Positions 1 to 40,733 of a stretch of DNA of 40,733 nucleotides are shown here, in pieces (the first letter of the stretch is position 1; the number at the start of each line of letters is the position of its first letter). The stretch covers positions 1-40,733 of IMG/VR virus record IMGVR_UViG_3300025113_000006; one strand, 5' to 3'. The stretch is from a virus. The notes beneath the pieces are model-generated. The model did not search any database and was not told the DNA's origin. It saw nothing but the letters and a program-made list of their open reading frames with translations. The position numbers and the translations under genes were made by a program.

Positions 1-1821
1 ATCGATGGGACCGACGGCACGAACGGAGCGAACGGCGCTCGCTTCGCCACCGCCCGCCTCTTCCGCTGGGCACCGACGATCCCGACGATCTCAGGCACGA
101 ACACCTACACCTGGGCCACCGGCATCATCAGTGGCACGCTGCCAACCGGCTGGTTCGCCGCACCACCGGCGGCCGTTACCGGCTCGACGCTCTGGACCGC
201 CTCGATCAACCTCATCGACGCGGCCACGACAGCCACCACCTCGGTCAACTGGGTCAACGCGGTCATCACCGCCACCGCCTACATCGGGGCGGACGGCACC
301 GATGGAACAAACGGCACCGACGGCACCAACGGCGCGCAGGGCACCTCCGCCCGTGTGATGTATGTCAAGACGACCTTGACCTCACTGGGCACCGGTACGG
401 CATCGTCAACTGGGCCGTCCTCCTTCCCAGCGAGCGCCTTCGGTGTGAGTGGCTGGGTCGGCAACGTCCCTACCTACGAGGCGGGAGAGAACGTCTACAC
501 CTCGGACGGGCTCTACAACCCGTCAACCAACATCACGACGTGGAACACCCCCTACCTGTCGGCCCTGAAGGTCGGCAGCCTGTCGGCGATCACGGTCAAC
601 ACGGGCAACCTGTCGGTCAACGGTGGGCTGACCATCGGTTCGACTGGCTACATCCTGGGTGGGCAGCTCACCTACAACAACGGGACCGGTTTCTTCCTAG
701 GCTACAACGGCGGGCAGTACCGCTTCAGCATCGGCAGCTCGGCGGCCGGTGAGCCGCGGCTGCTGTGGTCCGGCACCTCGCTGTCCATTCAGAACTCGGG
801 CATCTACCTAGGTGACTTCACGAGCTACAGCTGGCCAGCAGGTGGGCAGTCGCTGACGGGCACCGCGCTGAGCTCGGTAGGCGGTATCCGCGTCGGCAAC
901 AAGAACGATGGGCAGTACTTCGAGGTGACCTCGGCCGGTAACGTCTACGGGCCCCAGTTCTCCATTGTGTCGGGCAGCGCGACCTTCGCTGGCGCGCTGT
1001 CGGCGGCGTCAGGCACCTTCGCTGGCTCGCTGTCGGCGGCCGTTGGCTCCATTGGCGTCATAACGATGTCAAGCAACTTTGGTAGCGGGGCCCGCATCAC
1101 CTCAGGTGGTTTCAACGGGCTTGGCTATCAATGGCCAGCGGCTGGTGCGGCTCCGGGCTTCCACCTGAGCGGTAGCGGGCTGCTGCTGGGCAACGTCAAT
1201 GATGGGCAGTACTTCCAGGTGACCGCGGCCGGTGTGCTCAACTGCCCAGGTTTCACGATTACCGGCGGTAACGCGACCCTAACGGGCACGCTGAAGGTCG
1301 GCTCCAGCCCAACGGTCTCTGGTTCTGATATGACCGGCACGGGTGCTGTCTTCAACCCGGGTGGCTCATTCGCCATTGGGAATGCCTCGACCAACGTCTC
1401 CTTCAACGGCTCCACGCTGACCCTGAACGGCGACGTGGTGGCCACCGGCAACATCAAGTCCGCGGCGGTCTCTACGACGTACAGCGCGCAGTCAACCACC
1501 AACATCACCAGCGTGGTCGTTACTATTCCAAGTGGAGCCCGGTCGGTTACGGTAATGGGTTTCTTTGGTGGTGGCACCTTCTACAGGTCATCAGGGGGCG
1601 GTAAGGAAGCGACCTACTGGGTCGATACAGGGCCTTTGGACGGAACTCTATCAGCTACCTCATCACTTTTTCCAACTGCTTCAGATACGGGTTCAACGGC
1701 AGTCACGCGTATCAACCCTCTGGCGAACACCTATACTATAACCGCCACCCGAACAACCCTTACTGGAAGCGATACCTACAAGGGCAAGCTCGGTATCGTC
1801 GTCATCGTAACCAACAAGTAA
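1..1821 (+). CDS. C-terminal part of J-like tail tip/fibre protein (5' open)
   Basis: Frame 1 is open from the first base and ends at TAA; the first internal ATG (355) is not a believable start because coding character continues upstream. The protein opens with DGTDGTNG collagen-like triplets and one copy of a roughly 70-residue module (RW...TYTW...GW...STLW) that is also repeated in the tip protein at the right end of the window. It continues with two copies of a module built around NDGQYF.VT.AG (codons near 907 and 1200) and ends in a beta-rich tip from about 1500. In lambda-type phages such a C-terminus contacts the host receptor. Codons in the last 300 bases are visibly richer in A/T than before, suggesting a swapped receptor-binding tip. 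Continuity with the gene at 35721 is inferred from frame and shared modules. Confidence 0.85.
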   Translation: MDGTDGTNGANGARFATARLFRWAPTIPTISGTNTYTWATGIISGTLPTGWFAAPPAAVTGSTLWTASINLIDAATTATTSVNWVNAVITATAYIGADGTDGTNGTDGTNGAQGTSARVMYVKTTLTSLGTGTASSTGPSSFPASAFGVSGWVGNVPTYEAGENVYTSDGLYNPSTNITTWNTPYLSALKVGSLSAITVNTGNLSVNGGLTIGSTGYILGGQLTYNNGTGFFLGYNGGQYRFSIGSSAAGEPRLLWSGTSLSIQNSGIYLGDFTSYSWPAGGQSLTGTALSSVGGIRVGNKNDGQYFEVTSAGNVYGPQFSIVSGSATFAGALSAASGTFAGSLSAAVGSIGVITMSSNFGSGARITSGGFNGLGYQWPAAGAAPGFHLSGSGLLLGNVNDGQYFQVTAAGVLNCPGFTITGGNATLTGTLKVGSSPTVSGSDMTGTGAVFNPGGSFAIGNASTNVSFNGSTLTLNGDVVATGNIKSAAVSTTYSAQSTTNITSVVVTIPSGARSVTVMGFFGGGTFYRSSGGGKEATYWVDTGPLDGTLSATSSLFPTASDTGSTAVTRINPLANTYTITATRTTLTGSDTYKGKLGIVVIVTNK

Positions 1822-1826
1822 GCACC

Positions 1827-2234
1827 ATGCCACGCTACGCCATCTATGACCCAACCGGCTTCATTCTTCGCGTCGTTGACGTGGATGAGACGCACATCGC
1901 CATTCAGCTCCAACCAGGCGAGGCCTACGTCCAGGACGACACGGTCTCGCCCGACGACGCGGTCGACCCAGCCACCGGGCAGATCATTCGCCAGCAGGCC
2001 CCAGTCAGCAACATCGTCCCACCTGAGCGGATTCCCGAGTACGTCAAGCGCCGCATGCAGGCCTACCCACCGGTCGCGGTCCAGCTGGACGCCCTCTGGC
2101 ACGCGATGCGCGAGGGCGAGATACCGAAGGCCACCAGGTTCTTCAACCTCATCCTTGCCGTCAAGCTCGGTCACCCGAAGGTGGACGTGGCCGACCCGGT
2201 CATCATCTACGAGATGAACCCTACCGAGGAGTAA
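1827..2234 (+). CDS. XkdW-like / tail fibre assembly-type protein
   Basis: The 135-residue product begins MPRYAIYDPTG. Its C-terminal half carries a YPPVAVQLDALWHAM stretch followed by an LAVK..HPK segment. That arrangement (YPs..QLDmLW ... I.aVK..yPK) is the signature of XkdW-like proteins and of C-termini of tail fibre assembly proteins, which sit next to fibre genes and help fibres fold or attach. It starts six bases after the J-like gene, with little Shine-Dalgarno sequence, so translational coupling to the upstream gene is likely. Family placement rests on this motif and on position only. Exact partner unknown. Confidence 0.6.
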   Translation: MPRYAIYDPTGFILRVVDVDETHIAIQLQPGEAYVQDDTVSPDDAVDPATGQIIRQQAPVSNIVPPERIPEYVKRRMQAYPPVAVQLDALWHAMREGEIPKATRFFNLILAVKLGHPKVDVADPVIIYEMNPTEE

Positions 2235-2238
2235 TCGA

Positions 2239-2787
2239 ATGCAGCTTCCCGACTGGTCAAACACCTACGCCGGCAACGGCAAGAAGGTCGTCACCGCCCG
2301 CCACGAGGTCTTTGGCTGGGGCGCCACTCGACAGAACTTTCCAGTGGGCAGCCAGCTCGTCGTCATCGCTCGCGAGACCATTCCGCGCGCGAAGGCGCCG
2401 AACCGCGGCTTCTACACGACCGGCCTGGCCAACCTGGTGGTAGATGGCGTCCAGTACTCCACTCGACAGGAGGGCGACTACACGCACGACTTTCCAGACC
2501 ACCCAGCTGGTCGGATGACGGTGACCGCGGTGACCCCGGTTGAGCTGTGGTGCTTCGACTACGGCGCCAATGGCAACCGCCTGCCTGATCTGGAGCCGGT
2601 GCGCATCAGCGCGGGAAGCACCTACACCATTGACGCAGGGCGGCACTTCTTCCTCATGCGCGGCACCCTGGGCGACATGGAGGGTCCTGAGACCTACGTG
2701 GGCGTCCAGCGCACGCTGGTGGCGACCACTCCGTGCTACGGCTTCGTGCTCGATGGACCTCGTCCTCCCGATACGGCACCTGACTAA
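2239..2787 (+). CDS. hypothetical fibre-region protein, beta-rich (cupin-like?)
   Basis: The 182-residue protein begins MQLPDWSNTYAG and follows a good ribosome site (GAGGAG eight bases upstream, inside the preceding gene's last codons). I do not recognise a family. The sequence alternates short hydrophobic strands with turns (for example FPVGSQLVVIARETIP, then GRMTVTAVTPVELWCFDYG), which suggests an all-beta, cupin-like or sandwich fold. Its place between a fibre-assembly-type gene and two giant fibres makes a structural or fibre-associated role plausible. There is no signal peptide, transmembrane helix or catalytic motif. The stop codon TAA lies inside a CTAAATA late-promoter-like motif. 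Confidence 0.55.
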   Translation: MQLPDWSNTYAGNGKKVVTARHEVFGWGATRQNFPVGSQLVVIARETIPRAKAPNRGFYTTGLANLVVDGVQYSTRQEGDYTHDFPDHPAGRMTVTAVTPVELWCFDYGANGNRLPDLEPVRISAGSTYTIDAGRHFFLMRGTLGDMEGPETYVGVQRTLVATTPCYGFVLDGPRPPDTAPD

Positions 2788-2790
2788 ATA
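2784..2790 (+). promoter_or_regulatory. late-promoter-like motif CTAAATA
   Basis: CTAAATA overlaps the TAA stop of the preceding gene and lies 21 bases before the next ATG (2812). The following bases CACCCTA are identical to those after the copy at 24036, so the two sites share a 14-base string. It belongs to the + strand family described in the findings. Confidence 0.55.
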
Positions 2791-2811
2791 CACCCTACGC
2801 AAGGAGCACCC

Positions 2812-3195
2812 ATGGCCACACAGGCACTCAACGTTCTGGTGGAGAACGGCAACATCACCGTCAAGCAGGGGACGAACGCCTCTTGGGCCTACGTCCTCAA
2901 GAAGGACGGCGTGCCCGTTGACATCACCGGCTGGTCGTGCGCCTGCCAGGTGCGCCTCACCTACGACAGCTCCACCGCGCTGCTCACGCTGACCATCGAC
3001 AACGCGAAGGTCACCAACGGCGGTGTGGACGGGACCTTCACGCTCTACCTTGCTCCCACGGACACGTCCGTCATCGCCTTCAAGGGCGAGCTGCTCGAGT
3101 GCGTGTATGACGTTGAGATCACCGACGGCGCTGGCCTGAAGACGCGCATCGCCGAGGGCCTCTTCATCATCGACCGTGAGGTCACCAAGGTATGA
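2812..3195 (+). CDS. small beta-structured fibre/baseplate accessory protein
   Basis: The 127-residue protein follows an AAGGAG ribosome site nine bases from its ATG. The pattern ([28 protein letters not shown], a run of strands, then [10 protein letters not shown] and a final EVTKV) matches small immunoglobulin-like or BppU-N-like proteins commonly encoded immediately before phage fibre genes, where they join the fibre to the tail. The stop codon overlaps the start of the collagen-like fibre by four bases (ATGA), indicating translational coupling with it. Assignment is from strand pattern and context, not from a catalytic motif. Confidence 0.55.
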
Positions 3196-6100
3196 ATGAG
3201 TTCGACGTCGTTGAGGTCCTGGTCCCGCAGCCGGTCACGACCGTTGACGTCGCTCTGCCCGCCGCCATCACGACCATTGAGGTCGCCATCGGGCTTACCG
3301 GCCCGCCTGGTCCAGTTGGTCCACCAGGTGCTACAGGTCCCGCTGGTCCCATCGGTCCAGCAGGTGTCCAAGGTCCAGTTGGGCCGATAGGGCCACAGGG
3401 CATCCAAGGAACACCAGGGCCACGAGGTGAGACGGGACCACAAGGGCCGCAGGGCCTCACTGGCCAACCTGGGCCACAGGGCCCGATCGGTGAGAGCGGG
3501 CCACAGGGTATCCAGGGGCTGCCTGGCCCACAGGGCAGCGTTGGACCGACCGGACCAGCCGGCGAACAAGGCGAGGTCGGGCCAGCCGGTCCGCAGGGAC
3601 CACAGGGCAACCAGGGCTTCACGGGCCTCACCGGCCCGCAGGGGCCAAAGGGCGACACCGGCTCGGCAGGGCCACAGGGCATCCAAGGACCACCTGGCAT
3701 CCAAGGCCCAGTTGGCGACACCGGCGCTCAAGGGCCGCAGGGCAACACGGGGCCACCTGGGCCGCAGGGCGTCCAGGGCATCCAAGGCCCAGTTGGCTCG
3801 CAGTGGTTCAACGGGACCGTCGTCCCATCGAGCGGCACCGGCACGGACGGCGACTTCTACCTCCACGATCCAACGGGCGACGTCTACCAGAAGGTGGCCG
3901 GCGAGTGGGTGTTCAGCTCCAACATGCTCGGGCCACCAGGTGCTACCGGCCCTGCGGGAGTCGCTGGACCTCAGGGGCCACAGGGCAGCCAAGGCGTCGC
4001 TGGGCCTGAAGGACCAGCTGGCAGCACGGGACCAGCGGGTATCCAAGGCGTGCCTGGTCCGGTTGGGCCAGAAGGACCACAGGGCCCCATCGGTGGCCTC
4101 GGCCCTGCTGGCCCAATCGGACCAGCGGGTGACCCTGGTCCAACTGGACCTGAGGGGCCACAGGGAGATGTAGGGCCACCTGGACCACAGGGCCCTGAGG
4201 GGCCACAGGGAGATGTAGGGCCACCTGGACCACAGGGCGAGCAGGGCTTCACCGGTCCGGCAGGTGTGTCCGGCGACCCAGGGCCTGCCGGACCGCAGGG
4301 CATCCAAGGGGTACCAGGTGCCACCGGCCCAGCCGGACCGCAGGGCATCCAAGGTGATGAAGGGCAGCAGGGCATCCAAGGTGAGGTTGGACCGCAGGGC
4401 GTCCAAGGCCCCGTTGGCCCAGGCGTGGCTGCCGGTGGAGCCGTCGGGCAGGTGCTCGCGAAGGCGACGGCCACCGACTACGCCACCGACTGGTTCTCGC
4501 TGCCGTATCCAGGTATCGGTGGTGTCCGCGTCCACACGTCCAACCCAATCACGCTCTCAGGGCCGGCGACCATCGACGGCGTCGCCCTGGCGACGGGCAA
4601 CCGCGTCCTTGTCAAGAACCAGGCGGTCCTCGCTGAGAACGGCATCTACGTGGTCGACGTCGCCGGTCCGTGGACCCGCTCAGCCGACCCGCTGAACACG
4701 CCCGGTCAGATGGTCGCGGTCAGCGAGGGCACCGATGGCTCCGCCACGGTCTGGCGCTACGACGGCCCGGTGCTCAACAGCTGGACGAGGTCAGGCGACC
4801 GCGTCAGCCTCACACCGGCAACTGGCACGACAGGGCTCTCAACGACGCTGTTGACAGCGGGGCTGGCTCCACCGACCGGTGCGCTCGCCACTCGCTTCAA
4901 CGGGCAGGGCAACCAGGACCTGCTGCTCAAGGTAACCGGCCTCCTGAACATCGCCTCAGGTGGCACCGGTGGGATCACCGCCGTTGAGGCTCGCACCAAC
5001 CTCCTGCCAAGTCAGGTAGGTCAGTCAGGCAAGGTCCTGGCAACCAACGGCACCGACGTCCTGTGGCAGACAGGTGGCACCGGAGGTGGGGCCTCCGCTC
5101 TTGACGACCTCACCGATGTAACGATCACCACTCCAGTTCAGGGCGAGCTGCTCACCTTTACCTCGGGAAGCTGGCGCAACCTACCACCGGCCTCGCTGTC
5201 CTTGGATGGACTCAGCGACGTCGTCGCCCCTACCCCCAGCACCGATGACGCGTTGATCTTCAACGGGACCAACTGGACCTCCCAACCCATCAACCTCACG
5301 CTTGACAAGCTAGGAGATGTAACTATCACCGCTCCAGTGGGCGGGGATACCCTGGTCTACACCGGCAGCCAGTGGGTCGCTGACGCACCGTTGCCGTTCT
5401 TCATCGCGACTGCCCAGGACGTCACGCTGGTCAACCCACTGGGTGGCGAGCTCCTGATGTACAACGGCACGCGCTGGGTCAACAGCCCACCGCTGCCAGT
5501 TTGGCTTGACGCCCTGACCGACGTCCAGCTTACCAGCCCACAGGGGGGAGAGCTCCTTCGCTTCAACGGCAGCTACTGGTTCAACGACGTTGAGCTGCCG
5601 GTCTGGCTTGACAAGCTGACCGACGTCGTGATCACCGCTCCCGCAGGCGGTGACATCCTTACCTTCACCGGGACGGAGTGGCGCAACTACCCACGTGGAA
5701 CCGAGGCACTGTCCAGCCTCAGCGACGTCGACCTGACCTCGCCAAGCAACGGGCAGGCGCTCGTCTTCGACGGAGCGGTGTGGCGAAACTACATTCTCAG
5801 CCTTGACATCCTTGGCGATGTCGTGCTGACAGGCATCCCAGCAGCCGGGCAGGTGCTCACCTGCATCGGTGGTGGTACCTGGACCAACGCGACCCCAACT
5901 CCGGGTCCACTCAACGCCCTCATCGACGTGGACACCGCCGGAGCTCAGGACGGCGACCTCCTCACCTACCAAGGCGGCAGCTGGATACCACAGGCCGCGC
6001 AGCAGGCACCGGCCTACCAGGCAGTTGTCGCCACCGCGGGCCAGCAGGTCATCGACACCGCCGTCGCCACCGTGGCCAACGCCCAAGGCCGCGCCTACCT

Positions 6101-6233
6101 CCAGGTCTTCCGTAACGGCGTTCTCCAGCGTGAGGGCAGCACCCGTGGCTACCAGGTGTCAGGTGACAACCAGCTCAGCTTCGTGGTCCCGCTCAACGCG
6201 GGCGACGAGGTTGACATCTACGCCTTCACCTAA
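3192..6233 (+). CDS. collagen-like tail fibre protein, 1013 aa
   Basis: Residues about 36-415 are Gly-X-Y triplets rich in GPQG, GIQG and GPAG, interrupted near residue 200 by a folded insert containing [18 protein letters not shown]. Such stretches form collagen-type triple helices in trimeric phage fibres. Residues about 640-930 hold roughly nine copies of a 30-40-residue repeat with the core L..L.DV.IT.P..G..L...G..W.N. The C-terminal 80 residues (after [10 protein letters not shown]) are a compact beta domain ending DIYAFT, a likely trimerising or receptor-binding tip. No chaperone-type cleavage site is visible. The repetitive third-position pattern creates long spurious reading frames on the opposite strand. 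Confidence 0.85.
4149..4238 (+). repeat. perfect 45-bp tandem duplication in collagen region
   Basis: Positions 4149-4193 and 4194-4238 are identical base for base and encode the 15-residue unit [15 protein letters not shown] twice. Neighbouring triplets are only similar, so this copy looks recent and was probably made by slippage or unequal recombination. It keeps both frame and triplet phase and so lengthens the fibre by five triplets. Confidence 0.9.
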
Positions 6234-6242
6234 GGACCACTC

Positions 6243-9200
6243 ATGGCACAGAAGAAGATAACCGGCGACCAGATCGACTCGACCACGCTGACACCTGTCT
6301 GGGGCACCATCACGGGGGACCCCTTCAACCAGTCCGACATCACCAGCTACATCGTCGCGCTGGGCCACTCGGCGACCAACACGGGCGTCACCACCGAGAC
6401 CGACACCGTCCAGCTCATCGCCCTGAACGACACGACGGTGCGCATCGCCCCGGTCGGCAAGGCCATCTTCTACTCGCTGCTGGGTACCAACACCTCGCTC
6501 AAGAGCTTTCCACAGACGGACTACCCGCTCGCCAACCTCGGGCTGACGAGCGACGGCCTCTTCGTCCGCTACCTCGGCTACGACGCCAACGGGGCCGTCG
6601 TGGTCTCAGGTGAGAACTTCCTGACGAGCCGCTCCATCCTGCAGCTCGGCTTCGTGCTTGTCAAACGGGTAAGCGGCGTCGTTACCTTCATCGACGGGGC
6701 AGCTGGGCTTCGCAACGTCTTCTCGCAGCCTGACTTCGCCGGCAACACCGGCATGATCGACACCTTCCTTCAGGTCGCCGCGACCAGCCTCATCGTGCCC
6801 AACGCCGGGCTGACCATTGGCGTCACGAACGGCGTCGTCAAGGGACCAGCTGTCGCCTGGGGAACGGGTAACATCAACGAGCGAGCGGTTGCCGCGGCCA
6901 ACCCGCTGACCTTCAAGATCTTCAACCCCTCGACGCCGCTGCAGACCTCGCTGCCGGCGGACACGACGGCGGTCCAGGTGACGCAGTACTGGAACGGCAC
7001 GGCGATGGTCGCGCTGGCCGCCAACCGCGCGTCGGTGCAGCGCATCATGATCGGCATCAACGGCCGCTTCGTGCAGCAGGTCGGCGAGGCGCAGTTCGCG
7101 AACGCCAACGACGCGGTGCAGGGCATCGACATCGCGCCCTTCACCGAGCTGTTTCCAAAGGGCTTCTACACCGAGGTGGCGCGCTTCGCCACCACCAACA
7201 CGACGACCAACCTGCTGACGCAGGCCATCTGGTCGACCGCTGGCCGCGGCGGTTCAGGTGGAGGCGGTGGTTCAGCTGCGGGGACCGTGACGTCGGTCGG
7301 CATCACGTCCGCGGACATGACGGTCACCGGCTCACCGATCACGAGCTCAGGCGACGTCAACCTCGCGCTGAACACCGTGCCCGTTGCCAAGGGCGGCACC
7401 GGAGGCACGACGCCTACGACCGCCTTGACGAACCTGCTACCCAGCCAGACGAGCAACTCAGGTAAGTTCCTGACGACCAACGGCACGGCGACCAGCTGGG
7501 CCACGGTGAGCGGTGGCACAGCGGCGGCGGGAGCCGACAAGCAGGTGCAGTACAACTCCGGTGGCAGCCTGGCCGGGCACACCCACCTTACGTATGACCC
7601 AGCCACCACCTCGCTTCAGATCGGCACCACTGACCCTACCAGTGGCAACTTTCTCCGGGTCGGTGGCAACCTGGAGCTGTTCAGCGACACAGGCATCAAC
7701 ACCGCCGTGGTGCGCGGTGGTGCGCGAGCTGGAACCGCGGTAAACCTGCGCCTATACGGTGGGCAAGCAACGGACTCCAGCAACGCACCTGGTGAGATCC
7801 AGGTCGGAACGTCATCCACCACCATTGGCGGACATGTCGTGCTTGCAGGTGGAGCGGCTGTTGGTGCGGGCAGCACCGCCGGTAGTGTCAACCTCTATGC
7901 CGGTGCTGCCTCAGGTGGAGCAGCTGCTGGAAGCGGCATCAGGTTCTATCTAGGTGGAGTTGCCCAGCTTGAGCTGACACCTGCTGGCCCGTGGCTGGTA
8001 GGTGGCGCAGGTGGCACCAACGGCCAGGTGCTGTCATCCAATGGCGTAGGGCTGCCACCTTCCTGGAAGACCGTCACCGGCACCGGCTCGGTGACCTCTG
8101 TCGCTGGTGCTGGAACACAAGGGGTGACCATCAGCGGCTCACCGATCACGACCAGCGGCACGCTGACGATCGGTCTCGGGAACATCACGCCTACCTCGGT
8201 AGCGGCCACTGGCACCGTAACTGGCAGCAACTTGTCCGGCACCAACTCCGGTGACCAGGTCATCACGCTTACAGGTGGGGTCACCGGCTCAGGCACCGGC
8301 TCCTTTGCGGCAACCGTCGTCACGAATGCCAACCTAACCGGAGATGTCGTCTCCAGCGGCAACGCGACCGCCTACGCGGCCACCGTGCCGATCGCGAAGG
8401 GCGGCACCGGACAGGTCACGGCCAACACGGCGCTCAACGCGCTGCTCCCAGCCCAGGCGACGCACTCAGGCAAGGTGCTCAGCACCGACGGCACGAACAC
8501 GACGTGGACGACCGTCAGCGGAGGTGGTGGAACTCCAGGTGGAGCGGACACCCAGCTCCAGTTCAACTCCTCTGGGGCGTTCGCTGGTTCCAGCAACCTG
8601 ACCTGGGACAACACCAACAAGGTCCTGTCGGTGCTGGCCAACAGCGGCACCGGCAACGTGACCATCCGTGGTCCGCTGGCGGCGGCTAACTCCGCGGCCA
8701 TCGAGGTCACGCTTGCCAACGGCGCAAGCAACACCCAGCGGCCGCTGCAGCTGACAGGCTACGGTGGAGATGTGTTTGTCGGCATCCCGCAGATCTTCTT
8801 CCGCAAGGCGCGTGGTGATGCAACGACACCGGCCGTGCCTATCACAGGGGACTACCTCGCCAACGTGGAGGCTCAGGGCTGGAACGGCACCACCTTCGCC
8901 AGCGGTGCCTACTACGCCTTTCTTGCCGCTGAGACCTGGTCAGGCAGCGCTCGAGGCACCACCTTCCGCACGCAGCTGGCACCGCTTGGGTCAACGACCA
9001 TAGCTCCGGTGTTCGACACCTGGGCCACCGCCGCCAACGCCATCGTGACGCAGGTAGGCACCAGTGGAAACGGTTCTCTTACCTGGCGCGTTGGTGGTGG
9101 GACAACCTTCACCAACAACACAGGTAGCACAACTCACGCGAGGATCAACGCAGGCACCGCGTCAGCTGCCGCAACTGACCTGGTTCGCCACTCGCAGCTG

Positions 9201-11135
9201 ACAGGTGGCAGCAATGGTCAGGTTCTTACATCTAATGGAGTCGGTGAATTTCCGACCTGGACGACGGTAGGGCTTGGTACGGGCACGGTCACCAGCGTGG
9301 CGATCGCCACCAACAACGCGGGCATCTCCGTTACGGGGTCACCAATCACTACCAGTGGGACCATCACCGTCTCGACCAACCCCTTCACCTCAACCACACC
9401 AGGGCACGTGCCACCCAGCGGGGGTGGCACCGAAACCTTCCTTCGAGCCGACGGGGCGTTTGTCGCCCCTCCAGCAGGAGCACAGGGACCGCAAGGTGAC
9501 CCCGGCCCGCAGGGAGATCCAGGCCCACAGGGTGTCCAGGGTGAGGTCGGCCCTGCCGGTCCACAAGGGGACCCCGGCCCGCAGGGCGTCCAAGGGGTTC
9601 AGGGTGAGGTTGGGCCTGAGGGGCCGCAGGGTGACCCCGGTCCACAGGGTGTCCAAGGGGTGCCTGGAGCCGATGGTGCGGCAGGGCCCTCGGGCCCGCA
9701 AGGGGACCCCGGGGCTCAGGGCGCCCAGGGGCCAGCCGGCCCAGGTGTGGCGGCAGGGGGCACGACCGGCCAGGTGCTGGCGAAGATCGACGGGGCGGAT
9801 TTCAACACACAGTGGGTGAACGCCGCCGCTAGTTCAGGGACGGTGACCTCGGTGGGGGCCACCTCAGCCAATGCGGCCATCACCGTAGCGGGCTCGCCAA
9901 TTACCTCGAGCGGCTCGCTGACCTTCACCGCAAACGTCTTCACCTCAGCAACCCCTGGCGTCGTGCCTGCCTCAGGTGGCGGCACCACCAACTTCCTACG
10001 GGCCGACGGGACCTTTGCGGCTCCGACCAGCCTACCTGCCGGTGGCGACACCCAGGTGCAGTATAACAACGGCGGGGTCATGGGGGGTAACCTCCTCTTC
10101 ACCTTCAAGTCCGCCACCAACGCGCTCAATCTCAACGGGCTGGAGGTTGCCAAGTTTGGCACCAACTCGGTGCGGCTCAACACCACCGCCATCCCCGCAG
10201 GCATTGACTCCGTCTACATCGGGGTCGCAAGTGGGTTGTCGCGGACGAGTGGTGACTACAACACCTTCGTGGGAGCCTACACCGGCCAGGCCACCGTGAC
10301 AGGCGACGAAAACACCGCCATTGGCTCCTACGCCCTCTACAACGCCACGGGCGGCTTCAACACGGGTATCGGGTCAGGGACGCTGCAGGACGCCTTCCAG
10401 GCGTCGCACTGTCTGGCTTTTGGTCGGTCCGCGGGTTTCTTGCTAGGGAGCTCAAGCCCCGTGTCAGGGTCCATCGTCATCGGGGCGGACCAGGCATCCG
10501 ACCTCACCTCCAACGAGCTGGTCATCGCGGTGGGAGCGTTTGGCTCGACCATCAGGCGCCTGCGGGTAAACCCAAGTGGTGCCTACTCCTTCACCAATGC
10601 GGCCAGCTACGGCACCAGCGGACAGGTCCTCACCTCCGCCGGTACGGGTGGTCCGCCTACCTGGCAGCCACCTAGTGGTGTCGAAACCTACCTGTCAGTT
10701 TCGCAGACATCGGCAACAAACACCACCCCAGTCGCGGTCACAGGTGCGTCATTTGCAACAGCTGCAAGCAGCACCTACAAGGTGACCTTCAATGGCACGG
10801 TTGTCAACAGCACCGGTGGGGCATCCAGTCCCTACCCAATTCTGGTGCTTGACACAAGCAACCTTCAGTCAGTCATGGGTGGAGGTTTTACCGGTGGGGC
10901 GTTTGGCACCTCGCCAACCGCCATCACCGTGACTCAGACCGCTAACAACACCCCTGCGGCGGTACCGTCCTACACCTGGCTGTCCGGCGCTGTAGCGGCG
11001 GTCGCTCAATACACCTGGTTCATTACAACCACCGCGAGCACCGGCACCTGCACCCTCAAGATACGCAACTCATCGGGGACCACCACCACCACCTGCGTTG
11101 GTGGGTCAAGGTTCTCCTACGTCAAGATTGCCTAG
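6243..11135 (+). CDS. giant modular tail fibre protein, 1630 aa
   Basis: It starts nine bases after the previous stop with AAGGA upstream of the ATG. The N-terminal 330 residues are a unique globular, probably tail-attaching, domain. After a Gly/Ser linker come several copies of a module with the cores GTVTSV, V.GSPIT.SG, AKGGTG, LLP.Q...SGK.L.TNGT and W.TV, widespread in phage side fibres. A collagen-like Gly-X-Y block (about 9478-9750) sits between two such modules. Further on, [10 protein letters not shown]...[10 protein letters not shown]...FNTGIGS resembles the left-handed head repeats of trimeric adhesins. The last 150 residues form a beta-rich tip that could be C1q-like. The stop is TAG and shares its G with the next start. 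Confidence 0.85.
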
Positions 11136-11341
11136 TGAAGATCGTCTCCCGCACCACGCCTACTTTGGTCGATGCCTACCGGACCGGCATCAAGGAAACT
11201 GCCTGCATCGTGCTGCTCTCCATCAAGGAGTGCCGCGAGATCGCCAAGAGCCACTCGGACCCGGCCTTCATCAACGCGCTGCTTGACACCATTGACGACG
11301 CGCTCATCGCCCACGACTGGACCACCTTCGACGAGGACTGA
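11135..11341 (+). CDS. small hypothetical protein, 68 aa
   Basis: It starts with GTG, whose G is the last base of the fibre's TAG stop, so it must be translated by reinitiation. The product is soluble and acidic towards the end (DTIDDALIAHDWTTFDED), predicted alpha-helical, with no transmembrane segment. I do not recognise it. Many phages place lysis genes after the fibres, but nothing here looks like a holin or endolysin. Confidence 0.55.
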   Translation: MKIVSRTTPTLVDAYRTGIKETACIVLLSIKECREIAKSHSDPAFINALLDTIDDALIAHDWTTFDED

Positions 11342-11551
11342 ATGCCTGCCCGTCGCTTCTACCCAAAGGTCCGTCTAGCAACGGGCGAGATAGTCCAGCT
11401 TGACCCTGAGATGAGCCGGCTCCTCTACGAGATAGGCAAGATTGAATACCCGAAGGTCCGCCGGGTCCACGTGAGGTTTGCGAAGCCGCCGACCCTGGGA
11501 AGCGTCACTCGGCTTTGGGCTCGACAGACGGCGCTGGCCGAGTCCGACTAG
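11342..11551 (+). CDS. small basic hypothetical protein, 69 aa
   Basis: The ATG directly follows the previous TGA stop. The product (MPARRFYPKVRLATGEIVQLDPEM at its start) is basic and soluble with a short beta-hairpin-like N-terminus. Its function is unknown. It is the last rightward gene of the fibre block. Its TAG stop lies in a CTAG palindrome shared with the stop of the convergent lipoprotein gene, so the two genes overlap by four bases and leave no room for a terminator between them. Confidence 0.55.
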   Translation: MPARRFYPKVRLATGEIVQLDPEMSRLLYEIGKIEYPKVRRVHVRFAKPPTLGSVTRLWARQTALAESD

Positions 11552-11817
11552 CGGGCCTTGCACTGAAACAGGACGACCTTCGTCATGCAGTACTGGTCGA
11601 GGCACCTGTGCGAGATCGGGCCGATGGCATCGCGGTTGTAGACGGAGCAGGCCTCGGCGGCCACGGCCTTGGTGAGCTCCGCTGAACCGAGCCAGGGCTC
11701 CTGAACCTTGACGGCTCCCTCACCTGCGTCCGCCAGGATCGAGGGCTGGGGCTTGCGTGGGCCGCTGGCGCAGCCAGCAAGAAGGGCGATGGCGAGAAGG
11801 GCGATCAGAGGTTTCAT
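11548..11817 (-). CDS. small lipoprotein (possible Cor-like exclusion protein)
   Basis: The 89-residue protein has a signal peptide (MKPLIALLAIALLAGC) ending in a clear lipobox LLAGC, so Cys16 should be lipidated and the mature protein anchored in a bacterial membrane. The mature part has three further cysteines near the C-terminus, enough for one disulphide. A GGAG ribosome site lies eight bases before the ATG. Small lipoproteins next to tail-tip or fibre genes in T1, N15 and phi80 (Cor) block the phage receptor and exclude superinfection, and context fits that role. An outer-membrane spanin (Rz1 type) is the alternative, but no Rz partner or endolysin is seen nearby. Lipoprotein nature is well supported; function is inferred. 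Confidence 0.75.
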   Translation of the reverse strand: MKPLIALLAIALLAGCASGPRKPQPSILADAGEGAVKVQEPWLGSAELTKAVAAEACSVYNRDAIGPISHRCLDQYCMTKVVLFQCKAR

Positions 11818-11842
11818 GGTGGTTTCTCCGGTTGAGGTTGTA

Positions 11843-12214
11843 TCAGAACGAGAAGGTCATCCCGTTGGCGATGCCGACTGCCAGGGCGTCGGTCGAGGAG
11901 ATGGCGCCCAGCGGGAGGCTGTTACCGAGCGGGCGGCTGGCGTAGCGCACCTGCTTGCGGTCGCAGTTGGCGAGGAAGGAGATGGCGGAGACGTTGCCCG
12001 TCATCATGAAGGTGCTGAGGTAGCCGTCACCGGGCTTCACCGAGGCAGCGGCCTTGGGGCACTCACGAGAGGTGAGCCACGCCTTGAGCTCCGCCTCGGG
12101 CATGTCGACCGAGATGTGGTAGGCATTCATGCCGGCCGGCTTGGTGAAGGTGAAGGCCGAGGGGTTGGCCTTCAAGGCTTCGATTTCGGCTTTGCGATTT
12201 TTGGCTTGACCCAT
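11843..12214 (-). CDS. hypothetical protein with MGQAKNRKAEIEAL start, 123 aa
   Basis: GGAG lies eight bases before the ATG, and the copy of the leftward promoter module at 12247-12289 is just upstream. The N-terminal MGQAKNRKAEIEALKA is typical of a group of small phage and plasmid proteins of unknown function that begin MGQAKNR or MGKAKNR. The remainder, with HISVDMPEAELKAW and ISFLANCDRKQV, looks like a compact alpha/beta domain. It is probably co-transcribed with the lipoprotein gene 25 bases downstream. Confidence 0.6.
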   Translation of the reverse strand: MGQAKNRKAEIEALKANPSAFTFTKPAGMNAYHISVDMPEAELKAWLTSRECPKAAASVKPGDGYLSTFMMTGNVSAISFLANCDRKQVRYASRPLGNSLPLGAISSTDALAVGIANGMTFSF

Positions 12215-12246
12215 TTGAGTAACTCCGTTTGGTTGATGATGAAGTC

Positions 12247-12289
12247 ATTATACATCAAGCGGACCGGATTGACATTAGAGAAGTGTAAC
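12247..12289 (-). promoter_or_regulatory. leftward early promoter module, copy 1
   Basis: Read leftwards: GTTACACTTCTC, then TGTCAATCC, then TATAAT (12247-12252). It matches the module seen at 13025, 15269 and 15710. It would drive the 123-residue gene and the lipoprotein gene. A 12-bp perfect palindrome TCCCGGCCGGGA (12290-12301) lies immediately upstream and may terminate transcription from the preceding gene. Confidence 0.7.
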
Positions 12290-12310
12290 TCCCGGCCGGG
12301 ATTGTAACTC

Positions 12311-12622
12311 TCACTCCTCGACCAGGCAGTCAAGCATCGGCTGCCTGAAGATGGGGTTGATGTTACCCATAACATCTGCGATGTGCAGGAGACGCGCCAT
12401 CTCCGGAGCGGTTCCGCCCTTGATGGTGTAGAGGGTCTCCAACAGCTCGTGCAGCTTCTTCTGGGGCAGCTTGCCTTCGAGGCTATCCACGAGGATCTTA
12501 CCTTGACGCAGCGCCTGCGTCCTGCAGGTGGTCCAAGGACGCCCCTTGGGCATGGCGATGACGGCTGCCAGGAAGACCTGACCTTCGGTCAGATCGGTGC
12601 CAGAGATGAGAAGAGTGGTCAT
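12311..12622 (-). CDS. hypothetical alpha-helical protein, 103 aa
   Basis: An AAGGAG ribosome site lies seven bases before the ATG. The product begins MTTLLISGTDLTEGQVFL and continues with helices (KKLHELLETLYTIKGG, PEMARLLHIADVMG), with no signal peptide or recognised motif. There is no promoter module of its own in the 84 bases upstream, so it is probably co-transcribed with the 95-residue gene at 12707. A small soluble early protein acting on host functions would fit the context, but that is only position-based. Confidence 0.55.
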   Translation of the reverse strand: MTTLLISGTDLTEGQVFLAAVIAMPKGRPWTTCRTQALRQGKILVDSLEGKLPQKKLHELLETLYTIKGGTAPEMARLLHIADVMGNINPIFRQPMLDCLVEE

Positions 12623-12706
12623 GGTGTGGCTCCTTAGACCGTTGCCATCAGCTGGCAGGCCCGGACTTGTTACTGCTTCACCGAGAGGTAGTCGACGAGG
12701 AGGTTG

Positions 12707-12994
12707 TTACTTCACCATCCAAAGCGTCCGAGCGCTCCACTTGTCCCACTTGAAGCGGAGCATGAGGGCATTGCGCGCCTGCCAGATGGTGCCGAGGCTG
12801 TCCCACTCCGCGCGGTCGGGCTCCTCGACCGAGGCGTCATAGGACCTCAGCGCCTCATCACCCTCGATCGAGCGTCCCTTGGGGTGAATCAGCCTACCAA
12901 GGGTCATCAGCTGGAGCTCGGCCTCACTGACGTTGCGGCGAGAGTATTCACCGTGGGCGTCGTGACAGGAGGCGTGGGCAACAAAGGTGGTCAT
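12707..12994 (-). CDS. hypothetical protein, 95 aa
   Basis: I place the start at the ATG at 12994, eight bases after GGAG. A longer frame begins at 13036 but its first codons (MMYNG) are read out of the TATAAT box of the promoter module and are not coding. The product has two histidines and a cysteine close together (VAHASCHDAH) that could bind a metal, followed by a helical, tryptophan-rich C-terminus (FKWDKWSARTLWMVK). I do not recognise the family. Confidence 0.55.
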   Translation of the reverse strand: MTTFVAHASCHDAHGEYSRRNVSEAELQLMTLGRLIHPKGRSIEGDEALRSYDASVEEPDRAEWDSLGTIWQARNALMLRFKWDKWSARTLWMVK

Positions 12995-13024
12995 CGTGGG
13001 TTCTCCGTGGGTTGCGATGTAGCC

Positions 13025-13067
13025 ATTATACATCAAGCGGGCCGGTTGTACACTGGAGAAGTGTAAC
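13025..13067 (-). promoter_or_regulatory. leftward early promoter module, copy 2
   Basis: Read leftwards: GTTACACTTCTCCAG, TGTACAACC, then TATAAT (13025-13030) with 16 bases between TGTACA and TATAAT. TGTAACCGTTACA (13062-13074), a palindrome with one central base, forms the upstream edge and includes the stop codon of the previous gene. It would drive the genes at 12707 and 12311. Confidence 0.75.
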
Positions 13068-13069
13068 CG

Positions 13070-13399
13070 TTACATCTTCTTGCTCCACTCGGTGCGGACG
13101 GTCAGGAGGTGCCGCAGCAGGTAGCTCTTCACCTTGAACTGGTGCGAGAAGTCCCGCAGCGCAAACACCTCTGGCGGTGTCACCAACCGGGCGTCAAAGT
13201 CGCCGACCTCCTGGTAGTAGTGGTTGGGAATGGTGCGAGGGCGAGGCTTCTTCGTGTTCTTCGCCAGGGTGCTCTGGTAGCAGACGAGGTAGGGGTGATC
13301 GACGGTGAAGAGGCTGTCGTTGTCAAGGTGCAGCCGGATGACCCCGTCCTTGTCGGGCAGGTGGCTGTGGCTGCAGCAGTAGAGGATCGGCCAGGTCAC
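13070..13399 (-). CDS. hypothetical protein, 109 aa, paralogue of upstream gene
   Basis: The best start is the GTG at 13399, which overlaps the TGA of the preceding gene (GTGA) and follows GGAG by eight bases; a slightly longer frame from 13411 would also begin with GTG. The product (VTWPILYCCSHSHLPDKDG at its start) has no recognised domain. Its last residues LLTVRTEWSKK are identical to those of the 97-residue protein encoded just upstream, and LFTVDHPYLVCY matches IFTKDHPEVGAY there, so the two look like a diverged tandem duplication. Confidence 0.6.
   Translation of the reverse strand: MTWPILYCCSHSHLPDKDGVIRLHLDNDSLFTVDHPYLVCYQSTLAKNTKKPRPRTIPNHYYQEVGDFDARLVTPPEVFALRDFSHQFKVKSYLLRHLLTVRTEWSKKM
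13076..13102 (-). repeat. 27-bp direct repeat, copy A (copy B at 13399-13425)
   Basis: The same 27 bases end both neighbouring genes and encode TVRTEWSKK. In copy B the GGAGCAAGAAG string also serves as the ribosome site of the next gene. In copy A the same string is followed by ATG and at once TAA, an empty start-stop. Confidence 0.85.
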
Positions 13400-13689
13400 T
13401 TCTTGCTCCACTCGGTGCGGACGGTTAGAAGCCTTCGCACATCACGCGGGTTCAAGCACATCAGCGGGCTGTACTGCCGCAGTTGATACATCTCGTCGGG
13501 CTTCACGTGGTTCGGATTGCCATCACCCACCGCAAGATAGAGGCACTGACTTCCAGGGTGCTTCTTCAGGTAGGCGCCCACCTCAGGGTGGTCCTTCGTG
13601 AAGATGGTGCCAAGCCCTCGGGCGGTTAGTTTGGCGACGCCTGATGGATGTCCGCTGGAGGTAGCGAGGCGGTAGATGTAGTAGGTCAC
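13396..13689 (-). CDS. hypothetical protein, 97 aa
   Basis: It starts with GTG at 13689, five bases after GAGG. The GTG overlaps the stop (GTGA) of an eight-codon mini-frame that itself begins in the TGATG at the end of the 58-residue gene, so translation is probably coupled through the whole chain. The product has a basic N-terminus and a core IFTKDHPEVGAYLKKHPGSQCLYLAVGDG resembling the downstream paralogue. It ends in the shared RRLLTVRTEWSKK. Function is unknown. Confidence 0.6.
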   Translation of the reverse strand: MTYYIYRLATSSGHPSGVAKLTARGLGTIFTKDHPEVGAYLKKHPGSQCLYLAVGDGNPNHVKPDEMYQLRQYSPLMCLNPRDVRRLLTVRTEWSKK

Positions 13690-13711
13690 TCGAACCTCAG
13701 CTCATAGAGCA

Positions 13712-13888
13712 TCAGACGACATCACTTTCTGAGGGTTGCAGCAACAGGTAGCCCTCACCTGTGTGCTCAACAACTTTGAAAGGCACACTAACTATGTCCC
13801 CAGGTTGAATGGCGGGGTCTGGGTGCATCCTAAGCAGGTAGTACGCGTCGATTGTTGGAGCGATTGGAAAGGTAGGCACGCCCATCAT
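13712..13888 (-). CDS. small hypothetical protein, 58 aa
   Basis: This frame begins with tandem ATG codons at 13888 and ends in TGA at 13712. The product (MMGVPTFPIAPTIDAYYLLR first) contains AIQPGDIVSVPFKVVEHTGEGYLLLQP, a pattern of short strands typical of a small beta-barrel. It fits tightly between the interrupted HNH-like gene and the 97-residue gene, with TGATG coupling downstream. Base composition is less G+C-rich than in the tail genes, as in its upstream neighbours. I do not recognise it. Confidence 0.5.
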   Translation of the reverse strand: MMGVPTFPIAPTIDAYYLLRMHPDPAIQPGDIVSVPFKVVEHTGEGYLLLQPSESDVV

Positions 13889-13934
13889 TCAAAACCTCAG
13901 CGCCTTGTGGCGGGTCATTGAAGTGTTAGGACCC

Positions 13935-14411
13935 TTAGACATAGCGGAACTCCATTAGCCGTGTCGCAGGGCGACCAAGTTCTCTGACCAATGCAATGCG
14001 AGATGGGAAGATGCGAACACCATCCACAGTACAAGGCTTCCTGTTCGTAATGGCGCAAGGTGGGACCTTACCAAGTCTATTCAGAGAGTTCTTCACGTTA
14101 GGTCTACCAAGCAACTTGGCACGAACACGAGGGGCGCTCTCACGAATGTTGTCTGCGTTCAGGCTGACTTTGACATTACCCAGTTCGTAATGCCCAAGGT
14201 CATCAACTCGTGACATCACCTACTTACCCGTTCCACGACCACGTTGTTCCCACTTGCCAGAGGACAACCAGATGTCAAGCCACTGTTCGAAGGTCAGACG
14301 CATCTCAATGGGGGTACCATTACGGTCTTTGCGACGTCCGCAGTTCTTCTTCTGTTGCTTGTAGGCGCTCACCGCCTTCTTGAGTTCACTTACTTGCATA
14401 CGATGGTCCAT
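13935..14411 (-). pseudogene. HNH/NUMOD-like homing-type protein interrupted by an in-frame amber codon
   Basis: Two adjacent reading frames are in the same frame and separated only by TAG at 14220-14222. Start is ATG at 14411 or 14399, overlapping the methyltransferase end. The upstream part ends MRLTFEQWLDIWLSSGKWEQ then RGRGTGK; the downstream part begins VMSRVDDLGHYELGNVKV. Phage proteins of this family carry these as one continuous domain (W..W..SG...RG...G.YVM.R..D.G.Y...NV), so the amber codon replaces what is usually tyrosine. The C-terminal CTVDGVRIFPSRIALVRELG resembles a NUMOD DNA-binding motif. Either the gene is dead, the codon is suppressed, or the base is a sequencing error. 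If intact it would be a roughly 155-residue endonuclease-like mobile gene. Confidence 0.75.
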
Positions 14412-14982
14412 CTCGAAGAGACTTGTGACGAGTAATGAGGAGGGCGACGCCCTTGATGGACTTCGTCTTGCCATCAGGGAGTTCAAACTTGTCGCTTGGT
14501 AGCGAATGCACTGACAGCAGGTCGTGGTCGTCAGGAATAGTTCGGCTCTTCGAATACCACTTCGGAATAGCCATACTCCTCGGGACAATCATTCCCGCGT
14601 AGCCGCAATGGGGGCTGTAATGCGACCAGACTTGCTTTGCAAGTGCAGACTGGCGTCCAAACGGAGGGTTGCCAATCAAGAGCACGTGGTCCCTCGGCAC
14701 CTGCACGCCCTTCGTAGGGTGCCACAACAGGGCAGGCACATCCACCTTCAAGGCGTCCCACTGCTTGACATCGGGGTGCTTGGGCTCGAGGTCGCCCGCG
14801 TGCAGGGTGAGGTAGTGGAAGTAGGGGCGAAGGGCCTCGACGAACACGCCCTTCCCAGCGGTGGGCTCGATGGCCTCGACGATGTCAATCCAGAAAGGTT
14901 GATCTCGAAGCACCTGCACCACCCAGTTGGCCGTGGCTTGTGGAGAGTAAAATTGTTCGAGACCGATTTCTTTTCGTATCAC
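14386..14982 (-). CDS. DNA N6-adenine methyltransferase
   Basis: The 198-residue protein has the two hallmarks of S-adenosylmethionine-dependent adenine methyltransferases: an EPTAGKGVF motif I (residues 39-47) and an NPPF catalytic motif IV (residues 105-108). It transfers a methyl group to the exocyclic amino group of adenine in DNA, probably protecting phage DNA from host restriction. No companion restriction gene is visible. The start is GTG at 14982, overlapping the previous stop (GTGA), with GAGG eight bases before. A target-recognition domain is not obvious, and length is short for the family, so specificity cannot be predicted. The 3' end, like the next gene, is less G+C-rich than the tail genes. 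Confidence 0.85.
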   Translation of the reverse strand: MIRKEIGLEQFYSPQATANWVVQVLRDQPFWIDIVEAIEPTAGKGVFVEALRPYFHYLTLHAGDLEPKHPDVKQWDALKVDVPALLWHPTKGVQVPRDHVLLIGNPPFGRQSALAKQVWSHYSPHCGYAGMIVPRSMAIPKWYSKSRTIPDDHDLLSVHSLPSDKFELPDGKTKSIKGVALLITRHKSLRDGPSYASK

Positions 14983-15230
14983 GCAGCGGCCTCAAGGTAA
15001 TCGAGCACACTCTGCACCTCAGGCTTCACCTCGATGTGCTTGATGCCACCTTGGTTGGGCAGGCGCCGACGGAACAGGGCTGAGGCCACCACGTGGCTTG
15101 GGATGCCCTCCTGACAGCCCCAGACGATGGTGCTGCCCTCAGCTGAGGAGAACTCGGTGTCGTGCCCACTGCCGTGGGTGCCGTGCATGTAGGTAAAGAC
15201 ATCCATCAAGTATTTAGCAAGGTTTTTCAA
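14979..15230 (-). CDS. hypothetical protein, 83 aa (TTG start)
   Basis: GGAG lies nine bases before a TTG at 15230, which gives MKNLAKYLMDVFTYMHG; an ATG eight codons further in is the alternative but has no ribosome site. The product has histidine-rich HGTHGSGHDTEF and then a small alpha/beta part with HVVASALFRRRLP. Its family is unknown. It is the first gene of the leftward operon that includes the methyltransferase, directly under promoter copy 3, and overlaps the methyltransferase start by four bases. Confidence 0.55.
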   Translation of the reverse strand: MKNLAKYLMDVFTYMHGTHGSGHDTEFSSAEGSTIVWGCQEGIPSHVVASALFRRRLPNQGGIKHIEVKPEVQSVLDYLEAAA

Positions 15231-15268
15231 GTGCTTTCTCCAGAGGTTAGGCGTTGGTGCCTAAAGCC

Positions 15269-15310
15269 ATTATACACAGCTGGGCCGGTTGTACACTGGA
15301 GAAGTGTAAC
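15269..15310 (-). promoter_or_regulatory. leftward early promoter module, copy 3
   Basis: Read leftwards: GTTACACTTCTCCAG, TGTACAACC, then TATAAT (15269-15274). The first 24 bases are identical to copy 2 at 13025-13067. It drives the operon from the 83-residue gene through the methyltransferase and probably on to 13070. Confidence 0.75.
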
Positions 15311-15325
15311 TCCGGCCCAAGGTTG

Positions 15326-15676
15326 TTACGCGTGCTTCAGCTTGCGGGCGGCGTTGTAGGGGATGCCATACCTCTTGGCCGTGGCCGCCGCGTTGATCTC
15401 GCCGCTGTCGAAGAAGCAGGGGTTCAACCGGGCCTCCTCCAGCGGGCTGAGCTTCGAGCTCACCAGCGAGAGCTTCGCGGGCTTGATGTTGAGCTCCTTC
15501 TCGATGCGGGCTACCGTCTCCTCGGCCTCCTTGAGCATGTCGCGGGCGATGGCGAGGTTTTCTACCGCTGCCGCGTGCTGGGCGTGCAGGGCCTGCTGCT
15601 TCACCGCCTTCAGCGCGGTGAGCTGGGCGATGGTGGCGTCGATGTCGGTGATGGTGAGGGATTCGTTGAGGCTCAT
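15326..15676 (-). CDS. coiled-coil protein with HTH-like C-terminus, 116 aa (possible autoregulator)
   Basis: The start is ATG 15676, eight bases after AGGAG; the longer frame from 15721 (MMYNG...) reads through the promoter. Residues about 8-70 form a long charged helix (TITDIDATIAQLTALKAVKQ onward) typical of a dimeric coiled coil. The end, INAAATAKRYGIPYNAARKL, has the spacing of a helix-turn-helix as found in small transposase- or Mor-type DNA binders. The promoter of this gene alone is bracketed by a 12-bp inverted repeat, which fits autoregulation. Function is inferred from shape and context. Confidence 0.6.
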   Translation of the reverse strand: MSLNESLTITDIDATIAQLTALKAVKQQALHAQHAAAVENLAIARDMLKEAEETVARIEKELNIKPAKLSLVSSKLSPLEEARLNPCFFDSGEINAAATAKRYGIPYNAARKLKHA

Positions 15677-15685
15677 TTGAAATCT

Positions 15686-15730
15686 CCTAGGTGGTTGGTC
15701 GATAGAGCCATTATACATCAACCACCTAGG
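15686..15730. promoter_or_regulatory. 12-bp inverted repeat bracketing promoter copy 4 (operator candidate)
   Basis: CCTAGGTGGTTG (15686-15697) and CAACCACCTAGG (15719-15730) are perfect inverted repeats with 21 bases between them. The TATAAT box (15710-15715, read leftwards) lies between the arms, and the left arm covers the ribosome site AGGAG of the 116-residue gene. Binding of a dimer, or a hairpin in the RNA, would control that gene. Confidence 0.7.
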
Positions 15731-15752
15731 TTGAACACTCGAGAAGTGTTAC
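15710..15752 (-). promoter_or_regulatory. leftward early promoter module, copy 4
   Basis: Read leftwards: GTAACACTTCTCGAG, TGTTCAACC, then TATAAT (15710-15715) with 16 bases between TGTTCA and TATAAT. It differs from the other copies in having GTAAC for GTTAC and in the operator-like arms around its -10 box. Confidence 0.7.
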
Positions 15753-15754
15753 GG

Positions 15755-16014
15755 TTACACCTTGTCCCCGAACCGCCAGTCGAGCCGCTTGGCCGCCGGG
15801 CTGCGGGTGTCCTCCTCGTCCTCACCGATCGCGACGCGGTAGCGCGCGTAGAGCGCGCAGAACTCATCGTAGTCGGACTCGCCCTCGATCTCCTCGATGA
15901 GCTCGAACTCCCAGTCCGAGAACCGCTGGGCGTCGGCCTATGAGCGGCCCTCGCTCAGGCAGAAGGTCTTGAAGCCGCTCCAAGGGCGGTCGTTGTCTGG
16001 GGCCAGTCGTTCAT
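15755..16014 (-). pseudogene. broken acidic small gene: frameshift plus in-frame amber
   Basis: A strong ribosome site (AAGGAG) and ATG at 16014 begin MNDWPQT but this frame stops after 19 codons. A different frame, entered within the first nine codons, reads RPWSGFKTFCLSEGRS, then TAG (15938-15940), then ADAQRFSDWEFELIEEIEGE and on through FCALYARYRVAIGEDEEDTR to a TAA beside promoter copy 4. Codon use and the sensible acidic protein on both sides of the TAG show that this was one gene of about 86 residues. The ATG-to-stop distance (260 bases) is not a multiple of three, so one base is missing or two are extra. Function is unknown. Confidence 0.65.
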
Positions 16015-16024
16015 GTGGTGCTCC

Positions 16025-16831
16025 TTAGGGCTTGGTGGCGATGAAGGTCTTGACGACCCACTGGGGGTTGCCGATCTTGAGGGCGCGGGCCTGCTTCAGC
16101 GTGACCTTGCCCTCGCGGGTCTGGTTGGTGCCTGCGACGGTCACCTTGATGGGCACCTCCTGCTCATCAATGAGGATCTCGATGGCCTCCTGCACATCCG
16201 GGTCGTCGAGGCTCTCGCCCTTCTCGATCATGGCTTTCTCGCAGAAGGCGCGGATGTTCTTGATGGTCTTGTGCCAGGAGACGGGGAGGTTGTCCTGGAC
16301 CAGGTAGAAGGTGCCGCCTGGGACGGTGACCTCGACCTCCTCACCTAGGTAGTCGGCCGCGTCCGCCAGGCCGACCAGCTTCAGGAGCAGGGCCTTGATG
16401 TCCGTGCTGCTGTTGGTCCGCAGCCGCTGGTAGCACCGACCGAGGGCGTGAGGCGTGATCGTGATGCCCTCCTTGGCGGCCAGGGCGTTGTCCCAGTGGC
16501 CGTCCGCGTCGTAGAAGAGGGGCGAGATGAAGCCGCAGCCAGGGGAGGACTTGGAGGTGTCGAGAAACCAGACCTTGGTGCCCTGGATGGAGCTCTCCTC
16601 GCCCATGTAGCCGGTCATCTTCCGCACCTGCTCGAGGTGGCGGAGCCCCTTGCTCTTGGTGCTGCGCTCCCCATCGACGGTCTTGATGAGCAGCCGGCCG
16701 AGGGCCTCACCGTAGCTGTCATCAACCCAGGTCGTGGTGTTGGGACGAGCGGCCTGCACCAGCTTCTGGGTGAGTGCCTCCGCCTTCTTCCGGGCCTTCG
16801 CCTCGGCCTGCTTCTGCTGCGTGGATGCCAT
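16025..16831 (-). CDS. hypothetical early protein, 268 aa
   Basis: Two adjacent ATGs occur; the second (16831) has better spacing from AAGGA. The N-terminus is a lysine/alanine-rich helix (QKQAEAKARKKAEALTQKLV). The middle contains ITPHALGRCYQRLRT, similar to an H-A-x-x-R-x-x-x-R pattern in uncharacterised phage and proteobacterial proteins, and EVTVPGGTFYLVQDNLPV, probably a beta region. No catalytic motif is recognised. It lies under its own promoter (copy 5) and is followed by the broken acidic gene. It is the largest unknown of the leftward region. Confidence 0.7.
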   Translation of the reverse strand: MASTQQKQAEAKARKKAEALTQKLVQAARPNTTTWVDDSYGEALGRLLIKTVDGERSTKSKGLRHLEQVRKMTGYMGEESSIQGTKVWFLDTSKSSPGCGFISPLFYDADGHWDNALAAKEGITITPHALGRCYQRLRTNSSTDIKALLLKLVGLADAADYLGEEVEVTVPGGTFYLVQDNLPVSWHKTIKNIRAFCEKAMIEKGESLDDPDVQEAIEILIDEQEVPIKVTVAGTNQTREGKVTLKQARALKIGNPQWVVKTFIATKP

Positions 16832-16860
16832 CATTTTCCTTGAGGTTGGTCGATAAGGCT

Positions 16861-16903
16861 ATCATATCACGACCGCCCAGGAAGTAAACAGTCAAGGTGT
16901 AAC
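16861..16903 (-). promoter_or_regulatory. leftward early promoter module, copy 5, with 22-bp palindrome
   Basis: Read leftwards: GTTACACC, then TTTACT and TATGAT (16861-16866) with 16 bases between the last two boxes. Positions 16894-16915 are a perfect 22-bp palindrome with the core GTGTAACGCGTTACAC that includes the stop codon of the GIY-YIG gene and the GTTAC box. It may be an operator or a terminator of the preceding gene. Confidence 0.65.
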
Positions 16904-16906
16904 GCG

Positions 16907-17491
16907 TTACACCTTACCCACCCGACGGGCGTGGTGTGCCTTCATCGCCGCCGCCATGTTGGCGCGGGCCGCGTCGGTGGCCCTCCGCTTCGTCTTCCGG
17001 ATCTGGTCGCAGTGGTACTCCCAGTTCAGCGGGTGGTTCATCAGCAGCTCAGGGTGGGGATATCCCTTCTTCCTTCTTCGCTCCGTCTCGACCTCCAGGG
17101 AGTGAGCGCGCCGCTCAGCGAGGTCCTTGGCGGCGCGCTGCTTGTTGGCCCGCCCCTCGGGAGAATCCAGCATGCCAGGTGGCTTGCCCCAGCGGGCACC
17201 TGCCGGGTTGTTGAGGTAGGTGCCGCCGGCCTGCTCGGTGAGGGCCTCCACCAGCTCGGACGCCTGCGCGTCGCTGAGGTTGTCGGCCAGCTTGAAGAGC
17301 AGGGGGCGTGAGCCCGCGTCCAGCAGTTCCAGGATCCACGCCATCACCGGCGTTGGCTCGATGCCGCGGCGGCGCCGGATGCGGGCCGCGGACAGGTGGT
17401 CGGCGAGAGTGGTGGCCGGCTCACGCGACGAGCGGCCGACGTAGCGGGCGGTGTTGGGGTCGGCTGGGTCGACCAAGAAGTAGACCATCAT
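16907..17491 (-). CDS. GIY-YIG family nuclease
   Basis: The 194-residue protein has a GIY-YIG domain in the first 100 residues: VYFL (residues 3-6) stands for the GIY motif and RYVGRS (16-21) for YIG and the catalytic arginine (Arg20). His32 and Glu79 (the metal-binding position in SELVEALTEQ) follow, then the conserved Asn94 in TYLNNPAG. Such domains cut DNA and occur in phage homing or repair endonucleases. The C-terminal half is very basic (RRRKKG, KTKRRATDAAR, KAHHARR) and presumably binds DNA. The ATG overlaps the previous stop (ATGA), so it is coupled to the 98-residue gene. Homing and host-DNA degradation roles cannot be distinguished. Confidence 0.8.
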   Translation of the reverse strand: MMVYFLVDPADPNTARYVGRSSREPATTLADHLSAARIRRRRGIEPTPVMAWILELLDAGSRPLLFKLADNLSDAQASELVEALTEQAGGTYLNNPAGARWGKPPGMLDSPEGRANKQRAAKDLAERRAHSLEVETERRRKKGYPHPELLMNHPLNWEYHCDQIRKTKRRATDAARANMAAAMKAHHARRVGKV

Positions 17492-17784
17492 GAGTAGGCC
17501 TCCAGGAGGGCGAGGGCCCTCGGTTCGTCCATTGAGGGAAGGAGCGCGAGGGCGCGGTGGTTCAGCTCCTCGGCGGCCTCGTCGTCGTCCATCGCGATGC
17601 CGACCTCGTCTGAGGAAAACAACGGGCGGACAACGGCGCGACCGTTGTGGTCGGTGGTTCGCTTGGATACCGCTAGAAACGGCTTGCCGCTGGCCGTGAT
17701 GAGGACGGCCAGCTCAAAGGGAGAGTCAATAGGGGGTGGAGCCGGTGGTGGCTCACCTGGTTCAAGGTCATTGAAGAGGAGCAT
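17488..17784 (-). CDS. hypothetical acidic protein, 98 aa
   Basis: The product begins MLLFNDLEPGEPPPAPPPID and is acidic, with a proline-rich N-terminus and a helical C-terminus (DDDEAAEELNHRALALLPS). No family is recognised. There is no ribosome site at normal distance: the only GGAGG is about 24 bases upstream, while a TATAAG sits eight bases before the ATG. The mRNA may therefore be leaderless. It is the first leftward gene at the divergent control region and is coupled to the GIY-YIG nuclease. Confidence 0.55.
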   Translation of the reverse strand: MLLFNDLEPGEPPPAPPPIDSPFELAVLITASGKPFLAVSKRTTDHNGRAVVRPLFSSDEVGIAMDDDEAAEELNHRALALLPSMDEPRALALLEAYS

Positions 17785-17786
17785 GG

Positions 17787-17837
17787 TGTATCTTATACTG
17801 GTGGGTGACCTCCGTAGATGGTATATTCAGGATACAC
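17787..17837. promoter_or_regulatory. dyad in divergent control region
   Basis: GTGTATC (17787-17793) with TATAC (17795-17799) is mirrored by GTATA (17821-17825) with GATACAC (17831-17837). The dyad covers the whole upstream region of the leftward 98-residue gene and abuts the rightward promoter module. It has the size and spacing of a two-site operator for an early/late or left/right switch; no cognate repressor is known. Confidence 0.55.
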
Positions 17838-17838
17838 G

Positions 17839-17880
17839 CGTTACTAAATAGCGGTGTACAACCAGGGCCGCATGTATTAT
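17839..17880 (+). promoter_or_regulatory. rightward early promoter module, copy 6
   Basis: GTTAC (17839-17843), ten bases, TGTACAACC (17855-17863), then TATTAT (17875-17880). The distance from GTTAC to TGTACAACC is the same ten bases as in the leftward copies, so the same factor should recognise it. A CTAAATA motif (17844-17850) is embedded between the two boxes. It would drive the two small genes and the primase-helicase. Confidence 0.7.
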
Positions 17881-17912
17881 GATGGTCCTACCCTCAACCA
17901 ATGGAGCCAACC

Positions 17913-18104
17913 ATGCATTTTCTCCACGTTATCCACCTTGACGACCACCGCTACGACGCGGCCCTCGCGGCCCTCGGCTATACCGACCTCGACCGAGCCG
18001 TCACGATCCTGCTCGAGGACCTGCCGGACCACAAGGTCGATGAGGTCATCGCCGCGCTGGACGCGGTCGATCCCTTCGGCTACACGCTGGAGGGTTCGCT
18101 GTGA
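17913..18104 (+). CDS. small hypothetical protein, 63 aa
   Basis: The ATG at 17913 is preferred over that at 17901 because GGAG lies seven bases before it. The product MHFLHVIHLDDHRYDAALAA continues as an acidic helical protein. It is the first gene of the rightward replication operon and overlaps the next gene by four bases (GTGA). It is unrecognised; small proteins in this position are often loaders or regulators, but nothing in the sequence proves it. Confidence 0.55.
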   Translation: MHFLHVIHLDDHRYDAALAALGYTDLDRAVTILLEDLPDHKVDEVIAALDAVDPFGYTLEGSL

Positions 18105-18328
18105 AGCCCATCGCAAAGCACCCACAGCACCAAGATAAACTTAACAGGTGGTTGGCGGACGAGTACCCGAAAGGGGTGCCAACCAACATCCAGGTGCGCA
18201 CCGACGACGGTGGCACAATCTGGGTTGCTGATGCGTATGGCGCTTGGCCGGTCGTAGATGGGCGCATCTACTATGGGATGCTGGTATATCGCAGCGATGG
18301 TACGTGCAGTCTTCTGCGCGACTGCTGA
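18101..18328 (+). CDS. small hypothetical protein, 75 aa
   Basis: It starts with GTG overlapping the previous TGA and ends in TGATG, overlapping the ATG of the primase-helicase. The N-terminus is basic (KPIAKHPQHQDKLNRWLADE) and the rest is a series of strands (IQVRTDDGGTIWVADAYGAW). No family is recognised. Tight coupling on both sides suggests that it works with the replication protein. Confidence 0.55.
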   Translation: MKPIAKHPQHQDKLNRWLADEYPKGVPTNIQVRTDDGGTIWVADAYGAWPVVDGRIYYGMLVYRSDGTCSLLRDC

Positions 18329-21201
18329 TGCGCCTCTCCTTCATCAACGACTTCTATGACCGGGAGCCCAAGCTCTTGGACGTCGGCATCGACGTGATCG
18401 TCGACGACCTGACCAGCTTCAAGCGCAAGCACACCACCTACGGCACCTACCACCGCTGGAAGCGCCAGCACGATGAGCTTCGTGAGCAGGTGCGGCTGGA
18501 GCGGCTCGCTGGGAACGTCGACACGGCGAAGGAGCTGGCGAAGGAGCGGGACCGGGTCTTCAGGCTGATCGAGGACGTAAAGAACGGGCACGCCTTTCTT
18601 CCTTACGTCTACCACACGCCCAAGCGAGGCAAGGACAACATCGCGCTTCAGACGCTGGTGGTGCTGGACATCGACAGCGGGTTGACAATTGACCAGGCCG
18701 ACGCGGTCCTCGATGGCTACGACCGCGTTACCTACTCCTCCATCTCATCTCGACCCGGTTCCCCTCGCTTCCGGGTGGTCCTCTTTCCCGAGCGGGAGCT
18801 GACCGTCCCTGAGGCGGTTGAGCTCACGCGCCGCATCGACGCGAGGTTTCCCTCGCTCAACCCACCGGAGAAGGAGACGCAGGCCATCGACCCGGTCGGT
18901 GTCAAGGGGGAGCAGCTCTACTTCCTGCCTGGCTGGTTGGCAGAGCACCCTGAGGAGCCGGTGGCGGTCCACCACCTCGGTGCGCGGGTCCCCGTGGACG
19001 CCTTTCCGCTGCGCGAGGCAGATCAGGCACGCCTCACGGTTCGGGCCCAAGGGCGGGTCGCCGACCGCGCGAAGCGCGTGGAGCAGCAGCTGCAGGCGGA
19101 GCGCAGCGGGCTCGCTGGTCCGGGGCTGGTTCGTGAGAAGCGGATGGAGAAGGGGGTGCTGGTCGAGAAGGTATACCTCAGCCTCGATCACGAGCTAGAG
19201 ACCGACCGCGGCTACATCCGCTTCGGCGACGTCAGCGGCCACATCGGCGGCATCGTCTGCCCCGCACACGTCGACGCCCACGGTTCCGAGTTCGCCGACG
19301 TCAACAAGGCAGGCACGCCCTACCTCCACTGTCACTCGTGTGGTACGCTGTGGCCGCCCCCTGAGAAGGGGCTCAAGCTCAAGCGGAAGGTTCCCACCAC
19401 GCAGCCGCTGCTTGACGCGGACGACGACCCCATTGAGCAGCGCGAGGAGGTAGTTCTCCCCGAGCCGCGAGAGTTCTCTCTGCCGCTCCCTTGGGAGAAG
19501 CGGGTCCCCATCATCACCACCTTTCTCACCACCGCGATCCACCACGCGGTGAGCCTCCTCCTTACCCCTGAGGGCTGGGGCAAGAGCACCGTCCTGACGC
19601 GAGGCGTCCTCGCGCTTGGGCGCTCGGTGCTCTTCTGCTGCCCAAGCCACGTGCAGGCCGCGGCCAAGGTGACCGACTTCGCGGACCATGGAGCCGCGCA
19701 CGCGTGGTCGCTTGGCGGGCTGCTCAAGCAGCGACACGGCATCGCGGCCGTCATGACGAGCCGGGACGGTGATGACGACGACGCGTACACCGACATCCCG
19801 GCGACCATCGAGAAGGTGGCCGACGCGCTGCAGCTGCCGCTTGACGAGGCAGACGCCCTCGTTCAAGGGCTCCGAGAGGAGGCCGCCGAGAGCTGCCGCT
19901 CCACCACCCCCGTCCTCGTCACCAGCTTTCACACGGGCTCACGGCTTGCCTCGCGCCCTGGCTTCAACCGCGTGGTCATCGTGGACGACCCCAACCGCGA
20001 CACCCTGCGCGGGGCAACCGTTGCCCTTGAGAACGGGACCTGGTTGGTCAAGCACCAGCGAGCACCTGAGGACCTGCTCTTCGCGAAGGTGCCACCGCAC
20101 CTCCCGCTGATCTTCACGACGACCGAGGTCGGCGTTGAGGAGCGGTTGAGGCACCTCTACGGGCACTCGCTGTTCGTCCACGAGGTGCAGGAGCTCCTTG
20201 AGACCGAGGACCACCTCTTTCTAGCCGACACGCTTCTCGCCCACTCCAAGACCCGCCCGGCCCTGGCGGGCATGGCCAAGGTGATCGCGGTGGAGGAGAA
20301 GGCCGACCTGCTCTTCATCGCCGACGCGACCCAGAGCCGACACAACCACGCCAACACCAAGGGGCGCAACGACCTGACGGGTGACACGGTGACCGCCATC
20401 TCCTGGCCACCCGCGGTGGCCGCCGCCACCCTTGCCGCGGACATCGGCCTGGACCCCAACGATGACGGCGTGGTCGAGGAGCTACGCACGCTGATCGCGG
20501 TCGACCAGTTCAACCAGACCGTGGGCCGGTCCATGGGCTACCGCCACCAGCCTGGCGTCCACACCCTGGTCCTGTGCGCCCCGCGGCTGCGAAACGCGCT
20601 GCTCAACCGCGGGCGCTACCGCTGTACCCAGGTGGACCGACTCGTGAAGAGACGGTCACCAATCAAGGGGCTGCCCGTGGTCCGGTCGACGCTCGTCTAC
20701 GAGCATTCCCTGCCGGACTGGCTCTTCGCCTGGCCAAGGCACCTGCTGGTCTGGGAGACGTGGGTCAAGGAGTTCCCTGGAGTGGATGGGAAGAAGCGGC
20801 TGCTCGAGGTGGTGACGGCCGCGGCCCAGGACCCGACCGTGGACCGTCACCGGAACTGGGAGCTGCTCCAGCGGTACGTGGCCGACGGCCCGCTGCGCTG
20901 GAAGGAGGTTGCCGAGCACCTGGACGGCGCTTCCGACGACCGGCGCACCTACCGGGTCAGGTTTCACGAGCTGGTGGCGAAGGAGGAGAAGATCTACACC
21001 GGTGCTGTGGCCCGTGCGCGCAGGAAGGAGCTAAACGCGAAGCTGAACGCGAAGCTGAACGCGGTGACGAACAAGGGACGACTGACAGGCATGGCTCACT
21101 TTGCCAAGCCGGGGGTGAAAACGAGGAAAAAAGCGGTGCCGGGCAGCGTAAAGGCCGTCCAGCTGGCGCTGGACGGGTGGTTGTTGGTCAGAGAAGGTTG
21201 A
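18328..21201 (+). CDS. primase-helicase replication protein, 957 aa
   Basis: The ATG in TGATG (18328) is chosen; a longer frame from 18244 overlaps the 75-residue gene. The N-terminal third resembles the archaeo-eukaryotic primase fold: VVLDIDSG carries the paired aspartates (Asp114, Asp116) and YSSISSRPGSPRFRVVLF the second motif and Arg147/Arg149, although the usual histidine of motif II is serine here. Cys311, His314, His318, Cys335 and Cys338 form a zinc-finger-like cluster (CPAH...HCHSCG). A helicase follows, with motif I PEGWGKST (Lys419) and motif II IVDDP (Asp553, Asp554). It should prime and unwind phage DNA. The C-terminal KLNAKLNA repeat is basic. No DNA polymerase is present, so host replisome use is implied. 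Confidence 0.75.
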   Translation: MRLSFINDFYDREPKLLDVGIDVIVDDLTSFKRKHTTYGTYHRWKRQHDELREQVRLERLAGNVDTAKELAKERDRVFRLIEDVKNGHAFLPYVYHTPKRGKDNIALQTLVVLDIDSGLTIDQADAVLDGYDRVTYSSISSRPGSPRFRVVLFPERELTVPEAVELTRRIDARFPSLNPPEKETQAIDPVGVKGEQLYFLPGWLAEHPEEPVAVHHLGARVPVDAFPLREADQARLTVRAQGRVADRAKRVEQQLQAERSGLAGPGLVREKRMEKGVLVEKVYLSLDHELETDRGYIRFGDVSGHIGGIVCPAHVDAHGSEFADVNKAGTPYLHCHSCGTLWPPPEKGLKLKRKVPTTQPLLDADDDPIEQREEVVLPEPREFSLPLPWEKRVPIITTFLTTAIHHAVSLLLTPEGWGKSTVLTRGVLALGRSVLFCCPSHVQAAAKVTDFADHGAAHAWSLGGLLKQRHGIAAVMTSRDGDDDDAYTDIPATIEKVADALQLPLDEADALVQGLREEAAESCRSTTPVLVTSFHTGSRLASRPGFNRVVIVDDPNRDTLRGATVALENGTWLVKHQRAPEDLLFAKVPPHLPLIFTTTEVGVEERLRHLYGHSLFVHEVQELLETEDHLFLADTLLAHSKTRPALAGMAKVIAVEEKADLLFIADATQSRHNHANTKGRNDLTGDTVTAISWPPAVAAATLAADIGLDPNDDGVVEELRTLIAVDQFNQTVGRSMGYRHQPGVHTLVLCAPRLRNALLNRGRYRCTQVDRLVKRRSPIKGLPVVRSTLVYEHSLPDWLFAWPRHLLVWETWVKEFPGVDGKKRLLEVVTAAAQDPTVDRHRNWELLQRYVADGPLRWKEVAEHLDGASDDRRTYRVRFHELVAKEEKIYTGAVARARRKELNAKLNAKLNAVTNKGRLTGMAHFAKPGVKTRKKAVPGSVKAVQLALDGWLLVREG

Positions 21202-21204
21202 TGT

Positions 21205-21357
21205 GGAGGCCGTGGCCGTCAAAAGCTACCCCCGGAATGGCACGCCCCTTATAAAGGGGACTCGTTGTTAGTTTTGCCCTTCCGGGGGTAACTTCCCGAC
21301 CCCCTCCTCAGACCCGCTTTATTACCGTTTTGTTACAGTCGGCCGGCCACGGCCTCC
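21205..21357. repeat. three-tier nested palindrome after the primase-helicase (candidate origin or terminator)
   Basis: Three perfect inverted repeats are nested. The outer arms are GGAGGCCGTGGCC (21205-21217) and GGCCACGGCCTCC (21345-21357). The middle arms are TACCCCCGGAA (21227-21237) and TTCCGGGGGTA (21280-21290). The inner hairpin is CCCCTT-ATA-AAGGGG (21245-21259). An A/T-rich stretch (TTTATTACCGTTTTGTTACA, 21318-21337) lies between the middle and outer right arms. This falls in the 363-base gap 21202-21564, which otherwise holds one CTAAATA motif and a leader. The layout suits a replication origin or a strong terminator closing the early operon. Confidence 0.75.
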
Positions 21358-21372
21358 AGCTCGACCTGCCCG

Positions 21373-21379
21373 CTAAATA
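21373..21379 (+). promoter_or_regulatory. late-promoter-like motif CTAAATA
   Basis: GCTAAATACAC lies just after the nested palindrome. The next good gene start (21565) is about 185 bases further on, so a transcript from here would have a long untranslated leader. Confidence 0.5.
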
Positions 21380-21564
21380 CACGGTCGTCCCATAGTATTG
21401 GTAGCCCCTGGTAAGGTGGGCGAGATCATGGACAGCCCGTGTCGGACGCGTCCAGCTGGCGGGACGACGGCCAGAAGACCCAGCGCTCGTTCTCCGGGAT
21501 AACCAAGACGGAACCTACCGAGGTCGCTCCCTTACCGTCGGCGACCACCCTACAGGGAGCCACC

Positions 21565-21858
21565 ATGCTCATCTTCGACCTGCACGCCGTGCCGTCCAAC
21601 GGCGGCCTTGCCTGCCAGCTCTACACCTCGAAGGCCACCTTCAAGGACGGCCTGCGAGGCCACCTGACGAACCGAGCACCGATCGAGGCCAACGCCCTGC
21701 TGGCCCGGCTTGACGAGGTCTGGCGCGACCAACCGCAGCACATCTGCACCTACCACATCTACGGCGACGACATCAGGTACGGCCTCACCGAGTGCGGCGA
21801 CCTCCGCAAGAAGGGGCGCACCCAGGAGCTCCTGGAGCGCCTTCTCACGAAAAGGTGA
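21565..21858 (+). CDS. hypothetical protein, 97 aa
   Basis: ATG 21565 follows AGGGAG by a good spacing; the frame is open further upstream (to a GTG at 21439) but without a ribosome site. The product MLIFDLHAVPSNGGLACQLY contains WRDQPQHICTYHIYGDD with several histidines, and a basic helical C-terminus ending ERLLTKR. Unrecognised. It stands alone between the nested palindrome and the direct repeats before the packaging genes, so a role in replication or packaging is possible but unproved. Confidence 0.55.
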   Translation: MLIFDLHAVPSNGGLACQLYTSKATFKDGLRGHLTNRAPIEANALLARLDEVWRDQPQHICTYHIYGDDIRYGLTECGDLRKKGRTQELLERLLTKR

Positions 21859-21925
21859 CTGGGTAGCCTTACCTGGCGCGTAAAAGTACGAGACCACCAG
21901 GGTTTCAGAAAAAGACTAACCCTGA

Positions 21926-22023
21926 CAACAACTTAGGGTGATGTTTGGGTAGAGGCACTAGATGTAGCGTCTGGTCGTGTCGTGGAAAAAGTGTATACGG
22001 GGCAACAACTTAGGGTGATGTTT
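21926..22023 (+). repeat. pair of 21-bp direct repeats before the terminase genes (candidate pac/cos or ori element)
   Basis: CAACAACTTAGGGTGATGTTT occurs at 21926-21946 and again, without a mismatch, at 22003-22023. The 225-base gap 21859-22083 contains no convincing gene, only these repeats, an ACCCT/AGGGT arm pair around the first copy, and a CTAAATA motif at its right end. Terminase small subunits bind repeated sites close to their own gene, which fits the location. Confidence 0.75.
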
Positions 22024-22071
22024 TTCCCGAGTCAGCGTTTTGGGCCCGCCCGCCACAAGGGTCAACCTGCG

Positions 22072-22078
22072 CTAAATA
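22072..22078 (+). promoter_or_regulatory. late-promoter-like motif CTAAATA
   Basis: The motif ends five bases before the ATG at 22084, the shortest distance of all copies. If it is a -10 box the transcript would start at or near the ATG, leaving this gene leaderless while the terminase genes further on gain a leader. Confidence 0.5.
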
Positions 22079-22083
22079 CGAGC

Positions 22084-22254
22084 ATGGCCAAGCGAAAAAA
22101 ACCTACCCCACCGGACAGCCTCCGTGCCCTGATCAACCGGCTGCGCGCGAAGCTGGGCATGGAACCGCTGCCCCAACCTGACGAGCCACCGCCCACCACG
22201 GTAAATAGACCTCCACCGAAACAAAGGACCCGCAAGGGCACACCTCATGCTTGA
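22084..22254 (+). CDS. small basic proline-rich protein, 56 aa
   Basis: The product MAKRKKPTPPDSLRALINRL continues to a proline- and basic-rich tail and overlaps the next start by eight bases. No clear ribosome site precedes the ATG. It could be a small DNA-binding accessory of packaging, but I do not recognise it. A second A/T-rich motif, GTAAATA (22201-22207), is embedded near its end. Confidence 0.45.
   Translation: MAKRKKPTPPDSLRALINRLRAKLGMEPLPQPDEPPPTTVNRPPPKQRTRKGTPHA
22201..22207 (+). promoter_or_regulatory. late-promoter-like motif variant GTAAATA
   Basis: GTAAATAGACCTC resembles the CTAAATAGACCTT at 34801 apart from the first base, and lies 39 bases before the small-terminase ATG (22247). 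Confidence 0.4.
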
Positions 22255-22759
22255 CCTACCTCCGCTGCCTGAGCGACCACACGGCACCTACCACAAGGAC
22301 AGCCCCGAGTGGCATGAGTACGTTCGTCGGCTCGGTGCGTACTACAACCCAACGAACCGCGCGACCGCGGGCTTTCTAGGCATTCTCTCGGCCACCCTTG
22401 ACCAGCACCCCTTGACAATATCTGCCCTGGCTGCAGGTCGAGCGCTTTTCTTCGCCCGGGTGACGCAGGAGCTGCTCGGTTTCGCGTACTGCGACACGGA
22501 CTCCATCGAGGACCCCGCTGAGCGGAGGCATATGTCAAGCCTGAAGCAGGACACGCTCAAGCACTTCGAGAAGATCCAAGAGAAGCGCGAGGGCCTGGCC
22601 TCCATCCGCACCGAGAACGAGGCAACGCGCGACGCGATCCGCTCGCTGACGGACGCCGACGGCGTCGCCGGCCTGCTCATCTCGCTGACCAAGGCGAAGC
22701 GCGACCAGGCCACTGGCGCCACCACCGGCCCACCAGAGGTGCGCAAGCTGAGTGGCTGA
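22247..22759 (+). CDS. terminase small subunit (putative)
   Basis: The 170-residue, mostly helical, acidic/basic protein sits immediately before the large terminase and overlaps it by eight bases, the usual place for the DNA-recognition subunit that forms a ring on the pac or cos site. The N-terminus (HEYVRRLGAYYNPTNRATAG) and the following helices could form the DNA-binding part, and residues about 95-125 (HFEKIQEKREGLASIRTENE) a coiled coil for oligomerisation. No helix-turn-helix is certain. Assignment is mainly by position and size. Confidence 0.65.
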   Translation: MLDLPPLPERPHGTYHKDSPEWHEYVRRLGAYYNPTNRATAGFLGILSATLDQHPLTISALAAGRALFFARVTQELLGFAYCDTDSIEDPAERRHMSSLKQDTLKHFEKIQEKREGLASIRTENEATRDAIRSLTDADGVAGLLISLTKAKRDQATGATTGPPEVRKLSG

Positions 22760-24032
22760 GCTTCAGCTGCTGCCCGCGCAGCTTGAGTTCCTACAGGACG
22801 ACTCCACCTTTCACCTGGCGCTCGTAGGTGGCATGGGCTCAGGGAAGACGCGGGCCGGTGCCTTGAAGGCCGTTGACCTCGCCTTGAAGAACCCGGGGCA
22901 CCTGGGGCTGATCGCCTCAACGGACGCGTCCACCGCCCGCGACACCATCGTCCTGGCCGTCCAGGAGGTGCTGGAGCAGCTGTCCATTCCCTACCACTAC
23001 AACAGGTCGAGCCTGCGCTTCGAGCTGCAGCTTCCGCACCGGCGTCCAAGCACCATCAAGACGGTCACCTACGGCCAGCCGCTGGTCGGCTTCAACGCGG
23101 CCTTCGCCATCGCCGACGAGCTGGACGTGCTGCCGGCCACTGCGGCCGCCGAGGCCCACGGTGCCCTTGCCCTGCGGGTCCGCGTCGGCGCCGTCAACCA
23201 GGTCGCCGTCACGACGACGCCGGAGGGCTTTCGCTACTGCTGGCGCTTCTTCGACGACGAGCCGACGAAGGACCCGTCGAAGGCGGTCAACCGGCGCCTC
23301 ATTCGAGCCACGACGCTGGACAACCCGCACCTGCCCGATCGCTACATCCAGAACATCTTCGAGACGCGGACCCCCGAGCAGGTACGGGCCTACGCCTTCG
23401 GCTACTTCTGCAACTTCACGACGGGCACGGTCTACCGCTACTTCAACCGGGCCACCTGCTCCACCACGGCCACGGCGGCCGACTTCACCGACCGGCCCCT
23501 GCTGCTCGGCATCGACTTCAACGTGGACGCGATGTCGTGCGTCGTGGCCGTCATCGACCAAGGGCGGCTCCTGGTGGTGGATGAGTTCGTCTCCTTCAAG
23601 GAGCGACCGACGGTCCGAGACACCCGCGACCTCATCTCACAGGTGGTGGCCCGCTACGGTGACCGGACGATCATCGCCTGCCCCGACGCGTCAGGTGACC
23701 GCCGTGACTCCGCCGGCTGGAACACCAACCTGTCCCAGCTTCGGTCAGCGGGCTTCCAGCTGCGCGTCGGGGCCGCCAACCCACGGGTCGTGGACCGCGT
23801 GGCCTCAGTGAACTCTCTCTTTGAGAGCAGCCGAGGTGAGCGCCGCCTGCTCATCAACGTGGACCGGTGCCCAGGGCTCGTGCGCTGCCTCGAGCAGCAG
23901 ACCTACACGGACAAGGGCGAACCCGAGAAAGGCACCGGCCTTGATGGCCCAACGGACGCCATCGGCTACCTCGTCTGGGCGACCTTTCCACTGCGAAACC
24001 GGCTTGAAGCGCAGCACCGGTTGGTGACCTGA
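22752..24032 (+). CDS. terL: terminase large subunit
   Basis: The 426-residue motor starts with GTG. The ATPase half has Walker A GGMGSGKT (residues 26-33, Lys32) and Walker B with the acidic pair in AFAIADELD (Asp122, Glu123). The RNase-H-like nuclease half has Asp255 in LLGIDFN, Asp312 in CPDASGD and Asp402 in DGPTDAIGY, the three metal-binding acids. It cuts concatemeric DNA and pumps it into the procapsid through the portal. All residues expected for activity are present. The gene ends 36 bases before the portal gene, with a CTAAATA motif between. Confidence 0.95.
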   Translation: MAELQLLPAQLEFLQDDSTFHLALVGGMGSGKTRAGALKAVDLALKNPGHLGLIASTDASTARDTIVLAVQEVLEQLSIPYHYNRSSLRFELQLPHRRPSTIKTVTYGQPLVGFNAAFAIADELDVLPATAAAEAHGALALRVRVGAVNQVAVTTTPEGFRYCWRFFDDEPTKDPSKAVNRRLIRATTLDNPHLPDRYIQNIFETRTPEQVRAYAFGYFCNFTTGTVYRYFNRATCSTTATAADFTDRPLLLGIDFNVDAMSCVVAVIDQGRLLVVDEFVSFKERPTVRDTRDLISQVVARYGDRTIIACPDASGDRRDSAGWNTNLSQLRSAGFQLRVGAANPRVVDRVASVNSLFESSRGERRLLINVDRCPGLVRCLEQQTYTDKGEPEKGTGLDGPTDAIGYLVWATFPLRNRLEAQHRLVT

Positions 24033-24035
24033 CCC

Positions 24036-24042
24036 CTAAATA
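24036..24042 (+). promoter_or_regulatory. late-promoter-like motif CTAAATA
   Basis: CTAAATACACCCTA, identical over 14 bases to the copy at 2784, lies 26 bases before the portal ATG in the terL-portal gap. Confidence 0.6.
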
Positions 24043-24068
24043 CACCCTAAAGGCAAAGGGACCCAATC

Positions 24069-25388
24069 ATGCTTGACCCCACGAAGACCAGCGCCAAGTT
24101 CGCCGTCCCTAGCTCCAAGTGGCTGCTGGTGGACGCGCTCTACGGCGGAACCACCACGATGCGGGCAGCTCGAGAGGCCTACCTGCCCAAGAACCCCAAG
24201 GAGCACGAGGCGGACTACAACGCGCGGGTCAACCGCTCGACGCTCTACAACGCCTACCGCAAGACGATAACGCAGGCGGTGTCACGGACCTTTGGTGCCG
24301 ACATCGAGCTTGCTGGGTATCCAGGTGAGGTGCTCCTGTTCGCCGAGGACGTGGACGCCCAGGACCGCTCGCTGACCGAGTTCGCCAAGGAGAGCTTCAC
24401 CGACGCGCTTCACCGTGGTGTCTCGTACTTTCTAGTTGACCTACCGTTCCGCGAGGAGCCGGTGGTCACGCTGGCCGACGCCGACCGCCCGTACTGGGTG
24501 CCTATCAAGGCCACGCAGGTGCTCGCGGCCTACTCGGCGATGGACGGTGGATCGGAGCGGCTGACGCACTTCCGCTTCAGGGAGTACGCGCTTGACCTGT
24601 CACCTGACGGGCTGACGGAGACGACCGTGGAGCAGGTGCGCGTCTTCACACAGCCATCAAGCACGGACCCAGTCAGCTTCACCGTCTACCGCCGGGTCAA
24701 CGCCGCGGCCACCACGCTGGCCCCAATGACCGGTGGAAACCAGGCAGGAACGGGCTGGGTCGTCGCCGCCGAGGGCGTCATTCCCGGGATGCCGCAGATA
24801 CCCGTGGTCCCCATCTACACCAACCGCGTCGGCTTCTACATAGGGACACCGCCGCTGATGGACCTAGCGGAGCTCAACGTCGCCCATTGGCAGTCCAGCT
24901 CCGAGCAGTCCAACGTGCTGCACGTGGCGCGAGTTCCGTTTCTTCACATCAAGGGCTACGACGCGGGCATCGACCCCGTTACCGGCAAGCAGCGGGAGCA
25001 GGAGATCTCCATCCACTCCGTCCTGACAACGGGACCTGAAGGTGACGCCAAGTGGGTCGAGACCAATGGCAAAGCGCTCAGCGCCGGCTTCCAGCACATG
25101 GCCGACCTCGAGACCAAGATGGACGAGTACGGCGTCACGCTCACCGCGTCCAGGTCCGGGCCAACCACCGCCACTGAGGTCGCCGTCAACACCGCCAGCT
25201 CCTCATCGGTGCTCAAGGACTACGCGCTCGCGCTCGCCAAGGCGCTTGAGCAAGGTCTCGCGCTAACCGCCATCTACCTTGGCCACGGACCCGTCAGCGG
25301 GTCCGTGGCCATCGACACCACCTTCGCCGTGGACCTCCAGGCGCAGACCGAACCACCAGAACAGGTGGCCCCTTCTCAAGCCGCATAA
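24069..25388 (+). CDS. portal protein (DUF4055-like)
   Basis: The 439-residue protein follows terL and precedes scaffold and capsid genes. Its N-terminus has the portal-type Y...R..STLYNAYRKTITQAVSRTFG segment, and the middle has IPVVPIYTNRVGFYIGTPPLMDLAELNVAHWQSSSEQSN, a pattern I associate with DUF4055-type portals, followed by a long helical crown or stem. Twelve copies should form the channel through which DNA enters and leaves the head. The length is typical. There is no fused protease or MuF domain. Confidence 0.85.
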   Translation: MLDPTKTSAKFAVPSSKWLLVDALYGGTTTMRAAREAYLPKNPKEHEADYNARVNRSTLYNAYRKTITQAVSRTFGADIELAGYPGEVLLFAEDVDAQDRSLTEFAKESFTDALHRGVSYFLVDLPFREEPVVTLADADRPYWVPIKATQVLAAYSAMDGGSERLTHFRFREYALDLSPDGLTETTVEQVRVFTQPSSTDPVSFTVYRRVNAAATTLAPMTGGNQAGTGWVVAAEGVIPGMPQIPVVPIYTNRVGFYIGTPPLMDLAELNVAHWQSSSEQSNVLHVARVPFLHIKGYDAGIDPVTGKQREQEISIHSVLTTGPEGDAKWVETNGKALSAGFQHMADLETKMDEYGVTLTASRSGPTTATEVAVNTASSSSVLKDYALALAKALEQGLALTAIYLGHGPVSGSVAIDTTFAVDLQAQTEPPEQVAPSQAA

Positions 25389-25394
25389 CACCAT

Positions 25395-26159
25395 ATGGAC
25401 CTCACTCTTCCTGACAACGTATCACCCGAGGTAGCCGCCGTCCTTCAGAAGGACGACGTAAAGGCCGTCATCGCCACCCTCATCGAGCAGGCCAAGTCGC
25501 CGCTCATCACCAAGCGCGATGACCTGCTTGGCCAGCTGACCACCTTCAAGCAGCAGCTTGCCAAGGTCGAGGAGCTTGGTGGCCTGCAGGCCATCACGGA
25601 CCTCGCGGAGCAGGCACGGACCGCCGCCGAGGCCAAGCGCCAGGCCGAGCTGCTCGCCGCTGAGAAGGACGGCAACGCCGAGGTGCTCAAGAAGCACTAC
25701 GGCGACCAGCTGTCGGCCAAGGAGCAGGAGCTCGCTACCCTGCGGCAGACCATCATCGACGAGAAGGTGAGCAACAAGCTGAGCGCCGCCATCCGCGAGG
25801 CTAAGGGCGTGCCTGAGCTGCTGGAGCCGCACCTGCGCAACCGCATCAGGGCGGAGCTCAAGGACGGCAAGGTGGCGATCACGGTGCTTGCGCCCAACGG
25901 CGTGCCCATGCTGAAGGACGACGGCAAGGAGGCGAACCTTGGTGACCTCATCAACGAGCTGAAGGGCTCACCGATCTTCCAGCGGGCCTTCGAGGCACCT
26001 GGAACAACTGGCTCAGGTGCCCGTCCAAGCGGCAGCCCAAGCTCCACCAACCCGTGGAACCCGGCCTCACGCAACCTCAGCGAGCAGATGAAGGTCTACC
26101 GCCAGGACCCCGCGCTGGCCAAGCGGCTCGCGGCGGAGTTCAACGTGGCGCTGCCCTGA
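25395..26159 (+). CDS. capsid scaffolding protein
   Basis: The 254-residue protein is rich in charged helices and coiled coil (residues about 40-130, including EQARTAAEAKRQAELLAAEK and KEQELATLRQTIIDEK), lies between portal and major capsid genes, and ends in a Gly/Ser/Pro linker plus a short helix (EQMKVYRQDPALAKRLAAEF) of the kind that binds coat protein. It should guide procapsid assembly and leave before packaging. I see no protease domain, so removal probably does not depend on self-cleavage. The start has a weak ribosome site and is close (six bases) to the portal stop. Confidence 0.8.
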   Translation: MDLTLPDNVSPEVAAVLQKDDVKAVIATLIEQAKSPLITKRDDLLGQLTTFKQQLAKVEELGGLQAITDLAEQARTAAEAKRQAELLAAEKDGNAEVLKKHYGDQLSAKEQELATLRQTIIDEKVSNKLSAAIREAKGVPELLEPHLRNRIRAELKDGKVAITVLAPNGVPMLKDDGKEANLGDLINELKGSPIFQRAFEAPGTTGSGARPSGSPSSTNPWNPASRNLSEQMKVYRQDPALAKRLAAEFNVALP

Positions 26160-26171
26160 CCGGGGGTTTCG

Positions 26172-26223
26172 TATAAATAAGTGCAAGTCCTGCGGGTAGG
26201 CAGCGGTCAACGACCCACCTACC
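26172..26223 (+). promoter_or_regulatory. TATAAATA late-promoter core and structured capsid leader
   Basis: TATAAATA (26172-26179) is identical to the T4 late-promoter core and is the only copy in the window with TA rather than C before TAAATA. The leader to the capsid ATG is about 130 bases. It contains a hairpin with outer arms GGTAGG (26195-26200) and CCTACC (26218-26223) and inner arms GGTC and GACC, which would sit near the 5' end of the transcript and could protect the abundant capsid mRNA. Confidence 0.6.
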
Positions 26224-26312
26224 GGCGTCCAACGGGCACCCAGGAAGGCGTCAACGACGTCACCTCGGAGTGGGAAGACAGTCGAACTCACCTACTTCAA
26301 CAGGAGCCCTAA

Positions 26313-27311
26313 ATGGCACTTACCCGTCTCTCGGACGTCATCGTCCCAACCGTCTTCGCTGGCTACGTCCAGGAGGCGTCCATCAACAGCAACCGGCTGA
26401 TCTCATCCGGCCTGATCGCGCTCAACCCTGCCTACTCCGGCTACCTCGCTGGCCCCGCCGTGGCGTTCAACCTTCCGTACTGGAAGAACATCGACAACGA
26501 CGCGACGATGGCGAACACGCCAACCGACGACTTGGCCACGGTGGCCAACCCAGAGAAGGTGACCGCGTCCAAGCAGGTAGCCGTCCGCTGCATGCGGAAC
26601 CGCGTCTACCAGTTCGCCGACCTCGCGGGCATCCTCGCTGGTTCGGACCCACTGGCCGCTGTCGCGACGCAGATCGCCGGGCGCCAGAACTCGGACCGTC
26701 AGGCAGCGCTGCTCTCGACCCTCGCGGGCACCATCAACGAGACGGTTGCACCGAACCTGGTGCACACGATCGCCTCGGAGGCCATTGCCGGTCAGACGGC
26801 CGCAACGGCGTTCAACGCGTCCAACCTCATCGACGCGGTGACCAACGCCTGGGGTGACAACGCCGGCTTCGGTGGTCTCGTGGTCCACAGCCGGACCTAC
26901 GCGAAGATGCAGAAGGACAACCTCATCACCTTCCAGCCCACGAACACGCAGGACATCGGCTTCGGCACCTACCTGGGCTACACGCTCATCGTGGATGACA
27001 AGGCACCGACCCGCGCGGGCACCACGGACGGCGTCGTCTACACCTCGTACATCATCCGCCCGGGTGGTGTCGCAATGGGTGTCGCGGCGGAGGACATCCC
27101 CATCGAGTTTGAGCGTATCGCGCTGGCGGGTAACGGCCAAGGCGTGGAGACGATGGTCGCCCGCGACCGCTTCGGCTTCCACGTGTCAGGCACGGCCTGG
27201 GCGGGTTCAATCGCTCAGATCCCAACGGACGTCTCGCTGGCATCTCCTGCCGCGTGGACCAAGGTCTTCCATGACAAGGCCATCGGCGTAGCGGCCATCG
27301 TCCACAACTAA
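26313..27311 (+). CDS. major capsid protein
   Basis: The 332-residue protein begins MALTRLSDVIVPTVFAGYVQ, the start pattern (L.DV.VP.VF..Y) of a large family of HK97-fold coat proteins without a prohead protease. The C-terminal part (VVHSRTYAKMQKDNLITF, then GTYLGYTLIVDD and ALAGNGQGVETMVARDRFGFH) corresponds to the A-domain and P-domain strands of this family. An AGGAG ribosome site is close to the ATG. It is followed by a strong intrinsic terminator, which would make this an abundant, separately terminated message. Confidence 0.9.
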   Translation: MALTRLSDVIVPTVFAGYVQEASINSNRLISSGLIALNPAYSGYLAGPAVAFNLPYWKNIDNDATMANTPTDDLATVANPEKVTASKQVAVRCMRNRVYQFADLAGILAGSDPLAAVATQIAGRQNSDRQAALLSTLAGTINETVAPNLVHTIASEAIAGQTAATAFNASNLIDAVTNAWGDNAGFGGLVVHSRTYAKMQKDNLITFQPTNTQDIGFGTYLGYTLIVDDKAPTRAGTTDGVVYTSYIIRPGGVAMGVAAEDIPIEFERIALAGNGQGVETMVARDRFGFHVSGTAWAGSIAQIPTDVSLASPAAWTKVFHDKAIGVAAIVHN

Positions 27312-27318
27312 GAACCTG

Positions 27319-27340
27319 GTGGGGCACTTTAGTGCCCCAC
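27319..27340 (+). terminator. intrinsic terminator after capsid gene
   Basis: GTGGGGCACT-TT-AGTGCCCCAC is a perfect ten-base stem, beginning eight bases after the capsid stop, followed by TATTTCTTG. It is the clearest terminator hairpin in the late region. The T-run is short, so partial read-through to the connector genes, which have no promoter motif of their own until 29001, is expected. Confidence 0.85.
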
Positions 27341-27361
27341 TATTTCTTGAAAAGGACCTAG

Positions 27362-27502
27362 ATGGACCGCACCTCGACCATGGCCGCCCACCTGGACGCG
27401 CAGCACCGTGAGCAGGTGCTTGACCTGCTGAACCGCCTTATCAAGGAGGTCACTGAGCTGAAGACCCAGGTCGCTGAGCTGAAGCTCAAGAAGAAGGAGT
27501 AA
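27362..27502 (+). CDS. small coiled-coil protein, 46 aa
   Basis: The ATG follows AAAGGA by seven bases and the frame ends in TAA two bases before the next ATG. The product starts MDRTSTMAAHLDAQHREQ and continues in perfect heptads (VLDLLNRLIKEVTELKTQ, then VAELKLKKKE), so it should form a short parallel coiled coil. Small coiled-coil proteins after the coat gene can act as head accessory or trimer proteins; the role is not provable here. Confidence 0.6.
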   Translation: MDRTSTMAAHLDAQHREQVLDLLNRLIKEVTELKTQVAELKLKKKE

Positions 27503-27504
27503 GG

Positions 27505-27972
27505 ATGGCCACCGTCGGCATCGACACCTACGTCTCGGAGGCCGACGCTCTCGCCTACACCACTCTGATGGGGCTGGAGCCGATCGGTGACCCCACGGTC
27601 ATGCTGCCGCGGGCTACCCGTGCTCTGGACGACATCTACTGGGCCCGCTACATCTCCGTGCGCGTGTCCATCAGCCAGCCGCTGGCCTGGCCCCGCTACG
27701 GTATCGAGCCCGACTTTCCCTCCAACCTGGCCGACGCGACCACTGAGATGGCGCTTCTGCTCCAAAGCGGGGTCAACGTCTTCGCCCCACCCGCTCCAGC
27801 GGTGCTGGAGGAGCGGACCAAGGTGGACGTCATCGAGCAGGAGCTCAAGTTCGCCCAGCCCTACACGCTCTCACAGGGCACCCTCCACCGCGTCAACATG
27901 CTGCTCGGCCCCCTTCTGTCGGGTGACGTCAGCACCGGCGATATCGGCTCCATGCGCCTGGTAAGGGGGTGA
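27505..27972 (+). CDS. head-tail adaptor (DnaT-like family)
   Basis: The 155-residue protein begins MATVGIDTYVSEADALAYTT and includes LPRATRALDDIYWARYISVR, QPLAWPRYGI and a long helical C-terminus. That arrangement (Y....EAdaY....., A....d...w.G......Q.L.wPR) is the signature of the phage head-tail adaptor group that databases often name DnaT-like. It binds beneath the portal. Position as first of the connector genes agrees. Confidence 0.75.
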   Translation: MATVGIDTYVSEADALAYTTLMGLEPIGDPTVMLPRATRALDDIYWARYISVRVSISQPLAWPRYGIEPDFPSNLADATTEMALLLQSGVNVFAPPAPAVLEERTKVDVIEQELKFAQPYTLSQGTLHRVNMLLGPLLSGDVSTGDIGSMRLVRG

Positions 27973-27973
27973 C

Positions 27974-28300
27974 GTGGACTACGCCGTCCTCAACTCCATC
28001 GCGCTCAAGCTGGTCACCGCGTCAGGGCTACCTGTCAAGGTCACCCGCGACGGCTCGCTCGTCACGAACGCTCAAGGCGTCTTCGTGGGGGCGCTCAGCG
28101 AGGACCTCACCCTACCTACCAGCTCCCTCATGGCGCAGACCGCGTCCAACACGCGCCGCCTGCTGGTCGCGGGGGCCGTCAAGGACCTGCTGGTGGGCGA
28201 TGAGGTGGTGGCCGACAAGGTGACCTACGTCGTGACCACCGCCGAGAAGATCCGTCCCTCAACCACCACCCTTCTATGGAAGCTGGAGGTAAAGGCGTGA
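27974..28300 (+). CDS. head-tail connector / stopper protein (putative)
   Basis: The 108-residue protein starts with GTG one base after the previous stop. It is a mix of strands (LPVKVTRDGSLVTNAQGVFVG and DKVTYVVTTAEKIRP) typical of small beta-barrel stoppers that close the portal after packaging, like lambda FII or SPP1 gp16. No sequence motif is decisive. The stop overlaps the next GTG (GTGA). Confidence 0.6.
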   Translation: MDYAVLNSIALKLVTASGLPVKVTRDGSLVTNAQGVFVGALSEDLTLPTSSLMAQTASNTRRLLVAGAVKDLLVGDEVVADKVTYVVTTAEKIRPSTTTLLWKLEVKA

Positions 28301-28593
28301 CCAACGAGACCACCTTTGCCGCCCTGGACGACCGCCTTGAGCGCCTCGGTCGGGCCTTCGGGGAGGAGTTTCTTGCCCGCGTCAGGCAGCGCACCCCGGT
28401 GCTCACAGGCACCCTCCAGGCCGGCTGGACCCTGACCACCACCCCGCAGGAGGTCACCATTCTCAACGAGGTTGACTACGGCCCCTACGTGGAGTACGGG
28501 ACACCTCGCATGGCCCCTAGGGCGATGATGCGAACCACGGCCCTTGAAGCCGACGACATCCTACGGACCGCCGCTGCGCGGGTCGGGCTATGA
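28297..28593 (+). CDS. HK97 gp10-like tail completion protein
   Basis: The GTG at 28297 follows GGAGG. The product of 98 residues contains RVRQRTPVLTGTLQAGWTL and VDYGPYVEYGTPRMAPRAMM, the hallmark pattern of the HK97 gp10 family (P..TG.L..s.......Y...vE.GT...pa..m). Members act at the neck in joining tail to head. The ATGA overlap with the next gene shows coupling. Confidence 0.85.
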   Translation: MTNETTFAALDDRLERLGRAFGEEFLARVRQRTPVLTGTLQAGWTLTTTPQEVTILNEVDYGPYVEYGTPRMAPRAMMRTTALEADDILRTAAARVGL

Positions 28594-28991
28594 GCTACGC
28601 CGCCGTCCAGGACCTTCTTACCGACCACCTGGCCACCGTGCCGGGGCTACCTCCCCTGCAGGAGGAGAACACCCGCAACCAGGTCAAGAGCACCACCGCC
28701 TTCAGCAGGGTCACCTTGCTGCCCGCCTCCGCCGTTCAGCTCACCGTTGGGCAGCACGGTCGGGACCGGGTGGAGGGGCTTCTACAGGTGGACCTCTTTC
28801 ACCCGATCGACACCGGCATCGCGGCACCGAACGCCCTCGCCGACGCGGTCGTTGCTCATTTTCCACGCGGCACCACCCTGACCGATGGGGCCACCACCGT
28901 TCACGTCGGCACCGTCTCTCGCCTGACCGGCGGGCGCATCGAGGCCTTCTACCAGACCCCCGTGCAGGTGCGGTGGGCCATCGAGCGGTGA
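28590..28991 (+). CDS. tail terminator protein (lambda U-like, DUF4128-like)
   Basis: The 133-residue protein starts MSYAAVQDLLTDHLATVPGL and includes SRVTLLPASAVQLTVG, VEGLLQVDLFHPIDTG and a C-terminal strand YQTPVQVRWAIER, the pattern of tail terminators that stop tube polymerisation and bind the head. Position before the tail tube gene is as in lambda. The next gene follows after a CTAAATA motif. Confidence 0.75.
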   Translation: MSYAAVQDLLTDHLATVPGLPPLQEENTRNQVKSTTAFSRVTLLPASAVQLTVGQHGRDRVEGLLQVDLFHPIDTGIAAPNALADAVVAHFPRGTTLTDGATTVHVGTVSRLTGGRIEAFYQTPVQVRWAIER

Positions 28992-29000
28992 CCCTTCACC

Positions 29001-29007
29001 CTAAATA
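29001..29007 (+). promoter_or_regulatory. late-promoter-like motif CTAAATA
   Basis: CTAAATAAGG lies 28 bases before the tail-tube ATG, in a 44-base gap, placing a possible promoter directly ahead of the most abundant tail protein. Confidence 0.6.
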
Positions 29008-29035
29008 AGGTCAACCTCCAGCAAAGGACACCATC

Positions 29036-29947
29036 ATGTCAGCAGCCCAGAACTCACGCCGTGCCTACACCTACATCCCGGAGGTCACCTTTGGGGTGAC
29101 CCCACCCACGCCTCAGATGCAGCTCTTTGAGATCGTGTCATTCGACCCCGAGCTCCAGGCCGAGCAGCTCAACAGCGCGACCATCCGAGCGGACCGCCAG
29201 ATCGGCTTCAGCCGCCGGGGAAACCTGGGGGTCGAGGGATCCATCGTCGTTGAGCTGACGCCCGACAACTTTGACACCTTCCTCGAGGCCCACTCTGGTG
29301 GCAACTGGACGGGCAACACCCTCAAGATCGGCAACAACGCCCGCTCCTTCTCCATCGAGGAAGGCTACCTTGACATCGCCCAGTACCGCGTCATCAACGG
29401 CCTGATGCTGGACACCCTGTCAATGGAGGTCACTCCTGAGGCCCTGGTCCAGGCCAGCTTCTCGGTCATCGGCCTTGGGGCCTCGGCCTTCGCCAGCACC
29501 TCCATCGACCCGACACCCACCGCGGTGACGAAGAAGGACGTCTTCTACCACGACGGCGGCACCATCTCCGAAGGGGGTTCAACCATCGCCTACGTGACGT
29601 CCGTTGCGTTCGAGGCGACCAACAACCTCGTTGGCACCTACGCCATTGGCTCCACCTCCTACCGCTCGGTCTCACTGGGTCGGGTCGAGGTGACAGGCAC
29701 GGTAACGGCGCTCTTTGAGTCAGTGACCCTCTACAACAAGTTCCGCAACTCGACCGCGTCGTCCTTGAGCTTCACGCTGACGGCCGGCACCCCCGCGGAG
29801 ACCATGACCTTCACCTTCCCCGACATCCGCTACACGACCGGCACCCTTGTCCGCGCGGACACCGGCCCGGTGCTGGTTGAGGTCGGCTTCACGTCGGTCT
29901 ACGACACGGTGTCAGGCACCTCCTTCATGATCACCCGGAGCATCTAA
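29036..29947 (+). CDS. major tail tube protein
   Basis: The 303-residue protein has the tube-protein pattern of an N-terminal strand (AYTYIPEVTFGVTPPTPQMQ), a long beta core with SRRGNLGVEGSIVVELTPDN, and a C-terminal half that repeats strand topology and could be an Ig-like or duplicated tube domain (GRVEVTGTVTALFESVTLYN). It polymerises around the tape measure. It is placed before the chaperone and tape measure genes, as in lambda V, and its TAATG stop/start overlaps the chaperone gene. Confidence 0.85.
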   Translation: MSAAQNSRRAYTYIPEVTFGVTPPTPQMQLFEIVSFDPELQAEQLNSATIRADRQIGFSRRGNLGVEGSIVVELTPDNFDTFLEAHSGGNWTGNTLKIGNNARSFSIEEGYLDIAQYRVINGLMLDTLSMEVTPEALVQASFSVIGLGASAFASTSIDPTPTAVTKKDVFYHDGGTISEGGSTIAYVTSVAFEATNNLVGTYAIGSTSYRSVSLGRVEVTGTVTALFESVTLYNKFRNSTASSLSFTLTAGTPAETMTFTFPDIRYTTGTLVRADTGPVLVEVGFTSVYDTVSGTSFMITRSI

Positions 29948-30354
29948 TGGACCTCGCTGCCCTGCTGCCCATCGCACAGGACCTGCCTGTCACGCTACCG
30001 GATGGCACCGCCACCGACGTCGTGCTGCGGGTCCTAGGCCATGACTCAACGCCCTTCCGCGCCTGCGCCAAGCGCTTCGCCCAGGGCATGCTCGATGACT
30101 CGAAGCCCAAGGTGGAGGAGCTTGAGCAGCAGAACGCCGAGCTCGTTGCCTCCTGCATCATCGGGTGGAAGGGCCTGTCCAAGGACGGTGAGCCTCTGCC
30201 CTACTCAAAGGAGCAGGCAGTTGAGCTCATGCTCAAGCCGGAGCTCAACTTCCTACGGGAACAGGTGGAGAAGTTCGTCTCCGTGCGTGCCAACTTCTTT
30301 CGCACAGGGCCTGCGCCAGCTCGAACTATCCGTTCGTCAGCGCGTCCGACTTGA
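29947..30354 (+). CDS. tail assembly chaperone, G-like product
   Basis: The 135-residue product begins MDLAALLPIAQDLPVTLPDG and has the helical core LVASCIIGWKGL and YSKEQAVELMLKPELNFLREQVEKFV found in gpG-type chaperones (W...... L.y....... l......lr.qv..f). Like lambda gpG it should coat the tape measure while the tail is assembled. The last 17 residues after ANFF lack family features, and the second reading frame continues the protein. See the frameshift extension. Confidence 0.8.
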   Translation: MDLAALLPIAQDLPVTLPDGTATDVVLRVLGHDSTPFRACAKRFAQGMLDDSKPKVEELEQQNAELVASCIIGWKGLSKDGEPLPYSKEQAVELMLKPELNFLREQVEKFVSVRANFFRTGPAPARTIRSSARPT

Positions 30355-30697
30355 CACCCCTGACGCCAAGGGTGTGACCCGGCGCCAGCACCTCACCTCC
30401 TCTCTCAAGCAGCTCAACCGCCTGCGGCTACCAGCTCCGACCCTGGACGCGGAGCTGGACCCCGTTGCGGTGCCCACCGCCTTCACCTACCTACTTGGGA
30501 CCTTCTGGACCCTAAATAGCACTCGAGGAGAGGGAATGAACGGGCCGCTGCCTATCACCTACGGGGAGCTCAAGGCCTACGCTGAGCTGATGGCGGAGCC
30601 GCTCAACCCATGGGAGGTGCATTCCCTGCGGGTGATGGACACCGCCTTCATCGATGAGGCCGTCAAGGTCAGTCGAGCCAGCCAGAAAGGGGCGTGA
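30302..30697 (+). CDS. T-like frameshift extension of tail chaperone (GT)
   Basis: A second frame, open from about 30041, encodes AQGLRQLELSVRQRVRLDTP and ends in PLPITYGELKAYAELMAEPLN-PWEVHSLRVMDTAF, the pattern of phage chaperone extensions (ITy.E..Aya.L....L.pwE...l..mD). It has no good start in the conserved part. It lies one base ahead of the G frame, so the fusion needs a +1 (or -2) shift. TTT at 30298-30300 followed by C would let Phe-tRNA slip from UUU to UUC and continue at GCA 30302, giving a fusion of about 249 residues. An internal ATG at 30536 with GGAG-like sites could also yield a 53-residue product. Confidence 0.65.
   Translation, partial: AQGLRQLELSVRQRVRLDTPDAKGVTRRQHLTSSLKQLNRLRLPAPTLDAELDPVAVPTAFTYLLGTFWTLNSTRGEGMNGPLPITYGELKAYAELMAEPLNPWEVHSLRVMDTAFIDEAVKVSRASQKGA
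30512..30518 (+). promoter_or_regulatory. late-promoter-like motif CTAAATA
   Basis: It lies within the T-like frame, 17 bases before an internal ATG with AGGAGAGGG upstream (30536) and 178 bases before the tape measure ATG. It is the only intragenic + strand copy, and may start a tape-measure message. Confidence 0.5.
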
Positions 30698-33219
30698 TGG
30701 ACATCGTCAATCTAAAGTTCGTTGCGGATACCAAGGACCTCGACGAGGCAACCAAGAAGCTTGAGAAGGTAGGGTCAACCACCGAGGACGTCGCCAAGAA
30801 GGCGACCAAGAGCACAGGGGCCCTTGGGGACTCCCTTGGAAAGTTCAAGGACCTACCTGGGCCGATCGGTGAGGTCGCGGGTAAGCTCCTAAACGTAGGC
30901 GAGACCGCCAAGGTCGCCTACGACATCTTCAAGGTCAACAACGCCGTAACCGCCACCACCGGCGCGATAACAGGCACAACGACCACGGCCATCGTGGGTA
31001 TGGGAACGGCGCTCGGCTCCACCGCCGCGGCCACGGCTCAGCAGGTCGCCGCCAACCTCGGCCTCATTCAGTCGCAGCAGGCGGTCCTCGCCTCCACTCT
31101 CATCATCAGTGAGGCCACTCGCGATCACAAGGACCGCGTCAACACCCTGCGCCGGGAGATCTACAAGCTCGTCAAGGACAACGGCGGCACCGTTGACATG
31201 GCGCGGCAGCTCTCCAGCGCCGCGGGTGGAGCGGTCCACCAGCTGGCCAAGGCGTCCGACGAGGCCGCTCGCGCGCAGTCCAAGCTAGGGGCCTCCGTCA
31301 AGGAGGTCACGACGGCCGCTGAGGTAGCGACCCCCAAGGTCAGCTCCTTGAGCAACGCGGTCCGCGCGCTTGCGACCCCCGCTGGGTTGGCCGCCACTGT
31401 TGCGCTTCTCGCAGGAGCCGGGGGCATCATCGCCGGCCTGAACTTCGCCGGCCCACTGGATGACCTCGGTGATCTGGCCGAGAAGCTCGGTCTCTCCGCC
31501 ACGCAGGCGCTGCTGCTGCGCCAGCAGATGGAGGGAGCCGGTCTCTCCACCGAGACCTACCAGCAGGGCCTGCAGCGGGCCTCCGTGTCCCTCTCCAAGG
31601 CCGGCGAGGACGGCAAGGCCGCCTCGGAGGCCCTTGAGCGGCTCAATGTGGCCGTCACCGACTCGACCACCCCGCAGCAGCTGCTGAACACCCTCACCGC
31701 TGAGTACCAGCAGAAGCTCAAGGAGGGCTCTATCACGGCCACCGAGGCCGCGGCCCTTCAGACGGTGCTTGGCAAGAACTACCGGGAGACGATGCTCGCG
31801 GTGGGTGAGTACAACAAGGCTCAGGAGCGGGCCAATGAGTACCAGGCCCTGGGCATCGGCATCTCCAAGGACGGCGTTCAGGCGGCCGGGGACCTCGAGA
31901 AGGCCAACAACGACATGGCCTTCATCCTTGGGGTCGTCGGCTCCAAGCTGGTCGGAGAGGTGGTTCCTGCCTTTACGGGCTTCATCAACGCTCTGGTCGA
32001 CTCCTACAAGAACGGTGGGTTGGTCAAGGTTGCCTTTGACGGGATCCGAATCGCCGCCCAGGTCCTGATGGTGCCCATTCGCGCCCTCTTCAACATCTTC
32101 ATCCAGCTCGACGCCGCGGTGCAGTCCGTTGGGAAGTCAATAGGCGCCCTCTTCGCCGCCATGGCGACCCGCAGCCTAGATCCCTTCAAGTCCCTCAAGG
32201 AGGACCTCGCTAGGATCTGGGAGACGGCCAACAGTCGGACCACGGGCCTCTATGCCGAGGACTCCGGTAAGGTCGCCGCTCCAGGCAGCGGGGTGGTCAC
32301 CCCCGCCACCACTACCCCAGGCACCAAGAAGGACAAGACCAAGGAGGAGCTCAAGCTCGCCGGCGACGCCATTGGCCCGTGGAAGGAGTGGCTCGCCATC
32401 AAGGAGGCCATCGCAAAGCGCGACCTGGAGGACCTTGCTCGCTACGAGGAGCGCGAGGCCGCCGCCCAGACCGAGTACGAGTCCCTGATGCGCCGCACCC
32501 AGGGCTACAAGGACCTCGCCGACCCCGCGGCCACCTTCAGGCGCGAGCTCGAGCTGCTCATCAAGGACTACGAGACCGGCCTGGTGCCCATCGAGGCGTT
32601 CACCGCCAAGCAGCTCCAGCTCGAGGACGCCATCAAGAAGGCCACCGAGACCACCAAGGAGCAGAGCCTGAACATGCTGCTGGTGCAGCGCATCGGTGAG
32701 AGCGCCTTCAAGGGCATCGAGGACGCCCTCGTCTCCTTCACGACGACCGGTAAGCTGAACTTCGGTAGCTTCGTCGCGTCGGTCCTTCAGGACATCTCAC
32801 GCCTCATCATCCAGCTCACCGTCATCAAGCCCCTGATGGACGGGCTCACCGCCTCCATGAAGGGTGGCTCCTTCATCGACGCCTTTATGGGCTCCATCAC
32901 CGCCTCGGCCAAGGGCAACGTCTTCGATGGCAAGGGGCTGATGCACGGCTTCAACGGCGGTATCGGCACCCTAGGTGAGAAGGGCCCTGAGGGGGTGCTG
33001 CCCTTGAAGCGCACCTCAAGTGGCCAGCTCGGCGTCATCGCCAGCGGTGGTGGTGGAGGGGTCCAGGTCGGGCAGATCACCGTCAACGTCCAAGGGGGCT
33101 CCACCAACGGGGATACCGGCCAGGTCGTCTCTAAGGCCGTCGTCGACGCGATGAAGCAGGTCGCCCGTGGGGAGATCGCCAGCTCCCGTCGCCCAGGTGG
33201 CCTGCTCTACCCAGCTTAA
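30697..33219 (+). CDS. tape measure protein (lambda H-like), about 840 aa
   Basis: The ATG in TGATG overlaps the chaperone stop, with AAAGGGG upstream. The product begins with the tape-measure signature VNLKFVADTKDLDEATKKLEK, has long alanine-rich helices, two hydrophobic stretches (about residues 220-250, ALATPAGLAATVALLAGAGG, and around 425-445) and a C-terminal lambda-tail region with NFGSFVASVLQDISRLIIQL and the GLMHGFNGGIGTLGEKGPEG segment. It sets tail length and is ejected into the cell envelope. No lysozyme or peptidase domain is visible. Confidence 0.9.
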   Translation: MDIVNLKFVADTKDLDEATKKLEKVGSTTEDVAKKATKSTGALGDSLGKFKDLPGPIGEVAGKLLNVGETAKVAYDIFKVNNAVTATTGAITGTTTTAIVGMGTALGSTAAATAQQVAANLGLIQSQQAVLASTLIISEATRDHKDRVNTLRREIYKLVKDNGGTVDMARQLSSAAGGAVHQLAKASDEAARAQSKLGASVKEVTTAAEVATPKVSSLSNAVRALATPAGLAATVALLAGAGGIIAGLNFAGPLDDLGDLAEKLGLSATQALLLRQQMEGAGLSTETYQQGLQRASVSLSKAGEDGKAASEALERLNVAVTDSTTPQQLLNTLTAEYQQKLKEGSITATEAAALQTVLGKNYRETMLAVGEYNKAQERANEYQALGIGISKDGVQAAGDLEKANNDMAFILGVVGSKLVGEVVPAFTGFINALVDSYKNGGLVKVAFDGIRIAAQVLMVPIRALFNIFIQLDAAVQSVGKSIGALFAAMATRSLDPFKSLKEDLARIWETANSRTTGLYAEDSGKVAAPGSGVVTPATTTPGTKKDKTKEELKLAGDAIGPWKEWLAIKEAIAKRDLEDLARYEEREAAAQTEYESLMRRTQGYKDLADPAATFRRELELLIKDYETGLVPIEAFTAKQLQLEDAIKKATETTKEQSLNMLLVQRIGESAFKGIEDALVSFTTTGKLNFGSFVASVLQDISRLIIQLTVIKPLMDGLTASMKGGSFIDAFMGSITASAKGNVFDGKGLMHGFNGGIGTLGEKGPEGVLPLKRTSSGQLGVIASGGGGGVQVGQITVNVQGGSTNGDTGQVVSKAVVDAMKQVARGEIASSRRPGGLLYPA

Positions 33220-33228
33220 GGAACCTCT

Positions 33229-33570
33229 ATGCCTACCGCTCTGCCCCTTACCACCCTCATCGACCAAGGCTCCTCTCGGAAGCGCCAGTACCGCACCCTG
33301 AGGGCGGAGTTCGGCAACGGCTACGAGCAGACCGCTCCTGACGGCATCAACGCCGTGCGCGATGAGTGGTCCATCTCCTACTCCAACCTGACGGGTGCTG
33401 AGCGCACCACGCTGGTGACCGCGCTTGACACCGTGCAGGGCTGGGACGTGCTTACCTGGACCGCTCCTGGCGACGTCACCCAGAAGAAGTGGAAGGTGAG
33501 CGAGGGCTGGTCAGAGTCCACCAACGGCCTCCACTACACCGTTTCCTTCACCCTTCGGCAGTGCTACTGA
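33229..33570 (+). CDS. minor tail protein M-like
   Basis: The 113-residue protein has the gpM family core FGNGYEQTAPDGINAVRDEW and a C-terminal beta part (HYTVSFTLRQCY). Lambda gpM acts early in building the tail tip between tape measure and gpL. It starts nine bases after the tape measure stop with AAGGA upstream, and its TGATG stop overlaps the next ATG. Confidence 0.85.
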   Translation: MPTALPLTTLIDQGSSRKRQYRTLRAEFGNGYEQTAPDGINAVRDEWSISYSNLTGAERTTLVTALDTVQGWDVLTWTAPGDVTQKKWKVSEGWSESTNGLHYTVSFTLRQCY

Positions 33571-34082
33571 TGGAAGCCCTTCAGAAGCTCGAGGTCGACT
33601 CACCGCTCGTTGAGCTGTACGTCCTTGACCTCGTCCCTCTTGGTGGGACCGTGTTTCGCTTCACGCCGCACTTTGCCGAGGGCGGCTCGGTCGCGTTCGC
33701 GGGCTCCACCTACTTCTCCATTCCCATCACCTCTGAGGGCTGGGAGGTCACGGCCACCGGCACGCAGCCTAGGCCTACCTTGACGCTGTCGAACGTCAAC
33801 AAGGTGATGCTGGACGCGGTCGTCTCCTTTGGCGACATAGTCGGAGCCAAGGTGACCCGCCTGCGCACGCTGGGAAAGTACCTGGACGGCGGCTCTAACC
33901 CCGATCCAAACCAGTTCCTTGAACCGGACGTCTTCTTCGTGGAGCAGAAGGTGGCGCACGACAAGAACGCCATCTCCTGGCAGCTGTCCTCGGTCATCGA
34001 CAAGTTCGGCATCAAGCTGCCGCGCCGCCAGGTCACGAAGGACTACTTCCCAGGCATCAGCTCATCACGAGGCCGCTGGTGA
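33570..34082 (+). CDS. minor tail protein L-like, lacking the cysteine domain
   Basis: The ATG at 33570 overlaps the previous stop. The 170-residue product matches the N-terminal two thirds of gpL: LVELYVLDL, then Y...PI..EGWE, PRPTLTLSNVN, G..VTR.RTL..YLDGG..PDPN.F, F.VEQKV.HDK..ISW.LSS and PRRQVTKDYFPG. In lambda, gpL (232 residues) ends in a domain whose four cysteines hold an iron-sulphur cluster; here the protein ends just after that point and has no cysteine at all. The frame closes cleanly with a GTGA overlap to the next gene, so it looks like a natural short form. Confidence 0.85.
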   Translation: MEALQKLEVDSPLVELYVLDLVPLGGTVFRFTPHFAEGGSVAFAGSTYFSIPITSEGWEVTATGTQPRPTLTLSNVNKVMLDAVVSFGDIVGAKVTRLRTLGKYLDGGSNPDPNQFLEPDVFFVEQKVAHDKNAISWQLSSVIDKFGIKLPRRQVTKDYFPGISSSRGRW

Positions 34083-34804
34083 AGCTGAGCGCCCTAGCCG
34101 ACTTCAAGGCCCACGTCCTCGCCGAGTACCCCAAGGAAGCGGTGGGCGTCCTCATCAACGGCCGCTACGTGCCATGCACCAACACCCACGAGGAGCCAAC
34201 ACGGCACTTTCGCCTGTCGGCCGAGGAGCAGGCGCGCCTTACCGCCACGGTGGGGCCGATCACCGCGCTGCTGCACAGCCACCCATTTGACCGGAGGTCC
34301 GCTCCAAGGTGGCCGCCGGAGTGGCCAACGCACCTTGACATGGTGCAGTGGCTCCAAGGCACCATTCCCTGGGGCATCGCGGCCACCGAGGGCGAGAACC
34401 TGACGGACGTCGTCTGGTTGGATGAGGAGCACCCGGCGACCCTTGATGGGCGGCCCTTCGTTCATGGCATCTGGGACTGCTTCTCGGCGGTCCGTGACTG
34501 CCTGAAGGCAAGCGGGCTCGTCATCCCCAATTACCCACGCGGCATGGAGTGGTGGCAGAAGGGGCTCTCGCACTACGAGGACCACTTTCAAGAGGCGGGC
34601 TTTCACGAGGTGCCAATAAGCGACCTGCGGCCGATGGACTGCCTGCTCATGAAGGTCGTCTCACCTGTCATCAACCACGCGGCCGTGGTCACCGGACCTG
34701 ACACAATCTTTCAGCACCTCATCCACCGGGCAAGCGGGTACTACCCCCTGAAGCCGTGGCTGCGCTTGACGGTAAAGGCGGTTAGGCACGGTCCTAAGTC
34801 CTAA
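34079..34804 (+). CDS. tail tip assembly protein K-like: JAMM plus NlpC/P60 domains
   Basis: It starts with GTG overlapping the gpL stop. Residues 1-110 form a JAB/MPN domain with Glu20, HSHP (66-69) and Asp87 as metal-binding positions, with threonine 84 replacing the usual serine. Residues about 125-235 form an NlpC/P60 domain with Cys134 in WDCFSAVRDCL and His200 in NHAAVV. Lambda gpK has this same two-domain build and is thought to help assemble the tip and possibly cut peptidoglycan during DNA entry. It is the only peptidoglycan-hydrolase-like gene seen in the window. Confidence 0.85.
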   Translation: MKLSALADFKAHVLAEYPKEAVGVLINGRYVPCTNTHEEPTRHFRLSAEEQARLTATVGPITALLHSHPFDRRSAPRWPPEWPTHLDMVQWLQGTIPWGIAATEGENLTDVVWLDEEHPATLDGRPFVHGIWDCFSAVRDCLKASGLVIPNYPRGMEWWQKGLSHYEDHFQEAGFHEVPISDLRPMDCLLMKVVSPVINHAAVVTGPDTIFQHLIHRASGYYPLKPWLRLTVKAVRHGPKS

Positions 34805-34807
34805 ATA
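34801..34807 (+). promoter_or_regulatory. late-promoter-like motif CTAAATA
   Basis: The motif contains the TAA stop of the K-like gene and ends 17 bases before the next ATG (34825), which is preceded by TTGGAGGA. Confidence 0.6.
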
Positions 34808-34824
34808 GACCTTGGAGGACCAAG

Positions 34825-35724
34825 ATGCTTCGAACCGTTCACCTGCTGGGAGCGCTCTCTAAGGTATGTCCAGACCCGGTTGAGCTTGACGCGGACGATG
34901 TCCGCGTGCTGTTCAGTGGGCTGGAGGCCAACTTTCCCGGCTTCAAGGACACGCTGCGCGAGAGCGACCGCTTCGCGCTGGCCCTGAAGCGGGGCGATGA
35001 GCTGACCTACATGCGCCAGGAGGACCTCGGCTGGCGCTTCGGTGCCGCCGATGAGCTCTACCTGGCCACCGATGAGCGAGGCTCAGGCGCGGAGGTGGCG
35101 GTCATCGTGGCTGCCTACGCCGGTGCGGTAGGTACGACCGCCTACGCCGTTGCCTACGCCGTCACCTACATCGCGGTCAACATCGCCATCGCCTACGCGC
35201 TTGGGCGCATCTCGATGGCGCTGGCGGACCAACCTACGTCCAGCGGTAACTCGGTCGACGAGAACCGCTCCTACCTGTTTGACCAGCCGGTAAATCTCGA
35301 GGGACAGGGTCACCCGGTACCGCTGCTCTATGGCCGCTTCAAGTGCGGGTCCATCGTCATCTCCGCTGAGGTCACCTCTGAGAAGAGCGCCATTCCAATC
35401 GGCGATGGCGTCCAGATCGAGCACACTGAGACCCGCACAGGCAACGTCTTCGACAACGACGTGGACGGCTCACTGCTGACCCTGACGAGGTTCGAGGTGG
35501 ATGGCACACCGTACGCGCCAGGGGTCACGCGCAGCACCCCGACCTACAACTTGACCATCAACTCGAGCGGCACCTACACCCTGGTTGGCAAGGGCGCCGG
35601 TGAGGCCAGTTTCCAGGCGATCTACTACGCGACGGTCAACCTTACTGACCAGGTGGTGTCGAGCGTCCTGAATGGCTCGCTCTACATCAACCCAACCGGC
35701 TACTGGGAGTCCACCGGACCATGA
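34825..35724 (+). CDS. tail assembly protein I-like
   Basis: The 299-residue protein has the gpI pattern: an N-terminal ubiquitin-like part (FPGFKDTLRESDRFALALKR), a hydrophobic central stretch rich in Ala/Tyr/Val (VAVIVAAYAGAVGTTAYAVA and beyond), and a C-terminal ENRSYLFDQPVNLEGQGHPV-PLLYGRFKCGS segment. It is longer than lambda gpI (223 residues) because of about 90 extra beta-rich residues at the end. The ATGA overlap couples it to the J-like gene. Confidence 0.8.
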   Translation: MLRTVHLLGALSKVCPDPVELDADDVRVLFSGLEANFPGFKDTLRESDRFALALKRGDELTYMRQEDLGWRFGAADELYLATDERGSGAEVAVIVAAYAGAVGTTAYAVAYAVTYIAVNIAIAYALGRISMALADQPTSSGNSVDENRSYLFDQPVNLEGQGHPVPLLYGRFKCGSIVISAEVTSEKSAIPIGDGVQIEHTETRTGNVFDNDVDGSLLTLTRFEVDGTPYAPGVTRSTPTYNLTINSSGTYTLVGKGAGEASFQAIYYATVNLTDQVVSSVLNGSLYINPTGYWESTGP

Positions 35725-38700
35725 GCGACATCGAAGGCGCCGGCGGCGGCAAAGGCAAGGGCGGAAGCCAGTTCTACGAGGAGAACAACACCCTCCAGTC
35801 GAACGCAACCGTACGCGTCCTGGAGGTCATCTCCGAAGGGCCAATCGAAGGGCTCGTAGGCGGCGGCAAGGGCATCTACCTGAACAACGTGCCGCTGATG
35901 AATGAGGACGGCTCGCGCAACTTCGGTGGCAAGACGGGCTTCGACTCACGGGTAGGGCTTGACGACCAGCCCTACATGAATGGCTTCAGCTCCGCCGCGT
36001 CCGAGCTGTCCATCAACATCCAGATCACGAAGGTAACTCCCGTCACCTACACGGTGTCGTCCTCGGACATCGACGCGGTCAGCCTGACCATCTCGCTGCC
36101 CGACGGGCTCTACAACAACAACACCTCCAACAACCGCCTTGAGGGCTCCGAGGTGGAGCTGTATGTCGAGCGGCGCCTAGGCACCGGTGTCTTCTCGGAG
36201 GTCAAGCGCTTCAAGATCAGCGGCAAGACGACGTCTCCATACGAGGAGCAGCACCGCGTCCAGCGCCCACCAGGCACGGGCACCTGGTCCGTGCGCGTAT
36301 ATCGCTCGACGGACGACAACGCGTCGGCCACACTGCGCAACGCCACCTGGCTTGGTCGCGTGACCGAGATACAGGAGGTCAAGAAGACCTACCCCAACAC
36401 CGCCTACGTGGGCCTGACCATCGATGCGAAGTCGGTGTCGTCCTCGTCGGTGCCAACGCGCTCCTACCTCGCAGACGGCCTGCTGGTCAAGGTGCCGGCG
36501 AACTACGACCCCATCAACCGCACCTACACGGGCACCTGGAACGGCACCTTCAAGTTCGCCTGGACCGACAACCCGGTGTGGGTGGTATATGACCTGCTGG
36601 CCAACCCAAGGTACGGTCTCGGCGAGTGGGTAACCGAGGACCAGATCGACAAGTACGGCTTCTACGCCTGCTCGCGCTACTGCGACCAGCTGGTGGACGA
36701 CGGAGACGGTGGGCAGGAGCCGCGCTTCACCTTCAACTACTGGCTCATCGCCCGCCAGGACGCCGCTCGGTGGATACAGGACATCTCGGCCACCTTCAAC
36801 GCGAAGGTCGTCTGGGTCGGTGGGCAGGCTCGACTTATCCAGGACGCCCCACCGGCGTCGCTTGGGCAGCCAACCACCGCCAAGCTGATCACGACGAGCA
36901 ACGTCATCGACGGGCTCTTCACCTACCGCTCGTCACCGCAGCAGGACCGCCTGACGGCGGTCAACGTGACGTGGAACAACCCAGCCAACTTCTACCAGCA
37001 GGAGGTGGTCACCCTTGACAAGTTCACGGTGAAGGCCGGGGCGCTGCAGACGAAGCTGGTATCGGCCACGGACGTGTTTGGCTACACCTCCGAGGACGTC
37101 GTCGCCATCGGCTGCACCTCGGAAGGGCAGGCACGGCGCGCCGGGCTCTGGCGCCTCGACACCGCTCTCTTTCAGACGGAGACGGTTTCCTTCAGGCAGT
37201 TCCTGAATGGCTTTGACCTTGGAGTTGGTGAGGTCGTCAAGGTCTTCGATGAGCACTACGCCAACGGCCAGCAGGCAGGGCGGCTGGCCGCGGGTTCGAC
37301 CACCACGGTGGTCAAGCTGGACCGCCAGGTCGACATCGCCGCCAGCTCCACCCTTGAGCTGCGCTGGACCGACGGCACGGTCGTGAGCCAGCCCATCGAC
37401 GTGGGCGTCACAGGCATCGGCCTGCACGACACGGTGACCTTGAGCACCGCGCTGCCGGCCGCTCCAGCTGAGGACACCGACTTCATCGTGACGGGTGTTC
37501 GGGCACCTCGTCAGTTCCGCATCGTCAAGGTCGCCCTCTCGGAGGACAGCACCGTTGCTGTGGACGCGGTCTACTACGACCCAGCGAAGTACGCGCGCAT
37601 CGAGGGCGGCGTCGAGGTACCGCCGCCGGTCTTCACGACACCACCTGGCTCACAGCTCGGACCACCGACGGGCCTCGTCTTCAAGGAGGTGCAGGTCAAC
37701 GAGGACAACACGATCGTCCGGACGCTGAACGTCTCCTGGCAGCGCCCCCTCCAGGGCATCGTCGTCGCCTACGTCTTCAAGTGGAGCAAGGACAACGGCG
37801 GCTGGCGGACCATCGAGAGCACCGCGCCCAACGTGGAGCTCACCAACGCCGTGCCTGGCGTCTACCGTGTTGAGGTCTACGCGGTCGGCTACAACAACAT
37901 TCTTGGTGAGAGGGCGCTCGGCACCTACACGATCTCAACCGCCGGTGGCGGCGCGACCTCGCTGTCACCTGTCACGGACCTCCAGGTCGTAGGTGGTGGT
38001 GTTCAGTTCAAGGGCCGCACGCTGACCGTCGAGTGGGTCAACCCAACCTCCAACTCGCTGGTCACGACGGCCACCGCCCGCGACTTCCGTGTGGACGTCC
38101 TGACGACCGCGGACGCCCTCATTCGCACCGTGTATGTACCGATCGTGGCAGCCGGCTCGAAGCAGCTCTACACCTACGACTACGATACCAACGTGACGGA
38201 CGGTGGGGTCGACGGCCCTCGTCGGTCGGTGAAGGTCCGCGTCCGCATCCGCGACGCGGCCAACAACCTGACGACGCCGACCATCGGCACCTTCAGCAAC
38301 CCAGCCCCAGCGGCCCTCACCAACGTCCAGGCCACGCCGACCAACGAGGGTGTGAAGCTGTCCTGGAGCGTGCCTACGGACCCAGACTGGGGTGGAGTGC
38401 TGGTCTGGCGCGGGCAGACGACCGGCTTCGTCATCACACCGGACAACCTGGCGTACGACGTCCAGGGCTCCTACGTCCAGGACTACACTTCCTTCGGCAC
38501 CCTCTACTTCTACCGAGTGGCGGCGTACGACGCGTTCGCCAAGCCACTTGACGGCGTCGGGCTGAACGTCTCGGCTGAGATCCAGGAGGCCGGGCTTCCA
38601 GCCGATGGCATCCCTGAGGTGGACGTGCTGCCTGACCCAGTTGGCTACACCGGCCCATCCATCGTCTACCTTACGACCGACGGACAGCTGTACTCGTACG

Positions 38701-40733
38701 TCAACGGGGCCTGGGAGCGCACGCTACCACCTGTCGCCGTGGCAGGGCTGTCCGCTACCTCGCTTGTCTTCCTGGTCGGCAGCACAGGCACTCCATCGCC
38801 GACCTCCATCACGCTGACAGCCACGCCGTCAGGCAGCATTGAGGACGAGATCGCGGTCTGGACAACGAGCCCGGTGGTCCCGCTCACAGGCACCGGCAAC
38901 ACGCGCGTCCTTACCTACGCGGCGATGGGCGCGTACGACTCCGTCCAGGTGACCGTGACCTTCAGCAACGGCGAGACCACCTTCGTTGACTACGCGACCA
39001 TCATCAAGGTCCGCGACGGCGTTGATGGTGAGTCGGGTGACGCCATCTCGATGCTGCTGACCAATGAGGCGCACCAGATACCGTGTGACCAGACGGGAGC
39101 ACCCATCTCGGGGGCCTTTGACAGCGCGGTCACGGGCATCCGCATCTACAAGGGCCTGGTGGATGACACCACCAACTGGACCTTTGGTAGGACCAACAGC
39201 AACGTGACCTCCCTGCCAGGTGGCACGTCCGTCGCCCCCACCGTGTCGATCACGGGCATCACCGCTGACGCAGGCTACGTGGACATCACGGGCACCCGCG
39301 CAGGTGGTGGCTACCCATCGCCGACCAAGCGCTTCTCCATCACGAAGTCCAAGCAGGGCGCCCAGGGCTCAGCCGGTGTGGCCGGCTCCCGCACCGCCGT
39401 GATGGACGTCTACCGCTGGGCCACGTCGAACCCGACCACCTTCCCAGTCGGTAACTCGACCTACACGTGGGCAACCGCGCAGTTCACCCCACCAAGCAAC
39501 CTGAACGGCTGGTCCCTGGTGCCACCAACCCCAGCTGACGGCGCGACGCTGTACGCCTGCCGTCAGGTCTACGTGGACGTCGGTGGGTCGGCGACCAGCG
39601 TCATCACCTGGACAGCAAGCACCTCAAGGATCATCTCAAAGGCCGGTTCAACGGGTGCCAACGGGCAGCGGGTGGGCGTCCTTGAGCTGTACCGCTGGTC
39701 GTCGGTAAAACCTAACACCTACCCATCGGGTGCCTCGACCTATACGTGGGCTAACGGCACCTTCACGCTGCCGGCCACGACCAACGGGTGGTCGCTGCTG
39801 CCTGGCACGGCCGTCATTGGGTATACACTGTGGGGCATCTCAACCACCGTGTCGGACAACCTCACGACACCTACCTCCAACGCGAACTGGGGGCCCACCA
39901 CACCCTACCCAGTCGGCTACGCGGGCACCAACGGCATCGACGGCAAGACGCTGAGGATTACATCTACCTCGCAGACCTTCAACGTCAGCTCCTCTGGTGC
40001 AGCCACTCCAGAGGGCATCAACTTCAACCTTCAGTCACAGAACCTGGCTGGAGAGGCCGCCTGGTATATCTACCCCGTTGTCCCGTTCACGGCGGCAGGA
40101 ACTACGGCGAGCCTGCTCTATTCGTCTCTAGGGAACAACAAGTCAGTCATCATCACGGCGCAGTGGGACGGGCTCACCGATACGATGACCATCCACAAGG
40201 TGTTTGACGGCAGCTCCGCCCTTACCGCCTACTTGACCAACGAGTCCCAGACCATCGCGGCCGACGCGGCCGGTGTCGCAGTCCCGGGCGCCTTCACCAA
40301 CGCCGGTGGCTCCTTCAAGGTCCTTCGCGGCTCAACTGACATCTCAACGGGCAACGGGGTCTTCTACTCCGTGGTTGGAGCACCGGTTGGCATCGCGGGC
40401 ACCATCCATTCCAGCAGCGGCATCTACACGATCACCGGCTGTAGCACCGACGTGGGCTCCATTACCTTCGAGGCGCTGGTCGATGGAGTCCAGCTGCGCA
40501 AGACGTACGCGCTGTCGAAGGCCAAGGCAGGCCCGACCGGGCAGACAGGCCCGACGGGGCCACAGGGCCCAGGTGGAACTGGACCGCAGGGGCCGCCAGG
40601 TGAGTCGGCCATCAACTCAGCGCAGATCTTCCTGTACGCCTGGGGCGTGGCTCAGCCGGGTAACCCAACGGCGTCCTCGATCTACACCTGGGCCAACGGG
40701 TCCCATAGCTCCTACTCAGGAGCTGGGCCTTGG
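35721..40733 (+). CDS. tail tip protein J-like, N-terminal part (3' open)
   Basis: 1671 codons are open to the window end. The start has the gpJ hallmark NNTLQSNATVRVLEVISEGP-IEGL, then the conserved YDLLANPRYGLGE...YCDQLVDDG...EPRFTFNYWL region. Fibronectin type III domains follow near residues 645-735 and 870-950, then Ig-like domains. From residue about 1220 come modules with the core YRW...P...P.G.STYTWA.G....NGWSL.P....G.TLW (39400, 39685, and a last copy cut by the window end), separated by short Gly-X-Y stretches such as GPTGQTGPTGPQGP. The reading frame at the end matches frame 1 at base 1. J determines host specificity. Confidence 0.9.
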   Translation, partial: MSDIEGAGGGKGKGGSQFYEENNTLQSNATVRVLEVISEGPIEGLVGGGKGIYLNNVPLMNEDGSRNFGGKTGFDSRVGLDDQPYMNGFSSAASELSINIQITKVTPVTYTVSSSDIDAVSLTISLPDGLYNNNTSNNRLEGSEVELYVERRLGTGVFSEVKRFKISGKTTSPYEEQHRVQRPPGTGTWSVRVYRSTDDNASATLRNATWLGRVTEIQEVKKTYPNTAYVGLTIDAKSVSSSSVPTRSYLADGLLVKVPANYDPINRTYTGTWNGTFKFAWTDNPVWVVYDLLANPRYGLGEWVTEDQIDKYGFYACSRYCDQLVDDGDGGQEPRFTFNYWLIARQDAARWIQDISATFNAKVVWVGGQARLIQDAPPASLGQPTTAKLITTSNVIDGLFTYRSSPQQDRLTAVNVTWNNPANFYQQEVVTLDKFTVKAGALQTKLVSATDVFGYTSEDVVAIGCTSEGQARRAGLWRLDTALFQTETVSFRQFLNGFDLGVGEVVKVFDEHYANGQQAGRLAAGSTTTVVKLDRQVDIAASSTLELRWTDGTVVSQPIDVGVTGIGLHDTVTLSTALPAAPAEDTDFIVTGVRAPRQFRIVKVALSEDSTVAVDAVYYDPAKYARIEGGVEVPPPVFTTPPGSQLGPPTGLVFKEVQVNEDNTIVRTLNVSWQRPLQGIVVAYVFKWSKDNGGWRTIESTAPNVELTNAVPGVYRVEVYAVGYNNILGERALGTYTISTAGGGATSLSPVTDLQVVGGGVQFKGRTLTVEWVNPTSNSLVTTATARDFRVDVLTTADALIRTVYVPIVAAGSKQLYTYDYDTNVTDGGVDGPRRSVKVRVRIRDAANNLTTPTIGTFSNPAPAALTNVQATPTNEGVKLSWSVPTDPDWGGVLVWRGQTTGFVITPDNLAYDVQGSYVQDYTSFGTLYFYRVAAYDAFAKPLDGVGLNVSAEIQEAGLPADGIPEVDVLPDPVGYTGPSIVYLTTDGQLYSYVNGAWERTLPPVAVAGLSATSLVFLVGSTGTPSPTSITLTATPSGSIEDEIAVWTTSPVVPLTGTGNTRVLTYAAMGAYDSVQVTVTFSNGETTFVDYATIIKVRDGVDGESGDAISMLLTNEAHQIPCDQTGAPISGAFDSAVTGIRIYKGLVDDTTNWTFGRTNSNVTSLPGGTSVAPTVSITGITADAGYVDITGTRAGGGYPSPTKRFSITKSKQGAQGSAGVAGSRTAVMDVYRWATSNPTTFPVGNSTYTWATAQFTPPSNLNGWSLVPPTPADGATLYACRQVYVDVGGSATSVITWTASTSRIISKAGSTGANGQRVGVLELYRWSSVKPNTYPSGASTYTWANGTFTLPATTNGWSLLPGTAVIGYTLWGISTTVSDNLTTPTSNANWGPTTPYPVGYAGTNGIDGKTLRITSTSQTFNVSSSGAATPEGINFNLQSQNLAGEAAWYIYPVVPFTAAGTTASLLYSSLGNNKSVIITAQWDGLTDTMTIHKVFDGSSALTAYLTNESQTIAADAAGVAVPGAFTNAGGSFKVLRGSTDISTGNGVFYSVVGAPVGIAGTIHSSSGIYTITGCSTDVGSITFEALVDGVQLRKTYALSKAKAGPTGQTGPTGPQGPGGTGPQGPPGESAINSAQIFLYAWGVAQPGNPTASSIYTWANGSHSSYSGAGPW

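Follow-up and report, generated by a model that had tools for sequence, protein, structure and literature searches.

A nested palindrome behind a phage primase-helicase gene as a putative replication origin

Main finding

Directly behind a primase-helicase gene, the virus record IMGVR_UViG_3300025113_000006 carries three concentric tiers of inverted repeats, and a 15-mer contained in the middle tier occurs once more in the 3' end of that gene. Inverted repeats stand at the same position in distantly related phages. We propose that the palindrome is the replication origin of this phage, a DNA element and not an RNA element, which would work together with the primase-helicase encoded before it. 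From the sequence comparisons given below, we put the probability of this reading at about 65%. The whole record of 40,733 bases was analysed and is called the window here; it has no terminal repeats. The coordinates of the features are collected in Table 1.

Table 1. Features of the palindrome and its neighbourhood (positions in the window)
Feature	Position	Strand	Description	Sequence
Primase-helicase ORF, presumed initiator	18244-21201	+	985 aa as longest ORF	
15-mer copy 1	21102-21116	+	within 3' end of primase-helicase gene	
Outer arm, left	21204-21218	+	15 bp perfect	TGGAGGCCGTGGCCG
Middle arm, left	21223-21242	+	20 nt at 90%; holds 15-mer copy 2	
15-mer copy 2	21228-21242	-	in left middle arm	
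Inner hairpin	21245-21259	+	6 bp, 3-nt loop	CCCCTT-ATA-AAGGGG
Middle arm, right	21275-21294	+	20 nt at 90%; holds 15-mer copy 3	
15-mer copy 3	21275-21289	+	in right middle arm	
Pyrimidine-rich then T-rich tract	21295-21338	+	presumed unwinding/start zone	TTCCCGACCCCCTCCTC...CGCTTTATTACCGTTTTGTTAC
Outer arm, right	21344-21358	+	15 bp perfect	CGGCCACGGCCTCCA
Promoter-like motif	21373-21379	+	just outside outer arm, before packaging/structural block	CTAAATA
Small ORF	21565-21858	+		
Possible small terminase subunit (TerS)	22247-22759	+	no family match	
Large terminase subunit (TerL)	22752-24032	+		
Portal	from 24069	+		

Structure of the palindrome

A preliminary description of this DNA had placed three concentric inverted repeats, with arms of 13, 11 and 6 bp, directly after the primase-helicase gene. 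The concentric arrangement was confirmed and is stronger than first described, and so was the position, since 3 nt separate the stop codon of the gene (21201) from the start of the left outer arm (21204). The outer arms are indeed perfect repeats, but of 15 bp instead of 13 bp. With mismatches they lengthen to 24 nt at 88% (21195-21218 and 21344-21367), and the lengthened left arm overlaps the final codons of the primase gene. The 11-bp perfect run of the middle tier (TACCCCCGGAA/TTCCGGGGGTA) was found again as part of longer, imperfect arms, and the 6-bp inner repeat was found as described.

Four inverted repeats in the window score at least 13. Two of them are the outer and middle tiers, which form the sole nested pair. 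When the whole window was shuffled 60 times with its dinucleotides preserved, no shuffle contained a nested pair and the mean number of repeats scoring at least 13 was 0.27; a chance origin of the palindrome was rejected on this count. Shuffling of the 237-nt intergenic stretch yielded even one repeat of that score in only 3 of 3000 trials. A tandem-repeat artefact was also considered and rejected as an account of the palindrome. The remaining two strong inverted repeats of the window are intragenic: one (4054-4125) lies within a collagen-like repeat of a tail fibre, and the other (25280-25311, 14 bp perfect) is at the 3' end of the portal gene.

The 15-mer TGCCNNNCCGGGGGT is a feature beyond those of the preliminary description. 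It has exactly three exact copies in the window, all of them inside 188 nt, while shuffles gave a mean of 0.03. Because the motif was defined from the two middle arms, the third copy alone, within the primase-helicase gene, counts as independent evidence. With three copies of this motif, the middle arms look like protein-binding motifs (iterons), beyond being the stems of a hairpin.

Folding, duplex stability and base composition

RNA folding of 21195-21370 gave -86.7 kcal/mol on the + strand (z = -6.8) and -93 kcal/mol on the - strand (z = -6.7). The fold that had been suspected from the arms is thus exceptional on each strand, and it is strong on both because the DNA is symmetric. In comparison with all GC-corrected 180-nt folds of the window, the palindrome is the best on the - strand (z = -3.8) and merely within the top 25 on the + strand.

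The A/T-rich patch reported between the arms exists on a local scale, where the 30-nt stretch from 21246 reaches the 99.7th percentile for low duplex stability. It does not extend far: the 60-nt stretch is at the 96.5th percentile, and the palindrome interval has a G+C content of 59%. The pyrimidine-rich tract that follows the middle tier includes a 40-nt stretch with 31 pyrimidines, which is in the top 0.05% of the window.

Cumulative GC skew had been suggested as a check on an origin at this place. The raw curve has no extremum at the palindrome. The detrended curve does reach its maximum at 21291, but this point coincides with a gene-block boundary, where the skew steps from -0.01 in the primase gene to about -0.09 in the late genes, and the sign of the extremum is the one usual for a terminus. 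The detrended maximum was not repeated in phages S-H1 and S-2L.

The primase-helicase and its neighbourhood

The primase-helicase gene and the palindrome are followed, all on the + strand, by a small ORF and by the genes of a possible TerS, TerL, portal, scaffold and major head protein. The primase-helicase matches PHROG DNA helicase (9e-8) and DNA primase (1e-6), and tblastn gave weak matches to VapE-type phage primases. Its N-terminus is an AEP-type primase domain. Further along the protein, we recognised by eye a zinc-finger-like motif, a Walker A motif (GWGKST) and a helicase motif VI-like sequence (DQFNQTVGRSMGYR). Searches with this protein gave no match in Pfam or among PDB sequences and no near relatives in IMG/VR, phage records or GTDB genomes, and single-sequence structure predictions of two parts of it were too poor to interpret (mean pLDDT 47 and 41).

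The palindrome itself had no match by DNA similarity in phage records or by exact patterns in IMG/VR, and the major head protein had no near relative in IMG/VR. The terminase is about 35-40% identical to those of the cyanosiphophages KBS-S-2A, S-H1 and MED4-184 and of many IMG/VR contigs. Loci of relatives were chosen by this terminase relationship and then scanned for inverted repeats.

Repeats behind the primase genes of related phages

In the relatives' loci, the strongest inverted repeats follow directly on a large primase(-helicase) gene, past its stop codon. Among the 23 loci with a recognisable primase 3' end, not all of them independent as several are near-identical, 13 (57%) have a repeat scoring at least 12 in the 400-nt stretch directly after the primase, compared with 0.27% of control 400-nt tiles. 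The post-primase repeat is the best of its locus in 12 of the 23. No such repeat was found in the loci of KBS-S-2A and MED4-184 (L006 and L008), which encode a lambda O-like initiator and an annotated replication initiation protein, respectively; the lack of the repeat in these two counts in favour of the origin reading. Type-A primases (see below) from distant phages outside the lineage, those of Stutzerimonas, Bordetella, Microcystis and Serratia, have no repeat behind the gene, and thus the rule is not general to the type-A family.

The primases of the relatives belong to three types without mutual BLASTP matches, namely Zn-ribbon/Toprim primases (type A), DUF5906/D5_N primases (type B) and Prim-Pol/PriCT_2/VapE primases (type C). 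All three are mutually unrelated; for B and C, a profile comparison was made as well. When the window's primase-helicase was compared with each of the three types, profile against profile, no homology was detected; judged from these comparisons, it is a fourth type that matches none of A, B and C.

From reading the sequences, the element in the relatives starts with at least two short iterons, continues with a core rich in pyrimidines and in A+T (for example TTTCCTAATCCCCCTCCCCCTCCCCCTCTTTATCCC) and ends with the iterons in inverted orientation. Close primases have iteron sequences in common, and these differ between primase subtypes. The gap between the element and the primase stop codon is constant, whereas the distance from the element to terL varies from about -0.7 to -3.4 kb. 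Moreover, type-B loci have their core turned round with respect to the gene, which is expected for a DNA element and not for an RNA or a terminator. In the isolates S-H1 (element at 17.7-17.9 kb) and S-LBS1, no inverted repeat of the genome ranks above the post-primase element. Phage S-2L, whose terminase is on the other strand at a distance of about 10 kb, has a weaker element behind its PrimPol. The elements of S-LBS1 (L100; 34240-34620) and of the 2-aminoadenine phage S-2L (L101; 23039-23310) are both unannotated, origin-like and iteron-containing, and both follow the Prim-Pol gene.

Since no sequence homologue of the window's palindrome was found, its kinship with these elements rests on position and layout. 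By eye, the inner hairpin resembles a CCCC(T)TATA motif to the left of the core in type-A relatives, and the pyrimidine tract (AACTTCCCGACCCCCTCCTC...CGCTTTATT) looks like the cores of type C (AACTTCCCTACG...CCTTTATT in locus L053). The second likeness is suggestive only, because an nhmmer profile of type-C cores ranked 21293-21335 third in the window at E=17, which is not significant.

A putative replication origin

The preliminary description had suggested an origin from the place of the palindrome next to a replication gene. This suggestion is now supported by inverted-repeat and iteron elements behind three unrelated types of primase, though not by GC skew. It is also backed by the isolates S-H1 and S-LBS1, weakly by S-2L, and by the place and layout reported for PICI/SaPI origins (PMC6092414). 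An element that keeps its place behind the initiator gene when the terminase is elsewhere, occurs with its core in either orientation and has inverted motifs resembling protein sites around a tract that looks prone to melting is best interpreted as an origin of replication.

The origins of PICI/SaPI elements are immediately 3' of the initiator gene, with two iteron sets around an AT-rich region (PMC6092414). Similarly, the palindrome is directly 3' of a fused primase-helicase gene and its inverted motifs flank a presumed melting-prone core, and the relatives show clear paired iteron sets. In contrast to the PICI/SaPI origins, the palindrome belongs to the phage's own replication module and not to a satellite, it lacks arrays and shows long nested arms and a 15-mer in three copies instead, and its presumed initiator cannot be recognised as a PICI type. 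SCC origins are also found immediately 3' of an initiator helicase gene and contain iterons, and the SCCmec helicase Cch2 binds repeats that follow closely on the gene encoding it and unwinds them (PMC7581432); the repeats of the window stand at the corresponding place. Binding of Cch2 needs direct repeats, whereas the hairpin-forming inverted repeats of that origin are dispensable for it (PMC7581432); in the window, inverted repeats are the dominant feature. The SCCmec primase prefers a purine start, mostly opposite template C (PMC7581432), and such purine-first priming would suit a C-rich core.

The elements of the cyanosiphophages (S-H1, S-LBS1, S-2L and the IMG/VR loci) share position, inverted symmetry and a pyrimidine/AT-rich core with the palindrome, and the terminases of S-H1 and the IMG/VR loci are related to that of the window. 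They differ from it in having many short iterons and primase-helicases of other families, and they have no detectable sequence homology to it. In the literature that we searched, which was incompletely covered, we came across no published account of origins of this kind in cyanosiphophages. For Streptococcus thermophilus phage Sfi21, Foley et al. (1998) reportedly described a non-coding segment that resembles an origin and is downstream of the primase gene.

If the palindrome is an origin, the primase-helicase would bind the inverted motifs to either side of the centre, and its C-terminal region would probably be the part that does so. The binding sites could be the copies of TGCCNNNCCGGGGGT, the outer GGCCGTGGCCG arms, or both. 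Melting may then follow at the unstable TTATAA loop and in the pyrimidine/T-rich tract, with the help of hairpin extrusion on supercoiled DNA, so that both bound complexes could load as helicases and the primase could begin on the exposed strand. Several points speak against an origin. Where the relatives have sets of 2-5 iterons, the arms of the window are long and single and one motif is present in three copies; the AT-rich zone of the palindrome is short; and the distant type-A primases outside the lineage have no such element after the gene. Furthermore, a stretch 0.6 kb downstream is less stable, contains a 39-nt direct repeat (21908-22023) and could be an origin or a packaging site in place of the palindrome.

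If the origin reading is true, origins in a large and little-studied phage group could be found from sequence by looking directly after the primase-helicase gene. The same layout with four unrelated initiators would also mean that initiator and origin were exchanged together, which the cultured phages S-H1 and S-LBS1 make testable. We can only tentatively suggest that the primase-helicase of this lineage and the origin behind it are a swappable replicator cassette, in which four unrelated enzymes each have their own motif and the window's version is of a cruciform type, with nested hairpins in place of iteron arrays.

Alternative explanations

The palindrome separates the replication gene from the CTAAATA motif that precedes the packaging genes, and it folds exceptionally well as RNA on both strands (z = -6.8 and -6.7), as would be expected of a transcription terminator or two-way insulator whose RNA hairpin stops transcription of the primase-helicase gene ahead of the late genes. 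The preliminary description had likewise allowed that it ends the early operon. This claim found no support: there is no T-run behind the outer or the middle stem on either strand, and the sole terminator-like match is the inner hairpin, a kind of match found three times in the window while 3.4 were expected from shuffles. A loop of 125 nt and concentric arms are atypical of terminators, the relatives keep inverted iterons and not one hairpin, and the type-B core is reversed. Therefore, we consider a terminator unlikely as the explanation of the palindrome. Terminator function is compatible with an origin, however, and an additional role of this kind is possible since the element stands between the replication gene and a promoter-like motif. 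The CTAAATA itself probably belongs to downstream transcription and not to the palindrome. The very strong predicted fold could also indicate a structured non-coding RNA or a cis-regulatory RNA. No Rfam family scored above its gathering score, with chance-level matches only, a tRNA search found nothing, and there is no sequence-conserved RNA in the relatives. As the folding of both strands is explained by the symmetry of the DNA and the type-B orientation is reversed, an RNA element is highly improbable.

A packaging site (cos or pac) recognised by the terminase would fit the location of the palindrome upstream of the possible TerS, TerL and portal genes. Across the relatives, however, it is the distance to the primase stop codon that is constant and the distance to terL that varies, and in S-2L the terminase is far off on the opposite strand. 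The 39-nt direct repeat, closer to the possible TerS, is a better candidate for such a site. Since the position of the element is not linked to the terminase genes, the cos/pac reading was rejected as very unlikely, if a shade less so than an RNA. The constant distance to the primase, the variable distance to the terminase and the reversed core together favour an initiator-linked DNA element over a terminator, an RNA or a packaging site. The outer arms (24 nt at 88%) are inverted repeats of a terminal type that enclose about 125 nt, and they recall the remnant of a MITE-like small mobile element. There is one copy in the record, phage records contain no match, and by eye no target-site duplication is present outside the arms; a mobile element was rejected for these reasons. 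Iteron arrays occupy the same place in the relatives, and of all the explanations weighed here this one has the least credence.

Other features of the window

The sequence TAAATA, mostly as CTAAATA, occurs ten times on the + strand (2784, 17844, 21373, 22072, 22202, 24036, 26174, 29001, 30512 and 34801) and once on the - strand (15216), where 0.3-0.4 sites were expected (0.38 for the + strand). Most of the sites are 20-50 nt upstream of a gene start and past the previous stop codon. The motif looks like a phage-specific promoter resembling the T4 late promoter (TATAAATA), in a siphophage of 40 kb. The same pattern was not seen in S-H1.

The two copies of the 39-nt direct repeat (82%) are at 21908-21946 and 21985-22023 and have the identical stretch CAACAACTTAGGGTGATGTTT in common. 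They lie in one of the least stable stretches of the window, upstream of the possible small terminase gene; the repeat may be a packaging site, a site for a regulator or a second origin. Between 11130 and 17790, GC and AT skew are reversed, and this region contains minus-strand ORFs, opposite to the structural genes and nearly all without family matches. By eye, the two ends (1-300 and 39700-40733) look like collagen-like tail-fibre sequence, so that the record probably represents a circularly permuted genome that was broken in a repetitive gene.
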